Source: Sphingomonas sp. S1-29 (lineage in GTDB: Bacteria > Pseudomonadota > Alphaproteobacteria > Sphingomonadales > Sphingomonadaceae). From it: a DNA stretch of 64,000 nt. The translations under genes were made by a program, and so were the position numbers. The notes under the pieces were generated by a model. It saw only the letters and a list, made by a program, of their open reading frames with translations. It did no database searches and was not told the DNA's origin. Position 1 is the stretch's first letter, and each line of letters opens with the position of its first letter. Positions 1 to 64,000 of this stretch are shown in pieces. The stretch is from contig NZ_CP110678.1 in the NCBI RefSeq assembly GCF_026167545.1, positions 1,795,501 to 1,859,500 of the forward strand, read 5' to 3'.

Positions 1-1304
1 GACAACTGCACGCCGGTCACTTCGCGATAATTGGGGTCGGTCCGGCCGGTAGCGGTCGCCGCCGCGGTGCATTCAGCCGCGGTGAAGCGCGGCGTATAGC
101 CAACGCCCGCATTGGTATCGAAACCGCAGAAGGCGCTGCGCTGCGCACCGCTCAGGAACGGGTTGTTCAAGCCCACCGTGACAGGAACCGCGAACGCGCC
201 CGACGGAGCGATGATCGTGCTGACGGTGTTCTTCGAGAAGATCGCGCGGTTATAGACCTCGACATTGTCCGAGATCTGGTAGTTCGCCGCTGCATAGATG
301 TTGTAGCGTTCGAACGGCGTCTGGAAGATGTTGTCAGGGTTGAAATTGAACGGCGTGAACGCTGCGGTCGGCCGGAAGGCGTTACCTGCTGCGTTCACCT
401 GGCGGTTGCCCTGGACCGCGTTGCACGCGATCTGGCCCGCAGCACCGCAGCCCGACGTGATCGAATCGGCGCCGGTGGGGTTTACGCCCGTGAAGCGCGA
501 AGGGACCGAGGTGCCCGAGCCGCCGATGCCGCCGGTGAACGAATCGACCTGGAAGCGCGAGATCGCCCGATCGCCCTGGAACACGGGGTCGGCCTGCTGA
601 TAGCCGATGCTGAGCACCGCGTTGCCGCGGCCGTCATCGAAGTTGGCACCGACGGTCAGATCGGCGCGGAAGATCGCGCCGTCGCCCTGCTCGGAGATCT
701 GGTTCGACAGGTTGAGGTCGATACCGGCAAAATCGGTGCGCGTGATGAAGTTGACCACGCCCGAGATGGCGTCGGCACCGTAGGTGGTAGATGCGCCGCC
801 CGTCAGCACGTCGACGCGCTGGACGAGTGCCAGCGGCACGTTGTTCAAATCGAACTGGCCCTGCAAGGTGCCGGGAACGAGGCGGACGCCGTCGAGTAGC
901 ACCAGGTTGCGGTTCGAGCCGAGGCCGCGAAGGTTGACGAACGATGCGCCGCCATTGCCGTTGTTCACCGCCGAACCGATCGACGGGACAACACCCGGCA
1001 GTTCGCGCAGCAGCTCTTCAGCGACGTTGGCTTGCTGCAGATCGATTTCATCGGCGCCGATGACGCTGACCGGGTTCGACGCGATGAGGTTGGGATTGCG
1101 GATCAGCGAGCCGGTGACGACGATATCCTGGCCGGTAATTGCGGCTTCGTCCTGGACGTTCTCGGTCGGGCTGCCGGTGTTGGGCTGCTCGGTGACGGTC
1201 TCGGTCGACTGCGGCGCAACCTGCGCGAACGCAGGTGCGGCGACGACGGTCGCGCCGATCATCAGCGTCGAGGCGAGCAACCGCTGGCGGGTTAGCTTCT
1301 TCAT
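1..1304 (-). CDS. TonB-dependent outer-membrane receptor, N-terminal part
   Basis: About 434 codons are visible and the gene runs off the left edge, so the barrel C-terminus is missing. The protein starts MKKLTRQRLL and has a clear Sec signal peptide ending near AFA|Q at residue 27. A DIVVTGS segment follows, and then a plug domain with LRELPGVV, VNLRGLGSNRNLVLLDG and GADAISGVVNF blocks, which is the standard TonB-receptor plug. The later part reads as outer-membrane beta-strands and loops. Such receptors import bulky ligands with TonB-ExbBD energy. The substrate cannot be told from the sequence. A purine-rich AGAGGGAA lies upstream of the ATG. The gene is transcribed away from the gene at 1539. 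Confidence 0.92.
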   Translation of the reverse strand, partial: MKKLTRQRLLASTLMIGATVVAAPAFAQVAPQSTETVTEQPNTGSPTENVQDEAAITGQDIVVTGSLIRNPNLIASNPVSVIGADEIDLQQANVAEELLRELPGVVPSIGSAVNNGNGGASFVNLRGLGSNRNLVLLDGVRLVPGTLQGQFDLNNVPLALVQRVDVLTGGASTTYGADAISGVVNFITRTDFAGIDLNLSNQISEQGDGAIFRADLTVGANFDDGRGNAVLSIGYQQADPVFQGDRAISRFQVDSFTGGIGGSGTSVPSRFTGVNPTGADSITSGCGAAGQIACNAVQGNRQVNAAGNAFRPTAAFTPFNFNPDNIFQTPFERYNIYAAANYQISDNVEVYNRAIFSKNTVSTIIAPSGAFAVPVTVGLNNPFLSGAQRSAFCGFDTNAGVGYTPRFTAAECTAAATATGRTDPNYREVTGVQL

Positions 1305-1538
1305 TGGTGTTCGTTCCCTCTGAACGGCGGTGTTTGCACCGCGCTGGTTCGCTGCCGGTCCCTGAACCGACAATGGTCGTTTGGTACGGTTTCGATGCGG
1401 TTCCACGCAATCCTCTTTCGCGGTGCAGCGATTTTTCGAAACAGATGGTGATATTATCGTCACAGTTCTGTCGCACGATCGATTTCGCTAAGAAATGTTG
1501 CGAAGACCGGTAGCGTGGGCAAACAATTGGGGACGGAC

Positions 1539-2069
1539 ATGAAAATCGGCTTGTGGACGACGGTCGCGATGCTCGCAGCAACACCTTGCGCGGCGCAGGA
1601 TCAGAACGAGGGCGAACGCGCCTCGGTGCTTGCGGACGCGCTAGCGAAATGCCCCGCGATCGCCGCCGATGCCGAGCGGCTCGCCTGCTTCGACCGCACC
1701 AGCGCGGCGCTGCTGGCAGCGCGCGAAGCCGGCAATCTGGTGTTCGTCGATCGCGAGGGGATGCGCACCGCCAAGCGCGCGGTGTTTGGCTTCTCGCTGC
1801 CCAAGATCAAGCTGTTCGGCGATGGCCGCAGCGATCGCGCCGAACCCGAAGTGCGCGAGATCGACAGCGTCCTGGCATCGGTGCGCCAAGCGGGGAACGG
1901 CATGTACGTGTTCGGGCTTGCCGATGAATCGCAGTGGCAGACTACCGAGGCGCGCACCGGCTTCTTTCCCAAGGCGGGCAAGCCGGTGAAGATCGAAGCA
2001 GGCTTGTTGGGCAGCTACAGCGCCAGCGTCGACGGCAAGCGCGCGATCAAGGTCAAGCGGATTCGCTGA
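1539..2069 (+). CDS. Small secreted protein of unknown function
   Basis: A 176-residue protein that I do not recognise as a named family. The ATG at 1539 is preferred over the upstream GTG at 1515, because it directly opens a signal peptide (MKIGLWTTVAMLAATPCAAQ) and has GGGGACGG just before it. The mature part has a pair of cysteines in the pattern C-P-A-I...R-L-A-C-F-D. This pattern also occurs in assorted small periplasmic proteins and may form a disulfide. The rest is soluble and basic at the C-terminus (IKVKRIR). The gene is divergent from the TonB receptor and ends 12 bp from the convergent M23 peptidase gene. Confidence 0.72.
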   Translation: MKIGLWTTVAMLAATPCAAQDQNEGERASVLADALAKCPAIAADAERLACFDRTSAALLAAREAGNLVFVDREGMRTAKRAVFGFSLPKIKLFGDGRSDRAEPEVREIDSVLASVRQAGNGMYVFGLADESQWQTTEARTGFFPKAGKPVKIEAGLLGSYSASVDGKRAIKVKRIR

Positions 2070-2081
2070 ACCCGCCGCCCC

Positions 2082-2909
2082 CTACCCCGGCATCGGCCCC
2101 GCCACCAGCAGCGGGTCGATGCGGGCGTCGTGCCACTTCATGCTCCAGTGGAGATGCGGGCCGGTCGCGCGGCCGGTGGCACCGATCGCTCCGATCGGCT
2201 GGCCACGGCGGACGCTCGCGCCTTCGCGGACGTCGATGCGCGACAGATGCAGGAACGCGCTGTTGAGCCCCATGCCGTGGTCGAGCATCAGCAGATTGCC
2301 CTCGAGTGTGAAGGGCGATGCCGCAGCCAGGATCACGACGCCGTCGGCGGGGGCGACGATGATGGTCCCGCCGGGGCGCGCGACGTCGACGCCCGAGTGA
2401 TAGGCACCAGGTTCGCCGCGATAGACACGCTGCGCTCCGAACAGCCCCGAAATGCGGCCGGTTACCGGCCAGGCGAACGACTGGCGCCAGCCTTGCGCGC
2501 TCGTGACCTTGGCGCGTGCTGCGGCGATGCGCGCGAGCTCGGGACGGCGCAGCTTCAGGAACTCGGCCGAGGGGCGCGACTGACGTGCCAGCGTGTTGAG
2601 CCGCTCGATCCGCCAGGCGCGCGGGCGGATCGCGAGCGTCTGGCGCAGCGTCTCGCCATCGATCCGCGTGGCGGCGAGGATCGCGTTGGCCGGCTGGTCG
2701 CGATCGAAGGCGACGACGAAGCGGCCGTCGCGCGCGACTTCGACGGGTTCCCCGTTCAGCGTCAACTGGGTGGTGCCGGCGGGCGCGGTACCGAGGACGC
2801 GGCCGCCCTGGATCAGGTCGCCGTCGAGCGCGAAGGGCGCGGTTTGCGCGGCAACGCTGATCGGCGCGAGGACACCCAGCAATGCGGCAATCGCCATGCG
2901 GCGATTCAT
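2082..2909 (-). CDS. M23 family (LytM-type) peptidase, exported
   Basis: A 275-residue exported zinc peptidase or peptidoglycan-hydrolase-like protein. The start at 2909 gives a good signal peptide (MNRRMAIAALLGVLAP...VAAQ). It also shares the sequence ATGA with the stop of the DUF2093 gene, so the longer upstream start is unlikely. The C-terminal domain has the M23 zinc motifs HSGVD and HLHWSM within the expected GAFRxxRxYRGE...APADGVV context. The N-terminal half carries a small beta domain and a helical linker. It is the last gene of xseA-DUF2093-M23. It may act as a murein endopeptidase or a regulator of one; both catalytic motifs look intact. Confidence 0.9.
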   Translation of the reverse strand: MNRRMAIAALLGVLAPISVAAQTAPFALDGDLIQGGRVLGTAPAGTTQLTLNGEPVEVARDGRFVVAFDRDQPANAILAATRIDGETLRQTLAIRPRAWRIERLNTLARQSRPSAEFLKLRRPELARIAAARAKVTSAQGWRQSFAWPVTGRISGLFGAQRVYRGEPGAYHSGVDVARPGGTIIVAPADGVVILAAASPFTLEGNLLMLDHGMGLNSAFLHLSRIDVREGASVRRGQPIGAIGATGRATGPHLHWSMKWHDARIDPLLVAGPMPG

Positions 2910-3106
2910 GCGGCGGTCATCGCCCGGGTTGCGATGTCGGCGCTGGCATAGGCTTCCTGCCGCGCGACGTTCCAATAGCGCAGCGTCTCGAGCGCGATCG
3001 CCTCACCGGTCACCGCGCACACCACATGATCGCCATTGGCGAGCACGCGAAAGCCATTGGCCATGTAATGCAGCTTCGCCACGCGGCCGGATTGGGTCAT
3101 CAACAC
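2906..3106 (-). CDS. DUF2093 family protein
   Basis: A 66-residue protein matching the DUF2093 family, a short alphaproteobacterial domain typically found next to xseA. Visible signature blocks are AKLHYMANGFRVL, GDHVVCAVTGEAI and LRYWNVARQEAYA. It has no signal peptide, membrane segment or cysteine cluster, so it is probably cytosolic. Function is unknown. It lies 28 bp after xseA and overlaps the M23 peptidase start by 4 bp (ATGA), so all three genes are probably one transcript. Confidence 0.87.
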   Translation of the reverse strand: MLMTQSGRVAKLHYMANGFRVLANGDHVVCAVTGEAIALETLRYWNVARQEAYASADIATRAMTAA

Positions 3107-3134
3107 GAAAATAGTTCCTTACACGGTGCGCCGG

Positions 3135-4523
3135 TTACAGCAGGCTGGGCTGTTCGGGGCTCGGCGCAGCATATGCCTTGGCACCGCCGCGCTCAACCCG
3201 CGCGTCGATCGTGCCGTCGCGGAAGTGGAGGATGAGCGCGCCTGCCGCGCGCGCGGCGGCGGTGTCGGCGACGACCTTGCCCGATCCCTTGGCCTCTACC
3301 CTGGCATAACCGCGTTCGAGCGGCGCGTCGGGGTTCACCGACAGATGCAGCCGCTCCATCGCCGCCAGCGCAGCGCGCGCGCCCGCCAGCCGCTGGTCGA
3401 GCATCGCCGGACGCAGCACCGCGCCCGCGCGATCGAGCTGGCGCCGTCCGGCATCGAGCCGGCGTTCGAGCCCGCGCGAGAGGCGCGCCGCCAGATCGTC
3501 GGTCTTCTGCCGTTGCGGCCCCAGCAGAGCGTCGCGCCGCGGCAGCACGCGCACCAGCGCATCGAGCCGCTCACGCCCGCGCTCCTGATAGCGCCGGACG
3601 CAGCGTTCGGTGCGCAGCCCCAGCATCGCGATCGTGTCGGCGAGCTCGGCGCGAACGGGGACCGCGATCTCGGCGGCGGCGGTTGGCGTGGGCGCGCGCA
3701 GATCGGCGGCGTGGTCGCACAGCGAGGTATCGGTTTCATGCCCCACCGCCGAGATGATCGGGATCGAGCACCCCGCCACCGCGCGAACCACGACTTCTTC
3801 GTTGAACGCCCATAAATCCTCGATCGAGCCGCCGCCCCGCGCGACGATCACCAGGTCGGGCCGGTGCACCGGGCCATCGGCGGGCATCGCGTCGAACCCG
3901 CGCACCGCGGCGGCGATCTCTTCGGCCGCGCCCTGCCCCTGCACCTTGACCGGCCAGACGATGACATGGCTGGGGCAGCGCTCGCCCAGGCGGTGCAGGA
4001 TGTCGCGGATCACCGCGCCGGTGGGCGAGGTGACGACGCCGATCGTGCGCGGCATGAAGGGCAAGGGCCGCCGCGCCTTCGACTTGGCGAACAGCCCCTC
4101 GGCCTCGAACCGCGCCTTGTTGCGTTCGAGCAACGCCATCAGCGCGCCCTCGCCCGCCAATTCCATCCGCTCGATGACGATCTGATATTTCGATCGGCCG
4201 GGATAGGTGGTCAGCTTCCCGGTGGCGACGACTTCGATCCCGTCGGCGGCGGCGAAGGGCAAGGCGGCGGCGGCCCCCTTCCACATCACGCCGTCGATCA
4301 CCGCCTTGTCGTCCTTGAGGCACAGATAGACATGCCCCGAAGTCGCGCGCTTATACCCCGAAATCTCGCCCTTCAGCCGGACATGGCTGAATTCGCCCTC
4401 GACCATGCGCTTGAGCTTCATCGACAGGTCGCCGACACTGAGCGGTGCTGCGTTGTCCCCTGCGCGGCTCTCGGCTACCAGCCCCAGTTCATCGTTATTG
4501 GGCATGAAGAAGGGATCGGCCAT
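3135..4523 (-). CDS. xseA: Exodeoxyribonuclease VII large subunit
   Basis: A 462-residue catalytic subunit of exonuclease VII, which with XseB degrades single-stranded DNA in repair. The N-terminal OB fold (about 25-120, with [13 protein letters not shown] and HVYLCLKDD) is followed by the catalytic core ([52 protein letters not shown]) and a long coiled helical region. The start at 4523 (MADPFF) matches the normal family N-terminus, and an AGGA sits 5 nt upstream on the minus strand. This ATG lies inside the same CATG as the purD start, so the two genes diverge with no intergenic space. A start at 4505 (MPNN) is the alternative. xseB is not in the window. Confidence 0.97.
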
Positions 4524-5787
4524 GAACGTCCTGCTATTGGGATCGGGAGGGCGTGAACATGCGCTCGCATGGCGGCTGGCGCAATCGCCGCGCCTGGGGA
4601 AACTATTCGCCGCACCGGGCAATCCGGGGATCGCCGCGCATGCCGAATGCGTCGACCTGGTGCCGACCGACCAGCGCGCGGTGATCGATTTCTGCCTGCG
4701 CAACTCGATCGGACTGGTGGTGATCGGCCCCGAGGCGCCGTTGGTGGCGGGGCTCGCAGACAATCTGCGGACGATGGGGATCGCGGCGTTCGGCCCCGGT
4801 AGCGATGCCGCGCGGCTCGAAGGGTCGAAGGGCTTCACCAAGGATTTGTGCGCGCGCGAGGATATTCCGACCGCGGGCTATGCGCGCGTCACCTCGCTCG
4901 ACGGCGCGCGTGCGGCTTTGGCCGATTTCGGCTGGCCGGTGGTGCTCAAGGCCGATGGGCTCGCGGCGGGCAAGGGCGTGACAATCGCGATGAACCCCGA
5001 CGAAGCCGAGGCGGCGCTGGTGGCGCTGTTCGACCATCCCGGCGCCGAAGCGGTGATCGAGGAATTCCTGACCGGCGAGGAAGCCAGCCTGTTCGTGCTG
5101 ACCGACGGCACCACGCTGACGCCGTTCGGATCGGCGCAGGATCACAAGCGCGTCGGCGACGGCGATACCGGGCCGAACACCGGCGGCATGGGCGCCTATT
5201 CGCCAGCACCAGTGCTGACCCCCGCGCTCGAGCAAGCCGCGATCGACCGGATCGTGCGCCCGACGGTCGAGGCGCTGGCGCGCGCGGGCACGCCCTATTC
5301 GGGGGTGCTCTATGCCGGGCTGATGCTCACCAATACCGGCCCCAAGCTGATCGAATATAATTGCCGCTTCGGCGATCCCGAATGCCAGGTGCTGATGCTG
5401 CGATTCGAGGATGATCTGCTCGAATTGCTGCTGGCGACCGCGCAGGGGCGGCTAGCCGATCTGCCGCCGCCGCGCTTCGCCGATGCGACCGCGCTGACGG
5501 TGGTGATGGCGGCCAACGGCTATCCGGGCACCCCCGAGCTCGGCGGCGCGATCGAGGGTATCGCCGCCGCCGAGGCGACGGGTGCGCGGGTGTTCCAGGC
5601 GGGCACGCGCGCCGAAGGCGACACGCTGGTCGCGGCGGGCGGGCGCGTGCTCGCGGTCACCGCCAGCGGCGCGACGGTGACGCAGGCGCAAGCCGCAGCC
5701 TATCGCGCGGTTGATGCGATCGCCTTCCCCACCGGCTTCGCGCGCCGCGACATCGGCTGGCGCGAAGTGGAACGCGAAGCCGACTGA
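4522..5787 (+). CDS. purD: Phosphoribosylamine--glycine ligase (GAR synthetase)
   Basis: A 421-residue ATP-grasp enzyme that joins glycine to phosphoribosylamine in step 2 of de novo purine synthesis. It has the N-terminal [11 protein letters not shown] loop, the ATP-grasp elements ([29 protein letters not shown]), [14 protein letters not shown], and the metal-binding [12 protein letters not shown]. Length is normal. The ATG at 4522 has AAGGGA about 7 nt upstream. That ribosome-binding site lies inside the first codons of xseA on the other strand. Promoter elements for each gene must likewise lie in the coding sequence of the other or overlap it. Confidence 0.98.
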
Positions 5788-5849
5788 GACGTCTCTCCCG
5801 CGTTCCGGAAACCCTTGGACGCCCCGAAAAAGAACTGCGAACACAGCCC

Positions 5850-6530
5850 ATGGCCAGTACGACAACCGCCGCCAACCCCGTCGCCGCAACGCCCGCCGGC
5901 GCTGCCGAGGCCTTCATGCCGCTGACGATCACCCATCTGGTGCTGATCGCGCTGGCGATCGTCGCGACGATCGTGATGATCTGGTGGGGCAGCCAATTGA
6001 AGCAGCGGCGCGATGCCGAACGCCGCGAGATCGAGGAGCGCGCGCGCACCGAGGCCGAGCGCCCGAGCGTGCCCCCGCCGCCACCGATCGCGCGCGAACC
6101 GGCTGCGCCCGCGCCGATCGCCCCGCCGCCGGTCGACATCGCCCCGCCACCGCCCGAGCCGGCGCCTGAGCCGGTGGTGATCGCTACCCCGGCGCCGATC
6201 GCTCCGCCACCGCCGCCGCTGGTCGAGGCCGAAGTGCCCGGCATGCCGCCGGTGATGCCGGCGCCGACGCCTGCGCCCGCCGTCGACCTTCAGGATCTGA
6301 CGACGCTCAAGGGCCTGGGGCCGAAGGTTGCGGGCCAGCTCAATGCGCTGGGGATCGTCACCGTCGCCGACCTCGCCGAATTGTCGCCTGACCGCGCGCA
6401 GGCAATCGACGCGCAACTGGGTGCCTTTACCGGTCGGATGGGGCGCGATCGCTGGATCGAACAGGCGCAATTGCTGATCGCGGGCGACCGTGCGGGGTAC
6501 GAAGCCAAGTTCGGCAAATTGGGGGGCTGA
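5850..6530 (+). CDS. Membrane-anchored proline-rich protein with helix-hairpin-helix domain
   Basis: A 226-residue protein with three clear parts. There is one transmembrane helix (about 26-46, ending in IWWG), then a charged helix (QRRDAERREIEERAR), then a long proline/alanine linker (about 70-145). The C-terminal domain (about 148-226) starts with DLTTLKGLGPKVAGQLNALG and is a helix-hairpin-helix fold like those used for DNA or protein contact in the DUF4332/ComEA-like group. The linker would hold the domain in the cytosol or the periplasm depending on topology. The positive charge after the helix suggests cytosol. It lies 62 bp after purD. Function is unknown. Confidence 0.8.
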   Translation: MASTTTAANPVAATPAGAAEAFMPLTITHLVLIALAIVATIVMIWWGSQLKQRRDAERREIEERARTEAERPSVPPPPPIAREPAAPAPIAPPPVDIAPPPPEPAPEPVVIATPAPIAPPPPPLVEAEVPGMPPVMPAPTPAPAVDLQDLTTLKGLGPKVAGQLNALGIVTVADLAELSPDRAQAIDAQLGAFTGRMGRDRWIEQAQLLIAGDRAGYEAKFGKLGG

Positions 6531-6557
6531 AGCGGGCCGAGCGGGTCTTGGCTTTCA

Positions 6558-6579
6558 CGTGGGGTCCGAAGCCCCCACG
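6558..6579 (+). terminator. Possible terminator hairpin after the HhH protein gene
   Basis: Seven-base arms CGTGGGG and CCCCACG enclose an 8-base loop, 28 bp after the stop codon. No T-run follows, so this is only a candidate. Confidence 0.3.
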
Positions 6580-6586
6580 CCCAATC

Positions 6587-6660
6587 CGTTCGTTTCGAGC
6601 GTAGTCGAGAAACCCGCGCATCGCTGGACCCGTTTCTCGACTTCGCTCGAAACGAACGGT
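6587..6660. repeat. Long-arm inverted repeat, family A
   Basis: Nearly perfect arms of about 27 bases starting CCGTTCGTTTCGAGCG and ending CGCTCGAAACGAACGG enclose a variable spacer of about 20 bases. Related copies lie at 17672-17748, 23069-23145 and (decayed) 62806-62922, always between genes. The spacers differ between copies while the arms are kept. Confidence 0.85.
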
Positions 6661-6684
6661 CGCAGGGTAATGCTCGCCCCACCC

Positions 6685-6776
6685 CCGTTCGTGCTGAGCT
6701 TGTCGAAGCACCGTTCTTCTGTCTCCACCGCCGGCGAAGAAAGAACGGCACTTCGACAAGCTCAGTGCGAACGGGG
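6685..6776. repeat. Second long-arm inverted repeat, different arm sequence
   Basis: Arms built around TGCTGAGCTTGTCGAAG and CTTCGACAAGCTCAGTGC, with CGTTCG at the outer end of the left arm and its complement at the right end. It sits 24 bp from the family A repeat between convergent genes. Only one copy of this arm type was found in the window. Confidence 0.75.
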
Positions 6777-6805
6777 GAAATAGGCGTCCGCGGGTCCTCT
6801 CCCCG

Positions 6806-8104
6806 CTACCCCTGTTCCTCGACCAACAACTTGTCGATCTTGCGCCCGTCCATATCGACGATCTCGAAGCGCCAGCCCTGTTCGACGAAGCTTTCGCCCT
6901 CGTGCGGCAGGCGCTTGAGCACCGACAGCGCCAGGCCCGCGACGGTCGCGTAATCGCGGTCTTCGGGCAGATCGATGCCGATCCGGTCGGCGAGCGAATC
7001 GGCGGCCATCTGCCCCGACACCAGCAGCGACCCATTGTCACGCACGACGACGCGGTGCTCCTCGTCGAAGTCCGAATCATGGTCACCGGCGATCGCCGCG
7101 AGCAGGTTCGCAGGCGTCACGATGCCTTCGAAATGGCCATATTCGTCGTGGACGAAACCCATCGCGACTTCGGCGCGGCGCAGCGCCCCCAGCGCATCCA
7201 TCGCATCGACCTGATCGGGCAGCACCGGCGCGGGGCGGACCAAGGCGCGCAAATCGAGCGTCACCCCCTCGATGAGCGCGGTCACCACGTCGCGCGCCTG
7301 GATCACGCCGATCACCGCATCGACCGATCCCTCACCCACCGGCAGCCGGGTATGCGGGGTGGTGCGCAGCCGCTCGAGGATCGTCTCGGTCGGCAGGGTC
7401 ACGTCGATCCAGTCGACTTCGGTTCGCGGGGTCATGATCTCGCGTACCGGTCGGTCGGCGAGGCGGACGACGCCCGAGATGATCGAGCGTTCATGCTCCT
7501 CGAGCACCCCCGACTTCGTCGCCTCGGACACGATCAGATGGAGCTCCTCGGCGGTCACGCGGTTTTCCGATTCGCGGCTGAGCCCCAGGATCTTGAAGAC
7601 CAGCCCGGTGGTCGAATCGAGCAACCAAACCAACGGCGCGGTCGCGGCCGAGATCCAGCCCATCGGCCCCGCGATCCACGACGCGATCGCCTCAGGCGCG
7701 CGAAGCGCGAATTGTTTGGGCACCAGTTCGCCGATGATCAGCGACAAATAGGTCGTCACCGCGATCACCGAGGCGAAGCCGATCGTCTGGGCAAGCTCGG
7801 CCTCGACGCCGAGCAGGGCGATTCGCGCGCCCACCGGCCCGCCAAGGCTCGCCCCCGAATAAGCGCCCGCCAGAATCCCGATCAGCGTGATGCCGATCTG
7901 CACCGTGGAAAGAAACTTTCCTGGACTGTCCGACAGCGCGAGCGCCGATCGTGCGCCGCGCACCCCGGCGCGTGCCATCGCCTCGAGCCGCGCGGGACGC
8001 GCCGACACCAGCGCCAGCTCGGACATCGCGAACACACCGTTGAGCGCGATCAGCGCGAGGATGATGGCGAGGTCGATCCAGGGAAAGGGGGAGAGGTTGT
8101 CCAT
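6806..8104 (-). CDS. CNNM/CBS-domain transporter-like protein (hemolysin family)
   Basis: A 432-residue integral membrane protein of the CNNM/CorB group, often annotated hemolysin, linked in the family to Mg2+ or Co2+ export and homeostasis. The N-terminal DUF21 domain (about 1-190) has several transmembrane helices and the conserved LSTVQIGITLIGILAG and LIIGELVPK. Two CBS domains follow (about 205-330, starting REIMTPRTEVDWI and including MGFVHDEYGHFEGIVT). A CorC_HlyC domain ends the protein (GRKIDKLLVEE). The start is the first ATG opening the first membrane helix. It is divergent from the OmpA-like gene across about 150 bp. Confidence 0.92.
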   Translation of the reverse strand: MDNLSPFPWIDLAIILALIALNGVFAMSELALVSARPARLEAMARAGVRGARSALALSDSPGKFLSTVQIGITLIGILAGAYSGASLGGPVGARIALLGVEAELAQTIGFASVIAVTTYLSLIIGELVPKQFALRAPEAIASWIAGPMGWISAATAPLVWLLDSTTGLVFKILGLSRESENRVTAEELHLIVSEATKSGVLEEHERSIISGVVRLADRPVREIMTPRTEVDWIDVTLPTETILERLRTTPHTRLPVGEGSVDAVIGVIQARDVVTALIEGVTLDLRALVRPAPVLPDQVDAMDALGALRRAEVAMGFVHDEYGHFEGIVTPANLLAAIAGDHDSDFDEEHRVVVRDNGSLLVSGQMAADSLADRIGIDLPEDRDYATVAGLALSVLKRLPHEGESFVEQGWRFEIVDMDGRKIDKLLVEEQG

Positions 8105-8255
8105 CGGGGGCCCGCGATTCCTACGCGCAATCGGCAGGTACGTTCAAGCGGCCTGATCGAGGCCGTACAGCTTCCAGTCAGTGCGCATGCGGAACAAGTC
8201 GCGCGTCGGGCGGTTTTGCGCCCGAGTGTTTAGAAAATACGTCAGGGGAACTATC

Positions 8256-8933
8256 ATGCGTATTGCGTCCAAATTCATGCTTACCGCCGCCATCGCCTCG
8301 CTGGGGATCACCAGCGCCTGCGTCACCGATCCCGTGACCGGCGAGCGCAGCATTTCGAAGGCCGCGATCGGCGGCATCGGCGGCGTCGTCGGCGGCTATC
8401 TGCTGGGCGATCTGGTCGGCGGTCGCCGCGACCGTACCGAAAAGATCCTGGGCGCGGGCATCGGCGGCCTCGCGGGCGCGGGCATCGGCGCGTATATGGA
8501 TCGCCAGGAGCGCGACCTGCGCGCCAGCACCGCGGGCACCGACATCGACGTCATCCGCCAGGGCGACGATTTGATCCTGCAGATGCCCTCGGGGATCACC
8601 TTCGCCTACGACAGCGCGACGGTGCAGCCGCAATATCGCGGCACGCTCGATCGCGTCGCCGACGTTCTCGCACGCTACGAGCAGACCTATGTCGATGTGT
8701 ACGGCCACACCGATTCGACCGGGTCGGACAGCTACAACCAGGGCCTGTCCGAGCGCCGCGCGGTATCGGTTGCCGATTATCTGGCGCAGCGCGGCGTGGC
8801 ATCGGCGCGGATGGCGACCCGGGGCTATGGCGAATCGCAGCCGATCGCGTCGAACGAGACCGAGGAAGGCCGCGCCGAGAACCGCCGCGTCGAAGTGAAG
8901 CTGGTGCCGATCACCGACAACGACGTCCGCTAA
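8256..8933 (+). CDS. OmpA-family peptidoglycan-binding protein with glycine zipper
   Basis: A 225-residue envelope protein. The ATG at 8256 has AGGGGAA about 6 nt upstream, while the longer ORF from 8181 would add an unrelated arginine-rich leader. The signal peptide ends at SAC, a possible but imperfect lipobox because the -3 residue is Thr. A glycine-zipper region (about 36-85, GGIGGVVGG and GAGIGGLAGAGIGA) is followed by an OmpA C-like domain (about 110-220) with HTDSTGSDSYNQGLSERRA and NRRVEV, the residues that bind diaminopimelate in the family. It probably ties the outer membrane to the cell wall. A 7-bp hairpin with a GTTTTG loop lies in its leader near 8207-8226. Confidence 0.92.
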   Translation: MRIASKFMLTAAIASLGITSACVTDPVTGERSISKAAIGGIGGVVGGYLLGDLVGGRRDRTEKILGAGIGGLAGAGIGAYMDRQERDLRASTAGTDIDVIRQGDDLILQMPSGITFAYDSATVQPQYRGTLDRVADVLARYEQTYVDVYGHTDSTGSDSYNQGLSERRAVSVADYLAQRGVASARMATRGYGESQPIASNETEEGRAENRRVEVKLVPITDNDVR

Positions 8934-8951
8934 GGCGGCACTCTACCCTAT

Positions 8952-9055
8952 CGTCATGCCGGGCTCGACCCGGCATCCAGGCGAGCCCCGCCCCGCCAGC
9001 TTCACGCTGGTGGCGCACGGGGCACCTGGACCCCGGATCAAGTCCGGGGTGACGA
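8952..9055. repeat. Palindromic repeat related to 30001-30091
   Basis: The left part has CATGCCGGGCTCGACCCGGC. The right part ends with GGACCCCGGATCAAGTCCGG and GTGACGA. The right arm is shared with the repeat at 30001-30091. It sits between the convergent OmpA-like and tadA genes and could serve as a bidirectional terminator. Confidence 0.75.
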
Positions 9056-9087
9056 GCAGGGGTAGCGAAGCGCCGCCGATCGCTGCG

Positions 9088-9528
9088 TCAGCGCCGCCCC
9101 GCGAAGAATGCCCGCAGCAGCGCCGCCGCCTCGTCTTCGCCGATCCCAGGATAAACCTCCGGGCGGTGGTGGCAGGTGGGCTGGCCGAAGAAGCGCGGGC
9201 CGTGCTCGACCGCGCCGCCCTTGGGGTCGGGCGCGGCATAATAGAGCCTGGCGATCCGCGCATGCGCGATCGCCCCCGCGCACATCGCGCAGGGCTCGAG
9301 CGTCACCCAAAGATCGCAATCCTCGAGCCGGTCGCGCCCCAGCGCCGCCGCCGCGGCGCGAATCGCGACGATCTCGGCATGCGCGGTGGGGTCGCACGTA
9401 GCGCGCGGCGCATTGGCACCGGTGGCGACGATCATGCCCCGATGGACCACGACCGCGCCGACCGGCACTTCGCCCGCTACACCCGCCGCCGCCGCCGCAT
9501 CGAGCGCGGCGCGCATCGGCGGCGGCAT
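9088..9528 (-). CDS. tadA: tRNA-specific adenosine deaminase
   Basis: A 146-residue enzyme that converts A34 to inosine in tRNA-Arg(ACG). It carries the cytidine-deaminase-fold zinc signature: His50-Ala-Glu52 and Pro79-Cys80-Ala-Met-Cys83, with LEPCAMCAGAI context. TadA-type features follow (ARIARLYYAAPDPKGGAVEHG). The ATG at 9528 gives the normal family length. The much longer open frame up to 10245 crosses other genes and is not real. The gene lies 11 bp after a small membrane protein gene on the same strand, so they may be cotranscribed. Guanine deaminase is a remote alternative. Confidence 0.95.
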   Translation of the reverse strand: MPPPMRAALDAAAAAGVAGEVPVGAVVVHRGMIVATGANAPRATCDPTAHAEIVAIRAAAAALGRDRLEDCDLWVTLEPCAMCAGAIAHARIARLYYAAPDPKGGAVEHGPRFFGQPTCHHRPEVYPGIGEDEAAALLRAFFAGRR

Positions 9529-9539
9529 CGCGAACACGC

Positions 9540-9776
9540 TTATTGCGGCGCGCCGTCGGCCTTTTCGACCGATACCGCGGGCACCTCGACGGTCTTGTTG
9601 ACCGTACCGACATCGACGGTGCCCATATCGGCCTTGAATTCGGGCGCCTGCCCGCCTTCGATCTTGATCGAGGGCAGTTGCGCCTGCTGGGTCTGGTCGA
9701 GGCTGAGCATCCCCGTCGCCATCAATCCAATCACCACCAGCGCGGCAAGGCCGAGCAACACTAGAATGGCACGCAT
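9540..9776 (-). CDS. Small membrane-anchored or exported protein, unknown
   Basis: A 78-residue protein starting MRAILVLLGLAALVV, with one N-terminal hydrophobic helix (about 3-25) and then a hydrophilic, acidic stretch rich in Val, Ala and Pro (IKIEGGQAPEFKADMGTVDV). It could be a one-pass membrane protein or a secreted peptide; no signal-peptidase site is clear. I do not recognise the family. It lies directly upstream of tadA (11 bp) and divergent from rpmB. Confidence 0.68.
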   Translation of the reverse strand: MRAILVLLGLAALVVIGLMATGMLSLDQTQQAQLPSIKIEGGQAPEFKADMGTVDVGTVNKTVEVPAVSVEKADGAPQ

Positions 9777-9858
9777 AGTCAGCCCTCCACAAATCGAAAC
9801 GAGACCGTAATAACGCGCCTTCCAGCGACTCGGTTGCACGGCTGCGCGACTGAATCGG

Positions 9859-9887
9859 TTGACTGACGCCGACATGTCGGATAGTGG
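9859..9887 (+). promoter_or_regulatory. Candidate promoter of rpmB
   Basis: TTGACT is followed by a 17-base spacer and TAGTGG, ending about 41 bp before the rpmB ATG. The -35 is good and the -10 is weak, so this is a tentative call by eye. Confidence 0.35.
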
Positions 9888-9928
9888 CGCCTGCTTTCCG
9901 GGCAACCCCGAAACTCAGGATTAAACGC

Positions 9929-10225
9929 ATGTCGCGCATTTGCGAGCTGACCGGCAAGGGCCGGCAGGTGGGCCACAACGTATCCCACGCCAATAACAAG
10001 ACCAAGCGCACGTTTCTGCCGAATCTGCAGAACGTCACGCTGATGTCGGACGCGCTGGGCACCAGCGTTCGCCTGCGCGTTTCGACGCACGGGCTTCGCT
10101 CGGTCGAGCATGTCGGCGGGCTGGACAACTGGCTGGCCAAGACCAGCGAGACCGACCTGTCGCTTCGCGCCCGTCGCCTCAAGCGCGAAGTCGCCAAGAA
10201 GCTCGACGGCGCCAAGGCCGCTTGA
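9929..10225 (+). CDS. rpmB: 50S ribosomal protein L28
   Basis: A 98-residue large-subunit ribosomal protein. The N-terminus [20 protein letters not shown] is the standard L28 opening. [14 protein letters not shown] and a basic C-terminus follow, and the length is typical for alphaproteobacteria. The ATG at 9929 is chosen over the upstream start at 9884, which would add 15 unrelated residues. It stands alone, with a candidate promoter before it and a hairpin terminator after it. Confidence 0.97.
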
Positions 10226-10267
10226 TCGCTGCCGCCGCAATCCACGCGGCGGCTGGTGAGAGATCGA

Positions 10268-10307
10268 AAAGGACCGGGTCGCCGCTTGCGCGGTGGCCGG
10301 GTCCTTT
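10268..10307 (+). terminator. Terminator hairpin after rpmB
   Basis: The arms AAAGGACC and GGTCCTTT are continued inward by about nine further pairs, including G-T wobbles and one mismatch, to a short TTGC loop. It lies 43 bp after the stop of rpmB. The T-run is only three bases. Confidence 0.7.
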
Positions 10308-10333
10308 CGTCGTTGGTGGTCGGGTGAACGCGG

Positions 10334-11308
10334 TCAGGCGTCGAGGCGGAACTTCAGCAGCAGCGTCCGCTGCGGGAATTGCTGGTTGTCGTCGGACACC
10401 ACCCAGATGACGGTCGAATCGCGCTCACGCAGCGCGGTGACGCCTTCGAAATTGTCGAACAAGGTGGGCGGTGCGAGCGTCACGATCTCGCGGCCCAGCA
10501 CCGTAGCGCCGGGCGCGATCGCCGCGACATCGACCAGCGTGAGCTTCGCGGTAAAGCCATAGGGCAGCCCGAAGGCGCGGTTGAGCACCAGCAGCCGGCC
10601 GTCAGGAAGCTGTACCGCATCGACCGGGCTGAAACCCGCGGGCGGCCGGTACAGGAAGCGATAGCCGTCCTCGGGCGCCGCCACCGGATCGCCCGCGAAG
10701 CGGATCGCATTGCGAAGCCCCCGCTTGCCCTTGGGGCGGCTGCTTTCGGACAGGACGACGACGCTGCCATCGGGGAGCCGCGCCATCGTCTCGGCGCCGC
10801 CGGCCTCGGGCCAGTCGCGCATCGCACGCGGTGCGGCATGGCCGGTCGCGGTGCGAAGGTCGGGACTATAGCGCCAGATCTGGTTGTGATGCTCGAACCC
10901 CACCCAGGCGGTGCCGCTCGCGCGATCGAAGGCGAGCGATTCGCTGTCGCGGTCGCGCTTCTGCCAGCCCTTGCCGGGGCCGTCGGGCAGCGCCCAGGCG
11001 CGAACCTCGTCCAGCGTCGCGGGCAGGCGCAGCCGGAACGACAATAGATTGCCGCCATCGCCCATCAGCGTGAAGCGATCGCCCGCGACCGCCAGCGCCG
11101 AATAGCCGCCGCGCCCCTGCCCGGTTTCCTGCAGATGGACCCCGCCCAGATAGGTGAGCCCGCCGACGCGCTTTTGCGCGGGATCGCCGGGTACGATATC
11201 GACCGCGGTGGCGGTGACGCGCACATTGCCCGGCAGCTGCACCCGCGCCGGCCCCGAATAATCGTGCACGAACACGAGCAGCAGCAGCACCGACCAGGTC
11301 ATTCGCAT
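10334..11308 (-). CDS. Phytase-like esterase domain protein, exported
   Basis: A 324-residue protein of the esterase-like activity of phytase family (PF13449-type beta-propeller fold). An N-terminal hydrophobic segment (MRMTWSVLLLLVFVHDY) looks like a signal or anchor. Family blocks visible are VGGLTYLGGVHL, DSESLAFDRASGTAWVGFE, GGAETMARLPDGSVVVLSE, NFEGVTALRERDSTVIWVVSDDN and the C-terminal TLLLKFRL. The domain is usually periplasmic; its substrate in this group is not established. The gene stands alone, convergent with rpmB. Confidence 0.87.
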   Translation of the reverse strand: MRMTWSVLLLLVFVHDYSGPARVQLPGNVRVTATAVDIVPGDPAQKRVGGLTYLGGVHLQETGQGRGGYSALAVAGDRFTLMGDGGNLLSFRLRLPATLDEVRAWALPDGPGKGWQKRDRDSESLAFDRASGTAWVGFEHHNQIWRYSPDLRTATGHAAPRAMRDWPEAGGAETMARLPDGSVVVLSESSRPKGKRGLRNAIRFAGDPVAAPEDGYRFLYRPPAGFSPVDAVQLPDGRLLVLNRAFGLPYGFTAKLTLVDVAAIAPGATVLGREIVTLAPPTLFDNFEGVTALRERDSTVIWVVSDDNQQFPQRTLLLKFRLDA

Positions 11309-11484
11309 CGGCGCGCCCTAGCCGTTGTTCGGGCGCCGCTCCACCCGGCTTTTCCTGAACCGAGAATAACAGCGGCATTCAGGGTTGGTGCAATGCGACT
11401 CACCTAGAAGGACTGCATCGACGGCAAACGAGCGATCCGGCGCCGACGAAAAGATTTTGGTTCAAGGGATCGAGGAGATCATCC

Positions 11485-11880
11485 ATGTTCAAGAAACTCA
11501 GCATCGCTACCGCCGCCATTGCCATGGGCGCAACCTCGCTGGTCGCACCGACCGTCGCATCGGCAGCGCCGATCGCGATCGCCGCAGCACCGACCGCGAT
11601 GACCGCAGCGAGCTTTGATGCCGGCGTGACCGACTATCAGCGCTATCGTGACCGCGACCGCCGCTATTACGGCAACCGCAACAACAACCGTCGCCAGCAG
11701 CGGTGCAGCAGCACCGAGGGCACCGTGATCGGTGCGGTCGCAGGCGGCCTGCTCGGCAACACCGTTGCCGGCAATGGCAACCGGTTGCTGGGTACGGTCA
11801 TCGGTGGCGGCGCAGGCGCCCTAGCCGGTCGCGAAATCGACCGCTCGGGCCAGCCGCGCCGGTGCGCACGCAACCGCTAA
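11485..11880 (+). CDS. Glycine-zipper 2TM domain protein, exported
   Basis: A 131-residue envelope protein. The signal peptide MFKKLSIATAAIAMGATSLV...ASA is followed by an Asp/Arg/Tyr/Asn-rich stretch (about 48-72) and a glycine-zipper domain (about 75-120) with GTVIGAVAGGLLGNTVAG and GTVIGGGAGALAGREIDR, ending in two cysteines (CSSTEG, RRCARNR) that could pair. Such proteins sit in or at the outer membrane. Exact function is unknown. GAGGAG precedes the ATG by about 9 bp. A strong terminator follows. Confidence 0.87.
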   Translation: MFKKLSIATAAIAMGATSLVAPTVASAAPIAIAAAPTAMTAASFDAGVTDYQRYRDRDRRYYGNRNNNRRQQRCSSTEGTVIGAVAGGLLGNTVAGNGNRLLGTVIGGGAGALAGREIDRSGQPRRCARNR

Positions 11881-11937
11881 AGCTTTCCAGTTTCTCGTGT
11901 TGCGTATCGAGAGTTCCCTCGCGTAGCGTATCGAGGG

Positions 11938-11974
11938 TGAGGGCCGGTTCCGAAAGGAGCCGGCCCTCAACTTT
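11938..11974 (+). terminator. Rho-independent terminator after the glycine-zipper gene
   Basis: Fourteen-base arms TGAGGGCCGGTTCC and GGAGCCGGCCCTCA pair with one G-T wobble around a GAAA tetraloop, followed by ACTTTT. The stable tetraloop and T-run make this the clearest terminator in the window. Confidence 0.88.
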
Positions 11975-11987
11975 TGTGCGAAAGTGC

Positions 11988-12407
11988 GGCTACGTCCGCG
12001 CCGGTGCGCGAAGCGCATCGCGCAAAACGGACGGCGGGGCGGCACCGCCGAACCCGTCCGACGGCGGCGGCTTTGCCGGCGCGCTTCTACCTAAACCCTC
12101 TCCCCTCCGGGGAGAGGGCAAGCGACCCCGGCGTAAGCCGGGGGAAGCGCGGGAGAGGTGCTGTAATGCAGCGCTTCCCACTGCCCCTCTCCCGACCTCG
12201 CTGCGCTCGGCCACCCGTGTCTGGTGAACAGTGCCCCGCACTGTTCAGGTCATGCCGGGGGCATGACCGACCTGACACGCCCCGGAGGGGAGAGGGAAGG
12301 GGAGCCGGCGCGTCGGTCGGGTTCGGCGCTGCCGACCCGCCGGCCGTGCCGGGCGCTGCGCTCGGCTTCGCCTTGCGAACCGGCGCGGGCGTGGCCGCGC
12401 CTGCGCC
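11988..12407. repeat. Nested inverted repeat of about 420 bp filling the 11881-12409 gap
   Basis: The outer arms (about 11988-12085 and 12310-12407) are imperfect inverted copies: the left has GCGCCGGT...GCCGAACCCGTCCGACG, and the reversed right arm has the near match GCCGAACCCGACCGACG. Inside lies a palindromic element starting CCCTCTCCCCTCCGGGGAGA, also present at 41755-41876. Within that is the 64-nt three-way-junction element at 12216. The block ends right at the phaB stop. Apart from the terminator at 11938, the rest of this 529-bp gap shows nothing gene-like. Confidence 0.7.
12216..12279. other. 64-nt three-way-junction palindromic element, copy 1
   Basis: The outer stem is CGTGTCTGGT with ACCTGACACG (9 of 10 paired). 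Inside it is hairpin 1, GAACAGTG/CACTGTTC with loop CCCCG, then a single A. Hairpin 2 is GGTCATGC/GCATGACC with loop CGGGG, then a single G. The two loops are exact complements, so they could pair with each other in RNA or single-stranded DNA. The same plan with different stem sequences occurs at 20814-20877. The related repeat at 41755-41876 lacks this element. Confidence 0.8.
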
Positions 12408-12409
12408 CG

Positions 12410-13132
12410 TCAGTACATATGCTGCCCGCCATTGATGCTCAGCGTCGATCCGGTCACGAACCCGCCCTCCTCCGAGCACAGGAACGCAACCCCGCGCGCG
12501 ATCTCGCTCGCCTGGCCCAGCCGGCCGACAGGGATCTTGGCGACGATCTTCTCGAGCACCTCGGGCGGCACCGCGGCGACCATGTCGGTGTCGATATAGC
12601 CCGGTGCGATCGCGTTGACCGTCACCCCGGCGCGCGCGCCTTCCAGTGCCAGCGCCTTGGTGAAGCCGTGGATGCCCGATTTGGCGGCGGCGTAGTTGAC
12701 CTGGCCATACTGGCCCGCCTGGCCGTTGATCGAGCCGATATTGACGATCCGCCCCCATTTGCGCTCGCGCATGCCGGGGAACACCGCCTTGGCCATGTTG
12801 AAGCAACCGCCCAGATTAATGCGAATCACGTCTTCCCACATGTCCTTCGACATTTTCAGGATCGTGCCGTCGCGGGTGACGCCGGCATTGTTGACCACCA
12901 CGTCGACCGGCCCCAGTTCGGCGGCGACCTTGGCGCAGCCTTCCTGGCAGGCGTCGTAATCGCCGACGTCCCAGCGATAGGCGGCGATGCCGGTACGCTC
13001 GGTGAAGGCGCGCGCCTTTTCATCGTTGCCGCCATAATTCGCCGCGACGGTCATCCCCATTTCCTGGAGCGCGAGGCTGATCGCCTCGCCGATTCCGCGC
13101 GTACCGCCGGTGACGATTGCTACCCGTGCCAT
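12410..13132 (-). CDS. phaB: Acetoacetyl-CoA reductase
   Basis: A 240-residue short-chain dehydrogenase that reduces acetoacetyl-CoA to (R)-3-hydroxybutyryl-CoA with NADPH, for polyhydroxybutyrate. It has the Rossmann motif VTGGTRGIGEAI, NNAG, the catalytic IGSINGQ serine and the Y-x-x-x-K in NYAAAKSG. It ends GGQHMY, characteristic of PhaB. FabG is the main alternative, but the sequence blocks around GYIDTDM and the C-terminus favour PhaB. It lies 42 bp after hemH on the same strand. No phaA or phaC is in the window. The stop abuts the nested repeat at 11988. Confidence 0.93.
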   Translation of the reverse strand: MARVAIVTGGTRGIGEAISLALQEMGMTVAANYGGNDEKARAFTERTGIAAYRWDVGDYDACQEGCAKVAAELGPVDVVVNNAGVTRDGTILKMSKDMWEDVIRINLGGCFNMAKAVFPGMRERKWGRIVNIGSINGQAGQYGQVNYAAAKSGIHGFTKALALEGARAGVTVNAIAPGYIDTDMVAAVPPEVLEKIVAKIPVGRLGQASEIARGVAFLCSEEGGFVTGSTLSINGGQHMY

Positions 13133-13174
13133 GCTTAACCTCTCCTAGTTTTTTCGCGGGCTAGGCTAGGCGGG

Positions 13175-14203
13175 CTATATCCAACCGGCAAGCTCTCGCG
13201 TCAGCAATGTCTTGAGCATCGCCACCCCGACCTCGCTGGCGTTAAGGCAGGGGAGATAGGCGAAATGGGTGCCGCCGGCTTCCTCGAAGCTCTCGCGGCC
13301 GCGGATCGCCAGTTCCTCGAGCGTCTCGAGGCAATCGGCCGAAAAGCCCGGCGCGAAGATCGCGACGCGGGTGATCCCCTTGGGCGGCATCGCCTCGAGC
13401 GTCTCGTCGGTTGCCGGGGTGAGCCATTTGGCGGGGCCGAAGCGCGATTGGAACGCCACCGTCATCTCGCGGCCCATCGCCTCCCCCAACAGGCGCGCGG
13501 TCTTGCGGCAGTGGCAGTGATAAGGATCGCCAAGGTCCAGCGTCCGCTGCGGCATGCCGTGGAAGCTGGCGATCAGCGCCTGCGGTTCAAAATCGAGCCC
13601 CGCCAGCCCCTCCTCGATCGAAGCCTTGAGCGCGGCGATATAGGTCGGGTCGTCATGATAGGGCGGCAGCGTGCGCAGCGCGGGTTGCCAGCGCTGCGTT
13701 GCGAGCTGCGCGAAGGCCTTGTCGTTGGCCGTCGCGGTCGTCGCGGCGCAATATTGTGGGTAGAGCGGCGCGAGCAGGATCCGCTCGCAGCCGGCATCCT
13801 TCATCGCCTGGAGCCGATCGCCGATCGCCGGGCGGCCATAGCGCATCGCCCAATCGACCATGACGTTCGGCCCGAACGCCCCCTGCAGCGCGACCGACTG
13901 CGCCTTGGTGACCGCGGCGAGCGGCGAGCCGTCCTCGCTCCAGACCTGTTCATACGCCTCGGCCGATTTCTTGGGCCGGGTGTTGAGGATGATGCCGCGC
14001 AGGATCGGCTGCCACGCGATCGGCGGAATCTCGACCACGCGGCGATCGGAGAGAAATTCGGCGAGATAGCGCTTCACCGATTTGGTGTCGGGGCCATCGG
14101 GGGTGCCGAGGTTCATCAGCAACACGCCGATCTTGCGCGCCATGACCGGCGGATGCTCGGGGGGCAGATGCGCGTGGGACAAGGTACCGGGGGGCAAGTT
14201 CAT
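13175..14203 (-). CDS. hemH: Ferrochelatase
   Basis: A 342-residue enzyme that inserts Fe2+ into protoporphyrin IX in the last step of heme synthesis. Family blocks are KIGVLLMNLGTPDGP, YLAEFLSDRRVVEIP, ILLAPLYPQYCAATTA, the active-site ASFHGMPQR and the C-terminal ECLETLEELAIRGRE-like segment, here DCLETLEELAIRGRE. The start at 14203 (MNLPPG) overlaps the stop of the molybdopterin oxidoreductase gene as ATGA and gives normal length. The open frame continues far upstream to 15556, but only as a shadow of that gene. Heme supply fits the oxidase operon later in the window. Confidence 0.96.
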   Translation of the reverse strand: MNLPPGTLSHAHLPPEHPPVMARKIGVLLMNLGTPDGPDTKSVKRYLAEFLSDRRVVEIPPIAWQPILRGIILNTRPKKSAEAYEQVWSEDGSPLAAVTKAQSVALQGAFGPNVMVDWAMRYGRPAIGDRLQAMKDAGCERILLAPLYPQYCAATTATANDKAFAQLATQRWQPALRTLPPYHDDPTYIAALKASIEEGLAGLDFEPQALIASFHGMPQRTLDLGDPYHCHCRKTARLLGEAMGREMTVAFQSRFGPAKWLTPATDETLEAMPPKGITRVAIFAPGFSADCLETLEELAIRGRESFEEAGGTHFAYLPCLNASEVGVAMLKTLLTRELAGWI

Positions 14204-16437
14204 GGGCGTGACGGGTCCAGTGGCAGGCGGCGCAGGCGGATGCCCGATGCCGCAACGATGGCGTTGGCGATCGCCGGAGCGACCGGGGGAATAGCGATTT
14301 CGCCGACCCCACCGGGATCGGCCTGGCTGCGGATCAGCTCGACGGTGATTTCGGGCATGTCGGCCAGCATTGGCAACCGCAGATCGGCAAGCCGGCGCGC
14401 ATCCGCAACCCCTGCCTTTAGCCCGGTCGAGGCGCCGATCGCCTGCGCCATGCCGAATACCAGCCCGCCTTCGATCTGTTGCAGCACGATATCGGGATTC
14501 ACGATCCGCCCGCAATCGACCGCGGCGACGAGGCGATCGACGCGGACCTGCCCAGCTTCGAGCCGTGCCTCGGCGAGCACCGCGATGCTGCTGCCGCGAA
14601 ACTGGTGGCAGGCGATCCCCTGCCCGCTGCCCGCGACCCCGCCCTGCCAGCCGCCGAGCGAGGCGACGGTGTTGAGGCAGGCGGCGAGCCGCAGATTCTG
14701 GCCGAGCATCTGGATTCGGAAATAGCTCGCATCGGTCTGCGCGACCTGCGCGAGCTCGTCGATGAAGCTTTCGGTGAAGAAACACGACAGCGCATCGATC
14801 CCGCCGCGCAGATGGCCACAGGGAAAGCCGAGATCGGCGGAGTGGTGATCGATCGCGTGATTGGGGATCGCATAGGGCGGCACCGCGCCCGACACCGCCA
14901 CCGCATCGCCGCGGCCGGGCAGGGCGAGCGACCAGGCGGTGGCGGCGTCGCGCGACAATAGACGGTTTGCCATTTCGGTGCCGATCGCGGGGGTGCCGAT
15001 CTTGGCAAGCCAGCCGCTCAGCCGCCCGTCGCGGTCGAGCCGCCCCGCCATCCGCGCGATCGCGGCGGGGCGCGGGCGGTCGCGGCCGATATCCTCGACG
15101 CGCGACCAGCTGAGCTGGACCGGGCGCGCCAGTTCGCGCGCAAGCAATGCGGCCTGTTCGGCGGCGAGCGTCTCGAGCCCCGCGCCGAACGATCCCCCCG
15201 CCTGCATCACGATCACCGTCACCTGGTCCTCGCCGATACCGAGCACCCGCGCGGCGGCGGCGCGCGCGAGCATCGGCGCGAGCGTCGGCAGCCAGAGCCG
15301 CAGCCGGCCATCCTCGAAAGTCGCGGTGGCGGTGGTCGGCTCGATCGCGGCGTGGAGCCCGATCGCGGCGTGATATTCGGCGGTAAAGACGCGCGCGCCG
15401 CGGAACGCCGCGCCGACATCGCCCGCCTTGGCGATCCGGTCGCCCGGCCCGTCGATCGCGGCGAGCAACGCCGCCTCGATACTGTCGGTCGAAGGCGCGC
15501 CGCCGCGGGTTTCGAAGCGCGGGCGGATCGCCTCGACCGCGCGATTGGCCGCCCACCAGTCGCTGCCGATGCCAGCGACCCAGGCTTCGTTGGCGACGAT
15601 CTTGAGCACGCCGGGCAGATTATCGGCGGCCTTGGCGTCATGCCCGACAAGCCGGGTATCGCCGAGCGGCCCCTGGCGGATCGAGGCGAAGACCATGCCG
15701 GGCAAGCGGATGTCGCCCGCGAAATTGGCCGATCCATCGACCTTGGCGGGCGAATCGAGCCGCGCGACCGGGGTGCCCGCCAGCCGCGCGACATCGTCGT
15801 TGCGCAGCGCGACCGCGTCGGGGAGTTCTTCGTCGGCGGCCAGCGCAGCGAGCTCGGCGAAGCGCATCCGCTGTTCGCCATGGACGACGAAGCCTTCGGC
15901 GGTGGTGCAGGCCTGCCAATCGACGCCCCAGCTGCGCGCCGCCGCCTTGCACAACAACACCCGCGCCGCCGCGCCCGCCTGGCGAAGAATCGGTTCGAAA
16001 TGGCGCACCGCGCTCGATCCGCCGGTGAGCGTCAGCCGCATCGCGTGGCCAGCCTGCGCGGCGGCGGGAACGGGAATGCGGTCGATCGCGTCGCCGAACA
16101 ATTCGCGCGCGGCGAGCGGGTTGGCGTAGAAGGGGCCAGGCGGCGCGGGCTCGACGCCGATCGTCCGCCAGTCGGCGCCGAGTTCGTCGGCGACGATCTG
16201 CGGCAGCACGGTGTAGACGCCCTGACCGTGCTCGGTGACCGGCACCGCGACGATCACGCGGCCATCCTCGCCGATCTTGAGGAACGCGCCGAACGCGGTT
16301 TCGCGGTCACCCGCCACCAGGGTGGGCACATAGTCGCGCGGCCACACCGCCCAGGCGACGACGAGCCCCAGCCCAGCGCCCCCGCCGATCAACAGCCCGC
16401 GCCTGCTGATCCCCCCATGTCGCGCCGCCGATGCCAT
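14200..16437 (-). CDS. Molybdopterin-binding subunit, xanthine dehydrogenase/IorB type, exported
   Basis: A 745-residue large subunit of a molybdenum hydroxylase. The start at 16437 opens a twin-arginine-like signal (SRRGLLIGGGAGLGLVVAW), so the protein is probably periplasmic. The longer frame to 16674 runs through a repeat. Family features are PVTEHGQGVYTVLPQIVADEL, GGSFGAGLETLAAEQ, GGLVFGMAQAIG and the catalytic-glutamate segment GGVGEIAIPPVAPAIANA. Members of this IorB-like group hydroxylate aldehydes or N-heterocycles with a [2Fe-2S] partner (IorA type). No partner gene lies nearby. It overlaps hemH by ATGA. The substrate is unknown. Confidence 0.88.
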   Translation of the reverse strand: MASAARHGGISRRGLLIGGGAGLGLVVAWAVWPRDYVPTLVAGDRETAFGAFLKIGEDGRVIVAVPVTEHGQGVYTVLPQIVADELGADWRTIGVEPAPPGPFYANPLAARELFGDAIDRIPVPAAAQAGHAMRLTLTGGSSAVRHFEPILRQAGAAARVLLCKAAARSWGVDWQACTTAEGFVVHGEQRMRFAELAALAADEELPDAVALRNDDVARLAGTPVARLDSPAKVDGSANFAGDIRLPGMVFASIRQGPLGDTRLVGHDAKAADNLPGVLKIVANEAWVAGIGSDWWAANRAVEAIRPRFETRGGAPSTDSIEAALLAAIDGPGDRIAKAGDVGAAFRGARVFTAEYHAAIGLHAAIEPTTATATFEDGRLRLWLPTLAPMLARAAAARVLGIGEDQVTVIVMQAGGSFGAGLETLAAEQAALLARELARPVQLSWSRVEDIGRDRPRPAAIARMAGRLDRDGRLSGWLAKIGTPAIGTEMANRLLSRDAATAWSLALPGRGDAVAVSGAVPPYAIPNHAIDHHSADLGFPCGHLRGGIDALSCFFTESFIDELAQVAQTDASYFRIQMLGQNLRLAACLNTVASLGGWQGGVAGSGQGIACHQFRGSSIAVLAEARLEAGQVRVDRLVAAVDCGRIVNPDIVLQQIEGGLVFGMAQAIGASTGLKAGVADARRLADLRLPMLADMPEITVELIRSQADPGGVGEIAIPPVAPAIANAIVAASGIRLRRLPLDPSRP

Positions 16438-16510
16438 CGTGATCGACTTATCGCGGCGACGCCGGGCGCGCCAGTGGTTGTCGGGCGTGTTGGCGCCCCT
16501 CCCCCTCCTT

Positions 16511-16617
16511 CTCCCCTCCCTGGAAGGGAGGGGTCGGGGGTGGGTCGGTTCGCAAGGGAACGGCGCGCCAGCCAATCGGCCTACCCACCCCCAGCCCCTC
16601 CCTTTCAGGGAGGGGAG
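16511..16617. repeat. Inverted repeat, family D, in the 16438-16785 gap
   Basis: The left end is CTCCCTGGAAGGGAGGGG followed by GGGGGTGGGT. The right end is ACCCACCCCC followed by CCCTCCCTTTCAGGGAGGG. Copies occur at 35582-35708 and 63811-63936. A partial right-end-like block (CCCTTCCAGGAAGGGG) is at 16688-16712. The remaining bases of the 348-bp gap between the oxidoreductase and lgt must carry the divergent promoters, but none is clear by eye. Confidence 0.8.
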
Positions 16618-16785
16618 CAAAAAGGGCGGTCGGCCGTGCAAGCCGGCGGCGGCCTCCGAGCACGACGCTGTCACAGGACACCGGCCCTTCTCCCCCTTCC
16701 AGGAAGGGGAGAATACAGCTCGTGACCTTGGCCGAATCGCACGCTACGACGCTGCCGATCGTTCCTACGCCCCAAGGACCCGCTC

Positions 16786-17655
16786 GTGCTCGACATGCTA
16801 AGCCAGGCCACCGGCCAGTATATCCATTTCGAGCAGCTGGGGCTCGATCCGGTCGCGCTCGACCTGGGCTTCTTCACGCTGAAATGGTATTCGCTCGCCT
16901 ATATCGGCGGCATCCTGCTCGGCTGGTGGTATCTGCTCAAGCTGCTCGCGCGGCCCGGCGCGCCGATGGGGCGCCAGCATGCCGACGACCTGATTTTCTA
17001 CGCGACGCTCGGCATCATCCTGGGCGGACGGCTCGGCTATATCCTGTTCTACCGCCCCGATCTGTTCCTGAAGCCGCTGCAGGTGCTCAAGCTGTGGGAC
17101 GGCGGCATGTCGTTCCACGGCGGCGCGATCGGGGTGATGATCGCGATCATCGTGCTGGCGCGCAAACATGGGCTCAACTGGCTGCGGGTGCACGACTATG
17201 TCGCGTGCGCGGTGCCGTTCGGGCTGTTCTTCGGGCGGCTGGCGAATTTCGTCAACGGCGAGCTGTGGGGCCGCGCGACCGACGTCCCCTGGGCGGTGGT
17301 CTTCCCGCGCACCGGGATGGACGTGCCGCGCCACCCCAGCCAGCTCTACGAGGCCGGGCTCGAGGGCATCGCGCTGTTCCTGGTGCTGGCGTTCTTCTTC
17401 TGGCGGACGCAGGCGCGCTACCAGCCGGGCAAGCTCGTCGGCATCTTCCTGCTGGGCTATGGCGCGTCGCGCTTCTTCGTCGAGTTCTTCCGCGAGGCCG
17501 ACGAACAGTTGATGTGGCTGCAACAGGCGACCGGGCTGAACATGGGGCAATATCTGTGCATGCCGATGATCTTGGGCGGCGCATATCTGATCGCGACCGC
17601 CAAGGGCCGGCGCCAGCGGGTGGAGAGCATCGCGGGGCAGGAGAGCGTGGCGTGA
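16786..17655 (+). CDS. lgt: Prolipoprotein diacylglyceryl transferase
   Basis: A 289-residue inner-membrane enzyme that attaches diacylglycerol to the lipobox cysteine of prolipoproteins. It has about seven membrane segments, [29 protein letters not shown], the Lgt signature [14 protein letters not shown], and HPSQLYEA. The GTG at 16786 has AAGGACC about 6 nt upstream. An ATG at 16795 is the alternative. It is followed by a family A repeat and then the midA-like gene, all on the same strand. Confidence 0.96.
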
Positions 17656-17671
17656 ATTTCCGCGCCGTCCT

Positions 17672-17748
17672 CCGTTCGTTTCGAGCGTAGTCGAGAAAGC
17701 TGATGGAGTGCTGCGCGGTGGTTTCTCGACTTCGCTCGAAACGAACGG
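17672..17748. repeat. Long-arm inverted repeat, family A
   Basis: Same arms as 6587-6660 (CCGTTCGTTTCGAGCG outermost) with a different spacer of about 22 bases. It lies between lgt and the methyltransferase gene on the same strand. Confidence 0.85.
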
Positions 17749-17779
17749 TCTCGGCTGAACCCGCCCTGGGGGCCTCCGC

Positions 17780-18829
17780 GTGACCGAAGGCCCGCTTCCC
17801 GAACGCATCGCGCGGGCGATCACGCTCGCGGGGCCGATCGCGCTGTCGCAGTTCATGGGCGCGGCCAACGCGCATTATTATGCGACGCGCGATCCGCTGG
17901 GCGCGCGCGGCGATTTCACCACCGCGCCCGAAGTCAGCCAGATGTTCGGCGAGCTGATCGGCCTGGCGCTCACCGACCTGTGGCACCGCGCCGGCCAGTC
18001 CGATGCCGCGCGCTATGTCGAGTTCGGCCCCGGTCGCGGCACGCTCGCCGCCGATGCGCTGCGGGCGATGGCGACGGTTGGCCTCGCGCCGCCGGTACAT
18101 TTCATCGAGACCAGCCCGGTGCTGCGCGCGGCGCAGGCAAAGGCGGTGCCCGATGCCGAATGGCATGTCGATCTGGTCGGGGTGCCCGACGACGGCCCGT
18201 TGCTGGTGGTCGCCAACGAGTTTTTCGACGCGCTGCCGATCCGGCAATTGGTCAAGACGCCGATGGGCTGGCGCGAGCGGCTGGTCGCCTGCCAGGACAC
18301 GCTGTTCCTGCCGATCGTCGGCGATCACGGCTTCGACGCGGTGATCCCGCCGCAGTTTCGCGACGCCGAACCCGGTGCGATCCTCGAAACCTCGCCCGCC
18401 AGCGTCGCAGTGATGCGCGCGCTCGCCAAACGCATCGTCGCGCAGGGCGGCGCGGCGATCGTGATCGACTATGGCTATGTCGGCCCCGCGATCGGCGACA
18501 CGCTGCAGGCGGTGCGCGGCCATGCCTTTGCCAATCCGTTCGAGGATCCGGGCGAGCAGGACCTGACCGCGCATGTCGATTTCGGCACACTCGCCGAAGC
18601 CGCCGCCGCCGAGGAAGCGGTGATCCACGGCCCCGTGGGCCAGGGCGCGTTCCTCGAGGCGCTCGGCATCGGGCCGCGCGCGGCGGCGCTGGCCCGCGCG
18701 CAGCCCGAGCGCGCACAAGCGGTCGCGGTCGATCGCGAGCGGCTGACCGGGGCCGAGGCGATGGGAAAATTGTTCAAGGTGATGGCGATCACCGCCCCCG
18801 GCTGGCCAGTGCCCGAGGGGTTTGCGTGA
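17780..18829 (+). CDS. SAM-dependent methyltransferase, MidA/NDUFAF7 family
   Basis: A 349-residue class I methyltransferase. Family marks are ITLAGPIALSQFMGAAN, HYYATRDPLGARGDFTTAPE, the SAM loop VEFGPGRGTLAADAL, ANEFFDALPIRQLV and AIVIDYGY. The mitochondrial member NDUFAF7 methylates an arginine of complex I. Bacterial members are presumed protein arginine methyltransferases, but substrates are not settled. GTG start at 17780. It overlaps the next gene by GTGA, forming a coupled run MidA-GNAT-pgeF. Confidence 0.92.
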   Translation: MTEGPLPERIARAITLAGPIALSQFMGAANAHYYATRDPLGARGDFTTAPEVSQMFGELIGLALTDLWHRAGQSDAARYVEFGPGRGTLAADALRAMATVGLAPPVHFIETSPVLRAAQAKAVPDAEWHVDLVGVPDDGPLLVVANEFFDALPIRQLVKTPMGWRERLVACQDTLFLPIVGDHGFDAVIPPQFRDAEPGAILETSPASVAVMRALAKRIVAQGGAAIVIDYGYVGPAIGDTLQAVRGHAFANPFEDPGEQDLTAHVDFGTLAEAAAAEEAVIHGPVGQGAFLEALGIGPRAAALARAQPERAQAVAVDRERLTGAEAMGKLFKVMAITAPGWPVPEGFA

Positions 18830-19347
18830 TCGACTGGCGCGATGCCGGCCCCACAGATGCCGGCCCCACAGATGCCGACGCACTGGTGACGCTGGCGCGC
18901 GACAGCTTCACCGAGACCTTCGGGCATCTGTATCGCCCGCAGGATCTGGCGGCGTTCCTTGCCGGGCATACGCACGAGGGTTGGACCGCCGAGCTTGCCG
19001 ACCCGGCCTATGCGGTGCGGATCGGCGAGGCGGACGGGCGCGCCGTTGCCTATGCCAAGCTCGCCCCGCCCAAGCTGCCGATCGAGCCACGCGGGCCGGC
19101 GATCGAGCTGCGCCAATTCTATCTGCTCAAGCCCTGGCACGGTCAGGGCCATGCCGACACGCTGATGGCGTGGGTGATCGCCACCGCGCGGGCGCGCGCC
19201 GCGAGCGAAATCTTCCTGTCGGTGTTCATCGACAATCACCGCGCACGGCGCTTCTACCAGCGCTACGGCTTTATCGAGGCGGGCAGCTATGCCTTCATGG
19301 TGGGCGATCATGCCGACGAGGATATACTGATGCGGTTGCCACTGTGA
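18826..19347 (+). CDS. GNAT family N-acetyltransferase
   Basis: A 173-residue acetyltransferase with the GNAT acetyl-CoA loop region (RQFYLLKPWHGQGHADTLM) and the C-terminal ASEIFLSVFIDNHRARRFYQ and RYGFIEAG. The start is GTG at 18826 (VIDWRDAG), overlapping the methyltransferase stop as GTGA. The end overlaps pgeF by GTGA as well. Residues 6-15 are a duplicated AGPTD unit, caused by an in-frame 15-bp tandem duplication at about 18841-18870. The substrate cannot be predicted. Confidence 0.88.
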   Translation: MIDWRDAGPTDAGPTDADALVTLARDSFTETFGHLYRPQDLAAFLAGHTHEGWTAELADPAYAVRIGEADGRAVAYAKLAPPKLPIEPRGPAIELRQFYLLKPWHGQGHADTLMAWVIATARARAASEIFLSVFIDNHRARRFYQRYGFIEAGSYAFMVGDHADEDILMRLPL

Positions 19348-20108
19348 GCGAGGTCGAAGTCATCCGCGCCGCCGCGCTCGACGGGGTGCGCCACGGCTTT
19401 CTGGGGCGGCGCGGCGGGTTTTCGGGCGGAATCCATGCCGGGCTCAACGTCGGGCTGGGATCGGCCGACGATGCCACGACGGTCGCCGAGAATCGCGCGC
19501 TGGCGAGCGCAGCGGTCGCGCCGGGGGCGCGGCTGCTGACGCTGTACCAGGTCCATTCGGCCGATGCGGTGACGGTGCTCCAGCCGTTCGACGAGAAGTT
19601 TCGCCCGCACGCCGATGCGCTGGTGACCGATCGGCCCGACCTCGCGCTCGGCATCCTGACCGCCGATTGCGCGCCGGTGCTGCTGGCCGATCCTGCCGCC
19701 GGCGTCATCGGCGCGGCGCATGCCGGGTGGAAGGGCGCGCTCGGCGGCGTCACCGACACGACGATCGCGGCGATGGAAGCGATCGGCGCCAAGCGCGAGC
19801 GGATCGTCGCGGCGATCGGCCCGTGCATCGCGCGCGCGAGCTACGAGGTCGATGACGGCTTCCGCGACCGGTTCCTGGCCGGCGACCGCGAGAATGAGCG
19901 CTTCTTCGCCGATGCCCGGCCCGGCCATGCGCGCTTCGACCTCGAAGGCTATGTCGCGCACCGGCTGGCCGCCGCAGGGATCGCGCGGATCGAGGCGATG
20001 GGGCTCGACACCTATGCCGATCCGCAGCGCTTCTTCAGCTATCGCCGCGCGACGCATGCCGGCGAGCCCGATTATGGCCGCCAGATTGCGATCATCGCGC
20101 TGGGCTGA
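19344..20108 (+). CDS. pgeF: Multicopper-oxidase-fold (laccase domain) purine nucleosidase/peptidoglycan editing factor
   Basis: A 254-residue DUF152/YfiH protein. Metal-site blocks are QVHSADAVTV, LTADCAPVLLAD, AHAGWKGALGG and IGPCIARASYEV, with the C-terminal RFFSYRRATHAGEPDYGRQ. Family members act on purine nucleosides, and in E. coli YfiH corrects misincorporated serine in peptidoglycan precursors. The start is GTG at 19344 (VSEVEVIRAA), overlapping the GNAT stop as GTGA. The open frame upstream from 18822 is a shadow of the GNAT gene. Confidence 0.94.
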   Translation: MSEVEVIRAAALDGVRHGFLGRRGGFSGGIHAGLNVGLGSADDATTVAENRALASAAVAPGARLLTLYQVHSADAVTVLQPFDEKFRPHADALVTDRPDLALGILTADCAPVLLADPAAGVIGAAHAGWKGALGGVTDTTIAAMEAIGAKRERIVAAIGPCIARASYEVDDGFRDRFLAGDRENERFFADARPGHARFDLEGYVAHRLAAAGIARIEAMGLDTYADPQRFFSYRRATHAGEPDYGRQIAIIALG

Positions 20109-20141
20109 GCAACCGATCGCGCGGCCGCGCATTGGGGGAAG

Positions 20142-20546
20142 ATGCTAGCCCCCTTCCTGATCGGCATCGCCGCCGGCCTCCGCTCGATGACCCCGCCCGC
20201 CGCGGTCGCGCTTCGCCGACACCGGCGCTTCGCGGGGCCAGTGCTCGCGGTGGCAGCGCTGGGCGAACTGGCGGTCGACAAGCATCCGCGCGCACCCGAT
20301 CGCACCGATGCTGGCGCGGCGGCGGGGCGGATCGTCAGCGGCGCGCTGGCGGGCGCGTTCGTGCGCGGCGGCCGGGTGTCGGTCGTCGGCGGGATCGCGG
20401 GCGCCGCGGGTGCGGTAGTGGGGACGCAATTGGGGCATCGGCTGCGCACCCGGCTGGCAAAGCGGTTGGGCAAAGACTGGCCGGTGGCGGTCGCCGAAGA
20501 CGCGCTAGCGATCGGCCTGGTAGCACTGGCCCAGCGGCGGGCCTAA
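20142..20546 (+). CDS. DUF4126-type small membrane protein
   Basis: A 134-residue hydrophobic protein rich in Ala, Gly and Val, with DUF4126-like blocks (FLIGIAAGLRSMTPPAAVA, LGELAVDKHPRAPDRT, GGIAGAAGAVVGTQLG). It has probably two to four membrane helices separated by short basic loops (RLRTRLAKRLGKDW). Function is unknown. It lies 33 bp after pgeF on the same strand, so it may be the end of that operon. A repeat array follows at once. Confidence 0.82.
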   Translation: MLAPFLIGIAAGLRSMTPPAAVALRRHRRFAGPVLAVAALGELAVDKHPRAPDRTDAGAAAGRIVSGALAGAFVRGGRVSVVGGIAGAAGAVVGTQLGHRLRTRLAKRLGKDWPVAVAEDALAIGLVALAQRRA

Positions 20547-20547
20547 T

Positions 20548-21035
20548 CCTCCCCCTTCAGGGGGAGGTGGCAGCCCGTAGGGCTGACGGAGGGGGCCTCG
20601 CCGCAAGCGCATCGCTCGCGTCCTCCCCCTCCACCACCGCTGCGCGGCGGTCCCCCTCCCCCTGCGGGGGAGGATGTTCAGGGTGCCGGCGTAGCACACA
20701 TCACTCCTCCCCCTTCAGGGGGAGGTGGCAGCCCGCAGGGCTGACGGAGGGGGCCTTGCCCCAAACGCTCCGCCCGAGCCCGCCCCCTCCACCACCGCTG
20801 CGCGGCGGTCCCCAGCATCGGGTTGACCATGCCCCGCATGGTCAAGGATCGTCCGGGGGACGATCCGACCCGATGCTCCCTGGCGGCGGAGGATTTTCAG
20901 GGTGCCGGTGTAGCCGACATCACTCCTCCCCCTTCAGGGGGAGGTGGCAGCCCGCAGGGCTGACGGAGGGGGCGTAGCCCCAAACGCCCCGCCCGCGCCC
21001 GCCCCCTCCACCACCGCTGCGCGGCGGTCCCCAGG
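20548..21035. repeat. Three-unit array of GC-rich BIME-like repeats filling the 20547-21041 gap
   Basis: Units start at 20548, 20706 and 20925, each with CCTCCCCCTTCAGGGGGAGG, then a GCAGCCC...GGGCTGAC hairpin, and, at the other end, CCACCGCTGCGCGGCGGT. Between units the spacer GTGCCGG(C/T)GTAGC...CATCACT is also kept, so this is true tandem duplication. Unit 2 carries an extra 64-nt structured element (20814-20877). Nothing gene-like is present in the gap. Confidence 0.85.
20814..20877. other. 64-nt three-way-junction palindromic element, copy 2
   Basis: The outer stem AGCATCGGGT/ACCCGATGCT pairs perfectly (10 bp). Hairpin 1 is TGACCATG/CATGGTCA with loop CCCCG, then A. Hairpin 2 is GGATCGTC/GACGATCC with loop CGGGG, then G. 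Geometry, loops and linkers equal copy 1 at 12216, but the stems differ almost entirely. Neighbouring repeat units 1 and 3 lack it, so it looks inserted in the arm of unit 2. Confidence 0.82.
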
Positions 21036-21041
21036 ATCGGG

Positions 21042-21911
21042 TCAGCGCGTCGGCACCGGGGTTTCGCCCGAATAGTCGTAGAACCCGCGCTTGGTCTTGC
21101 GGCCATACCAGCCGGCTTCGACATATTTGATCAGCAGCGGCGCAGGGCGGAATTTGGGGTCGCCGGTCCCTTCGAACAGCACGCGCGTGATTTCCAGGCA
21201 GGTGTCGAGCCCGATGAAATCGGCCAGCGTGAACGGCCCCATCGGATGGTTGAGCCCCAATTTGCACGCGGTATCGACATCGGGGATCGTCGCCACCCCC
21301 TCGCCCACCGCAAAGCACGCCTCGTTGAGCATCGGCATCAGCACGCGATTGACGATGAAGCCCGGCGCGTCGTTGGCGTGGACGATTTCCTTGCCCAGCG
21401 ACTGGCCGAATTTCTCGACCGCAGCGACGGTGGCGTCGCTGGTGGCAAGCCCGCGGATCAGCTCGATCAGCCCCATCACCGGCACCGGATTGAAGAAATG
21501 CACCCCCATGAAGCGCGCGGGATCATGCGATGCCTGCGCCAGCCGGGTGATCGGGATCGACGAGGTGTTGCTCGCGAGGATCGCGTTCGGCGACAATACC
21601 TTCCCGACCGTCTCGAAGATCTGGCGCTTCACCGCCTCGCGCTCGGTCGCGGCTTCGATCACCAGTTCGCAGGGGGCCATCGCCGACACGTCATCGACGC
21701 ATTCGATGTTCGCCAGCGCTTCGTCGCGCGCCTGCGCGGTCAGCTTTTCCTTGTCGACCAACCGGGCGAGCGCCTTGGCGATTCCCGCCTTGCCCGCCTC
21801 GGCGCGGGCCTTGTCGACGTCCGACAGCAGCACGGCATAGCCCGCCTGTGCCGATACCTGCGCGATTCCCGCGCCCATCTGCCCCGCCCCGATCACGCCA
21901 ACGCTTTGCAT
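21042..21911 (-). CDS. 3-hydroxybutyryl-CoA dehydrogenase
   Basis: A 289-residue NAD-dependent (S)-3-hydroxyacyl-CoA dehydrogenase of the Hbd/FadB2 type. It has the N-terminal Rossmann loop [29 protein letters not shown], the catalytic [29 protein letters not shown] and the C-terminal [16 protein letters not shown]. It works in short-chain beta-oxidation or butyrate metabolism. PhaB in this window makes the other stereoisomer. It is divergent from the DUF1176 lipoprotein gene and ends next to the repeat array. Confidence 0.95.
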
Positions 21912-21972
21912 GCAAATCCTCCCGATTTCGGTACTTGTGCGACGCCATTACCCGGTAGATGTTCCCGGCACC

Positions 21973-23064
21973 ATGCACCGCACGCTCCTGATCGCCACTT
22001 CGCTCGCCGCGCTTGTCGGCTGCTCCGCGCCCTCGCCCGCCAACGAGGTGGCGGTGAGCAATGTCGCCGAGCCGCCCGCCGTGGCCGCGCCACAGGTTGC
22101 GGCTCCCACCGCGCCGCCCGCCGCGACGACGCCGGGCGAGCTCAAGACCTTCGGCGACTGGACGGTAGGCTGCGACAATCTGCGCAACTGCCAGGCGGTG
22201 GCGCTCGCCCCCGAGGACGGGGTCGGCGACTGGCCCGCCTTTTTGCTGTCGATCGAGCGCGACGCCGGTGCCGAGGGCGCGATCCGCGTGACGCTGTCTG
22301 GGCAAAGCGAGGCGACCGCGCCGGTGCGGATCGCGATCGACGGCAAGCCGGTGGCCGAGGGAGGCCCAAGCTTTGCCGGTCCGCAGGCGCTGGCGATCGC
22401 CACCGCGATTGCCGGCGGGCGTAGCGCGGTGGTGCGCGCAGGCGGCGAGACCGCGATCAATTCACTCACCGGCGCCTCGGCGGCGCTGCGCTATATCGAC
22501 GCACAGCAAGGGCGCGCCGACACCGCGGGCGCACTGGTGGCGAAGGGCGCCGCGCCCGATCGCAGCGTCGCCCCGGTCGCGCCGGTGATCCGTGCGATCG
22601 CGCCCGCGGGCACCGCCGCGACGCTGACGCCGGCGGTCGAGGCCGAGCTTCGCAAGACCGCCGAATGCGGCATCGCCGATTTCGTCGACGACGTGCCGCG
22701 CGCCGAAACGCACGCGCTGGGCGGCGGCACGACTTTGGTGCTGCTGCCGTGCGACCGCGGCGCGTATAACGCGATCGCCGCGCTGTTCGTGATCGGCGCC
22801 GACGGCAAGCCGGTGCCCGCCAAGCTCGATGCCGACACCGGCATGAGTCCCGAGGCGCAGCCGGTGCCGACGGTGGTAAACCCGGACTTCGCCCATGGCG
22901 TGCTCTCAACCTATGCCAAGGGGCGGGGCCTGGGCGATTGCGGAACGACGCAGTCGTTCGTTTGGGACGGTGAGCGGTTGCGGATGACCGAAATGGCGGC
23001 GATGTCCGAATGCCGCGGCAGCATGGATTACATCACGATCTGGCGGGCCGAGGTGGCGCGCTAA
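21973..23064 (+). CDS. DUF1176 lipoprotein
   Basis: A 363-residue exported lipoprotein. The ATG at 21973 opens MHRTLLIATSLAALVGCS with a lipobox LVGC (Cys17). An Ala/Pro-rich linker (about 20-52) precedes the DUF1176 domain: LKTFGDWTVGCDNLRNCQAVAL, an internal AALRYIDAQQGR, and the C-terminal GLGDCGTTQSFVWDGERLRMTEM. Several cysteine pairs (CDNLRNC, CGIADF, CGTTQ, CRGSMD) are likely disulfides. DUF1176 proteins are periplasmic with no assigned function. Confidence 0.9.
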   Translation: MHRTLLIATSLAALVGCSAPSPANEVAVSNVAEPPAVAAPQVAAPTAPPAATTPGELKTFGDWTVGCDNLRNCQAVALAPEDGVGDWPAFLLSIERDAGAEGAIRVTLSGQSEATAPVRIAIDGKPVAEGGPSFAGPQALAIATAIAGGRSAVVRAGGETAINSLTGASAALRYIDAQQGRADTAGALVAKGAAPDRSVAPVAPVIRAIAPAGTAATLTPAVEAELRKTAECGIADFVDDVPRAETHALGGGTTLVLLPCDRGAYNAIAALFVIGADGKPVPAKLDADTGMSPEAQPVPTVVNPDFAHGVLSTYAKGRGLGDCGTTQSFVWDGERLRMTEMAAMSECRGSMDYITIWRAEVAR

Positions 23065-23068
23065 CCCG

Positions 23069-23145
23069 CCGTTCGTTTCGAGCGAAGTCGAGAAACCGGG
23101 GTTAGCGGGCCATCAGCGTTTCTCGACTTCGCTCGAAACGAACGG
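23069..23145. repeat. Long-arm inverted repeat, family A
   Basis: Same arms as at 6587 (CCGTTCGTTTCGAGCG outermost), with another spacer. It lies between the convergent DUF1176 and egtD genes and could terminate both. Confidence 0.85.
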
Positions 23146-23161
23146 TTGGGCCGGGCTTAGC

Positions 23162-24139
23162 TCAGGGCGCAGTCTCCGCCGGCTTCGCCTCGGCCAGGAT
23201 CAGCGCGAACCACCCCTGCGGGTCGGTCCATTCGGCCACCGGAGTCCAGCCGCCCGCGCGCAGCAGCACGCGCGCGCCGCGTTCGCCATATTTGTGGCTG
23301 TTCTCGGTGTGGATCGTCTCGCCCGCCGCGATGGCGAAATCGCGACCGTCGACGGTGAAGGCGAGGTCGCGCGTCGCGCGCAGGTGCATTTCGATCCGCG
23401 AGGCATCGTCGTTCCAAACCGCCCGATGCTCGAACGAATCGATCGGAATCGTCCCGCCGAGCTCGCGGTTGATCCGTTCGAGCAGGTTCAGGTTGAACGC
23501 CGCGGTGACTCCGGCCGAATCGGCATAGGCGGGGACCAGCACGGCTTCGTCCTTCACCCGGTCGATCCCGATCAGCAGCAACGATCCCTGCCCGAGCGAC
23601 TGGCGCATCGCGCGCAGCAGGTCGGTTGCCGAGGCGGGCGTCATGTTACCGATCGTCGATCCGGGGAAGAAGCCGAGCTTGGGCAATTCGGCCACCGCCC
23701 TGGGCAGCGGTACCGGGTGCATGAAATCGGCCTCGACCGGATGCACCGCCAGGCCCGCGAACTGGCGACTGAGGTCGGCGGCCGAGGCCCTGAGAAATTC
23801 GCCCGAGATATCGATCGGCACATAGGCGGCGGGGGCGACCGCGCGCAGCAGCCGGGGCGTTTTCATCGACGACCCCGACCCGAATTCGATCACCGCACGA
23901 CCCGGCCCCACCGCCTCCGCCAGCGCCCCTGCCGCCTGGTCGAGCAGCGCGACTTCGGTGCGGGTGGGGTAATATTCGGGCAGGTCGGTGATGCGCTCGA
24001 ACAGCTCCGATCCGCGCCGGTCGTAGAACCAGCGCGCGGGAATCGCGCGCGGCCGCGCCGCCAGGCCATTCAGCACATCGGCGCGAAAGGCCGGATCGGC
24101 TAGCGACGCCTGACCGTCCTCGAATTCGGGTTTCAGCAT
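23162..24139 (-). CDS. egtD: Histidine N-alpha-methyltransferase (ergothioneine synthesis)
   Basis: A 325-residue SAM-dependent enzyme that trimethylates histidine to hercynine. Family marks are RWFYDRRGSELFERITDLP, EYYPTRTEVALL, the SAM loop VIEFGSGSSMKT (about 83-94), GFFPGSTIGNM, and the C-terminal HTENSHKY. The start at 24139 is one base after the stop of egtB, so the two are surely cotranscribed. The longer frame to 24223 is a shadow of egtB. EgtB then uses hercynine. Confidence 0.95.
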   Translation of the reverse strand: MLKPEFEDGQASLADPAFRADVLNGLAARPRAIPARWFYDRRGSELFERITDLPEYYPTRTEVALLDQAAGALAEAVGPGRAVIEFGSGSSMKTPRLLRAVAPAAYVPIDISGEFLRASAADLSRQFAGLAVHPVEADFMHPVPLPRAVAELPKLGFFPGSTIGNMTPASATDLLRAMRQSLGQGSLLLIGIDRVKDEAVLVPAYADSAGVTAAFNLNLLERINRELGGTIPIDSFEHRAVWNDDASRIEMHLRATRDLAFTVDGRDFAIAAGETIHTENSHKYGERGARVLLRAGGWTPVAEWTDPQGWFALILAEAKPAETAP

Positions 24140-24140
24140 G

Positions 24141-25400
24141 TCAGAGGTCCTTGGCGAGCCGGACGCCGGTGAACTGCCAGCGCTGGTGCGGATAGAAGAA
24201 GTTGCGGTAGCTCGCGCGCACATGCCCGCGCGGGGTGGCGCAGCTGCCGCCGCGCAGCACGAACTGGCCGCTCATGAACTTGCCATTATATTCGCCGACC
24301 GCGCCCTCGGCAGTCTGGAACCCCGGATAGGGGCGATAGGCGCTGCCGGTCCATTCCCAGACATCGCCGAAAAAGGCGGGGCCGCCGGTCGACGGGCGCG
24401 GTTCGACCGGGCCGGCGGTATCGAGCAGATTGCCACCCTGCGGATCATGCGCCGCGGCGGCGGCTTCCCATTCAGCCTCGGTCGGCAAACGGACGCCCGC
24501 CCAGGCGGCATACGCATCGGCCTCGAAGAAGCTGACATGCGTCACCGGCGCGGCGGGATCGACCGCGCGGCGACCGTCGAGCCCGAAGCGAGTCCAACCC
24601 TCCCCCTCGCGCTGCCAATAGAGCGGTGCCTCGATCCCCTCGCTGCGGACCCAGGCCCAGCCGTCGGCGAGCCAGTGGCGCGGCTCGGCATAGCCGCCAT
24701 CGGCGATGAACGCCGCCCATTCGCCGTTGGTGACGGTGCGATCGGCAATGGCGTGCGGGTGGAGCAACGTGGCATGGCGCGGCCCCTCGCAATCGAAGGC
24801 GAAGTCCGTGCCGGCATGGCCGATCTCGGCGATCCCAGCCGCTCCCTCGGTCCAGCCGATCGGCGCGGGCATCGGCACCGGCACCTTGCGCGGCGCGGGC
24901 CAGATCGCGGGCTCGACCGGGTTCTGCGCGAACAGGTGCAGGATGTCGGTGAGCAGCAATTCCTGGTGCTGCTGTTCGTGGTTGCAGCCGAGTTCGATCA
25001 GCTCGAGCGCATCGCCGGGCAAGTCGCCGATCGCTGCGACCAGCGCGCTATCGACCGCGTGGCGATAGCCGAGCACTTCGTCGAGCGTCGGGCGGGTGAT
25101 CATCCCGCGCCGGTTGCGCGCGTGGCGCGCGCCCTCGGCCTCGTAATAGCTGTTGTAAAGGAACGGAAAGCGCGCGTCGCGGAGCGTGTAACCGGGCACA
25201 TGATCGCGCAGCACGAAGGTTTCGAAGAACCAGGTCGTATGCGCCAGATGCCATTTGGCTGGCGATGCATCGTCCATCGACTGGATCGTCGCATCGGCAT
25301 CGCTCAGCCGTGCGACGAGCGCCGCGCTCAGGCCGCGCACCGCCTGGAAGCGCTGCACCAGTTCGTCGGGGGCAAAGGCACGATCGCGGCGTGGCTGCAT
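24141..25400 (-). CDS. egtB: Ergothioneine biosynthesis sulfoxide synthase
   Basis: A 419-residue non-heme iron enzyme that joins a cysteine-type thiol to hercynine with O2. The N-terminal DinB-like domain carries the likely iron ligands His54 (in HLAHTTWFFE), His141 and His145 (in HEQQHQE). The C-terminal formylglycine-generating-like domain has GEWAAFIADGGYAEP, VRLPTEAEWEAAAA, GDVWEWTGSAYRPYPGF and FVLRGGSCATPRGHVRASYR. The start at 25400 is chosen because GGAG lies about 9 nt upstream. TTG at 25424 is possible. Cysteine versus gamma-glutamylcysteine use cannot be decided here. No egtA, egtC or egtE is nearby. Confidence 0.94.
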   Translation of the reverse strand: MQPRRDRAFAPDELVQRFQAVRGLSAALVARLSDADATIQSMDDASPAKWHLAHTTWFFETFVLRDHVPGYTLRDARFPFLYNSYYEAEGARHARNRRGMITRPTLDEVLGYRHAVDSALVAAIGDLPGDALELIELGCNHEQQHQELLLTDILHLFAQNPVEPAIWPAPRKVPVPMPAPIGWTEGAAGIAEIGHAGTDFAFDCEGPRHATLLHPHAIADRTVTNGEWAAFIADGGYAEPRHWLADGWAWVRSEGIEAPLYWQREGEGWTRFGLDGRRAVDPAAPVTHVSFFEADAYAAWAGVRLPTEAEWEAAAAAHDPQGGNLLDTAGPVEPRPSTGGPAFFGDVWEWTGSAYRPYPGFQTAEGAVGEYNGKFMSGQFVLRGGSCATPRGHVRASYRNFFYPHQRWQFTGVRLAKDL

Positions 25401-25461
25401 GGCGAAAACTCCGGGGGCAAGCAACGAACGCCGCAGGGCGAGGTCGGACGGCGAGCGACGC

Positions 25462-26028
25462 CTAGCGTGACGCTCCGGGAACCCACAAAACGTCGCCCGT
25501 CGCCATTTTGTTCACATGCCGCGACAAAACAAACAGCAGGTCGGACAGCCGGTTGATGTACATCAACGCCGCCGGGTTGAGCGGCGCGGCCTCGTTCGCC
25601 GCGACCATGCTGCGCTCGGCACGGCGCACCACCGCGCGCGCGACATGCAGCGCCGCCGCGACCGGATCGCCGCCGGGGAGCACGAAGCTGGTCAGCGGAT
25701 CGAGATCGTCATTGGCGCGGTCGATCGCTTCCTCGAGCCGCTCGACCTGGCCTTCGGTGACGCGGAGGTCGTGCGCGCCGGGTTCTGGCCCCCAAGGCGT
25801 CGCGAGGTCGGCGCCAAGGTCGAACAGTTCGTTCTGGATGCGCAGCAGCAGCTCGCGCTGCGCTCCGGCGGCCATCTGGACCACCACGACGCCGAGCACC
25901 GAATTGGCCTCGTCGACATCGCCGATCGCCGCCATCAGCGGCGCGCTCTTCGAGATGCGCGAGCCATCGACCAGCCCCGACGTCCCGGCATCGCCAGTGC
26001 GGGTATAGATGCGGTTGAGCTTTACCAG
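25462..26028 (-). CDS. Cob(I)alamin adenosyltransferase, PduO type, with probable CTG start
   Basis: A 188-residue ATP:cob(I)alamin adenosyltransferase that makes adenosylcobalamin. The family N-terminus VKLNRIYTRTGDAGTSGLVD is encoded just upstream of the first usable ATG (25935, MAAIGDVDE) and contains the ATP-binding TRTGD. The only codon in place for the usual initiating Met is CTG at 26028-26026; no ATG, GTG or TTG lies in frame before a stop. Other blocks are VDEANSVLG, IQNELFDLGADLATP, ARAVVRRAERS and YINRLSDLLFVL. The CTG lies 4 nt after the HIG1 stop, which suggests coupled initiation. Confidence 0.9.
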   Translation of the reverse strand: MVKLNRIYTRTGDAGTSGLVDGSRISKSAPLMAAIGDVDEANSVLGVVVVQMAAGAQRELLLRIQNELFDLGADLATPWGPEPGAHDLRVTEGQVERLEEAIDRANDDLDPLTSFVLPGGDPVAAALHVARAVVRRAERSMVAANEAAPLNPAALMYINRLSDLLFVLSRHVNKMATGDVLWVPGASR

Positions 26029-26032
26029 CGGA

Positions 26033-26260
26033 TCAGGTCCGGCCGCCGACGAACAGGATCGCGACCACGATCAGGATCGCGATCGCTTGAAAGAAGATGC
26101 GCGCCTGCATCATCTTGTTCGATCGCAGCGCCGGCGCGCTGACCCCCTCGCCTTTGAGTTCGGCTTCGGTCGTCTTCAGGAAGATGACGATGCCGCGAAC
26201 CAACGCCACGACGGTGGCGAGCATCGCAGCGACGAGCAGGATGACGAGGAAGGTGTTCAT
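26033..26260 (-). CDS. HIG1-domain twin-transmembrane protein
   Basis: A 75-residue inner-membrane protein with two helices (about 5-28 and 55-72) joined by a polar loop. Between them, NKMMQARIFFQA carries the R-x-x-x-Q core typical of HIG1 domains. Mitochondrial HIG1 proteins associate with respiratory supercomplexes. Bacterial members are not well characterised. It lies 9 bp after gluQRS and 4 bp before the PduO start. It is not near the oxidase genes of this window. Confidence 0.87.
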   Translation of the reverse strand: MNTFLVILLVAAMLATVVALVRGIVIFLKTTEAELKGEGVSAPALRSNKMMQARIFFQAIAILIVVAILFVGGRT

Positions 26261-26269
26261 GGGAAAGAT

Positions 26270-27121
26270 TTAGGCCTTCGGGCTCGAAAATCCAACCCAT
26301 GGCTGCCCTGTCCTTAGGGCGGTAGCGAAGGCGGCGCCGTCGATCCCCTCGGCGCGCATCGCCCCCAGGCTCGGCGCGCCGCTGCGCTTGGCGAGCCGCT
26401 CGCCATCGGCGCCGAGCACCAGCGGGTGGTGATGATAGCGCGGGGTGGGCAGATCGAGCAGCGCCTGGAGCAGCCGGTGGATGTCGGTCGCGCCGAACAG
26501 GTCGACTCCGCGCACCACGTCGGTCACGCCTTGCGCGGCATCGTCGATCGTCACCGCCAGGTGATAGCTGGCGGGGGCATCCTTGCGCGCCAGCACGACG
26601 TCGCCCTGCGCCAGCGGATCGGCGTGGACGGTGCCTACGCGCTCGTCATGCCAGTCGAGCGCGCCGACAATCGCCACCGCCGCCGCCATGTCGATCCGCC
26701 AGGCGTGCGGCTGCCCCATCCGCGCCGTGCGTGTCTCGGGCGACAGCGACCGGCAGGTCCCCGGATACACCGCGCCACCCGGCCCGTGCGGCGCCGAACC
26801 ACTCGCGGCGATATCGGCGCGGGTGCAGAAACACGGATACAGCAATCCGCGCGCGCGCAATCGGTCGAGCGCCTGCTGATACCGCGCCAGCCGGGCCGAT
26901 TGATACACCACCGGCCCGTCCCAGGTCAGCCCAAGCCATGCCAGATCCTCGAGGATCCCCGCCACATGCTCGGGCCGGCTGCGCGTGCCGTCGATATCCT
27001 CGATCCGCAGCAAAAAGCGGCCGCCGCGTGCCCGCGCGAAATCATGCGCGGCGATCGCCGATACTGCATGGCCGGCGTGCAGCCGCCCGGTGGGGCTCGG
27101 CGCGAAACGCGAAACGATCAT
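26270..27121 (-). CDS. gluQRS: Glutamyl-Q tRNA(Asp) synthetase
   Basis: A 283-residue class I synthetase-like enzyme that loads glutamate onto queuosine of tRNA-Asp; it lacks an anticodon-binding domain. It starts MIVSRFAPSPTGRLHAGH (HIGH variant HAGH at 15-18). The zinc-binding cysteines are in PCFCTRADI and YPGTC, and the KMSKS-like loop is ERLAKRSGAP. The start at 27121 fits the family. The upstream start at 27151 adds ten unrelated residues. It leads a same-strand run with HIG1, PduO, egtB and egtD. Confidence 0.95.
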   Translation of the reverse strand: MIVSRFAPSPTGRLHAGHAVSAIAAHDFARARGGRFLLRIEDIDGTRSRPEHVAGILEDLAWLGLTWDGPVVYQSARLARYQQALDRLRARGLLYPCFCTRADIAASGSAPHGPGGAVYPGTCRSLSPETRTARMGQPHAWRIDMAAAVAIVGALDWHDERVGTVHADPLAQGDVVLARKDAPASYHLAVTIDDAAQGVTDVVRGVDLFGATDIHRLLQALLDLPTPRYHHHPLVLGADGERLAKRSGAPSLGAMRAEGIDGAAFATALRTGQPWVGFSSPKA

Positions 27122-27246
27122 CGGCTCCCTCCTTTGCTCGGTTCGCCCCAATTCAGCCCCCTTGACCGTGAGTCACGCGGCGTGCTGTCATACGCACGTC
27201 ACGGTAAATCGCGACAGGGAAGCGAGTAGAGGGAGTTGGGAGCCTC

Positions 27247-27813
27247 ATGTACCATCCCGATCTGATCCGGCACCCCGATGGTTGTCCCGCGCTGGTGCTC
27301 AACGCCGACTTTACCCCGCTCAGCTATTATCCGCTGAGCGTCTGGCCATGGCAGACCGCGATCAAGGCGGTGTTCCTCGATCGCGTGAACATCGTTTCCA
27401 ATTACGAGCGCGAAATCCGCAGCCCCAGCGCGCGGATCAAATTGCCCTCGGTCATCGCGCTCAAGCAATATGTCCGCCCGTCGGCGTTTCCGGCGTTCAC
27501 CCGCTTTAACCTGTTCCTGCGCGACAAGTTCACCTGCCAATATTGCGGATCGCTGGGGGACCTCACCTTCGATCACGTCGTCCCGCGCGCGCAAGGCGGG
27601 CGGACGACTTGGGAGAATGTCTGCACCGCCTGTGCGCCGTGCAACCTCAAGAAAGGCGGGCGCACCCCGAAGCAGGCGCATATGCCGCTCCACGTCACGC
27701 CGATTCGTCCGACGAGCTGGCAGTTGCAGGAACATGGCCGGCGCTTTCCGCCGAATTACCTGCACGCGACCTGGCACGACTGGCTGTATTGGGATGTCGA
27801 ACTCGACGCGTAA
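27247..27813 (+). CDS. HNH endonuclease
   Basis: A 188-residue protein with an HNH nuclease fold. The N-terminal part (PALVLNADFTPLSYYPLSVW, AIKAVFLDRVNIV) is the usual companion of this cellular HNH family. The catalytic part (about 93-145) has two zinc-binding pairs, CQYCG and CTACAPC, around FDHVVPRAQGGRTTWENV. It is common in alphaproteobacterial core genomes rather than in mobile DNA, and its role is not established. It is divergent from gluQRS. Confidence 0.92.
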   Translation: MYHPDLIRHPDGCPALVLNADFTPLSYYPLSVWPWQTAIKAVFLDRVNIVSNYEREIRSPSARIKLPSVIALKQYVRPSAFPAFTRFNLFLRDKFTCQYCGSLGDLTFDHVVPRAQGGRTTWENVCTACAPCNLKKGGRTPKQAHMPLHVTPIRPTSWQLQEHGRRFPPNYLHATWHDWLYWDVELDA

Positions 27814-27883
27814 CGGTTTCGATTGCAACGATACTGACGGTGCTATAGCCTCCTAAGTCACCGCAAGGTTGGGGAGAAATAGC

Positions 27884-29953
27884 ATGAAATATCCGTCGTT
27901 CGCGCGTGCCGCATCGCTGGCAGCGCTTAGTGCCGCGTTGCTCGCGCCATTCCAGATTTCGGCGCAGACCGCTCCGGCGCCCGCCGCCGGCCAGTTGATC
28001 CCGCGCGAGCTGATCTTCGGCAATCCCAGCCGGTCGGGCGCGCAGGTGAGCCCCGACGGCAAGCATGTCTCGTGGCTGGCGCCGGTCGACGGGGTGATGA
28101 ACCTGTGGGTCGCGCCGATCGCCACGCCGACCCAAGGAAAAGCGATCACTGCCGACAAGGGCCGCGGCATCACCCAATATTTCTGGGCACCCGATGGGAG
28201 CCATGTGATGTACGTCCAAGACGCCGGCGGAAACGAAAATTTCCACGTCTTCGCGGTCGCCGCAGCGGGTGGCGCGCCGCGCGACCTGACCCCCGTCGAC
28301 GGCAAGGTCCGCGCGATGGTGCAGGGGGTGAGCAGCCTTCGCCCCGAGGTCGTGCTGGTCGGGCTCAACGATCGCGACCCGCAATTCTTCGATCTGTACG
28401 AGATCGATTACAAGGCGGGCACGCGCAAGCTGGTGCTGCAGAACCCCGGCTATGGCTCGATCCTGACCGACAACCAGTTCAAGCCGCGCTTCGGGATGAA
28501 GCAGGTGCCCGGCGGCGGATCGAGCGTCGAACGGCGCGAGGCCGATGGCAGCTGGAAGCCGGTGTTTCAGATCGCCAACGAAGACGCCTTCACCACCAAC
28601 CCGGTGGGCTTCAACAAGGACGGCAGCGCCTTTTACTGGGTCGACAGCCGCGGCCGCGACAAGGCGGCGCTGATGCGGATGGACCCCGCGACGCTCAAGT
28701 CGACGATGATCGCGCAGAGCGACCGCGCCGACATCCAGGGCATCATCGCCGACCCCAAGACCTTCGAGCCGATCGCCTATTCGGTGAACTATCTCAAGAA
28801 CGACTGGACCGGGCTTACCCCCGAAGCGAAGGCCGACCTGGCCTTCCTGAAGGGCAAGCTGCCCGGCGAGATCGCGATCACCTCGATCACCGACGATGGC
28901 CGGCTGGCGACGGTCGCGGCCTTCGCCGCCGAGGCACCGGGGACGTCGTATCTGTACGATCGCCAGGCCAAGACGCTGACCAAGCTGTTCGACGTCCGCC
29001 CCGAGCTTGCGAACTACAGGCTCCAGCCGATGCAACCGGTCGAAATTCCCACCGGTGACGGCAAGACGCTGGTGAGCTACCTCACGCTGCCCGCGGGCGC
29101 CGATGCCAATGGCGACGGCAAGGCCGACAAGCCGGTGCCGATGGTGTTGTTCGTCCATGGCGGCCCATGGGCGCGCGACGGCTATGGCTATAACGGCACC
29201 CACCAATGGCTCGCCAATCGCGGCTATGCGGTGCTGAGCGTCAATTATCGCGGCTCGACGGGGTTCGGAAAGGGCTTCGTCAACGCAGCGATCGGCGAAT
29301 GGTCGGGCAAGATGCACCAGGATCTACTCGATTCGGTCGATTGGGCTGTGAAGCAGGGGGTCGCGACCCCTGACAAGGTGGCGATCATGGGCGGCTCGTA
29401 CGGCGGCTATGCGACGCTGGTCGGGGTTACCTTCACCCCCGAGACCTTCGCCTGCGGGGTCGACATCGTCGGCCCGTCGAACCTCAAGACGCTGATGGAG
29501 AGCTTCCCGGCCTATTGGCGGCCGATGCTCGAGGGGACCTTCTACAAGCATATCGGCGACCCGACCAAGCCCGACGACGTCAAGCGGATGATGGCGCAGT
29601 CGCCGATCAGCCGGGTCGATGCGATCAAGGTGCCGCTGCTGATCGGGCAAGGGCAGAACGACCCGCGCGTGGTGAAGGCCGAGAGCGACCAGATCGTCGA
29701 GGCGATGCGCGCCAAGAAGCTGCCGGTGACCTATGTCAACTATCCCGACGAGGGCCATGGCTTCCAGCGCCCGCCCAACCGGCTGAGCTTCAATGCGGTC
29801 GCCGAGGGCTTCCTGGGCCAGTGCCTGGGCGGCAAGGCCGAACCGATCGGCGACGATTTCACCGGATCGACGCTGCAGGTGCTCGAGGGCGCGCAATATG
29901 TGCCGGGGCTGGCCGAGGCTTTGCCCAAGGCTGCGCCTGCCGGGGGGCAGTAA
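27884..29953 (+). CDS. S9 family peptidase (prolyl oligopeptidase type), exported
   Basis: A 689-residue serine peptidase. The ATG at 27884 has GGGGAG about 8 nt upstream and opens a signal peptide (MKYPSFARAASLAALSAALL...ISAQ). The N-terminal part is a beta-propeller. The C-terminal alpha/beta-hydrolase domain has VLFVHGGPWARDGYGYN, the nucleophile in MGGSYGGYATL (Ser near 505), the acid in GQGQNDPRVV, and the catalytic His in YPDEGHGF. It is probably periplasmic and degrades peptides. A hairpin and a repeat follow. Confidence 0.94.
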   Translation: MKYPSFARAASLAALSAALLAPFQISAQTAPAPAAGQLIPRELIFGNPSRSGAQVSPDGKHVSWLAPVDGVMNLWVAPIATPTQGKAITADKGRGITQYFWAPDGSHVMYVQDAGGNENFHVFAVAAAGGAPRDLTPVDGKVRAMVQGVSSLRPEVVLVGLNDRDPQFFDLYEIDYKAGTRKLVLQNPGYGSILTDNQFKPRFGMKQVPGGGSSVERREADGSWKPVFQIANEDAFTTNPVGFNKDGSAFYWVDSRGRDKAALMRMDPATLKSTMIAQSDRADIQGIIADPKTFEPIAYSVNYLKNDWTGLTPEAKADLAFLKGKLPGEIAITSITDDGRLATVAAFAAEAPGTSYLYDRQAKTLTKLFDVRPELANYRLQPMQPVEIPTGDGKTLVSYLTLPAGADANGDGKADKPVPMVLFVHGGPWARDGYGYNGTHQWLANRGYAVLSVNYRGSTGFGKGFVNAAIGEWSGKMHQDLLDSVDWAVKQGVATPDKVAIMGGSYGGYATLVGVTFTPETFACGVDIVGPSNLKTLMESFPAYWRPMLEGTFYKHIGDPTKPDDVKRMMAQSPISRVDAIKVPLLIGQGQNDPRVVKAESDQIVEAMRAKKLPVTYVNYPDEGHGFQRPPNRLSFNAVAEGFLGQCLGGKAEPIGDDFTGSTLQVLEGAQYVPGLAEALPKAAPAGGQ

Positions 29954-29959
29954 GCAAGC

Positions 29960-29995
29960 GGGGATGCGGTGAGGCACCGACCTCACCCCATCCCC
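29960..29995 (+). terminator. Hairpin terminator after the S9 peptidase
   Basis: GGGGATG-C-GGTGAGG pairs with CCTCACC-C-CATCCCC around a 6-base loop CACCGA, with one C-C mismatch, only 6 bp after the stop codon. A short pyrimidine run follows but no true T-run. Confidence 0.55.
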
Positions 29996-30000
29996 CTTCC

Positions 30001-30091
30001 GTCACCCCGGACTTGATCCGGGGTCCACCTCTCCCCAACCACCGGCACGGGTTGTTGCACGCTGGACCCCGGATTAAGTCCGGGGTGACGG
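30001..30091. repeat. Long-arm inverted repeat, family F
   Basis: Twenty-seven-base arms that start GTCACCCCGGACTTGATCCG and end CGGATTAAGTCCGGGGTGAC differ by one base pair. The inner spacer has a small AACC/GGTT hairpin. The arm is shared with 8952-9055. Confidence 0.85.
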
Positions 30092-30205
30092 CTTGGGGTA
30101 CGGCCCCGCCCCGCCCCCAACTCCCGACGTGACGAGGGTAAACCCGCGGTATATGCTGGCCACCTTGCGCGCAGCGTATTAGCGCGATAATACAGCAGCG
30201 GGCAT

Positions 30206-32275
30206 ATGCGTATCGACACTCTCGACCAATGGCGACCGACGCCCGCGCCCGGTGATCCGTTCGCCCCCGCTTTGTCGTCGCCCAACCCCGCGCCCCCCGC
30301 CCCGCCGCCGGGCGAACCCCCGCTGCCGCCATCATGGCGCCCGAGCCCGATGCGCTGGATCGCGCGCGGCCTGGCCGGGCTGATCGTGCTGCTGGTGCTC
30401 GTCATCGCGTGGCTGGCGATCACCGCGCCGATGTCGAAGTCGCTCGAACCGCCGGTGCCGCCGTCGGTGACCTTGCTGTCGGCCGAGGGCGACCCGATCG
30501 CGCGGCACGGCGCGATCATCGGCACGCGCGTCGACGCGACCAAGCTGCCCGCGCACGTCAAGGCGGCGTTCCTGGCGATCGAGGACCGCCGCTTCCGCAG
30601 CCATTGGGGAGTCGATCCGCGCGGCATCGCGCGCGCTTTCGTCAACAACGTGTTCACCAGCCGCTCGTCGCAGGGCGGCAGCACGATCACCCAGCAATTG
30701 GCGAAGAACGCCTTTCTCTCGTCGGACCGGACGCTGGGCCGCAAGGCGCAGGAGCTGATGATCGCCTTCTGGCTCGAAGCGTGGCTGACCAAGGACGAGA
30801 TCCTGTCGCGCTATCTGTCGAACGTCTATTTCGGCGACAACGCCTACGGCCTCGACGCCGCCGCCAACCATTATTTCAGCCGCGACCCCGAGGATCTGAG
30901 CATCGGCCAGGCAGCGATGCTCGCAGGACTGGTCAAGGCGCCGTCGCGGCTGGCGCCGTCGAAGAACCTGTCAGGTGCGCGCGCGCGCCAGGCCTTGGTG
31001 GTGGCGGCGATGGCCGATGCGGGCTTCATCAGCGAAGCCGAGGCCGACGACGTGTCGCCCGCGCGGCTCAAGATGGCCAAGACCAAAAGGCTGCCGACGG
31101 GCTCCTATTTCGCCGATTGGGTGATGCCGCAGGCGCGCGACCAGGCGGGCGCGATCGGCGCCGACCAGACGGTCAAGACCACGCTCGAGACGCGGCTGCA
31201 GCGTGCCGCCGAACGCGCGGTGCGCAATGCGGGCCTGCGCGAGGCGCAGGTGGCGATCGTTTCGATGCGGCCCGACGGGCGGATCGTCGCGATGGTCGGC
31301 GGCAAGGATTACGCCAAGAGCCCGTTCAACCGCGCGACGCAGGCGCGGCGCCAGCCGGGATCGACCTTCAAGCTGTTCGTCTATCTCGCCGCCTTGCGCG
31401 CGGGGATGGAGCCCGACGACATGGTCGAGGACCGCCCGGTGACGATCGGCGAATGGAGCCCCAAAAACTCGGACGGGCGCTATCTTGGCGACATCAGCCT
31501 GGCGCAGGCGTTCGCGCGATCGAGCAACGTCGCCGCCGCGCGGCTGACCCAACAATTGGGGCCGAAAGCGGTGATCAAGGCCGCGCGCGACCTCGGCATC
31601 TCGACCCCGATCCCCAACGAGGCGACGATCGCGCTCGGCACCTCTTCGGTCTCGTTGATCGAGCTGACCGCCGCCTATGCCGCGATCGCCGCGGGCGAAG
31701 CGCCGGTGCGCGCGCGCGGGCTGTCGCAAGTGGCCGAGGGGAGCTGGCTCGAACGGCTGGGGATCGACACGCAGCGCATCCCCGCTCGCCAGCTCGAAGA
31801 CATGCGAAGCCTGCTCGCCGGTTCGATCGCGCAGGGCACCGGGCGGCAGGCGCGGCTGTCGGTCGAGGCGTTCGGCAAGACCGGCACGACGCAGGACAAT
31901 CGCGACGCGCTGTTCATCGGCTATGCCGACGGCATCGTCACCGGCGTGTGGGTCGGCAATGACGACAATACGCCGAACGCCGGGCTGTCGGGCGGCGGCG
32001 TGCCTGCGCGGATCTGGCGCGACTATATGATGCGCGCGACCGGCGCGAGCGCGGGCGGCCGCCCGCCCGAGGCGATCGAAGTCGTCGAGGAAGCCGCGAA
32101 CGTCGCTGAGATGCTCGGCGACGAATTCGGCGTCGAGGTGCCACCGATCGACCTTCAGGGCGAGTTCGAAGGGCTCGGGCTGAACCTGCGCGTCGGCCCC
32201 GATGGCGAGATCGAGATGGGCCCCGGGGAAAGGCGCCGCGAAGAGGAACCGCCGCCCGAAGAGGAAGCGTTCTGA
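30206..32275 (+). CDS. Class A penicillin-binding protein (PBP1A-like)
   Basis: A 689-residue bifunctional peptidoglycan synthase. A proline-rich cytosolic tail (1-50) precedes one membrane helix (about 53-73). The glycosyltransferase domain has AIEDRRFRSHWGVDPRGI (catalytic Glu near 126), GGSTITQQLAKN and SRYLSNVYFG. The transpeptidase domain has the three motifs PGSTFK (about 385), SSN (about 438) and KTGTT (about 557). The end is acidic (RREEEPPPEEEAF). A TTGCGC-17-TAATAC promoter-like pair at 30165-30193 would leave almost no leader. Confidence 0.95.
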   Translation: MRIDTLDQWRPTPAPGDPFAPALSSPNPAPPAPPPGEPPLPPSWRPSPMRWIARGLAGLIVLLVLVIAWLAITAPMSKSLEPPVPPSVTLLSAEGDPIARHGAIIGTRVDATKLPAHVKAAFLAIEDRRFRSHWGVDPRGIARAFVNNVFTSRSSQGGSTITQQLAKNAFLSSDRTLGRKAQELMIAFWLEAWLTKDEILSRYLSNVYFGDNAYGLDAAANHYFSRDPEDLSIGQAAMLAGLVKAPSRLAPSKNLSGARARQALVVAAMADAGFISEAEADDVSPARLKMAKTKRLPTGSYFADWVMPQARDQAGAIGADQTVKTTLETRLQRAAERAVRNAGLREAQVAIVSMRPDGRIVAMVGGKDYAKSPFNRATQARRQPGSTFKLFVYLAALRAGMEPDDMVEDRPVTIGEWSPKNSDGRYLGDISLAQAFARSSNVAAARLTQQLGPKAVIKAARDLGISTPIPNEATIALGTSSVSLIELTAAYAAIAAGEAPVRARGLSQVAEGSWLERLGIDTQRIPARQLEDMRSLLAGSIAQGTGRQARLSVEAFGKTGTTQDNRDALFIGYADGIVTGVWVGNDDNTPNAGLSGGGVPARIWRDYMMRATGASAGGRPPEAIEVVEEAANVAEMLGDEFGVEVPPIDLQGEFEGLGLNLRVGPDGEIEMGPGERRREEEPPPEEEAF

Positions 32276-32285
32276 ACCTAACGCA

Positions 32286-32850
32286 CCTCCCCCGCCAGGG
32301 GGAGGCGGACGCTCCAGCGTCCGTCAGAGGGGGCGGATAGGGAAACCGTGGTGGCGCATACCGAAGCGCATCGCTTACCTCCCCCTCCGTCAGCCGCTGG
32401 CTGACACCTCCCCCTGGCGGGGGAGGACCATGCTGGTCGAAGCTTCGCGTCGGTCGCAACCCAAACCGCCCGGGGTGCCGCCCACCCCAAATCCTCCCCC
32501 GCCAGGGGGAGGTGGCGGGCGCCTCGGCGCCCGTCGGAGGGGGCGGATGGGGGAACCGTGGTGGCGCATACCGACGCGCATCGCTTACCTCCCCCTCCGT
32601 CAGCCTTTGGCTGACACCTCCCCCTGGCGGGGGAGGATCATGCCGGCCGAGCTTGGGGTCGGTCGTGACCCAAATCGCACAGGATGCCGCCCACCCCAAA
32701 TCCTCCCCCGCCAGGGGGAGATGGCGGGCGCCTCGGCGCCCGTCGGAGGGGGCGGATCAGGAAATCGTGGTGGCGCATACCGAAGCGCATCGCTTACCTC
32801 CCCCTCCGTCAGCCTTTGGCTGACACCTTCCTGGCGGGGGAGGATGCGGC
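32286..32850. repeat. Three-unit tandem array, about 208-bp period, filling the 32276-32916 gap
   Basis: Units start at 32286, 32493 and 32702 (spacing 207 and 209). Each has CCTCCCCCGCCAGGGGGAG, an internal hairpin, GGAGGGGGCGGAT or close, then a non-palindromic core CGTGGTGGCGCATACCGA...GCGCATCGCTTAC, then CCCCCTCCGTCAGCC...GGCTGACACC. The internal hairpin is GGACGC/GCGTCC in unit 1 but GGGCGC/GCGCCC in units 2 and 3. The rest of the 641-bp gap shows no gene. Confidence 0.88.
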
Positions 32851-32916
32851 TGGCCTCCTCCCGCCGGCAGGAGAAGGATTATTGACGCCCTTCACGCCCT
32901 TCCCCATTGCTCCCCC

Positions 32917-33918
32917 ATGCGCTTCTTCTCGGACAACGCCGCCCCCGTTTGCCAACCCGTGCTCGACGCGATGCTGGCGGCCAACACGCTCGACACCGCC
33001 TATGATGGCGACCGCTGGAGCAAACGGCTCGACGGCGCGATGTCCGATCTGTTCGAAACGCAGGTCGCGTGCCTGTGGGTGCCCACCGGCACCGCCGCCA
33101 ACGCGCTCGCGCTCGCCGCGATGGTCCCGCCGCACGGCGCGACGATCTGCCATGCCGAGGCGCATATCCAGGTCGACGAATGCGGCGCGCCCGAATTCTT
33201 CACGCATGGCGCCAAATTGCTGCTGGTCGAGGGTGACGGGGCCAAGCTGACCCCCGCGGCACTCGCCGAAACGCTGGGCAACATCCGCGACGATGTCCAC
33301 CAGGTCCAGCCGCACGCGGTGTCGATCACCAACGCCACCGAATATGGCCGCGTCTATACCCCCGCCGAAGTCGCCGCGATCGCCGAAGTGATCCGCCCGC
33401 GCGGGCTCGGGCTGCACATGGACGGCGCGCGCTTTGCCAATGCGGTCGCGCATCTGGGCTGTTCGCCCGCCGATGTCACCTGGCGCGCCGGCGTCGATGC
33501 GCTGAGCTTCGGCTTCGTCAAGAATGGCGGCATGGGGGCGGAGGCACTCGTGTTCTTCAAACCCGAGCTTGCCGCCGCCACCCGCTATCGCCGCAAGCGC
33601 GCAGGGCATTTACTGTCGAAGGGGCGGTTCCTGGCGGCGCAAATCCTGGCGATGCTCGAAAACGATGTATGGCTGGACAATGCCCGCGCCGCCAATGCCG
33701 GCGCGCAATTGCTGGCGCAGGCGGCAGGCGAGCGGCTGGTCCAGCCGGTCGAGGCGAACGAGGTGTTCCTGCGCCTCACCGCCCACGAAGCAGCTGGGCT
33801 TCGCGCGCAGGGCTTCGATTTCTACGATTGGGGCGCGGGTGAAGCGCGGCTGGTCACCGCCTGGGACCAGGGCGCAGACGTCGTCGCCCCGCTCGCGCAA
33901 GCGATCGCCGCGCTTTGA
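32917..33918 (+). CDS. ltaE: Low-specificity L-threonine aldolase
   Basis: A 333-residue PLP enzyme that cleaves threonine or allo-threonine to glycine and acetaldehyde. Family blocks are MRFFSDNAAPVCQPVLDAM, VPTGTAANALALAAM, HIQVDECGAPEFF, HMDGARFANAVAHL and the PLP lysine in SFGFVKNGGMGAEA. Length is normal. The stop overlaps the EamA gene start as TTGA, so the two are coupled. Confidence 0.93.
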   Translation: MRFFSDNAAPVCQPVLDAMLAANTLDTAYDGDRWSKRLDGAMSDLFETQVACLWVPTGTAANALALAAMVPPHGATICHAEAHIQVDECGAPEFFTHGAKLLLVEGDGAKLTPAALAETLGNIRDDVHQVQPHAVSITNATEYGRVYTPAEVAAIAEVIRPRGLGLHMDGARFANAVAHLGCSPADVTWRAGVDALSFGFVKNGGMGAEALVFFKPELAAATRYRRKRAGHLLSKGRFLAAQILAMLENDVWLDNARAANAGAQLLAQAAGERLVQPVEANEVFLRLTAHEAAGLRAQGFDFYDWGAGEARLVTAWDQGADVVAPLAQAIAAL

Positions 33919-34829
33919 GCGGAGCCAAGCCGCAATCGACCCGGCTGACGGTCCTGATCCCCTTCGCGCTGGTCACCTTGATCTGGGGATCGACCTGGAT
34001 CGTCATTCGCGGCCAATTAGGCGAGGTGCCGCCGAGCTGGTCGGTCGCCTATCGCTTCGTGATCGCGGGCGTCGTGATCCTGGGCTGGGCGGCGTTCCGG
34101 CGCGAGAAATTGTCGCTCGATGCGCGCGGCTGGCGCTTTGCCGCGATGCTCGGGGTCATGCAGTTCGTGCTGAACTTCAACTTCGTCTATCGCGCCGAAC
34201 AGCACATCACCTCGGGGCTGGTCGCGGTGGTGTTCGCGCTGCTGCTGGTGCCCAATGCGATCCTGGGGCGGATTTTCCTGGGGCAGATGCTCGGGCGGCA
34301 ATTGCTGATCGGATCGGCGGTCGCGATCGGCGGCATCGCGATGCTGTTCACCCACGAAGCGCGGGTCGATCCCAATAATGGCAGCGAGGTGATGATCGGC
34401 ATCGTCATCACCTTGTGCGGCGTCCTTTCGGCCTCGGTCGCCAACATCATGCAGGGAACGCGCACCGCCAAGGCCTATCCGATGGCGACGATGCTTGGCC
34501 ACGCGATGCTGATCGGCGCGGCGATCGACGCGAGCTTCGCCTGGATCACCACCGGCCCGCCGGTGTTCGACTGGTCGGCCAGCTACATCGCCGGCGTGCT
34601 GTATCTGGGTATCGTCGCCTCCGCCGTTGCGTTCACGCTCTATTTCGGTGTGCTTCGGATCATCGGCCCCGCCAAGGCGGCCTATTCGGGGGTGATCGTG
34701 CCGGTGATCGCGATGGCGCTGTCGACCGCGTTCGAGGGCTATCGCTGGTCGTGGCTGGCGGCGAGCGGCGCGGCGATGGCGCTGACCGGGCTGGTGATCG
34801 CGCTCAAGGCACGCAGGCCGAATCGGTAA
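33915..34829 (+). CDS. EamA/DMT-superfamily transporter
   Basis: A 304-residue protein with about ten membrane helices in two EamA repeats. Marks are LVTLIWGSTWIVIRGQLG, SVAYRFVIAGVVILG, AEQHITSGLVAVVFALLLVPNA, and the second-repeat YLGIVASAVAFTLYFGVLR and AAYSGVIVPVIAMALST. It is an exporter or metabolite carrier of unknown substrate. The start is TTG at 33915, in the ltaE stop (TTGA). Its last 91 bp overlap the 3' end of the convergent SDR gene. Confidence 0.9.
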   Translation: MSGAKPQSTRLTVLIPFALVTLIWGSTWIVIRGQLGEVPPSWSVAYRFVIAGVVILGWAAFRREKLSLDARGWRFAAMLGVMQFVLNFNFVYRAEQHITSGLVAVVFALLLVPNAILGRIFLGQMLGRQLLIGSAVAIGGIAMLFTHEARVDPNNGSEVMIGIVITLCGVLSASVANIMQGTRTAKAYPMATMLGHAMLIGAAIDASFAWITTGPPVFDWSASYIAGVLYLGIVASAVAFTLYFGVLRIIGPAKAAYSGVIVPVIAMALSTAFEGYRWSWLAASGAAMALTGLVIALKARRPNR

Positions 34830-35575
34830 TCGGGATAGGCCAGCCGCCAGCCGAGCACGCGCTTGGCCTTGCCATTGGCGACGCGGCGGTTCTCGGCATA
34901 GAAGCTGCGCCCCATCGGCGACAGGCTTTCAAGCGGCACGAAAGGCGGCGGCGGCAGGTGAAGCAGCCGCGCCGCATGTTCGATCACTTCGTTCTGGCCG
35001 CAGGGATAGTCGTCGGACAAATTGTACGCGCCGGCGGGGGCGTCGAAGCCCAAGGTCACTCCGCTGACGATGTCGCCGACATGGACGCGGCTGAACACCT
35101 GGCCGGGCAAATCGACGCGATGCGCCTCGCCCGAAGCAACGCGGGTCAGCGGCGAACGGCCTGGGCCGTAAATGCCCGGCAGGCGAAACACGCGCGCGCC
35201 AAGCGCCAGCCAATCGGCATCGGCCTGGTTGCGCGCGGGGCGGCGGCCAGTGCCGGCGGGGGTGGTCTCGTCGACCCAGGCGCCGGCTGCGTCGCCATAG
35301 ACACCGGTCGAGGAGAGATAGGCCAGCGTCGCGCGGCTGTCCGCCAGCGCCGCGCCGTAAGTGGTGAGCACGGGGTCGACACCCTCGGCCGGCGGCACCG
35401 ACGACAGGATATGCGTCGCGTTGGCGATCTCGAACCCCACGCGATCGGTATCGGCAAAGGCAAGCGTGCCCTCGCGCCCGTCGCGCGTGGTGCCGGCGAC
35501 GCGCGCGCCCTTGGCTTCGAGGTGGGTCCGCAGCCGCGCAGCGGTGTAGCCCTGGCCGAAGATCAATAGGCGCAT
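34739..35575 (-). CDS. SDR/NAD(P)-binding protein (YeeZ-like)
   Basis: A 278-residue atypical extended short-chain dehydrogenase. It starts MRLLIFGQGYTAARLRTHLE, a GxGxxA-type dinucleotide loop, with LAYLSSTGVYGD, RLPGIYGPGRSPL, SRVHVGDIV and YNLSDDYPCGQNEVI later. The family is linked to nucleoside-diphosphate-sugar epimerase-like folds; its activity is not known. The final 30 codons (SAITSPVSAIAAPLAAS) lie opposite the EamA coding end and look unconserved, so the gene may have extended past an older stop. Confidence 0.85.
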   Translation of the reverse strand: MRLLIFGQGYTAARLRTHLEAKGARVAGTTRDGREGTLAFADTDRVGFEIANATHILSSVPPAEGVDPVLTTYGAALADSRATLAYLSSTGVYGDAAGAWVDETTPAGTGRRPARNQADADWLALGARVFRLPGIYGPGRSPLTRVASGEAHRVDLPGQVFSRVHVGDIVSGVTLGFDAPAGAYNLSDDYPCGQNEVIEHAARLLHLPPPPFVPLESLSPMGRSFYAENRRVANGKAKRVLGWRLAYPDYRFGLRALSAITSPVSAIAAPLAASHDQR

Positions 35576-35581
35576 GTCTTA

Positions 35582-35708
35582 CTCCCCTCCCTGGAAGGGA
35601 GGGGTTGGGGGTGGGTCTGGTCCGGGTGATACGGCGACCAGGAACGCACACGGCTCCGTAGCATCAGGCCTCGACCCACCCCCGGCCCCTCCCTTTCAGG
35701 GAGGGGGG
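35582..35708. repeat. Inverted repeat, family D
   Basis: Ends CTCCCTGGAAGGGAGGGG and CCCTCCCTTTCAGGGAGGG, with GGGTGGGT/ACCCACCC next to them, as at 16511 and 63811. It begins 6 bp upstream of the SDR start codon and reaches close to the stop of the M28 gene. Confidence 0.85.
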
Positions 35709-35720
35709 AAGAAGCGCCCC

Positions 35721-37316
35721 TCACTTCCCACCGCCATACAACGTCCCGAAGAAATCACCCTTGTTCCACACCGGCTTGGGCCCATCGGCCAGCGCGCGCG
35801 TCAGATCGTAGTTCAGCCGCACGAAGCGCCGCGCCGCGTCCCAGTCGAAGGGCAGCTTCAGGTCGTCCGATGGCTGGTGGTAATGCTGCTCGATGAACGC
35901 AGCGGTCGCCGCCGCGCCCGGCCCCTTCGGCCCCGCATCGATCGAGACCGAAGGCACCCCCTGTTTGACGAAGCTATAGTGATCGGTGCGCACGAAGAAC
36001 GCTTCGTCGGGCGTCGGATCGGGGGTCAGCGTCAGCCCCTGCGCCTTTGCCACGCGGCCGAGCGCCGGGCCGATGCTCGACCGGTCGGCGCCATAGGCGA
36101 CGATATCCTCGAACTTGTAGGTCATGATCGGCATGTCGAGATTGACGTTGGCGGCGAGGCTGGCGCGCGGCACCGTCGGATAGCGCGCGAAATAGTCCGA
36201 TCCGATCAGCCCGGCTTCCTCCGCCGTCACCGCCACGAACAATATGCTGCGCTTCGGCGGCTTGCCCGATGCACGGAACGACTTGGCGACCTCGAGCATC
36301 GCCGCGATGCCCATCGCATTGTCCATCGCGCCATTGTTGATCGAATCGCCGTTCACCGGATCGGTGACGCCGATATGGTCGAGATGCGCGGTCAGCACGA
36401 TATGCTGCGCCTTGAGCGCCGGGTCGCTGCCTTCGAGCCGGCCGACCAGATTGGCGCTGACGGTCTGCTGCAATTCGCTGGTCTGGCGGAACGCGATCGT
36501 GCCGGTGAGCGGCCCGGTCGGTAGCGGCCGGCTCGCCTCGTCGGCGGCGCGTACCTTCGCCCAGGCGAGCTTCGATCCCGCGAACAGCGTCGCCGCCCCG
36601 CGCTCGCTGATCGCCGCGAGCTGCGGCGCGCTTTGCACCTGCGCGCTGCCGGCGGGCGGGGTCCACGACATCGATGGCCCCGACCAGCTTTCGACGATCG
36701 CCGCGAAGTCGTAGCTCGCCCGCGTCGATCGCGATTCGATGAAGACGATCCCCGCCGCGCCGCGCTTGCCAGCGAGGTCGGCCTTCACGTCGCGGTTGCC
36801 GTAATGCGCCGCGACTTCGCTGTTCATCCCCGGCGGGCCGCCATACATCACCGCAACGATCTTGCCGCGCACGTCGAGCCCGCGATAGTCGTCGATGCCG
36901 CGCGTCGGATCGACCACGCCATAGCCAGCGAACACCATTTCGCCGCTGACGACGCGCTCGGCCTGGGTCAGGCTCGCGCGCCCGACGAAATCGGTGCCGA
37001 GCGTCAGCACCGTCTCGCGCCCGCCGCGCGTCAGCGTTGCGCTGGCGGTTAGCGGTCGCGACGCCACCAGCGGCACCTGCTGGCGCCAGCCGCCGCGCTC
37101 GCCCGCGGGCGCCAGGCCCGCCGCCTCCATCTGCGCGATCACATAATCGGCGGCGATGTCATATTCGGGGCTGCCCGCCTGCCGCCCTTTGAGCGAATCG
37201 GCGGCGAGGAACGCGACATGCGCCTTCATCGCCGCCTGGTCGGCGGGCAGCGTTTGCGCCGGCGCAATACCGCCGAGCGCGACCGCCGCCAGGACGGCGA
37301 AGCCGGTGCGGATCAC
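35721..37316 (-). CDS. M28 family metallopeptidase, exported (copy 2 of a tandem pair)
   Basis: A 531-residue zinc aminopeptidase-like protein. The signal peptide MIRTGFAVLAAVALGGIAPA is followed by a PA-type insert domain (about 120-280) and the M28 core. Zinc and catalytic blocks are LTAHLDHIGV, NNGAMDNAMGIAAMLE, VTAEEAGLIGSDYF, NVNLDMP and HYHQPSDD. It shares the overall layout and many blocks, including the C-terminal WNKGDFFGTLY, with the gene just upstream, from which it starts by an ATGA overlap. The pair is a clear tandem duplication. Confidence 0.93.
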   Translation of the reverse strand: MIRTGFAVLAAVALGGIAPAQTLPADQAAMKAHVAFLAADSLKGRQAGSPEYDIAADYVIAQMEAAGLAPAGERGGWRQQVPLVASRPLTASATLTRGGRETVLTLGTDFVGRASLTQAERVVSGEMVFAGYGVVDPTRGIDDYRGLDVRGKIVAVMYGGPPGMNSEVAAHYGNRDVKADLAGKRGAAGIVFIESRSTRASYDFAAIVESWSGPSMSWTPPAGSAQVQSAPQLAAISERGAATLFAGSKLAWAKVRAADEASRPLPTGPLTGTIAFRQTSELQQTVSANLVGRLEGSDPALKAQHIVLTAHLDHIGVTDPVNGDSINNGAMDNAMGIAAMLEVAKSFRASGKPPKRSILFVAVTAEEAGLIGSDYFARYPTVPRASLAANVNLDMPIMTYKFEDIVAYGADRSSIGPALGRVAKAQGLTLTPDPTPDEAFFVRTDHYSFVKQGVPSVSIDAGPKGPGAAATAAFIEQHYHQPSDDLKLPFDWDAARRFVRLNYDLTRALADGPKPVWNKGDFFGTLYGGGK

Positions 37317-39016
37317 TTGGCGCCATACCCCTCGTACAGCGTGCCGAAGAAATCACCCTTGTTCCATTCGGGGCGCTCGGGCGCGTCGGCGATCTCGCGC
37401 GCGATCATGTAGTTCGCCTCGATGAAGCGCGTGCCCGATTCCCAATCGATCGCGGGCACCTGCCCCATCGAATCCGACGGCTGGTGGTAATGCTTGGCGA
37501 AGAATTCATCGACCGCCGCCTTGCCCGGCCCCTTGGTGCCCGGCCACAGGAAGACCGAGGGGATGCCCTGCTGGACGAAGCGATAATGGTCGCTGCGCGT
37601 GAACAGCCCCTGGTCGGGCATCGGATCGGGCGAGAAGGTGACGCCGAGCTTGGCGGCGGCGGCCTTCACATAGCCGCCCAGCGTCGAACGCTCGGCCCCG
37701 AAGGCGATCACGTCCTCGAACTTGTAGGTGATGATCGGCATGTCGAGATTGACGTTGGCGACCATCCGCTCCTTGGCGATCGAGGGATTGCGCGCGAAAT
37801 AATCGGCACCGACCAGCCCCTTTTCCTCGGCAGTGACCGCCAGGAACAGGATGCTGCGCTTGGGCGGCGTGCCCGATGCCTTGAAGCGCTTGGCCTCCTC
37901 GATCATCGCCGCGATGCCGACGGCATTGTCCATCGCGCCATTGTAGATCGCATCGCCGTTCTTGGGGGTGCCGACGCCGACATGGTCGAGATGCGCGGTC
38001 AGCACGACGACTTCGTTCTTGCGCTGCGGATCGCTGCCCTCGAGCATCCCCGCGACATTGTAGCTGGTGACCGGCGCGATCGTCGTGGCGAGCTCGATCG
38101 CGAGCCGGCCGGGGAGTTCGACCGCCTCGAAGCGCGCGGCGGGGGTCTCGGCGGTCTTGACGACGCTTGCCCAGCTGGTGCGCGCGCCGGCGAACAGCTT
38201 TTCTGCGCCGGTCATGCTGAGCGAGCCGAGCGCGGGCGCATCGGGGGCGGCGAAGAAGCCGGTCCCGTCGGGCCGCGCCCAGGTCATCCGCGCGCTGTCA
38301 TAGCTTTCGGCGAGGCGCGAGAAGGGACGAACCTTCGCGCTGGTCGGCGATTCGAGCGTCAGATAGCCGACCGCGCCCTTGGCCTGCGCTGCCACCGCCT
38401 TGTTCGCGGCATTGCCGAAATGCGCGCGCTCCTCGCCGGGGAAGCTCGCCGGTGCGCCCGCGAAGAAGGCGACGATCTTGCCCTTCACATCGACCCCGGC
38501 ATAGTCGTTGCGCTTGAAGCGCGGTGCGTCGATCCCGTAGCCGACGAACACCACCGGCGCATCGACGACGGTCTTGGCGCGCGAAGGATCGGGCGCGGGC
38601 AGATATTCCTCGCCGAACGCCAGCGGCGCCGCGCTACCGCCGCGCGGGGTGTAGCGGAAGCTGCCCTTGCTCGCGGGCTTGTAGCTCACCAGCGGCACCG
38701 TCTGCAGATAGCTGCCGTCGGTGCCCGCGGGGGTCAGCCCCGCCGAATAGAATTGCGATGCGACATATTGCGCGGCGACATTGTAGCTCTCGGTCCCCGC
38801 CTCGCGGCCCTGCATCGCGTCGGACGACAGGAACATCACATGCGCCTTCATCGCCGCCTGGTCGGCAGGCAGTGCCGCATTCACCCGCGTATTGATCGTC
38901 GCGACGCTCTCGGTCGGCGCGGCGGCAGCTGGAGCAGGTGCGGGCGCCGGCGCCGTCTGGGCGAAGGCGATCGAGCTCAGGGGCAGGGCAAGCAACAGCG
39001 CGGCGGTTCGGAGCAT
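37313..39016 (-). CDS. M28 family metallopeptidase, exported (copy 1 of a tandem pair)
   Basis: A 567-residue paralogue of the gene at 35721. The ATG at 39016 is preferred: AAGAGG lies 6 nt upstream and it opens MLRTAALLLALPLSSIAFAQ; ATG at 39022 is too close to that site. An Ala/Pro linker follows the signal peptide. The core has LTAHLDHVGV, YNGAMDNAVGIAAMIEE, VTAEEKGLVGADYF, NVNLDMPIITYKFED and KHYHQPSDSM, so all metal ligands are kept. It is probably a periplasmic aminopeptidase. Its stop overlaps the next gene's start (ATGA). Confidence 0.93.
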   Translation of the reverse strand: MLRTAALLLALPLSSIAFAQTAPAPAPAPAAAAPTESVATINTRVNAALPADQAAMKAHVMFLSSDAMQGREAGTESYNVAAQYVASQFYSAGLTPAGTDGSYLQTVPLVSYKPASKGSFRYTPRGGSAAPLAFGEEYLPAPDPSRAKTVVDAPVVFVGYGIDAPRFKRNDYAGVDVKGKIVAFFAGAPASFPGEERAHFGNAANKAVAAQAKGAVGYLTLESPTSAKVRPFSRLAESYDSARMTWARPDGTGFFAAPDAPALGSLSMTGAEKLFAGARTSWASVVKTAETPAARFEAVELPGRLAIELATTIAPVTSYNVAGMLEGSDPQRKNEVVVLTAHLDHVGVGTPKNGDAIYNGAMDNAVGIAAMIEEAKRFKASGTPPKRSILFLAVTAEEKGLVGADYFARNPSIAKERMVANVNLDMPIITYKFEDVIAFGAERSTLGGYVKAAAAKLGVTFSPDPMPDQGLFTRSDHYRFVQQGIPSVFLWPGTKGPGKAAVDEFFAKHYHQPSDSMGQVPAIDWESGTRFIEANYMIAREIADAPERPEWNKGDFFGTLYEGYGAK

Positions 39017-39153
39017 GGGCATCCTCTTGGTATCAATCGGTACGAAAGCGCAGGCGTAGCAGTCTGCCCGCCCAGCGCCAATATTGGTGGCAACGCTTTT
39101 GCGCGCGCCGCTTTTCACTAGGGCGCCGCGGCGCGCTGGATTAGGTCATTGCC

Positions 39154-41748
39154 ATGCACGATGTACACGCCTCCCCCGCCCTGCCCCGCGTCACCCGCCG
39201 CGCCGATTATGCCGCGCCAGATTGGCTGGTGCCCGACATCGCGATGGTGATCGATCTCGATCCCGCGCAGACGCATGTCCGCACGACGATGTCGGTCGCA
39301 CGCAACGGCGCGCATGATCGCCCACTGCGGCTCGACGGCGACATGATCGAACCCTCGATCGTCTGGATCGACGGGCTCGAGGCCGATGCCTGGACGCGCA
39401 GCAACGGGTTGCTCGAAATCCCGCTGACCGGCGACCATCACATCGTCGAGATCGAAGTGCTGCTGGCGCCCGAGCGCAACACCCAGCTGATGGGGCTCTA
39501 TGCCTCGGGCGGGTTGCTGTGCACCCAGTGCGAGGCCGAGGGGTTTCGCCGCATCACCTTCTTCCCCGACCGCCCCGACGTACTCAGTCGCTACAAGGTG
39601 CGGCTGATCGCCGACAAGGCGCGCTTCCCGGTGCTGCTCGCCAATGGCGATCCGGTCGGCAGCGGCGACCTCGACGATGGGAAGCATTATGCCGATTGGG
39701 ACGATCCCTTCCCCAAGCCCTGCTATCTGTTCGCCTTGGTCGCGGGCGATCTGGTCGCCAATCGCACGACTTTCGTCACGCGGTCGGGACGCGAGGTGTC
39801 GCTGGCGATCTGGGTGCGTGCGCCCGACCTCGCCAAGACCGACCATGCGCTCCAGGCACTGAGCACCTCGATGCGCTGGGACGAGGAGGTCTATGGCCGC
39901 GAATATGACCTAGACGTCTTCAACATCGTTGCGGTCGACGATTTCAACTTCGGCGCGATGGAAAACAAGGGGCTGAACATCTTCAACAGCCGCTACATCC
40001 TCGCCGATCCCGACACCGCAACCGATTATGATTACGACGCGGTCGCCGCCGTCGTCGCGCACGAATATTTTCACAATTGGTCGGGCAATCGCGTGACCTG
40101 CCGCGACTGGTTCCAGCTTTCGCTGAAGGAAGGCTTCACCGTCTATCGCGACCAGCAGTTCAGCGCCGACCAGGGATCGGCGGCGGTCAAGCGGATCGAG
40201 GACGTCCGCACGCTGCGCGCGGCGCAATTCCCCGAGGATTCGGGGCCGCTCGCGCATCCGGTGCGTCCCGACGAATATCAGGAAATCTCGAACTTCTACA
40301 CCGCGACGATCTACAACAAGGGCGCCGAAGTCATCCGCATGATGGCGACGATGCTCGGCCGGAACCGCTTCCGCGCGGGTTCGGACCTGTATTTCGACCG
40401 GCACGACGGCACCGCCGCCACCGTCGAGGATTTCGCGCTGGCGATGGAAGACGCAGGCGAGATCGACCTGACGCAGTTCCGCTTGTGGTATTCGCAGGCC
40501 GGCACCCCGCGCGTCACCGCCACGCTTACCCACCATGCCGGCGATGGCCGTGCGATGCTCAGCTTGCGCCAGCACGTCCCCGCCACGCCGGGCCAGCCGG
40601 TCAAGCAGCCGATGGTGCTGCCGCTGCGGATCAAGCTGTTCGGCGCCGACACCGGCAAGCCGCTGGGCGAGGAACGGCTGTTCCTGCTGCGCGACGCCGC
40701 CGCCGAGATCGCGTTCGAGACGGTGACCGAAACCCCGGTGCTGTCGATCAACCGCGGCTTTTCGGCGCCGGTGATCGTCGAGACCAACCGCACCGCCGCC
40801 GACCTAGCCTTCCTCAGCGCGCACGACGACGATCCGTTCGCGCGCTACGAAGCGATGCAGCAATTGATGCTCGACACGCTGGTGACCGCGGTGACCCACG
40901 GCCATGCCGACCATCGCGCGGTGATCGACGCGGTCCGCAACACGCTGACCGACGCAAGCCTCGATTCGGCGTTCATCGCCGAGGCGGTGCTGCTGCCCTC
41001 GGACAGCTTCATCGGTGACCAGCTCGCGATCGTCGATCCCGACGCGGTGTCGGCGGCGCGCGATGCGCTTCGCCGCGACCTTGGCCGCGCGCTCGAGCGC
41101 GACTGGCGCGAGGCGTATGAACGCTCGCGCGCCAATCGCTTCGAATATTCCCCCGCCGCCAAGGGCGCGCGCCGTCTGCGCACCGTGTCGCTCGGCTATA
41201 TCGCCGCGAGCGGCGCCGCCGACGCCGCCGAGCTGGCGTTCGTCCAGTTCGAAAATGCCGACAACATGACCGACCGGCAGGGCGCGCTGACCACGCTGGT
41301 CAGCTCGCACTCAGACAGCCGGATCGCCGCACTCGACATTTTCTACAACCGCTATTCGGACAATCCGCTGGTGCTCGACAAATGGTTCTCGACCCAGGCG
41401 CTGTCGTCGCGCGACGACACGCTGGCGGTGGTCGAGGAACTGGCGCGCCACCGCGACTTCACGCTGGCCAACCCCAACCGCGCGCGCGCGCTGGTGGGGG
41501 CGTTCAGCGTCAACCAGCGCGCCTTCCACGCCGCCGATGGCCGCGGCTATCGCTTCGTCGCCGACCAGCTGATCGCGCTCGACAAATTGAACCCGCAGAC
41601 CGCGGCGAAACTGGTCCCGCCGCTCGGCCGCTGGAAGCGCTTCGACGAGGGGCGAGCTGCGCTGATGCGCGGGGAGCTCGAGCGGATCCTGGCGACGCCT
41701 GGGCTGAGCAAGGACATGTTCGAGCAGGTGGCGAAGAGTTTGGACTGA
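39154..41748 (+). CDS. pepN: Aminopeptidase N
   Basis: An 864-residue M1 zinc aminopeptidase with broad specificity. The exopeptidase motif GAMENKG is near residue 267. The zinc motif HEYFHNWSGNRVTCRD (HExxH near 303) continues to SLKEGFTVYRDQ with the third ligand. The late region with DALRRDLGRALERDWREAY and the C-terminal helical domain match the PepN (DUF3458) type. No signal peptide is present, so it is cytosolic. Length is normal. The gene is divergent from the M28 pair, 137 bp apart. Confidence 0.96.
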   Translation: MHDVHASPALPRVTRRADYAAPDWLVPDIAMVIDLDPAQTHVRTTMSVARNGAHDRPLRLDGDMIEPSIVWIDGLEADAWTRSNGLLEIPLTGDHHIVEIEVLLAPERNTQLMGLYASGGLLCTQCEAEGFRRITFFPDRPDVLSRYKVRLIADKARFPVLLANGDPVGSGDLDDGKHYADWDDPFPKPCYLFALVAGDLVANRTTFVTRSGREVSLAIWVRAPDLAKTDHALQALSTSMRWDEEVYGREYDLDVFNIVAVDDFNFGAMENKGLNIFNSRYILADPDTATDYDYDAVAAVVAHEYFHNWSGNRVTCRDWFQLSLKEGFTVYRDQQFSADQGSAAVKRIEDVRTLRAAQFPEDSGPLAHPVRPDEYQEISNFYTATIYNKGAEVIRMMATMLGRNRFRAGSDLYFDRHDGTAATVEDFALAMEDAGEIDLTQFRLWYSQAGTPRVTATLTHHAGDGRAMLSLRQHVPATPGQPVKQPMVLPLRIKLFGADTGKPLGEERLFLLRDAAAEIAFETVTETPVLSINRGFSAPVIVETNRTAADLAFLSAHDDDPFARYEAMQQLMLDTLVTAVTHGHADHRAVIDAVRNTLTDASLDSAFIAEAVLLPSDSFIGDQLAIVDPDAVSAARDALRRDLGRALERDWREAYERSRANRFEYSPAAKGARRLRTVSLGYIAASGAADAAELAFVQFENADNMTDRQGALTTLVSSHSDSRIAALDIFYNRYSDNPLVLDKWFSTQALSSRDDTLAVVEELARHRDFTLANPNRARALVGAFSVNQRAFHAADGRGYRFVADQLIALDKLNPQTAAKLVPPLGRWKRFDEGRAALMRGELERILATPGLSKDMFEQVAKSLD

Positions 41749-41754
41749 ACCTCG

Positions 41755-41876
41755 CCCTCTCCCCTCCGGGGAGAGGGCAAGCGACCCGGCGCAAGCCGGG
41801 GAAGCGCGGGAGAGGGGCAGTAACGAAGCGCATCGCACTGCCCCTCTCCCAACCCTCTCCCCAGAGGGGAGAGGGC
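41755..41876. repeat. Inverted repeat, family C
   Basis: Ends are CCCTCTCCCCTCCGGGGAGA and CTCTCCCCAGAGGGGAGAGG, with AGCGACCCGGCGCAAGCCGG and GAAGCGCGGGAGAGG inside. The same blocks occur within 11988-12407, but here the 64-nt junction element is absent. It lies between the convergent pepN and phoD genes. Confidence 0.82.
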
Positions 41877-41886
41877 TTTATGCGCC

Positions 41887-43515
41887 TCACCCCATCACAT
41901 TCCGACCACGCCGCACCGTCGCTTTATGCCCGACGCTCGCCGCAGGCGACCGCTGGCGCACGCCGTCGACGAAGATCCATTCATTGGTCGCGGTGTCGGG
42001 GGTCAGGCTCAGCGCCATATAGCCGCGCCGCGAGGTGTCGCACCATTTCAGCTCGGGGTTGGTCGCCACCAGCGCCGCGGCGACTCGCTTGGGATCGATG
42101 CCGATCGCGCTTTCATAGCCGGGCGAGGTCACCCCCTGCCCCGCAAACTCGACCGCGGCGGGCTTGCCGTCCTGCGCCAGGTCGTACGCCCAGGCATTGT
42201 GGCTGTCGCCCGCGATCACGATCGTGCTGCCGCCATGGCGCTGCGCTGATTTCAGGAAGCGTGCGCGCGCGGCGGGATAGCCGCCCCAATTGTCGAGATT
42301 GCTCGGCAGCCCCAGCTTGCTCGCCGCCACGCCGCCCTGGACATAGGCCTTTACCCGTGCGGGCGCATCGGCCTTGATCCAGCCGAGCGCTTCCTCGGGC
42401 GCGCGCGTCTGGCCCATGATCGTGCCGAAGCCGACGACCTGCCAGCGCACCTGATCGCGCACCGATCGCGCCATCGCCGCGTCGAGCCAGGCCTCCTGCG
42501 TCGATCCCATCATCGTCACCGACGGATCCTGCCACGCACCATCGCGGAACGCGGTGAGCGCGGCGATCGGATCGCCCCCGGCCATGAACAGCGGCGCGAG
42601 CTCGGGCGGCTTGCTGCGCCCGAACAGCCGCGTCTCGGTGCGGAACAGCGTCGCCAGATTGCCGACCGCATAGCTGCCCCAGGGTTCGTCGCTGACCGGC
42701 AGCCATTCGCGAAACGCCTGCACCGCCGCCGCGCGCCGCGTCGCCCAGTCGCCTTCGTCGGCCTGGTGGTTCTGCGCGCCGCCTTCCCACGAATCATTGG
42801 CCGATTCATGATCGTCCCACTGCACCACCATCGCATGATTCTGGTGCAGCGCCTGCAGATCGGGATCGGCACGATAGCTGGCATAGCGCAGGCGATAATC
42901 GGCGAGCGCGACCATTTCCTTCATCGGCTGCGGAATCCGGTTACCCACCACCTGCGCCGCCGCGGGATAATTGTCGGGGGCGTATTCGTAGACATAGTCG
43001 CCGAGATGGATCGTCAGGTCGATATCGTCGCGCGGCGCGGCGTGCGCATAGGCGTTGAAATAGCCGAAGCCCAGGTTCGAGCACGAGAAGATCGCCGCCT
43101 TGAACGCGCGCGTATCACCCAGCGGCAGCGTCTTGGCGCGCCCGATCGGAGAGAAGCTGCCGTCGGGCGCGACGAAGCGATAATGATAGCGGGTGAAGGG
43201 CTTGAGGCCGGTAACGGTGATCTTGGCGGTATGATCGCGCCACGGCCCGGTCACCAGCTCGCCGCCGCCGACGACGCGCGCGAAATCGGCGCTCTCGGCG
43301 ACCTCGACGCGAAGCTTCGCCGCGCCGCCATCGGCGGGGACGTAGCGCGTCCAGAACAGCATCGCGTCGGCCGCGGGCTCGCCCGACGCCACCGCATGGG
43401 TGAAGCCGCGCCCACCGAGCACATTGGCGACCTGCGCGAACCCCGGCAGCGCGAAGGCGCCAAGGCCGAGCGTACCGGTGAGCATGAAGGATCGACGGTC
43501 GATGCGAATGGTCAT
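41887..43515 (-). CDS. phoD: PhoD-family alkaline phosphatase/phosphodiesterase, exported
   Basis: A 542-residue calcium/iron phosphatase-like protein. The start at 43515 has GGGAG about 8 nt upstream and opens a Tat-type signal (RIDRRSFMLTGTLGLGAFA). The N-terminal Ig-like domain has FTHAVASGEPAADAMLFWTR. The catalytic domain has AIFSCSNLGFGYFNAY, IHLGDYVYEY, VVQWDDHESANDSW and the late IVIAGDSHNAWAYDL. The long open frame running on to 45576 is a shadow. No pho box could be picked out. Confidence 0.92.
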   Translation of the reverse strand: MTIRIDRRSFMLTGTLGLGAFALPGFAQVANVLGGRGFTHAVASGEPAADAMLFWTRYVPADGGAAKLRVEVAESADFARVVGGGELVTGPWRDHTAKITVTGLKPFTRYHYRFVAPDGSFSPIGRAKTLPLGDTRAFKAAIFSCSNLGFGYFNAYAHAAPRDDIDLTIHLGDYVYEYAPDNYPAAAQVVGNRIPQPMKEMVALADYRLRYASYRADPDLQALHQNHAMVVQWDDHESANDSWEGGAQNHQADEGDWATRRAAAVQAFREWLPVSDEPWGSYAVGNLATLFRTETRLFGRSKPPELAPLFMAGGDPIAALTAFRDGAWQDPSVTMMGSTQEAWLDAAMARSVRDQVRWQVVGFGTIMGQTRAPEEALGWIKADAPARVKAYVQGGVAASKLGLPSNLDNWGGYPAARARFLKSAQRHGGSTIVIAGDSHNAWAYDLAQDGKPAAVEFAGQGVTSPGYESAIGIDPKRVAAALVATNPELKWCDTSRRGYMALSLTPDTATNEWIFVDGVRQRSPAASVGHKATVRRGRNVMG

Positions 43516-43599
43516 GATGGGCTCCCTGTTGCGACCCTCTGTGCCTCCGGCTGATTGCGGGATCGTGACACCGCTGCGCGCCGTCGATATGCGCGGCGG

Positions 43600-45051
43600 A
43601 TGGCGAGCATCCCCCGATCCCGGAGCCAGTCGCGCCTGCCGCGCTGGGCGGTGCTGTTGCTGGTGGCCTTGGTCGCGCGGGCAGTGACGCTCGGCAACCC
43701 GATCCTCCAGGTCGACGAGCAATTCTACTTCGTCACCGCGCACGCGATGCACGGCGGCGCGCTGCCTTATGTCGATATCTGGGATCGCAAGCCGATCGGG
43801 CTGTTCCTGCTCTATCTGCCCGCTGCCGCGCTGGGCTGGCCCGATGGCATTATCGTCTATCAAATCTTCGCGCTGGCGGCGGCGGTAGGGACCGCGTTCC
43901 TGATATCGGTCCTGGCCGAGCGTGCCGGTTGGCGACGCGGCGCGCTCGCGGCGGCGATCCTCTATATCCTGTGGCTCAACTTCGCCGAGGGTCAGGGCGG
44001 CCAGTCGCCGGTCTTCTATAATTTGCCGGTGGTCGGCGCGGTCGCAATGCTCGCGGGCGGCGCCACCCGCCCGCGCGCGCTTGCGGCGATGCTGCTGCTC
44101 GGATTGGCGATCCAGATCAAATACAGCGTCGTCTTCGAAGGCGCGGCGCTGGGATGCTGGGTGCTGTGGCAGCGCCGCCGCGATGGTGCGCTGGCGGTCG
44201 CCGGCCTGGCAGCGGCGATGATCGCGCTCGCGCTCGCGCCGACCGCGGCCGCATGGCTGTGGTACGCGCGGGCGGGGCAGTCGGAGGCGTTCCTCTACGC
44301 CAATTTCCTGTCGATCCTGGCGCGCAGCCGCGATCCGATCGCCGAACAGGCGGGCAATTTCGCGTTCGTCGCGGTCATCCTGGCGCCGTTGCTGGTGCTC
44401 GCCTGGCTCGGGCGACGCGGCGGCAGCGCGGTGGCGGGGCTGCTCCACCTGTGGCTGCTGGCAGCGCTCGGCGGATTGTTCGCGTTCGGCGGCTGGTACG
44501 ATCATTATGCGCTGCCGGTGATCGCCGCCGCCTGCGCCTGCGCCGCGGGGTTCTTCGCCGGCGATCGGCGGACGCCGCGCGCCACCGCGATCTTCCTGGT
44601 GGCGTTGTTCATCGGCGGCCAGGGAATCCTGCTGTTCAAACGGCACGAGCGCGGGTCCGCCGCGCAGTTCGCGGCGATCGCCGACGCGGTGGGCACCGGC
44701 CCGGGCTGCCTGCTGGTCTATTCGGGGCCGACGATGCTCTATCCCGCCACCGGGCGCTGCCGGACGAGTCACCTGGTCTTCCCGAGCCATTTCAGCCGCA
44801 GCCGCGAGCGTGGTGCGGTCGGGGTCGATCAAGCCGCGGCCTTGGCGGCGGCGCTCGCCACACGCCCCGAACGGATCGTCGCCGATACCGGCTATCGCGG
44901 CGAACGCCCCGCGATCCGTCGCCAATTGCATGCCGCGCTCGGGCGCGATTACGCGGCGCTCGGTGCCTTCGCGCTGGGGAGCAAGACGCTGATCGTCTAC
45001 GCCCCGGCGGGCAGCGCCGACCTTGCCCGGCGCCGGTCGACCAGCTCCTGA
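43600..45051 (+). CDS. Multi-pass membrane glycosyltransferase-like protein (PMT/ArnT fold)
   Basis: A 483-residue protein with roughly ten membrane helices. The first periplasmic loop, after helix 1, has NPILQVDEQFYFVTAHAMHG, the acidic motif typical of GT-C enzymes that use polyprenyl-phosphate sugars. WDRKPIGLFLLYLPAAA also fits the PMT-like pattern. The C-terminal soluble part (about 365-483) is small. The start at 43600 (MASIPRSR) follows a purine-rich GGCGGA. Its last 55 bp overlap the end of the convergent GT4 gene. Sugar and acceptor are unknown. Confidence 0.85.
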   Translation: MASIPRSRSQSRLPRWAVLLLVALVARAVTLGNPILQVDEQFYFVTAHAMHGGALPYVDIWDRKPIGLFLLYLPAAALGWPDGIIVYQIFALAAAVGTAFLISVLAERAGWRRGALAAAILYILWLNFAEGQGGQSPVFYNLPVVGAVAMLAGGATRPRALAAMLLLGLAIQIKYSVVFEGAALGCWVLWQRRRDGALAVAGLAAAMIALALAPTAAAWLWYARAGQSEAFLYANFLSILARSRDPIAEQAGNFAFVAVILAPLLVLAWLGRRGGSAVAGLLHLWLLAALGGLFAFGGWYDHYALPVIAAACACAAGFFAGDRRTPRATAIFLVALFIGGQGILLFKRHERGSAAQFAAIADAVGTGPGCLLVYSGPTMLYPATGRCRTSHLVFPSHFSRSRERGAVGVDQAAALAAALATRPERIVADTGYRGERPAIRRQLHAALGRDYAALGAFALGSKTLIVYAPAGSADLARRRSTSS

Positions 45052-46193
45052 TAATAGGCCATCAGGTCGCGCGCATGGTCGACATCGGTGCGGACATGAT
45101 CGGCCGCCGCGACCGCCGCGGCGCGAAGCACTTGCTGGTCGCGCGCGAACATCAGGTGGATCGCCTCGGTCGCCGACTTGGTATCGCGCGCGCGATAGGT
45201 TTCGGCGAACGCAGGCTCGGCGATCTCGAAGCAACCGCCCTCGTCGGGGACGATCATCGGCAGCCCCGACGCCAGCGCCTCGGCAGCGACCAGCCCGAAC
45301 GGCTCCATATCCGAACCATGGATCAGCGCGTCGCAGCTCGCGAGCACGCGGGTGAAGCGATCGCGATCGTACATCGGGCGGAACAGCCGGATATGCGGGC
45401 TGTCGGCGACCCGCTTGGCCAGCGCGTTGCGCTCGGGGCCATTGCCCAGCAGGATCAGGCCGACGGGCAGGTCGGCGCCCGCGCGCTCGACCGCGTCGAT
45501 CACCAGCGGCCAGCGCTTTTCGGGATGATGCCGCCCCAACCCGATCAGCAAATGCCCCTCGGGCGGCAAGCCGCATTGCGCGAGCAGCGCCGCGCGCAGC
45601 GTCTCGTCGCGCAGGCTGGGCGAGAACGATCCGCGCTGGATCCCCAGCGGCATCGACGCGTCGACGCGCAGCCCGCGCGCGCGGTTGCGCTTGGCGAGCG
45701 CGGGGCCGTTGGTGACGAAGGCGTCGTACAGCCGCAGGAAGCGCTCGTACCGGTTGGTATACCAGGTGAAGGCGCGCTCGATCCGCTCGGGGCTCGCCAT
45801 CCCCTCGAACCAGCGCAGCGGATAGGCCGCCATATTGTCATTGTGCGCGAAGAAGACCTTCACCGCATCGCCCTGCCATTCGCCGACGAAGAACGCCGGG
45901 CGCCAGGGCGAGCTGGTCTCGACCACGTCGGGTTTCAGCTGGTCGAGCAGGGGGATCACCCCCTCGCCGTCGCGGAACATGCAATAATTGCGGTCGAGCA
46001 GCAAAGGCAGCGCCTTGACCCAGAAGATCCGCCCGCCACCGGGGCGCTCCTCGACCCAATCGTCCTGCGCGGTCGGCGCGATGACGATCAGCTCATGCCC
46101 CAGATCGGCCATGATCCCCATCTTGCGATCGAGATAGGTGCGCACCCCGCCGCCGGTGGGCGAGTAGAATTCGTTGACGTCGACGACGCGCAT
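44997..46193 (-). CDS. Glycosyltransferase family 4 enzyme
   Basis: A 398-residue GT-B glycosyltransferase. The N-terminal part has MRVVDVNEFYSPTGGGVRTY, and the C-terminal GT4 domain has LLIGLGRHHPEKRWPLVIDA, LILLGNGPERNALAKRV, and the donor-binding E-x7-E region in HGSDMEPFGLVAAEALASG. It lies 9 bp after the DUF2141 gene, on one strand with it and with the membrane protein at 46724. Substrate is unknown; lipid or polysaccharide glycosylation is the natural guess. Confidence 0.92.
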   Translation of the reverse strand: MRVVDVNEFYSPTGGGVRTYLDRKMGIMADLGHELIVIAPTAQDDWVEERPGGGRIFWVKALPLLLDRNYCMFRDGEGVIPLLDQLKPDVVETSSPWRPAFFVGEWQGDAVKVFFAHNDNMAAYPLRWFEGMASPERIERAFTWYTNRYERFLRLYDAFVTNGPALAKRNRARGLRVDASMPLGIQRGSFSPSLRDETLRAALLAQCGLPPEGHLLIGLGRHHPEKRWPLVIDAVERAGADLPVGLILLGNGPERNALAKRVADSPHIRLFRPMYDRDRFTRVLASCDALIHGSDMEPFGLVAAEALASGLPMIVPDEGGCFEIAEPAFAETYRARDTKSATEAIHLMFARDQQVLRAAAVAAADHVRTDVDHARDLMAYYQELVDRRRARSALPAGA

Positions 46194-46202
46194 CGGGCTG
46201 GC

Positions 46203-46727
46203 TCAGCTGTCGCTGGGGGCGAAGCCGCCGAGGCCGCGCAGATATTGCGCGCGGATGTTGGTCGCGGTCACCCCGTTGCCGACGTCGATCACCGCCTGGG
46301 TAACCTTGGGACGACTCCGCCCCAGCCGCTTGTTGCTGGGAAAGCCTGCGCCGTCCTTCCAGAAATTGAACTTGTTCTTGCCGTCGCGATCATGGGTGAA
46401 CAGGATCGCATAGCGCCCCGCGCGCGGGGTGCGGATGCACAGGCTGACCGCGCCATTGGCGGGGGTATCGGCCCAGACGCGTCGAAACACCTTGCCCTCG
46501 GCGAGCAGGTCGCGGTCGTCCTTCAGGAAATCGGCTTCGTTTGCGGGATATAGCTCGAGCTTGAGCCGCCCGGTGCGGTCCTTCAAGCCCGTTACGTTGA
46601 CGCGGATCGCCGGGCCGCCGTCGCCGACACAAGCCTGCCGGTCGCTGCCAAGGATTTCGGCTTGCGCAAAAGCGGGGTTCACCGCCGCGACGGCGATTGC
46701 CGTCGCCAATAAAGTCTTCGCGATCAT
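46203..46727 (-). CDS. DUF2141 exported protein
   Basis: A 174-residue protein with a signal peptide (MIAKTLLATAIAVAAVNPAFAQ) and a DUF2141 beta-sandwich-like domain: IRVNVTGLKDRTGRLKLELY, FLKDDRDLLAEGKVFRRV, VSLCIRTPRAGRYAILFTHD and KNKFNFWKDGAGFPSNKR. Function of the family is not established. It starts by ATGA overlap with the upstream membrane protein gene and is followed by a GT4 gene, so it is in a glycan-type operon. Confidence 0.88.
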   Translation of the reverse strand: MIAKTLLATAIAVAAVNPAFAQAEILGSDRQACVGDGGPAIRVNVTGLKDRTGRLKLELYPANEADFLKDDRDLLAEGKVFRRVWADTPANGAVSLCIRTPRAGRYAILFTHDRDGKNKFNFWKDGAGFPSNKRLGRSRPKVTQAVIDVGNGVTATNIRAQYLRGLGGFAPSDS

Positions 46728-47686
46728 CGCGGGTTCCTAATCAAAGCATGAATGCCGAAGAGCCCGATCAACACGCCGTGCAGCAGCAATACCATCGCTG
46801 CGGTGACGGCGATCAGTTCGGACAGTGCTTCGCCCTGCCCTATTAAAATAATCGCGAAGTTGGCGAAAAGAAGGTCCTTGTTGGGCACCAGCGGCAGGCG
46901 CGACACCAGCAACCGCCCCGCGGCCAGGAACAGCCACATCCCCACCGAAACGTCGGGCATCGCGAAATGCCAGGCCAGCCCGATCATCGTCGAGCCCACC
47001 AGCAGCCGCAGGCAGTGGATGCCGAACACCCACCACAGGGTCGGCCGCGGCAGCGAAAACACGCGGCGCGAGAAGAGCAGGAACGGCAGCGAGGTCGCAA
47101 CGATGACCGCCGCCGACCCGAGCAACGTCTCGAACTGGTTCTCGGTCAGCAAGGTCGCGCCGAACGGCAGCGCCAGCCCGATCATCAGCAAGGTGATGCC
47201 GTTACCCGCGATCGCCGACAGGATCGTTACGTCCTTGACCGCGCCGAAGGGCGCCGCGACCATCTTCATCCGCGCACGCGCCCAGGCATAGAAATACGCC
47301 TCGCCCGAATAGCCGATCACCACTTCGTTCGCGATCCGCTTCTTGTGGAGCGCCATCATCCCTTCGAGTGGAATCCCCCACAAACGGCGGAAGATCACAT
47401 AATCAAAGGTGGGGGGCGACAGGTAGAGGATCAGGAATGCGATGTAGAAGCCAGGATGCGTCGGCACCGCCTGCTGCAGCGCCGCCAGCCCCTCGCCGAA
47501 CAATTCGAAACCCAGCCCGACGATCATCGCCAGGCTGAGCGCAGCGCCGAGGATCCGCGGCCAGCGGCGCTTGATCGTCTCGATCGGCTGGAGCGAATCG
47601 AGTTCGGGGACCGAAATCAACGGCGGTTCGACCGCGGGCGCGGCCGCTGCGTAGGACGAAGAGGCGCGGTAATCTGAATGCTTCAC
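46724..47686 (-). CDS. Integral membrane protein resembling the LPG-synthase/flippase-like TM domain
   Basis: A 320-residue protein with about seven or eight membrane helices after a short cytosolic N-terminus. Blocks such as FRRLWGIPLEGMMALHKKRIANE, GYSGEAYFYAWARAR and AAGRLLVSRLPLVPNKDLLF resemble the UPF0104/lysylphosphatidylglycerol-synthase TM group, whose members act with glycosyltransferases or flip lipids. The start is uncertain: GTG at 47686 (VKHSDYRASS) is most sensible, while ATG at 47794 gives an odd leader. It heads the run with DUF2141 and GT4. Confidence 0.72.
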   Translation of the reverse strand: MKHSDYRASSSYAAAAPAVEPPLISVPELDSLQPIETIKRRWPRILGAALSLAMIVGLGFELFGEGLAALQQAVPTHPGFYIAFLILYLSPPTFDYVIFRRLWGIPLEGMMALHKKRIANEVVIGYSGEAYFYAWARARMKMVAAPFGAVKDVTILSAIAGNGITLLMIGLALPFGATLLTENQFETLLGSAAVIVATSLPFLLFSRRVFSLPRPTLWWVFGIHCLRLLVGSTMIGLAWHFAMPDVSVGMWLFLAAGRLLVSRLPLVPNKDLLFANFAIILIGQGEALSELIAVTAAMVLLLHGVLIGLFGIHALIRNPR

Positions 47687-47844
47687 GTCGAGGATGATCC
47701 GCGGCTCAAAAGGAAGTCCAATGCCGCTGGCCCCGTAGCAGGTCGGCGGATACGCAAGCAAACTGGTCGTCAAGGCGGCTTTTACGCCGCACATTGCGGT
47801 TTCTTGATGGACGATTTGGGCAGTCTCAAGGCAGGACGCAACCC

Positions 47845-48915
47845 ATGCCCACTCCGCCCGCCCTGCATATCGCCTCGTTCGTCCAGACTCTCGCCGGCGG
47901 CGGCGTCGAGCGCGCCTTGCTGCGAATGGCCGATGGCTGGACCGCGCGCGGCCACCGCGTGACGCTGATCGCAGGCGATCTGACCGGGCCGCTGCGCCAG
48001 GAACTACCTGAAAAGGTTGAGACGGTGGCGGCGCGAGGGGCGGGCTATCGCGACCTGATGCGCGCCGCGCGCGGCATCGGCGCGCTGGGCGCCGACATCG
48101 TCTTCTGCCCGGGCAATCATTATACCGCGATCGCGCTCGCATCCCGCAGCGGGACTCGCGCGCCGATCGTCAGCAAGCTGTCGAACGCGCTTTCGGGGAT
48201 CCATCGCCCGCCGATCGCGTGGGGGAACGCCGCCTGGCTGCGGCTGCAGCCGCGCTTCATCGATCATCTGGTGGCGATGACCCCAGCGATGGCGGCAGAG
48301 GCGGAGCGCGCGATGCGAATGCCCCCCGAACGTATCTCGGTGATCGCCAACCCGCCCGCGCGCGCTCGGGGCAACGCGAAGCCGGTATCGCTTCCTGCCG
48401 GGCGCTTCGTGCTCGGAGTCGGGCGCCTTGCGCCGCAAAAGCGCTGGGACCGGCTGATCGCCGCGCTCCCCCGCCTCGCCGATCACGATGTCGCGCTGGT
48501 GATCCTAGGCGAAGGCCCGATGCGACCCGCACTTGCCGACCAGGCGGCGCGGCTCGGCGTCGCCCACCGCGTCCATCTGCCCGGCCACGCCGCCGACCCG
48601 TTGCCCGCCATGGCGCGCGCGGCGGTGGTCGCGCTGACCTCGGAGCATGAAGGCGTGCCGGGCGTGCTGCGCGAGGCGATCGCGCAGGGCACTCCGGTGG
48701 TCTCGACCGATTCGAGCGTGGCGATCCCCGAGCTGGTCACCTCGCCCGCGCTGGGGACGATCGTCGCGCGCGACGACGAAGCTGCGCTGGTGGCGGCGCT
48801 CGATGCGTGGCTGTCGCCGCTGGCGATTCGCCCGAAGCCGAGCGCGGCGGGCGATGACGATCCGATCGGCGACTATCTGGCGCTGTTTGGCCGGCTCGTC
48901 GCAGCGCGCGCTTAA
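47845..48915 (+). CDS. Glycosyltransferase family 4 enzyme
   Basis: A 356-residue GT-B enzyme. The ATG at 47845 has AGGCAGGA upstream and begins MPTPPALHIASFVQTLAGGG, the usual GT4 N-terminus. The C-terminal domain has FVLGVGRLAPQKRWDRLI, LVILGEGPMRPALADQA, LPGHAADPLPAMARA and LTSEHEGVPGVLREAIAQGT. It is divergent from the membrane protein at 46724. Its TAA stop shares a TTAA with the stop of the convergent maiA gene. Confidence 0.92.
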   Translation: MPTPPALHIASFVQTLAGGGVERALLRMADGWTARGHRVTLIAGDLTGPLRQELPEKVETVAARGAGYRDLMRAARGIGALGADIVFCPGNHYTAIALASRSGTRAPIVSKLSNALSGIHRPPIAWGNAAWLRLQPRFIDHLVAMTPAMAAEAERAMRMPPERISVIANPPARARGNAKPVSLPAGRFVLGVGRLAPQKRWDRLIAALPRLADHDVALVILGEGPMRPALADQAARLGVAHRVHLPGHAADPLPAMARAAVVALTSEHEGVPGVLREAIAQGTPVVSTDSSVAIPELVTSPALGTIVARDDEAALVAALDAWLSPLAIRPKPSAAGDDDPIGDYLALFGRLVAARA

Positions 48916-49565
48916 ACCGCCGGCTGCACCCGGTCGGGATGCGCCGCCGCCACCGCGTCTAGCGCCGCCATCGCCGAATCGATCGCCACCAGTCGCGGAT
49001 AGGGCGTGACATCCAGCTCGAGCCGCCGCGCGTTGAACATCTGCGGCACCAGGCAGACATCGGCGATGCCCGGCGCCTCGCCCCCCAGAAAGCGCGCATC
49101 GCCCGCCATCTGCTCGAGCGCCGCGAACCCCTCGGCTACCCAGTGGCGATACCAGTCGTCGCGCGCCGCCTGCTCGGCGCCCAGAGCGATGCTTAGATAG
49201 CGCAGCACGCGCAGATTGTTGAGTGGGTGGATGTCGCACGCGATCAGCAGCGCGCGCTCCATCGCCCGTGCGCGCGCGAACGGATCGGCGGGATACAGCG
49301 CGGGCTCAGGATGCGCGCTTTCGATCCACTCGATGATCGCCAGGCTCTGCCCCAGCATCCGCCCGTCGGGCAGTTCGAGCGCGGGGACGAAGCCCTGCGC
49401 ATTGCGCGCCAGATGCTCGGGGCTGCGCTGGTCGCCCTTGACCAGCGACACGTCGTGCCGGCGATAGGCGACGCCTTTCAGGTTCAGCGCGATGCGAACG
49501 CGATAGCTCGCCGACGACCGAAAATAATCGTGGAGCACATAGCCCGAAGCCGCCGCGCCGGTCAT
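48912..49565 (-). CDS. maiA: Maleylacetoacetate isomerase (zeta-class GST)
   Basis: A 217-residue glutathione-dependent isomerase of tyrosine and homogentisate breakdown. The zeta-class marks are YFRSSASYRVRIALNLKG (active-site serines), FVPALELPDGRMLGQSLAI, and IACDIHPLNNLRVLRYL, with GEAPGIADVCLVPQMFNARR late. The start at 49565 overlaps lepB as ATGA. No hmgA or fahA is in the window, so its pathway partners lie elsewhere. Confidence 0.92.
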   Translation of the reverse strand: MTGAAASGYVLHDYFRSSASYRVRIALNLKGVAYRRHDVSLVKGDQRSPEHLARNAQGFVPALELPDGRMLGQSLAIIEWIESAHPEPALYPADPFARARAMERALLIACDIHPLNNLRVLRYLSIALGAEQAARDDWYRHWVAEGFAALEQMAGDARFLGGEAPGIADVCLVPQMFNARRLELDVTPYPRLVAIDSAMAALDAVAAAHPDRVQPAV

Positions 49566-50443
49566 TCGGCGTCGGCCCTGTCGGGATGGAGCGAAGCGCC
49601 GGTGCGGCTCGGGCGAAGCGACTGCCACCAGGTCAGCGGGTTGAGCGTCGCGCTGCCGTCGAGCGAGAAGGTGACGAATTCGGCGCGCCCGCCGATATTC
49701 TCCCACGGCACTGGCCCGCCCAAGCCATTCTCTTCGACCCCGAAACGGCTGTCGGCGCTGTTGTCGCGATTGTCGCCCATCAGGAAGACATGGCCGTCGG
49801 GGATCTCGACCGGCGCGAAATTGTCGCCGCGGGTATAGCCCATGTCGATCGTGTCGTAGCTTGCGCTATTGGGCAGCTTTTCGCGGAAGATCGCGACGCG
49901 ACAATAATGCGCGCCGCCCTCGCCGCTCACCAGCGCGTCGGGATAATGCATCGCGTCGCAGCGCGTATTGGCATCCACCGGGATCAGCCGGTTGCCTGCG
50001 GCTTGGCGCTCGACCGCGACATCGTTGAGGAAGATGGTGCCGCCGCGTACTTCGAGCACGTCGCCGGGCAGGCCGATCACGCGCTTGATATAATCGGTGC
50101 GCGATCCCGGCGGCGAGACGATCACGACGTCGCCGCGCTCGGGCATCGATCCGAACAGCCGCCCCGAAATGAAGGGCAGCAGATGGAAGGTGGGCGAGAT
50201 GAACGAATAGCCATAGGGATATTTGGTCACCACCAGCCGGTCGCCCACCAGCAAGCCGGGCATCATCGATTCCGACGGGATGTAGAAGGGCTTGGCGATC
50301 AGGCTGTGGAACCCCAGCACCGCCAGGATCAGCCAGAAGATGCCCTTCACCTCGCCCCACCAATCGGTGCCGCTGGTGCTGCGCTTGTCGGGAGCGGCCA
50401 CCGGCTCGCTCTTGGGGTCCAGCGCCAAGTCTTCCGCCGCCAT
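49562..50443 (-). CDS. lepB: Signal peptidase I
   Basis: A 293-residue inner-membrane peptidase that removes Sec signal peptides. One membrane helix (about 33-50) is followed by the catalytic Ser in PSESMMPGLLVGD (Ser59) and the general-base Lys in DYIKRVIGLPGD. The conserved MGDNRDNSADSR comes later. It is one of the longer alphaproteobacterial forms with an extended loop. The ATG overlaps the acpS stop by one base (TGATG). It is part of pyrE-hydrolase-pdxJ-acpS-lepB-maiA. Confidence 0.96.
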   Translation of the reverse strand: MAAEDLALDPKSEPVAAPDKRSTSGTDWWGEVKGIFWLILAVLGFHSLIAKPFYIPSESMMPGLLVGDRLVVTKYPYGYSFISPTFHLLPFISGRLFGSMPERGDVVIVSPPGSRTDYIKRVIGLPGDVLEVRGGTIFLNDVAVERQAAGNRLIPVDANTRCDAMHYPDALVSGEGGAHYCRVAIFREKLPNSASYDTIDMGYTRGDNFAPVEIPDGHVFLMGDNRDNSADSRFGVEENGLGGPVPWENIGGRAEFVTFSLDGSATLNPLTWWQSLRPSRTGASLHPDRADAE

Positions 50444-50856
50444 CAGATCATCGTCTCCACGGGCACTGCTTCGAGTACCACAAAGGCCTGTGCCCAGGGG
50501 TGGTCGTCGGTAAGCGTCAAATGCACCGCCGCGACGTGGCCCGCCGGGGTGATGGCGTCAAGTCTCGCCCGGGCACCGCCGGTCAGCACCAGCGTCGGCG
50601 CGCCCGAGGGAGCATTCACCACGCCGATGTCGCGCATGAACACCCCGCGCTTGAATCCCGTGCCCACCGCCTTGGAAAAGGCCTCCTTGGCGGCGAAGCG
50701 CTTGGCGAGCGTGCCCGCGCGCGTCAGCGGCCGCCGCGCCGCCTTGGCCTGTTCGGCCTGCGTGAACACACGATCGAGGAAACGCTGGCCGAAGCGTGCC
50801 ACCGACGCCTCGATCCGCTCGATATTGCAAAGGTCTGACCCGAGCCCGAGGATCAC
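50443..50856 (-). CDS. acpS: Holo-[acyl-carrier-protein] synthase
   Basis: A 137-residue enzyme that transfers phosphopantetheine from CoA to acyl carrier protein. Signatures are [20 protein letters not shown] and [16 protein letters not shown], with the C-terminal [17 protein letters not shown]. The start is taken as GTG at 50856, because GGAGGA lies exactly 6 nt upstream. TTG at 50862 is the alternative. That ribosome-binding site is the outer end of the palindromic repeat at 50864-51000. Confidence 0.95.
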
Positions 50857-50863
50857 AACCAAT

Positions 50864-51000
50864 CCTCCCCGAGCTCGCTCGGGGAGGGGGACCGCGCCCG
50901 CAGGGCGTGGTGGAGGGGCAAAGCCACGAGCGGTGCGCCCGCGGCGTTCCCCTCCACCATGCTGCGCTTGGTCCCCCTCCCCGAGCGAGCTCGGAGAGGA
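50864..51000. repeat. Inverted repeat between pdxJ and acpS
   Basis: Ends are CCTCCCCGAGCTCGCTCGGG and CCCGAGCGAGCTCGGAGAGG; inside are GTGGTGGAGGGG and CCCCTCCACCATGCT in inverted order. It lies within an operon, and its acpS-proximal end provides the GGAGGA used as ribosome-binding site. Confidence 0.82.
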
Positions 51001-51013
51001 TTTGCCGCCCCCA

Positions 51014-51742
51014 TCACCGCGCCTCGTCCATCAGCGCGCGCATCCGCTGCACCACCGCGCCCAAGCCATCGAAGATCGCCTCTCCGATCAGGAAATGCCC
51101 GATGTTGAGCTCGCGCACCTGCGGGATCGCGGCGATCGGGGTGACGTTGTCGAAGGTCAGCCCATGCCCCGCATGCACCTCGATCCCGTTCTTCGCCGCC
51201 AGCGCGGAGGCATCGGCGATCCGCCGCAGCTCGGCCACCTGCGCTTCGCCCGCCAGCTCGCAATACAAGCCGGTATGGAGCTCGACCACCGGCGCGCGCA
51301 GCCGGACCGCGGCGTCGATCTGCCGCGCCTCGGGCTCGATGAACAGCGACACGCGCGATCCGTTGGCAGCGAGGGACTCGACCATCGGCGCGAGCAGGTC
51401 GAACCGGCCCGCCGCGTCGAGCCCGCCCTCGGTGGTGCGCTCCTCGCGCTTTTCGGGGACGATGCACACCGCGTGCGGGCGATGGCGCAGCGCGATCGCC
51501 AGCATCTCGTCGGTCGCCGCCATTTCCAGGTTCAGCGGCACCGTCAGCTCGGCGACCAGCCGCGCGATATCGTCGTCGGTGATGTGTCGCCGGTCCTCGC
51601 GCAGATGCGCGGTGATGCCGTCGGCCCCCGCTTGCGCCGCCAGCAGCGCGGCGCGCACCGGATCGGGATAGCCGCTGCCGCGCGCGTTGCGCACCGTCGC
51701 GACATGGTCGATATTTACGCCAAGGCGAAGCGCGTGGGTCAT
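51014..51742 (-). CDS. pdxJ: Pyridoxine 5'-phosphate synthase
   Basis: A 242-residue TIM-barrel enzyme that condenses 1-deoxyxylulose 5-phosphate with aminoacetone 3-phosphate to make PNP (vitamin B6). Blocks are [68 protein letters not shown] and [16 protein letters not shown]. The start overlaps the upstream serine hydrolase stop (ATGA). PLP made here is a cofactor for LtaE and ThrC in this window. Confidence 0.97.
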
Positions 51743-52827
51743 CCGCACACCGCTGCTGCGAGCAGATTGTGGGTAAGCCCCCTGCCCGCCCAGATTTCGC
51801 CGAAGTCGAGCCGTTGGTCGTCGCTGAACATGATGATGATCCGATCCAAATCGGGAAGGATGATGTTTCGCACCTGGTAGCGGCCGATATTGCCGCGCCG
51901 CTCGACGACGCGCACGCGCGCGGCGCATCCCCGCAGCGGCGCATCGAACACCCATTGCCCCAGCGCCATATAGCCGAGCGAAGGATCGCCTTGCCACATC
52001 GTCGCCAGCGCTTGTGGCGACATCAGCGTGCCCGCCAGCAGCCCGCGGTCGATCGCGAGCAGGTCGGCGCCGGTGCCCGCCAGCCCGCCCGCTGCGCCAT
52101 AGCGCTCGAACGGCAGTGCATAGCCGCGTGCCAGCGGCTTGGCATAATCGGGCATCCAATCGTCACCCGGCCCGACGAAGCGCGTGCCTTCGAGCCGCAG
52201 CGGCTTGGCCAGCCCCTCCTCGAACAATGCCGCCAGCGTCTTGCCGGTCGCGCCTTCGAGCACCGCACCCAGCACGATGGTGTCGCAATTATTATAGATC
52301 CACGGCCCTGCCGGCGCACCCCGATCGACCAGACACCAGGCCGCCCCGGTCGGGCCGGTCGAATAAAAGCCCGGATTGCCCGAGGCATCGATCGGCGAAT
52401 CGTCCGGGTTGCGCAGCCCCGAGCGGTGCTGGAGCAGTTCGCGGATGGTGGGCGCGACCCCCGCCGCCTTCAACGCAGACAGATAGGCGTTGGCTGGCGT
52501 GTCGAGCGCGATCCGGCCGGCGTCGAGCTGCTGCATCGTGAGGATAGCCAGCACCTGCTTGGTCACCGACGCCCACGGCCAGCGCTGATATTCGGTCGAT
52601 CGCTGGTGGCAGATCGGGGTGACCCTCCCCGCACTGGGCGGCACGCAGCGCGCGCGCGCGGTCTGCCACAATATCCGGTCGCTGGTCGCAACCATCGCAA
52701 AGCCCGAAAACCGCCCGGCCTTCAACGCCGAAGCGATCGCGCGTGCCTCTGGCGGCACCAACAGCGCCTGCGTCTGCGCAGGGGCCGCAAGCGCCACCAT
52801 CGCGGCCAGCGCCGCCAGCGCGGTCAT
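51739..52827 (-). CDS. Beta-lactamase-related serine hydrolase, exported
   Basis: A 362-residue protein of the class C beta-lactamase/D-aminopeptidase fold. A signal peptide ([20 protein letters not shown]) precedes the catalytic SVTK (Ser87-Lys90) and the second motif Tyr-Asn-Asn near 176 (IYNNCD). [11 protein letters not shown] and [20 protein letters not shown] are family blocks. Such proteins can be esterases or peptidases; real beta-lactamase activity is unlikely. Unusually it sits between pyrE and pdxJ, overlapping both by 4 bp. Confidence 0.88.
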
Positions 52828-53408
52828 GGCGCCGCCCGGCTACCCGGCTTGATCGCGGGAATCGCCGCGAGTTCGGGGGGAAGGTCAGCGGGGTCGTAGC
52901 TCGGCACGTCGAGCCGGATCAGCGGGAAGAAGGGCACCCCCAGATCGGCGGCGCCGTTCGACCGATCGACGAGCGAGGCAGCGGCGATCACCGCGCCGCC
53001 CGCGCGGCCGATCGCCGCGATCGCCTCGCGCGACGACAGCCCGGTGGTGACGACGTCCTCCATCATCAGCACGCACTGCCCGGGAACTAGGCGAAAGCCG
53101 CGGCGGAGTTCGAACACCCCCTCGGGCCGTTCGAGAAACATCGCCTCGACCCCCAGCGCGCGGCCCATTTCATGGCCGGCGATCACCCCGCCCATCGCGG
53201 GCGACACCACCACTTCGATTCGCCGGCGAACGTCGTCGGGAAGCACGCGCACCAGCGCCTCGGCCAACCGTGCGCCACGCGCGGGATCCATTAGCACGCG
53301 CGCGCATTGTAGATAGCGGGACGAACGAAGCCCCGAGGAGAGAATGAAATGCCCCTCGAGCAGCGCCTCGGCAGCGCGGAACTCACCCAGAATCTCGTCT
53401 TCGGTCAT
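52824..53408 (-). CDS. pyrE: Orotate phosphoribosyltransferase
   Basis: A 194-residue enzyme that makes OMP from orotate and PRPP in pyrimidine synthesis. Marks are HFILSSGLRSSRYLQCARVL, VVVSPAMGGVIAGHEM, RRGFRLVPGQCVLMMEDVVT (the PRPP loop MEDVVTTG) and DLGVPFFPLIRLDVPSYDP-type ending. The ATG at 53408 (MTEDEILG) is right; the frame open to 53951 is a shadow of coxB. It is the first gene of the minus-strand operon, divergent from coxB. Confidence 0.95.
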   Translation of the reverse strand: MTEDEILGEFRAAEALLEGHFILSSGLRSSRYLQCARVLMDPARGARLAEALVRVLPDDVRRRIEVVVSPAMGGVIAGHEMGRALGVEAMFLERPEGVFELRRGFRLVPGQCVLMMEDVVTTGLSSREAIAAIGRAGGAVIAAASLVDRSNGAADLGVPFFPLIRLDVPSYDPADLPPELAAIPAIKPGSRAAP

Positions 53409-53494
53409 GCGCTTCCCGGTCTGTTTGGAGGCGCACAGAATAGGCTTCGGCGCGCTGCATCGCAACCATGGGCCAAAAACCGGGTGTGACAAGC

Positions 53495-53523
53495 TTGAGA
53501 CAAGCGGCATCCATGCGTATAGG
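53495..53523 (+). promoter_or_regulatory. Candidate promoter of the cytochrome oxidase operon
   Basis: TTGAGA and TATAGG are separated by exactly 17 bases, with the -10 about 72 bp before the coxB ATG. It lies in the 187-bp pyrE-coxB divergent region. This is the best sigma70-like match I found in the window. Confidence 0.5.
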
Positions 53524-53595
53524 CCAGCCGCAAACGACCGACGGGTGGTTGCAAGCGCGCGATTGGGCGCGGCTCGGCTAGGATGACCTGAGACA

Positions 53596-54789
53596 ATGCG
53601 GATGAACGGGTTCAAAACGATTTTGGTTGCGGCGGGGCTGGCATTTGCCGGTACCGCCATCGCACAGGAAGCGGCGCCCGCCGCTCCGGTAAGCGCGCCT
53701 GTTGCGGCGCAACCCGGCACCCCCGCCACCACCGGCCCCGATAGCGAATCGGCCGCCACCGCGACTGCCGCCGAGGCAGCCTCGCCCGCCGACCCCACGC
53801 TCAACGCCGATGGTTCGCCCCGGCTGACCCCCACCGACGGGATCGGCCAGCCGGTCGATCGCTCGATCGGCATCCAGCCGCAGGCGACCGACCTTGGCGA
53901 CGACGCCAAGTGGTTCCACAACGTCATCCTGGTGCCGGTGATCACGGTCATCTGCCTGTTCGTGCTGGCGCTGTTGGTGTGGGTGATGATCCGCTATCGT
54001 CGCGCCGCCAACCCGGTGCCGTCGAAGACGTCGCACAACACGATGATCGAAATCGTGTGGACCGCGGCACCGGTCATCATCCTGGCGCTGATCGCGATCC
54101 CATCGATCCGCCTGCTTGCCGCACAATATGAGCCCGCGCCCGCCAATGCGATCACGCTGAAGGCGATCGGCAACCAATGGTATTGGAGCTACGAATATCC
54201 TGACCATGGCGGGATTTCGATCACCGCGAACATGCTCAAGGAGCAGAGCGAGGTCGAGGCCGGCCAGCGCTTCCGCACCGATGCCGACGGCCCGCGCCTG
54301 CTGGCGACAGACAACCGCATCGTCCTGCCCGTCGGCGTGCCGATCCGGCTGATCACCACCGCCAACGACGTGATCCACAGCTGGGCGATGCCCGCCTTCT
54401 GGATCAAGATGGACGCGATCCCCGGCCGGCTGAACGAGACGAGCTTCACCATCCGCGAGCCCGGCCTGTATTTCGGCCAGTGCTCCGAGCTGTGCGGTTC
54501 GCGCCACGCCTATATGCCGATCGCGGTCGAAGCGGTTTCGCCCGAAGTGTTCGCGCAGTGGATCCGCGCCAAGGGCGGCGCGATGCCCGGCCAGGGCGCT
54601 GCTCCCGCAGCGCAGGTGCCGACCGGTTCGGCGGGTTCGATCCCGACCGAGCCCGGTGCCGACGCCGGCGACGATACCACGGCTCCCGACAATGCAACCG
54701 GCCCGACGGTGGACGCGACCACCCAGGCCCCGACGACGACCCAGGCTGCGAGCGGCAACGCCGGCGGCCTCGGCAATGTGGATCAGTAA
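53596..54789 (+). CDS. coxB: Cytochrome c oxidase subunit II
   Basis: A 397-residue CuA-carrying subunit of an aa3-type oxidase. Signal peptide (ending AIAQ), an Ala/Pro/Thr-rich segment (about 25-85), two helices (about 110-133 and 150-172), then the cupredoxin domain with NQWYWSYEYPDHGG, the VIHSWAMPAFWIKMDAIPG block and the CuA motif CSELCGSRHAYM (from Cys296). A low-complexity tail (about 330-397, Pro/Thr/Ala/Asp) makes it longer than usual for the family. There is no heme-c motif in the tail. First gene of the oxidase operon. Confidence 0.96.
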   Translation: MRMNGFKTILVAAGLAFAGTAIAQEAAPAAPVSAPVAAQPGTPATTGPDSESAATATAAEAASPADPTLNADGSPRLTPTDGIGQPVDRSIGIQPQATDLGDDAKWFHNVILVPVITVICLFVLALLVWVMIRYRRAANPVPSKTSHNTMIEIVWTAAPVIILALIAIPSIRLLAAQYEPAPANAITLKAIGNQWYWSYEYPDHGGISITANMLKEQSEVEAGQRFRTDADGPRLLATDNRIVLPVGVPIRLITTANDVIHSWAMPAFWIKMDAIPGRLNETSFTIREPGLYFGQCSELCGSRHAYMPIAVEAVSPEVFAQWIRAKGGAMPGQGAAPAAQVPTGSAGSIPTEPGADAGDDTTAPDNATGPTVDATTQAPTTTQAASGNAGGLGNVDQ

Positions 54790-56463
<1,674 letters not shown>

Positions 56464-56471
56464 CGATCCAT

Positions 56472-56599
56472 CCCCCTCCCGGTTGCGGGAGGGGGACCTA
56501 GAATTCCCCCTCCCGCAACCGGGAGGGGTTAGGGGAGGGCCTGTTCGAGGCGGCTTCCCACATACCCTCCCCCTACCCCTCCCGCGAGCGGGAGGGGGG
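56472..56599. repeat. Inverted repeat between ctaD and ctaB
   Basis: CCCCCTCCCGGTTGCGGGAG, then CTAGAATT, then CCCCCTCCCGCAACCGGGAG, and at the far end CCCCTCCCGCGAGCGGGAGG. Each arm is itself a hairpin. It may attenuate between ctaD and ctaB, and its last bases (GGAGGGGGGA) lie in the ctaB ribosome-binding region. Confidence 0.8.
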
Positions 56600-56608
56600 A
56601 AGAAGAAC

Positions 56609-57514
56609 ATGACCGCCGCAACCGCAACGACCCCGATCGCCGCCGACTGGCGCGACTTCCTCGCGCTCACCAAGCCGCGCGTGCTGAGCCTGGTCGTCTA
56701 TACCGGGCTTTGCGGTTTGCTGGCGGCGCCCACCACGATCCACCCCGTCATCGGCTTCACCGCGATCCTGTGCATCGCGCTCGCCGCGGGTGCCGCGGGC
56801 ACGCTTAACCAATGGTATGAGGTCGATCTCGATTCGCGGATGAAGCGCACCGCCAAGCGCCCGCTTCCCGCCGGCCGGATGGACCGCGACACCGCGCTGC
56901 AATTCGGCGTCGGACTGTCGATCTTCTCGGTGCTGCTGATGGGGCTGGCGGTGAACCTCGTCGCCGCCGCGATCCTCGCCGTCTCGATCCTCTTCTACGT
57001 CTTGGTCTACACCGTGTGGCTCAAGCGCCGCACGCCGCAGAACATCGTCATCGGCGGCGCCGCCGGCGCCTTCCCACCGATGATCGGCTGGGCCGCCGCC
57101 ACCGGCGACGTCACGCTGATGCCGATCCTGTTGTTCGCGATCATCTTCCTGTGGACCCCGCCGCATTTCTGGGCGCTCGCGCTGTTCGTCGAGACCGATT
57201 ACGCCAATGCCGGGGTGCCGATGCTCCCCGTGGTCGCGGGTGAGCGCGTGACGCGCCAGCATGTCGGGCTCTACACCATCCCGATGGCGGCGGTCGCGAT
57301 CGCGCCCTGGCCGCTCGGCTTCACCGACTGGATCTATGGCACCGTCGCAGTGGCGACGACCGCGATCTTCGCCGTGCTGGCGCTGATCGTGACGATGCGC
57401 ACCAGCCAGCCCGGCGACGGCATGAAGCCTGAGAAGCAGCTCTTCAAATTCTCGATCCTCTATCTCTTCATCCTTTTCGGCGCGCTGGTCGTCGATGCAC
57501 AGGTATTGGCATGA
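56609..57514 (+). CDS. ctaB: Protoheme IX farnesyltransferase (heme o synthase)
   Basis: A 301-residue UbiA-fold membrane enzyme that adds the farnesyl group to heme b for heme a. Marks are [35 protein letters not shown] (first Asp-rich motif), [11 protein letters not shown] and [12 protein letters not shown]. The ATG at 56609 follows a purine stretch. The frame from 56483 is through the repeat and is rejected. The stop overlaps the next small gene (ATGA). Confidence 0.96.
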
Positions 57515-57645
57515 CCCCCGACGACGAAAAGCTGATCCGCAAGCGCCAGCGTTCGCGCGCGCTCGTTCTCGCGCTGTTGCTCGGCGGATTCGTCGTGCTG
57601 ATGTACGCGATCAGCATCATCAAGATGGGGAATACGACCTCATGA
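57511..57645 (+). CDS. 44-residue membrane protein in the oxidase operon (CoxF-like)
   Basis: The product starts [20 protein letters not shown] and ends IIKMGNTTS. It has a charged cytosolic N-terminus and one membrane helix (about 17-38). Both ends are coupled by ATGA overlaps, to ctaB in front and to ctaG behind, so it is surely translated. Short proteins of this type occur between ctaB and ctaG in other alphaproteobacteria and are presumed oxidase assembly factors or subunits. The role is not proven. Confidence 0.85.
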
Positions 57646-58181
57646 TCGACCGCAACCTTCGCACCGCCTTGATCGCCACCGCGGGCGTCGTCAGCATGAC
57701 CGGCGTCGGCTTCGCGAGCGTCCCCCTCTATCGCATGTTCTGCCAGGCGACCGGCTTCGGCGGCACGACGCAGCGCGCCGACGCCGCGCCGGGCGCGACG
57801 ACCGGCCAGCAGATGACCGTGGCGTTCGACAGCAACACCAGCAACGCGCTGCCGTGGCGCTTCTCGCCCGACCAGCGCAGCATGAAGGTGTCGCTGGGCG
57901 AGCGCGAAATGGCGTTCTTCACCGCCAAGAACAATTCGGACAAGCCCGTCACCGGTACCGCGACGTTCAACGTCACGCCCGCGCAGGCAGGCAAATATTT
58001 CAGCAAGATCCAGTGTTTCTGCTTCACCGAGCAGACGCTCCAGCCCGGCGAGGAAATTCGGATGCCGGTGGTGTATTTCGTCGATCCGGCGATCGCCACC
58101 GACCCCGATGCCCGCTCGGTGCAGGAAATCACGCTCTCCTACACATTTTACCCGGTGGATTCCGCGAAGGCCGCAAGCTAG
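57642..58181 (+). CDS. ctaG: Cytochrome c oxidase copper-assembly protein (Cox11)
   Basis: A 179-residue membrane-anchored copper chaperone that helps load CuB in subunit I. N-terminal helix (about 10-28), VPLYRMFCQATGFGGTT, and the copper-binding KIQCFCFTEQTL, with EIRMPVVYFVDPAI after it. The start at 57642 is set by the ATGA overlap and the family N-terminus. Frames opening upstream are shadows. Confidence 0.95.
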   Translation: MIDRNLRTALIATAGVVSMTGVGFASVPLYRMFCQATGFGGTTQRADAAPGATTGQQMTVAFDSNTSNALPWRFSPDQRSMKVSLGEREMAFFTAKNNSDKPVTGTATFNVTPAQAGKYFSKIQCFCFTEQTLQPGEEIRMPVVYFVDPAIATDPDARSVQEITLSYTFYPVDSAKAAS

Positions 58182-58215
58182 AGCGATCGCAAGAATAGCC
58201 TGACAGGACGAAGAT

Positions 58216-59115
58216 ATGGCCGGCGCCAAGAACCACGACTATCATATTCTCCCGCCGAGCATCTGGCCGATGGCCTGCTCGATGGCGGTGCTGCTGCTCG
58301 CTGCAGGCGGCATCATGTACATGCACGAGGCTGCCGGTGGCGGTTTCGTCCTGCTGGCAGGGCTCGCTGCGACGCTGTTCATGATGGGCAGCTGGTGGGT
58401 CGATGTGGTGCGTGAGGCGAATGCCGGCGACCATACCCCCGTCGTCCAGCTTCACCTGCGCTACGGCATGATCCTGTTCATCGCGTCGGAAGTGATGTTC
58501 TTCGTCGGCTGGTTCTGGGCGTGGTTCGATTTCTCGTTCTTCCCCGTCCCCGTCGAATATACCGACGGCGTCGTCGCGGTTGCCGCTGATGCGATCGCGC
58601 AATGGCCGCCGCGTGGCCTTGAGGTGATCAGCGCGTTCGAATTCCCGCTGCTCAACACCTTCATTCTGCTGCTGTCGGGCACCACCATCACCTGGTCGCA
58701 CCATGCATTGATCCACAACCAGCGCGGCGGGGCCAAGAAGGGCTTCTGGGGCATGCTGGGCGTCGGCGAGGACGACGGCGTGCTCAAGGGGCTGTGGCTC
58801 ACCGTCGTGCTCGGCCTGATCTTCAGCTGCATCCAGGCATATGAATATATGCACGCGCCGTTCGCGTTCGGGCAGTCGAACTACAGCTCGGCCTTCTACA
58901 TGGCGACCGGCTTCCACGGCTTCCACGTGCTGGTCGGCACGATCTTCCTGATCGTGAACCTGTTCCGCGCCTATCGCGGTCACTTCACCCCGCGCCAGCA
59001 TTTCGGCTTCGAGGCGGCTGCCTGGTACTGGCATTTCGTCGACGTCGTGTGGCTGTTCCTGTTCGTCGTCATCTATGTCTGGGGCGGGTGGAACGCACCG
59101 ATCCACGCAGGTTGA
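58216..59115 (+). CDS. ctaE: Cytochrome c oxidase subunit III
   Basis: A 299-residue seven-helix subunit. Marks are YHILPPSIWPMACSMAVLLL, FIASEVMFFVGWFWAWF (with the conserved Glu), LLLSGTTITWSHHALIH, YSSAFYMATGFHGFHVLVGT and AAAWYWHFVDVVWLFLFV. It lies 34 bp after ctaG. Its stop overlaps the DUF983 start (TTGA). Confidence 0.97.
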   Translation: MAGAKNHDYHILPPSIWPMACSMAVLLLAAGGIMYMHEAAGGGFVLLAGLAATLFMMGSWWVDVVREANAGDHTPVVQLHLRYGMILFIASEVMFFVGWFWAWFDFSFFPVPVEYTDGVVAVAADAIAQWPPRGLEVISAFEFPLLNTFILLLSGTTITWSHHALIHNQRGGAKKGFWGMLGVGEDDGVLKGLWLTVVLGLIFSCIQAYEYMHAPFAFGQSNYSSAFYMATGFHGFHVLVGTIFLIVNLFRAYRGHFTPRQHFGFEAAAWYWHFVDVVWLFLFVVIYVWGGWNAPIHAG

Positions 59116-59534
59116 CCCCAACCGAACCACAGCAAGAGGCCGGCGCGCCGGGGGCAGAGCTCCCGGCGTCGCCGGCCTCGCTGTATCGGCTGTCGATCAC
59201 CGGCGGCTGCCCGCGCTGCGCCGCGCCGACCTTGTTCGCAGGCATGCTCAGCTTCGCCCCCAAATGCTCGAACTGCGGGCTCGATTTCACCCAGTTCAAC
59301 GTCGATGACGGCCCCGCGGCCTTCCTCACCTTCGGCGTCGGCACGATCATCACGATCCTCGCGATCATCGTCGAGTTGGCGTACGAGCCCGAATGGTGGG
59401 TGCATGTCGTACTATGGCTGCCGCTGACGATCATCGCGGTGATCGGCTCGCTGCGGATCGCCAAGGTGACGCTGCTGGTGCTCGAATATCGCAATTCGGC
59501 GCGCGAGGGGCGCCAGCGGATCGACCGCCCATGA
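59112..59534 (+). CDS. DUF983 zinc-ribbon membrane protein
   Basis: A 140-residue protein with an N-terminal zinc-ribbon-like part (GGCPRCAAPTLFAG and KCSNCGLDFTQF, two CxxC pairs, about 35-65) and two membrane helices (about 78-98 and 105-125). Start is TTG at 59112, in the ctaE stop. DUF983 genes are regular neighbours of oxidase genes in alphaproteobacteria; an assembly role is inferred only. The stop overlaps SURF1 (ATGA). Confidence 0.9.
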   Translation: MTPTEPQQEAGAPGAELPASPASLYRLSITGGCPRCAAPTLFAGMLSFAPKCSNCGLDFTQFNVDDGPAAFLTFGVGTIITILAIIVELAYEPEWWVHVVLWLPLTIIAVIGSLRIAKVTLLVLEYRNSAREGRQRIDRP

Positions 59535-60166
59535 AGCGGGTGCCGATCGTCTCGACGATCGTCGTGCTGCTCGCGGTGGTGACGATGATCGCGCTCGGCG
59601 TCTGGCAGCTCCAGCGCCGCGACGGCAAGGAAGCGTTGCTCGCCAGCTTCGCGCGCAACGCCGACCTGCCCGTCATCGCCTTCCCCGACCCACCGGTCGG
59701 CGAACGCTATCTCTTCCGCCGCGCGACGGCGCAGTGCGCAAGCGTCGCCGACATCACCCGCGCCGCGGGCCGCTCGGTCGATGGCGTCAGCGGCTATCGC
59801 TACCTCGCCGACTGCACTTCGGAAACGGGGAGCAAGTACAAGGTCGAGATGGGCGTCGCCGCCGATCCTGGCTTCATGCCGGTCTGGCGCGGCGGCAGCG
59901 TGACCGGCCAGATGACCTACGCCCCCAACAGCGCGCCCTTGCTCCAGCGCTGGTTCGGTGGCGCAGCGCCCGACCGGCTGATGCTGGTGGCGACGAACCC
60001 GCCGGTCGCGGGCCTGCTGCCCAGCCGCGCGCCCGATCCCTCGGGGGTGCCGAACAATCATCTGGCCTATGCGGTGCAATGGTTCGCCTTCGCGGGAATC
60101 GCGCTGGTGATTTACGCGCTGGCGGTGCGGCGCCGGATGCGGGGGCCAGGAGCGCAACGCTCGTAA
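59531..60166 (+). CDS. SURF1-family oxidase assembly protein
   Basis: A 211-residue membrane protein with two helices at the ends (about 5-25 and 185-203) and a periplasmic domain between them. VWQLQRRDGKEALLASF and the C-terminal NNHLAYAVQWFAFAGIALVI are the SURF1 signatures. It helps insert heme a into subunit I. It is the last gene of the oxidase operon and is followed by a long repeat array. Confidence 0.93.
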   Translation: MKRVPIVSTIVVLLAVVTMIALGVWQLQRRDGKEALLASFARNADLPVIAFPDPPVGERYLFRRATAQCASVADITRAAGRSVDGVSGYRYLADCTSETGSKYKVEMGVAADPGFMPVWRGGSVTGQMTYAPNSAPLLQRWFGGAAPDRLMLVATNPPVAGLLPSRAPDPSGVPNNHLAYAVQWFAFAGIALVIYALAVRRRMRGPGAQRS

Positions 60167-60174
60167 CGCTAGCG

Positions 60175-61110
60175 CCCCCTGCCCGCCCCCTCCGCCGGCC
60201 GCTACGCGACCGCCACCTCCCCCTGGCGGGGGAGGAAAGCCACCCCCAATCCTCCCCCGCCAGGGGGAGGTGGCAGCCGCAGGCTGACGGAGGGGGCGGA
60301 CGCGCGACGCCGGCATTGGCCGCGCCGACCCGACATTTTCCAGGCGATCGCGACGCCCCCCAAACCAGCGTCCCCCCAACCTCCCCCTCCGCCGGCCGCT
60401 ACGCGACCGCCACCTCCCCCTGGCGGGGGAGGAAAGCCACCCCCCGATCCTCCCCCGCCAGGGGGAGGTGGCAGCCGCAGGCTGACGGAGGGGGCGGATG
60501 CGCGATGCCGGAGTTGGCCGCGCCCACCCGACATTTTCCAAACGAACGCGACGCCCCCAAAACCAGCGTCCCCCTGACCTCCCCCTCCGCCGGCCGCTGC
60601 GCGGCCGCCACCTCCCCCTGGCGGGGGAGGAAAGACACTCCCCGATCCTCCCCCGCCAGGGGGAGGTGGCAGCCGCAGGCTGACGGAGGGGGCGGACCCG
60701 CAACGCCGGAATTGGCCCCCACCGCCTGACATTTTTTCGAGGGATCGCGACGCCCCAAAACCAGCGTCCCCCTAACCTCCCCCTCCGTCGGCCGCTACGC
60801 GCCCGCCACCTCCCCCTGGCGGGGGAGGAAAGCCCCCCCTCAATCCTCCCCCGCCAGGGGGAGGTGGCAGCCGCAGGCTGACGGAGGGGGCGGACACGCA
60901 ACACCAGCGTTGGCCCCGCCCACTCGAAATTCCAAACGAACGCGACGCCCCCCAAACCAGCGTCCCCCTTTCCTCCCCCTCCGTCGGCCGCTACGCGCCC
61001 GCCACCTCCCCCTGGCGGGGGAGGAAAGACACCCCCCAATCCTCCCCCGCCAGGGGGAGGTGGCAGCCGCAGGCTGACGGAGGGGGCGGACGCGCAACAC
61101 TGGCGTGGAC
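60175..61110. repeat. Five-unit tandem array, about 197-bp period
   Basis: The block CCGCCGGCCGCTACGCGACC (or its CCGTCGGCCGCTACGCGCCC form) recurs at about 60191, 60388, 60586, 60784 and 60980, a period of 196-198 bp. Each unit also has CACCTCCCCCTGGCGGGGGA, CCTCCCCCGCCAGGGGGAGG, GGCAGCCGCAGGCTGACGGA, GGGGGCGGA, and a less palindromic GCGACGCCCC-AAACCAGCGTCCCC stretch. It fills the region between SURF1 and thrC. No gene is in it; long open frames there are repeat artefacts. Confidence 0.92.
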
Positions 61111-61404
61111 GTCACCCCTTCCCCGCCCCCGCTCCCCGCCCAGCTGTCCTACAACTACCCCGTTTGATACGCTCGCCACATGCACAGCCACTCCCACCCC
61201 ACCCCGGCATCGCGTTTCGATCCCCGGCGGAAGCCGATTCGGGGGGTACGTAGTGTAGCTTTTGTAGCTTTCCGAGCATCGCACGCGCCGAATCGGGGCC
61301 CATCGCGGCGCCCGCCACCGACAGCACCCGCCAACATTCCCATCACCCCGCCCAACCAGCGCTTGGATTGCCCCCGCCCGCCGAACCGCCTAATCGCTGC
61401 CCCC
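61111..61404. other. thrC upstream region without genes
   Basis: A 9-bp inverted repeat CCGATTCGG (61233) / CCGAATCGG (61288) encloses two copies of TGTAGCTTT. No ribosome-binding site is visible right before the thrC ATG. No small ORF with plausible content was found. Confidence 0.4.
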
Positions 61405-62799
61405 ATGCGCTACATCAGCACCAGGGGGAACGCGCCCGTCCTCGATTTCGAGGGCGTGACGCTGGCGGGACTTGCAGCCGATGGCGGGCTGTACGTGCCC
61501 GAGACATGGCCGAGCTTCAGCCGCGACGAGATCGCGGCGATGCAGGGGCTGTCCTATGTCGAGACCGCGGTGCGGGTGATGGCGCCCTTCGTTGCGGGCA
61601 GCCTGACCGAGGACGAGCTGCGCGACCTCTGCACCACCGCCTATAGCCGCTTCGCGCACGCCGCGGTCACCCCGCTGGTCCAGCTCGACGAGCGCCACTG
61701 GCTGCTCGAGCTGTTCCACGGCCCGACGCTGGCGTTCAAGGACGTCGCGCTCCAGCTCGTCGGCCTGCTGTTCGAGCGCTTCCTGACGGGGCGCGAGGGC
61801 CAGCTGACGGTGATCGGCGCCACCTCGGGCGATACCGGATCGGCGGCGATCGATGCGCTGGCGGGACGCGTCGGGGTCGACATCTTCATGCTCCATCCCG
61901 AGGGCCGCGTGAGCGACGTCCAGCGCCGCCAGATGACGACGGTGATCGCCCCCAACGTCCACAACATCGCGATCCGCGGCGATTTCGATACCGCGCAGGC
62001 GCTGGTGAAGGCGATGTTCCGCGATCCGGCTTTCTCGACCCGCTATGCGCTGTCGGCGGTCAATTCGATCAACTGGGCGCGGTTGATGGCGCAGGTGGTC
62101 TATTATTTCTACGCCGCGGTCCGCCTGGGCGGTCCCGAGCGCCCGGTCGCCTTCTCGGTCCCCACCGGCAATTTCGGCGACGTGTTCGCGGGCTATGTCG
62201 CGGCGCGGATGGGGCTGCCGATCGAGCGGCTGATCGTAGCCACGAACGTCAACGACATCCTCCACCGTGCGCTCAGCACCGGCGATTATTCGAGCGGTAT
62301 CGTCACCCCGACCGCGACGCCGTCGATGGACATCCAGGTCAGCTCGAACTTCGAGCGGCTGTTGTTCGAACTGGGCGACCGCAGCGGCGCGGCGCTCGCC
62401 GAGCAGATGGCGGGGTTCGAATCGAGCCGCGCGATGATGCTCACCAACCGCCAGCGCGAGGGCGCGGCGGGGCTGTTCACCTCGGCATCGATCGACGCCG
62501 ACGGCATGGCCCAAGCGCTGCGCTGGGCGCACGAACGTGCCGGGCAAGTGATCGACCCGCACACCGCGATCGGCCTCGCCGCCGCGCGCGCCGATTTGGG
62601 CGACACCCCGATGGTGACGCTGGCGACCGCGCATCCCGCCAAGTTCCGCGACGCGGTCGAACGCTCGACCGGGGTGCGGCCGGGCCTGCCCGCGCGGATG
62701 GGCGATTTGTTCGACCGCGAGGAACGCTACGACACGATCGACGCGACCTTCGACGCGGTGACCGCGTATATCGCCCAGCGGGCGACGCCGCGTGGTTGA
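61405..62799 (+). CDS. thrC: Threonine synthase
   Basis: A 464-residue PLP enzyme that makes threonine from O-phosphohomoserine. Marks are MRYISTRGNAPVLDFEGVTL, LFHGPTLAFKDVALQ (PLP lysine), GATSGDTGSAAIDAL, HPEGRVSDVQRRQMTT, NIAIRGDFDTAQ, and VPTGNFGDVFAGYVA. The ATG at 61405 gives the standard N-terminus. The in-frame ATG at 61180 would add an unrelated 75-residue leader. No clear Shine-Dalgarno sequence precedes it. Confidence 0.96.
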   Translation: MRYISTRGNAPVLDFEGVTLAGLAADGGLYVPETWPSFSRDEIAAMQGLSYVETAVRVMAPFVAGSLTEDELRDLCTTAYSRFAHAAVTPLVQLDERHWLLELFHGPTLAFKDVALQLVGLLFERFLTGREGQLTVIGATSGDTGSAAIDALAGRVGVDIFMLHPEGRVSDVQRRQMTTVIAPNVHNIAIRGDFDTAQALVKAMFRDPAFSTRYALSAVNSINWARLMAQVVYYFYAAVRLGGPERPVAFSVPTGNFGDVFAGYVAARMGLPIERLIVATNVNDILHRALSTGDYSSGIVTPTATPSMDIQVSSNFERLLFELGDRSGAALAEQMAGFESSRAMMLTNRQREGAAGLFTSASIDADGMAQALRWAHERAGQVIDPHTAIGLAAARADLGDTPMVTLATAHPAKFRDAVERSTGVRPGLPARMGDLFDREERYDTIDATFDAVTAYIAQRATPRG

Positions 62800-62805
62800 A
62801 CCTGC

Positions 62806-62922
62806 CCCCCGTTCGTTTCGGGCCCCCCGTTCGTTTCGAGCCCCCCGTTCGTTTCGAGCGAAGTCGAGAAACCGCCAAGCCCCCCGCCGCCCCCGTTTCT
62901 TGACTGCGCTCGAGTCGAACGG
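62806..62922. repeat. Family A repeat with triplicated head and decayed right arm
   Basis: The 18-base head GCCCCCCGTTCGTTTCGR occurs three times in tandem (R = G or A). The rest of the left arm (GCGAAGTCGAGAAACC) follows, and then a right arm with changes (GTTTCTTGACTGCGCTCGAG, GTCGAACGG). Intact relatives are at 6587, 17672 and 23069. Confidence 0.8.
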
Positions 62923-62931
62923 AATGGTCGC

Positions 62932-63804
62932 ATGACGCTCGTCACCCTCACCGGCGAGGCGTGGGCCGATTACGGCCTGATCGATTCGGGCAATGGTCGC
63001 AAGCTCGAGCGCTATGGCGACTATCGCTTCATCCGCCCCGAGCCGCAGGCGATGTGGGCGCCCTCCGATCCGGTATGGGAGGCCGATGGCGAGTTCATCC
63101 CCGCGTCGGACGACGAAGGCGGCGGGCGCTGGCATTATAACGGTCCGGTCCCGCGCGACGGCTGGCCGCTGGCTTGGCGCGAAGTCGCCTTCACCGCGCA
63201 GAACACCCCGTTCCGCCATCTCGGCTTCTTCCCCGATATGGCCCCGGTATGGGACTGGATGCGCGACCGGCTCGAGGCCGTGCCCGATCCCGAGGCGCTG
63301 AACCTGTTCGGCTATACCGGCGTCGGCACGCTCGCGCTGGCGGCGGCGGGGGCACGGATGGTGCATGTCGATGCGTCGAAGAAATCGGTCGAGGCGGCCA
63401 AGGCCAATGCGGCGCTGTCGGGCATGACCGACGCGCCGATCCGCTGGCTGGTCGAGGATGCGGGCAAGTTCGCCGCGCGCGAAGTCCGCCGCGGCCGCCG
63501 CTATGACGGCATCATCCTCGATCCCCCCAAATGGGGCCGCGGCCCGGCGGGCGAGGTGTGGAAGCTCGAGGAGAATCTCGCCCCGCTGGTCGCCGACTGC
63601 CGCCGGCTGCTCGACGCCGAGTCGCGCTTCCTGTTCCTGACGGTGTACGCGGTCCGCATGTCGGCGCTCGCGATCGGCGAGCTGGTGCGGCAGGCGTTCG
63701 CCGATCTAGGCGGGACGGTCGAGGCAGGCGAGCTGGCGGTGCGCGAGGAAGCGCGCGGGCTCGAACTACCGACGGCAATCTTCGCGCGGTGGTCGCGGGA
63801 CTAA
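62932..63804 (+). CDS. Class I SAM-dependent methyltransferase (RlmI-like)
   Basis: A 290-residue enzyme with FPDMAPVWDWMRDRL, the SAM loop LNLFGYTGVGTLALAAAGA, VHVDASKKSVEAAKANA, and the catalytic-region YDGIILDPPKWGRGP. These blocks match the RlmI/RlmK-type rRNA cytosine/guanine methyltransferase domain without a PUA domain. An RNA target is likely but not shown. The ATG at 62932 follows the family A repeat by a few bases. Confidence 0.88.
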   Translation: MTLVTLTGEAWADYGLIDSGNGRKLERYGDYRFIRPEPQAMWAPSDPVWEADGEFIPASDDEGGGRWHYNGPVPRDGWPLAWREVAFTAQNTPFRHLGFFPDMAPVWDWMRDRLEAVPDPEALNLFGYTGVGTLALAAAGARMVHVDASKKSVEAAKANAALSGMTDAPIRWLVEDAGKFAAREVRRGRRYDGIILDPPKWGRGPAGEVWKLEENLAPLVADCRRLLDAESRFLFLTVYAVRMSALAIGELVRQAFADLGGTVEAGELAVREEARGLELPTAIFARWSRD

Positions 63805-63810
63805 CCGAAA

Positions 63811-63936
63811 CTCCCCTCCCTGGAAGGGAGGGGCTGGGGGTGGGTCGAGTGCTCGCGATACGGTCGCCCCAACCCCGCGGCGCCCGTACCCTGCGGTGGC
63901 CACCCACCCCCGACCCCTCCCTTTCAGGGAGGGGGG
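63811..63936. repeat. Inverted repeat, family D
   Basis: Ends CTCCCTGGAAGGGAGGGG and CCCTCCCTTTCAGGGAGGG, with GGGGGTGGGT/CACCCACCCC inside, as at 16511 and 35582. It separates the methyltransferase gene from the right-edge frame. Confidence 0.85.
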
Positions 63937-63949
63937 AAGTAGACGACTG

Positions 63950-64000
63950 CTACCAAGCAACTGGATCCACCGCACCGTGGGCCCAGGCACAAGGCCGGGG
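63950..64000 (-). CDS. Possible C-terminal fragment of a gene cut by the right edge
   Basis: A minus-strand frame enters from the right edge and ends with TAG at 63952-63950. The visible end is PRPCAWAHGAVDPVAW. The compositional look (Trp, His, Asp) is more protein-like than random, and a family D repeat follows it as after other genes. Seventeen codons are too few to assign a family. Confidence 0.35.
   Translation of the reverse strand, partial: PRPCAWAHGAVDPVAW

Follow-up and report, generated by a model that had tools for sequence, protein, structure and literature searches.

The usual criterion for defining a mobile element is sequence conservation at its ends. Several groups of very small palindromic DNA have also been described. 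REP/REPIN sequences and CGTC REPs are short palindromes, often organized as paired hairpins, which are mostly intergenic, sometimes genic, and restricted to particular lineages; CGTC REPs have stems of 8–9 bp, loops of 4–5 nt and no known transposase (PMC3733652, PMC3116915). Mitochondrial double-hairpin elements, GC clusters and repetitive hairpin elements are tiny hairpin-rich mobile DNAs with no known enzyme (PMC4478555, PMC2800124). Rickettsia palindromic elements and prokaryotic MITEs insert in frame into genes and carry no gene of their own (PMC10969869), and integron attC sites are recognized by their folded shape and have variable stems (PMC2727003, PMC6393395). The element analyzed here resembles each of these groups in the features just listed, folded-shape recognition being putative in its case.

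We analyzed a 64,000-nucleotide stretch of the chromosome of Sphingomonas sp. S1-29 (the window), in which an initial annotation, made from the letters alone, had pointed to a structured 64-nt unit. This unit, designated the Y element, is apparently an undescribed small mobile element whose identity lies in its shape more than in its sequence; no description of it was found in the openly licensed literature searched, including that on intergenic palindromes of Sphingomonas. Where other mobile elements conserve end sequence, the Y element conserves geometry: its three stems vary independently of one another, its loops are constant and 64 nt are exchanged for exactly 4, in a bacterial family that is tractable and widespread. 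In our judgment it is probably a very small non-autonomous mobile DNA of Sphingomonadaceae, which works as a folded shape and whose stems are re-paired by templated repair.

Architecture of the Y element and its two copies in the window

The Y element is 64 nt long and consists of a 10-bp outer stem around two hairpins with the loops CCCCG and CGGGG, separated by the single-base linkers A and G. Copy 1 (12216..12279, plus strand) is in the canonical orientation, with A between the hairpins and G after the second, and scored 82.9 bits with the covariance model. It comprises, all on the plus strand, the 5' arm of the outer stem (CGTGTCTGGT, 12216..12225, with one mismatch to the 3' arm), hairpin 1 (GAACAGTG-CCCCG-CACTGTTC, 12226..12246), linker A (12247..12247), hairpin 2 (GGTCATGC-CGGGG-GCATGACC, 12248..12268), linker G (12269..12269) and the 3' arm (ACCTGACACG, 12270..12279). 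Each linker was constant across 209 collected insertions, at positions that the search patterns also fix. Because of the computed folds and of relatives whose loops close with a T-A pair (TGGGA; TCCCA), the hairpins, first described as 8 bp, are best regarded as 9-bp stems with CCC and GGG triloops. Copy 2 (20814..20877, plus strand) has identical lengths, loops and linkers, with hairpin 1 (TGACCATG-CCCCG-CATGGTCA) at 20824..20844 and hairpin 2 (GGATCGTC-CGGGG-GACGATCC) at 20846..20866, and all of its stems are perfect. The geometry reported in the initial annotation, including the single outer-stem mismatch of copy 1 and the matching plan of copy 2, was therefore exact. Its further statement that almost every stem base differs between the copies was too strong: the stems do differ with pairing kept, at 13 of 26 base pairs (26 of 64 bases).

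Each DNA strand of both copies folded into the same Y (−24 to −29 kcal/mol, z −6.6 to −7.6), as did both strands as RNA (z −5.5 to −6.7). Copy 1 lies approximately 130 bp downstream of a gene for a short-chain dehydrogenase (12410-13132, minus strand). Copy 2 is flanked by two genes whose 3' ends face it, one encoding a laccase-domain protein (19350-20108, plus strand) and the other a 3-hydroxyacyl-CoA dehydrogenase (21042-21911, minus strand). C/G-rich palindromic host repeats enclose both. Copy 1 splits such a repeat into a left part (12184..12215, plus strand), whose unoccupied form is expected to contain the 4 bp CTCT, and the rest of the host hairpin on the right (ccccggaggggagaggg, 12280..12296, plus strand). 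An empty paralog of the host repeat of copy 2 is present at 20617..20695 (plus strand). A possibly truncated Y element is AGGATCGGGT (21033-21042), which follows a host-repeat arm exactly at the position where an element would be expected to start and continues into the 3' end of the gene for 3-hydroxyacyl-CoA dehydrogenase.

The host repeats, hairpins rich in C and G that enclose a further ACC...GGT hairpin (for example, CCTCCCCCTGGCGGGGGAGG), are abundant at 20548-21042, 32286-32845, 60171-61100 and 16513-16709. In places they are arranged in tandem, in arrays of approximately 196–209 bp. Their inner hairpins also vary in sequence with pairing kept, and the host repeats may be a second shape-conserved family. 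Two further kinds of palindrome were observed in the window: CGTC-tagged REPs (CGTCACCCCGGACTTGATCCGGGGTCCA) at 9029-9053, 30001-30027 and 30064-30089, which are separate from the Y element, and a 24-bp perfect inverted repeat at 56471-56528, in which 8 bp separate two copies of a CCCCTCCCGGTTGCGGGAGGGG hairpin in inverted orientation.

Occurrence in Sphingomonadaceae and exact replacement of 4 bp

A pattern that leaves the stems free, following the structure descriptor proposed with the initial annotation, gave 10 matches in the 3.38-Mb genome, all of them structured, compared to 0 and 1 for reversed-pattern controls, which excludes chance; the refuting outcome named in that annotation, a lack of further copies genome-wide, did not occur. 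A covariance model built from 50 aligned copies detected 12 copies in the same genome. In the genus, the exact pattern occurred in at least 90 of 151 genomes, with a maximum of 20 copies per genome and a control near zero. With the covariance model, 20 of 201 genomes of the order, from 6 of 64 genera, were positive, and the listed carriers all belonged to one family; at class level the single positive among 289 genomes was the window's own, with none in the other 288 sampled. Named records containing the Y element came nearly all from Sphingomonas, Sphingopyxis, Sphingobium and their kin, and plasmid records from Sphingomonas only, with annotations placing copies within cobN and a cysteine desulfurase gene. 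The stems-free pattern matched 19 times in 2.9 million viral contigs (IMG/VR); all 19 matches were well paired, which provides a strong specificity control, and they look like sphingomonad sequence. One query of 50,697 phage records gave no match. The Y element may serve as a ready marker, in that the covariance model detects relatives between subfamilies that are missed by sequence searches.

The 12 copies of the window's genome (G000 C1) were all confined to a single half of the chromosome, lying to one side of dnaA at 1.69–3.28 Mb (p ~0.0005 if uniform), a clustering that was absent from other genomes glanced at. In addition, a 3,975-bp circle of Sphingomonas parapaucimobilis (NZ_CP155767.1, L305), with annotated guaA, tyrosine recombinase and AlpA genes, contained a truncated right half of a Y element; this circle looks like an excised integrative element.

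Integration was examined by joining the flanks of each element and comparing them, by two methods, with homologous unoccupied sequence. Exactly 4 bp were replaced in 65 of 103 cases, and the modal difference by the second method was also 4 (68 of 110 elements). The remaining third or so of the sites had other gaps, for the most part of 3 or 5, a deviation no larger than the ambiguity of alignment in C-tracts. The replaced 4 bp varied (CTCC/GGAG, CTCT/AGAG, CTTC/GAAG, GGGC, AGCC, CATG and others), and the element occurred in either orientation relative to the host repeat. Most sites lay within other palindromic repeats of high GC content, and some lay in genes, where the insertion was in frame. 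In the comparison of occupied with unoccupied sites, no target-site duplication was found, 4 bp being lost instead. The window itself contains an example, as the CTCC at 20656-20659 of the empty paralog, approximately 170 bp upstream, marks the position taken by copy 2.

The cleanest case lies outside repeats, in the single-copy RNase R gene, which is occupied in one genome (G094) and empty in its homologs, so that both forms exist at one homologous site. The occupied gene reads GGCGTGCTGCGCGG, the 64-nt element and GGTGACCGG (107 nt), compared to GGCGTGCTGCGCGG, CGAG and GGCGACCGG in the homologs (47 nt); the junctions are GCGCGG-64-GGTGAC and GCGCGG-CGAG-GGCGAC, respectively. Since 64 minus 4 gives a net gain of 60 nt, the reading frame is kept, and LRGEGDR becomes LRG-VAGRDVPRTSLDHAGHGRPATG-DR in the protein. 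Translations of open reading frames revealed in-frame copies in RNase R (two genomes, at different sites, the copy of the window's own genome being within a host repeat) and in the beta subunit of glycyl-tRNA synthetase (three genomes). Such +60 nt insertions offer a route for 20-residue segments into conserved proteins. Mobility is further indicated by a genome in which separate host repeats share the same 64-nt sequence; the evidence for it is between-species comparison, because each species was represented by one genome.

The initial annotation had mentioned integron attC sites as a loose analogy. That the Y element is an attC-like folded-DNA site for a tyrosine recombinase, perhaps a solo site left after cassette loss, is a reading to which we give hardly any credence: replacement of 4 bp is, to our knowledge, foreign to attC chemistry, the fold is a three-way junction rather than the attC hairpin, and the copies are dispersed singly rather than in arrays. 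What the two have in common is exact integration and structure kept over sequence, the latter a hallmark of attC sites (PMC2727003).

Constant loops, freely varying stems and half-elements

In the 209 distinct insertions, the GG/CC junction bases, the loops and the linkers were constant or nearly so. The constancy of loops and linkers is partly built in because the patterns used to fetch copies fix them. We argue that it is nevertheless real, based on the model search and on a structure-only scan of approximately 1.25 Mb of collected DNA with loops and linkers left free, which gave 151 canonical matches, one match with TGGGG and no others. Loosened forms among the model matches had 10-bp stems and the loops TGGGA and TCCCA. 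One sub-family (L270, L274) combines 10-bp hairpins and CCC/GGG triloops with an outer stem that lacks the GGT/ACC junction bases. The CCC loop came first and the GGG loop second in all 397 strand-wise matches, in DNA mostly fetched with loop-fixing patterns, and a contact between the two loops is possible from their sequences. Inverted loop order, predicted by simple loop-inverting template switches, occurred in none of these 397, a count subject to the same fetch bias.

The stems, in contrast to these constant parts, are free in sequence. Approximately 97% of their pairs in the 209 insertions were Watson-Crick, with all pair types represented. Covariation, whose test had been suggested together with a covariance model when the element was first noted, was strong (score 0.906, compared to 0.194 for shuffled and 0.06–0.12 for slid alignments), with 98.1% of stem cells paired (61.5% when shuffled), and all stem positions varied together with their partners except at the junction end of the outer stem. 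The outer stem alone had 139 distinct haplotypes among the 209 insertions; the element ends were most often AG/CT, and CG/CG, TT/AA and others also occurred.

This variability bears on the possibility that the Y element is a MITE of a conventional transposon, with the outer stem as terminal inverted repeats and a DDE transposase encoded elsewhere. The element is small, non-autonomous and dispersed, and its inverted-repeat ends are most often AG...CT, as such a reading would have it. A sequence-reading DDE transposase is disfavored, however, because the end repeats vary freely, which such an enzyme is not expected to tolerate; insertion costs 4 bp and creates no target duplication, and no autonomous copy was present among the matches listed for the commonest hairpin 1. 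We consider this reading quite improbable. In these listed matches hairpin 1 was always followed by hairpin 2 or ACC, and neither an autonomous copy nor an excision product was found; an autonomous copy with a hairpin at each end was rejected for this commonest hairpin-1 type.

Several observations place the constraint on DNA. In the 209 insertions, mismatches on a given strand were equally rare as G-T (49) and A-C (52). A selected RNA strand would tolerate G-U at such positions but not the complementary A-C. Close relatives differed mostly by whole base pairs. Because G-T was no more common than A-C and differences were mostly of this kind, we place the constraint at the level of DNA and not of one RNA strand. 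Perfect hairpin-1 stems one base pair apart differed by 35 transversions and 33 transitions, and one-pair transversions cannot pass through G-U, so these also count toward a DNA-level constraint. In haplotypes two bases apart, differences at partner positions and at other positions numbered 78:14 for hairpin 1, 56:31 for hairpin 2 and 132:82 for the outer stem (5–7% at partner positions expected); for hairpin 1, this corresponds to 78 of 92 pairs of haplotypes (6.7% expected), with few one-base intermediates (18 pairs). Judged from these comparisons, stem base pairs change as units.

A structured RNA, one of the options raised initially, would be a fold-conserved regulatory element (terminator, attenuator or mRNA stabilizer) spread as an ordinary repeat. 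The RNA fold is indeed strong (z −5.5 to −6.7), both window copies lie at gene 3' ends, and covarying stems, the usual sign of RNA, are present. We regard this option as improbable: G-U was not favored over A-C on either strand, the strands fold equally, both orientations occur within host repeats, no T-tract follows the element, and an exact 4-bp exchange is a feature of DNA recombination. A search of the window against Rfam gave no matches at the gathering score and none of weight at E values up to 1.

A modest number of sites contained one long hairpin in place of the Y, made of the outer stem and either hairpin 1 (41 nt) or hairpin 2 (43 nt), with flanks resembling the usual targets. In the right halves, linker G faces an extra C, which allows all 19 pairs to form. 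Copying of one arm followed by folding back at the junction would give both forms exactly, and template switching has been documented as a process that can maintain perfect hairpins and change base pairs as units (PMC8794818); by their sequences, the single-hairpin derivatives look like fold-back products. Origin of the right half by plain deletion was rejected, as the 42-nt form occurred in none of the 151 genomes (commoner stems tested). Identical left halves were present at unrelated targets in different genomes, so left halves may also move. A few full elements (L155, L214 (2981)) were observed at the exact center of a longer palindrome formed by their own flanks, as if fold-back copying had continued into the flank; such a palindrome as a rule was rejected, as it is rare and was clear in 1 of 155.

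Templated repair of the stems has an alternative in selection alone, which keeps the mobile-element reading and differs only in the repair step: the enzyme would need perfect pairing and unpaired variants would fail to transpose. If every transposition selected strongly for pairing and mismatched intermediates were lost, the outcome could look like templated repair, and paired stems would be explained with no repair process; the strict loops suggest a shape-reading enzyme. Three observations weigh against it, namely the similar numbers of transversion and transition pair changes in otherwise identical perfect hairpin-1 stems (35 and 33), the rarity of one-base intermediates (18 versus 78 pairs) and the complementary C added in right-half elements. 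We consider selection alone unlikely, though deserving more than passing attention.

Possible mechanism and relation to known systems

Sequence comparison directly supports dispersal, the 64-for-4 exchange, conservation of shape and pairing at the DNA level. Under the favored reading, a mobile folded DNA with template-repaired stems, one strand or an extruded cruciform would fold into a three-way junction that serves as the substrate. A structure-recognizing recombinase or nuclease, which may act in trans, would read the junction and loops and swap the 64-nt Y for a 4-nt stretch of the target. During replication or repair, the folded arms could template each other, either through synthesis by fold-back or template switching or through mismatch repair acting on the folded hairpin; mutations would be copied to the partner base, and the stems would drift yet stay paired. 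The same fold-back would occasionally skip one arm and yield half-elements. Of the initial suggestions, a folded-DNA target of a recombinase comes closest in spirit, given an element that is mobile, shape-conserved and exchanged exactly 64 for 4; neither a recombinase nor any other mobilizing enzyme was identified, and the element is not an attC site. The alternative suggestion of a palindrome-making repair process is supported for stem upkeep by the whole-pair differences and fold-back half-elements, and leaves dispersal unexplained.

The genes between neighboring copies in three genomes (G000, G085, G138) were ordinary genes, with no transposase. Y1 transposases were detected in 16 of the 151 genus genomes, and the fetched Y1 loci contained no elements. 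These data bear on the possibility that the Y element is of the REP/REPIN type and is mobilized by an HUH (Y1) transposase of the kind associated with REPs. Such an element would likewise be palindromic, intergenic, family-restricted and without target duplication, and some many-copy genomes do encode Y1 proteins of 224–236 aa. On the other hand, alignments of 50 and 209 elements had no constant GTAG or CGTC tag, Y1 transposases were absent from 135 of 151 genomes, including the top carriers (G039, G050, G138), and genuine CGTC REPs are separately present in the window. We therefore hold this reading to be very improbable.

The fuller proposal is that the Y is a novel kind of mobile DNA in bacteria, a gene-less 64-nt element read by shape and loops, with a 4-for-64 replacement chemistry, and inherited as a pattern of pairing and not of sequence, since its arms template each other. 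We offer it tentatively, at a little short of even confidence. If true, it would imply a hitherto undescribed structure-specific recombinase, or repurposed host repair, in Sphingomonadaceae. The element brings three questions within reach of experiments with short synthetic DNA: the identity of the enzymes that integrate folded DNA outside integrons, the speed at which palindromes are rewritten by templated repair in vivo, and the means by which palindromic repeats that carry no gene spread where no transposase has been found, as is likewise the case for CGTC REPs and mitochondrial double hairpins.

The Y element was initially called unusual for a REP-type repeat, and rightly, as the REP features tested, a GTAG/CGTC foot tag and a linked Y1 (PF01797) transposase, are absent. 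Unlike REPs, it has an enclosing outer stem and a three-way junction, constant CCC/GGG loops and free stems, no foot tag, and an exact 64-for-4 replacement, and most carriers are without a Y1 transposase. MITEs differ from it in having constant terminal repeats and target duplications. Mitochondrial hairpin elements share with it the merging and shuffling of hairpin units, whereas GC clusters have short putative target duplications (AG or ACT) and stems reported to be constrained in sequence and reside in an organelle genome (PMC4478555, PMC2800124). As with Rickettsia palindromic elements, in-frame insertion in conserved genes was found (RNase R, glycyl-tRNA synthetase beta); those elements are of approximately 150 bp, however, and neither the Y fold nor a 4-bp replacement is mentioned in their description (PMC10969869). 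An attC site is a single folded hairpin tied to gene cassettes and IntI, whereas the Y element is without cassettes. Hairpin maintenance by template switching explains paired changes in one event (PMC8794818, PMC8604942), but has been described for RNA genes and inverted repeats generally and not as part of a mobile-element life cycle, and the loops of the Y element never invert in the copies seen. Unlike in IS200/IS605-type single-strand transposition, no orientation bias toward the lagging-strand template was found (22 versus 30, p = 0.33, modest counts from ten genomes, with the origin set at dnaA and rounded lengths used for some genomes). The terminal repeat of adeno-associated virus is T/Y-shaped, with one stem and two short hairpin arms, and is the viral telomere of a replicating genome. 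Its resemblance to the Y element is one of shape only. That the Y element is a REP, a MITE or an attC site does not stand; that it works like a shape-recognized mobile site does.
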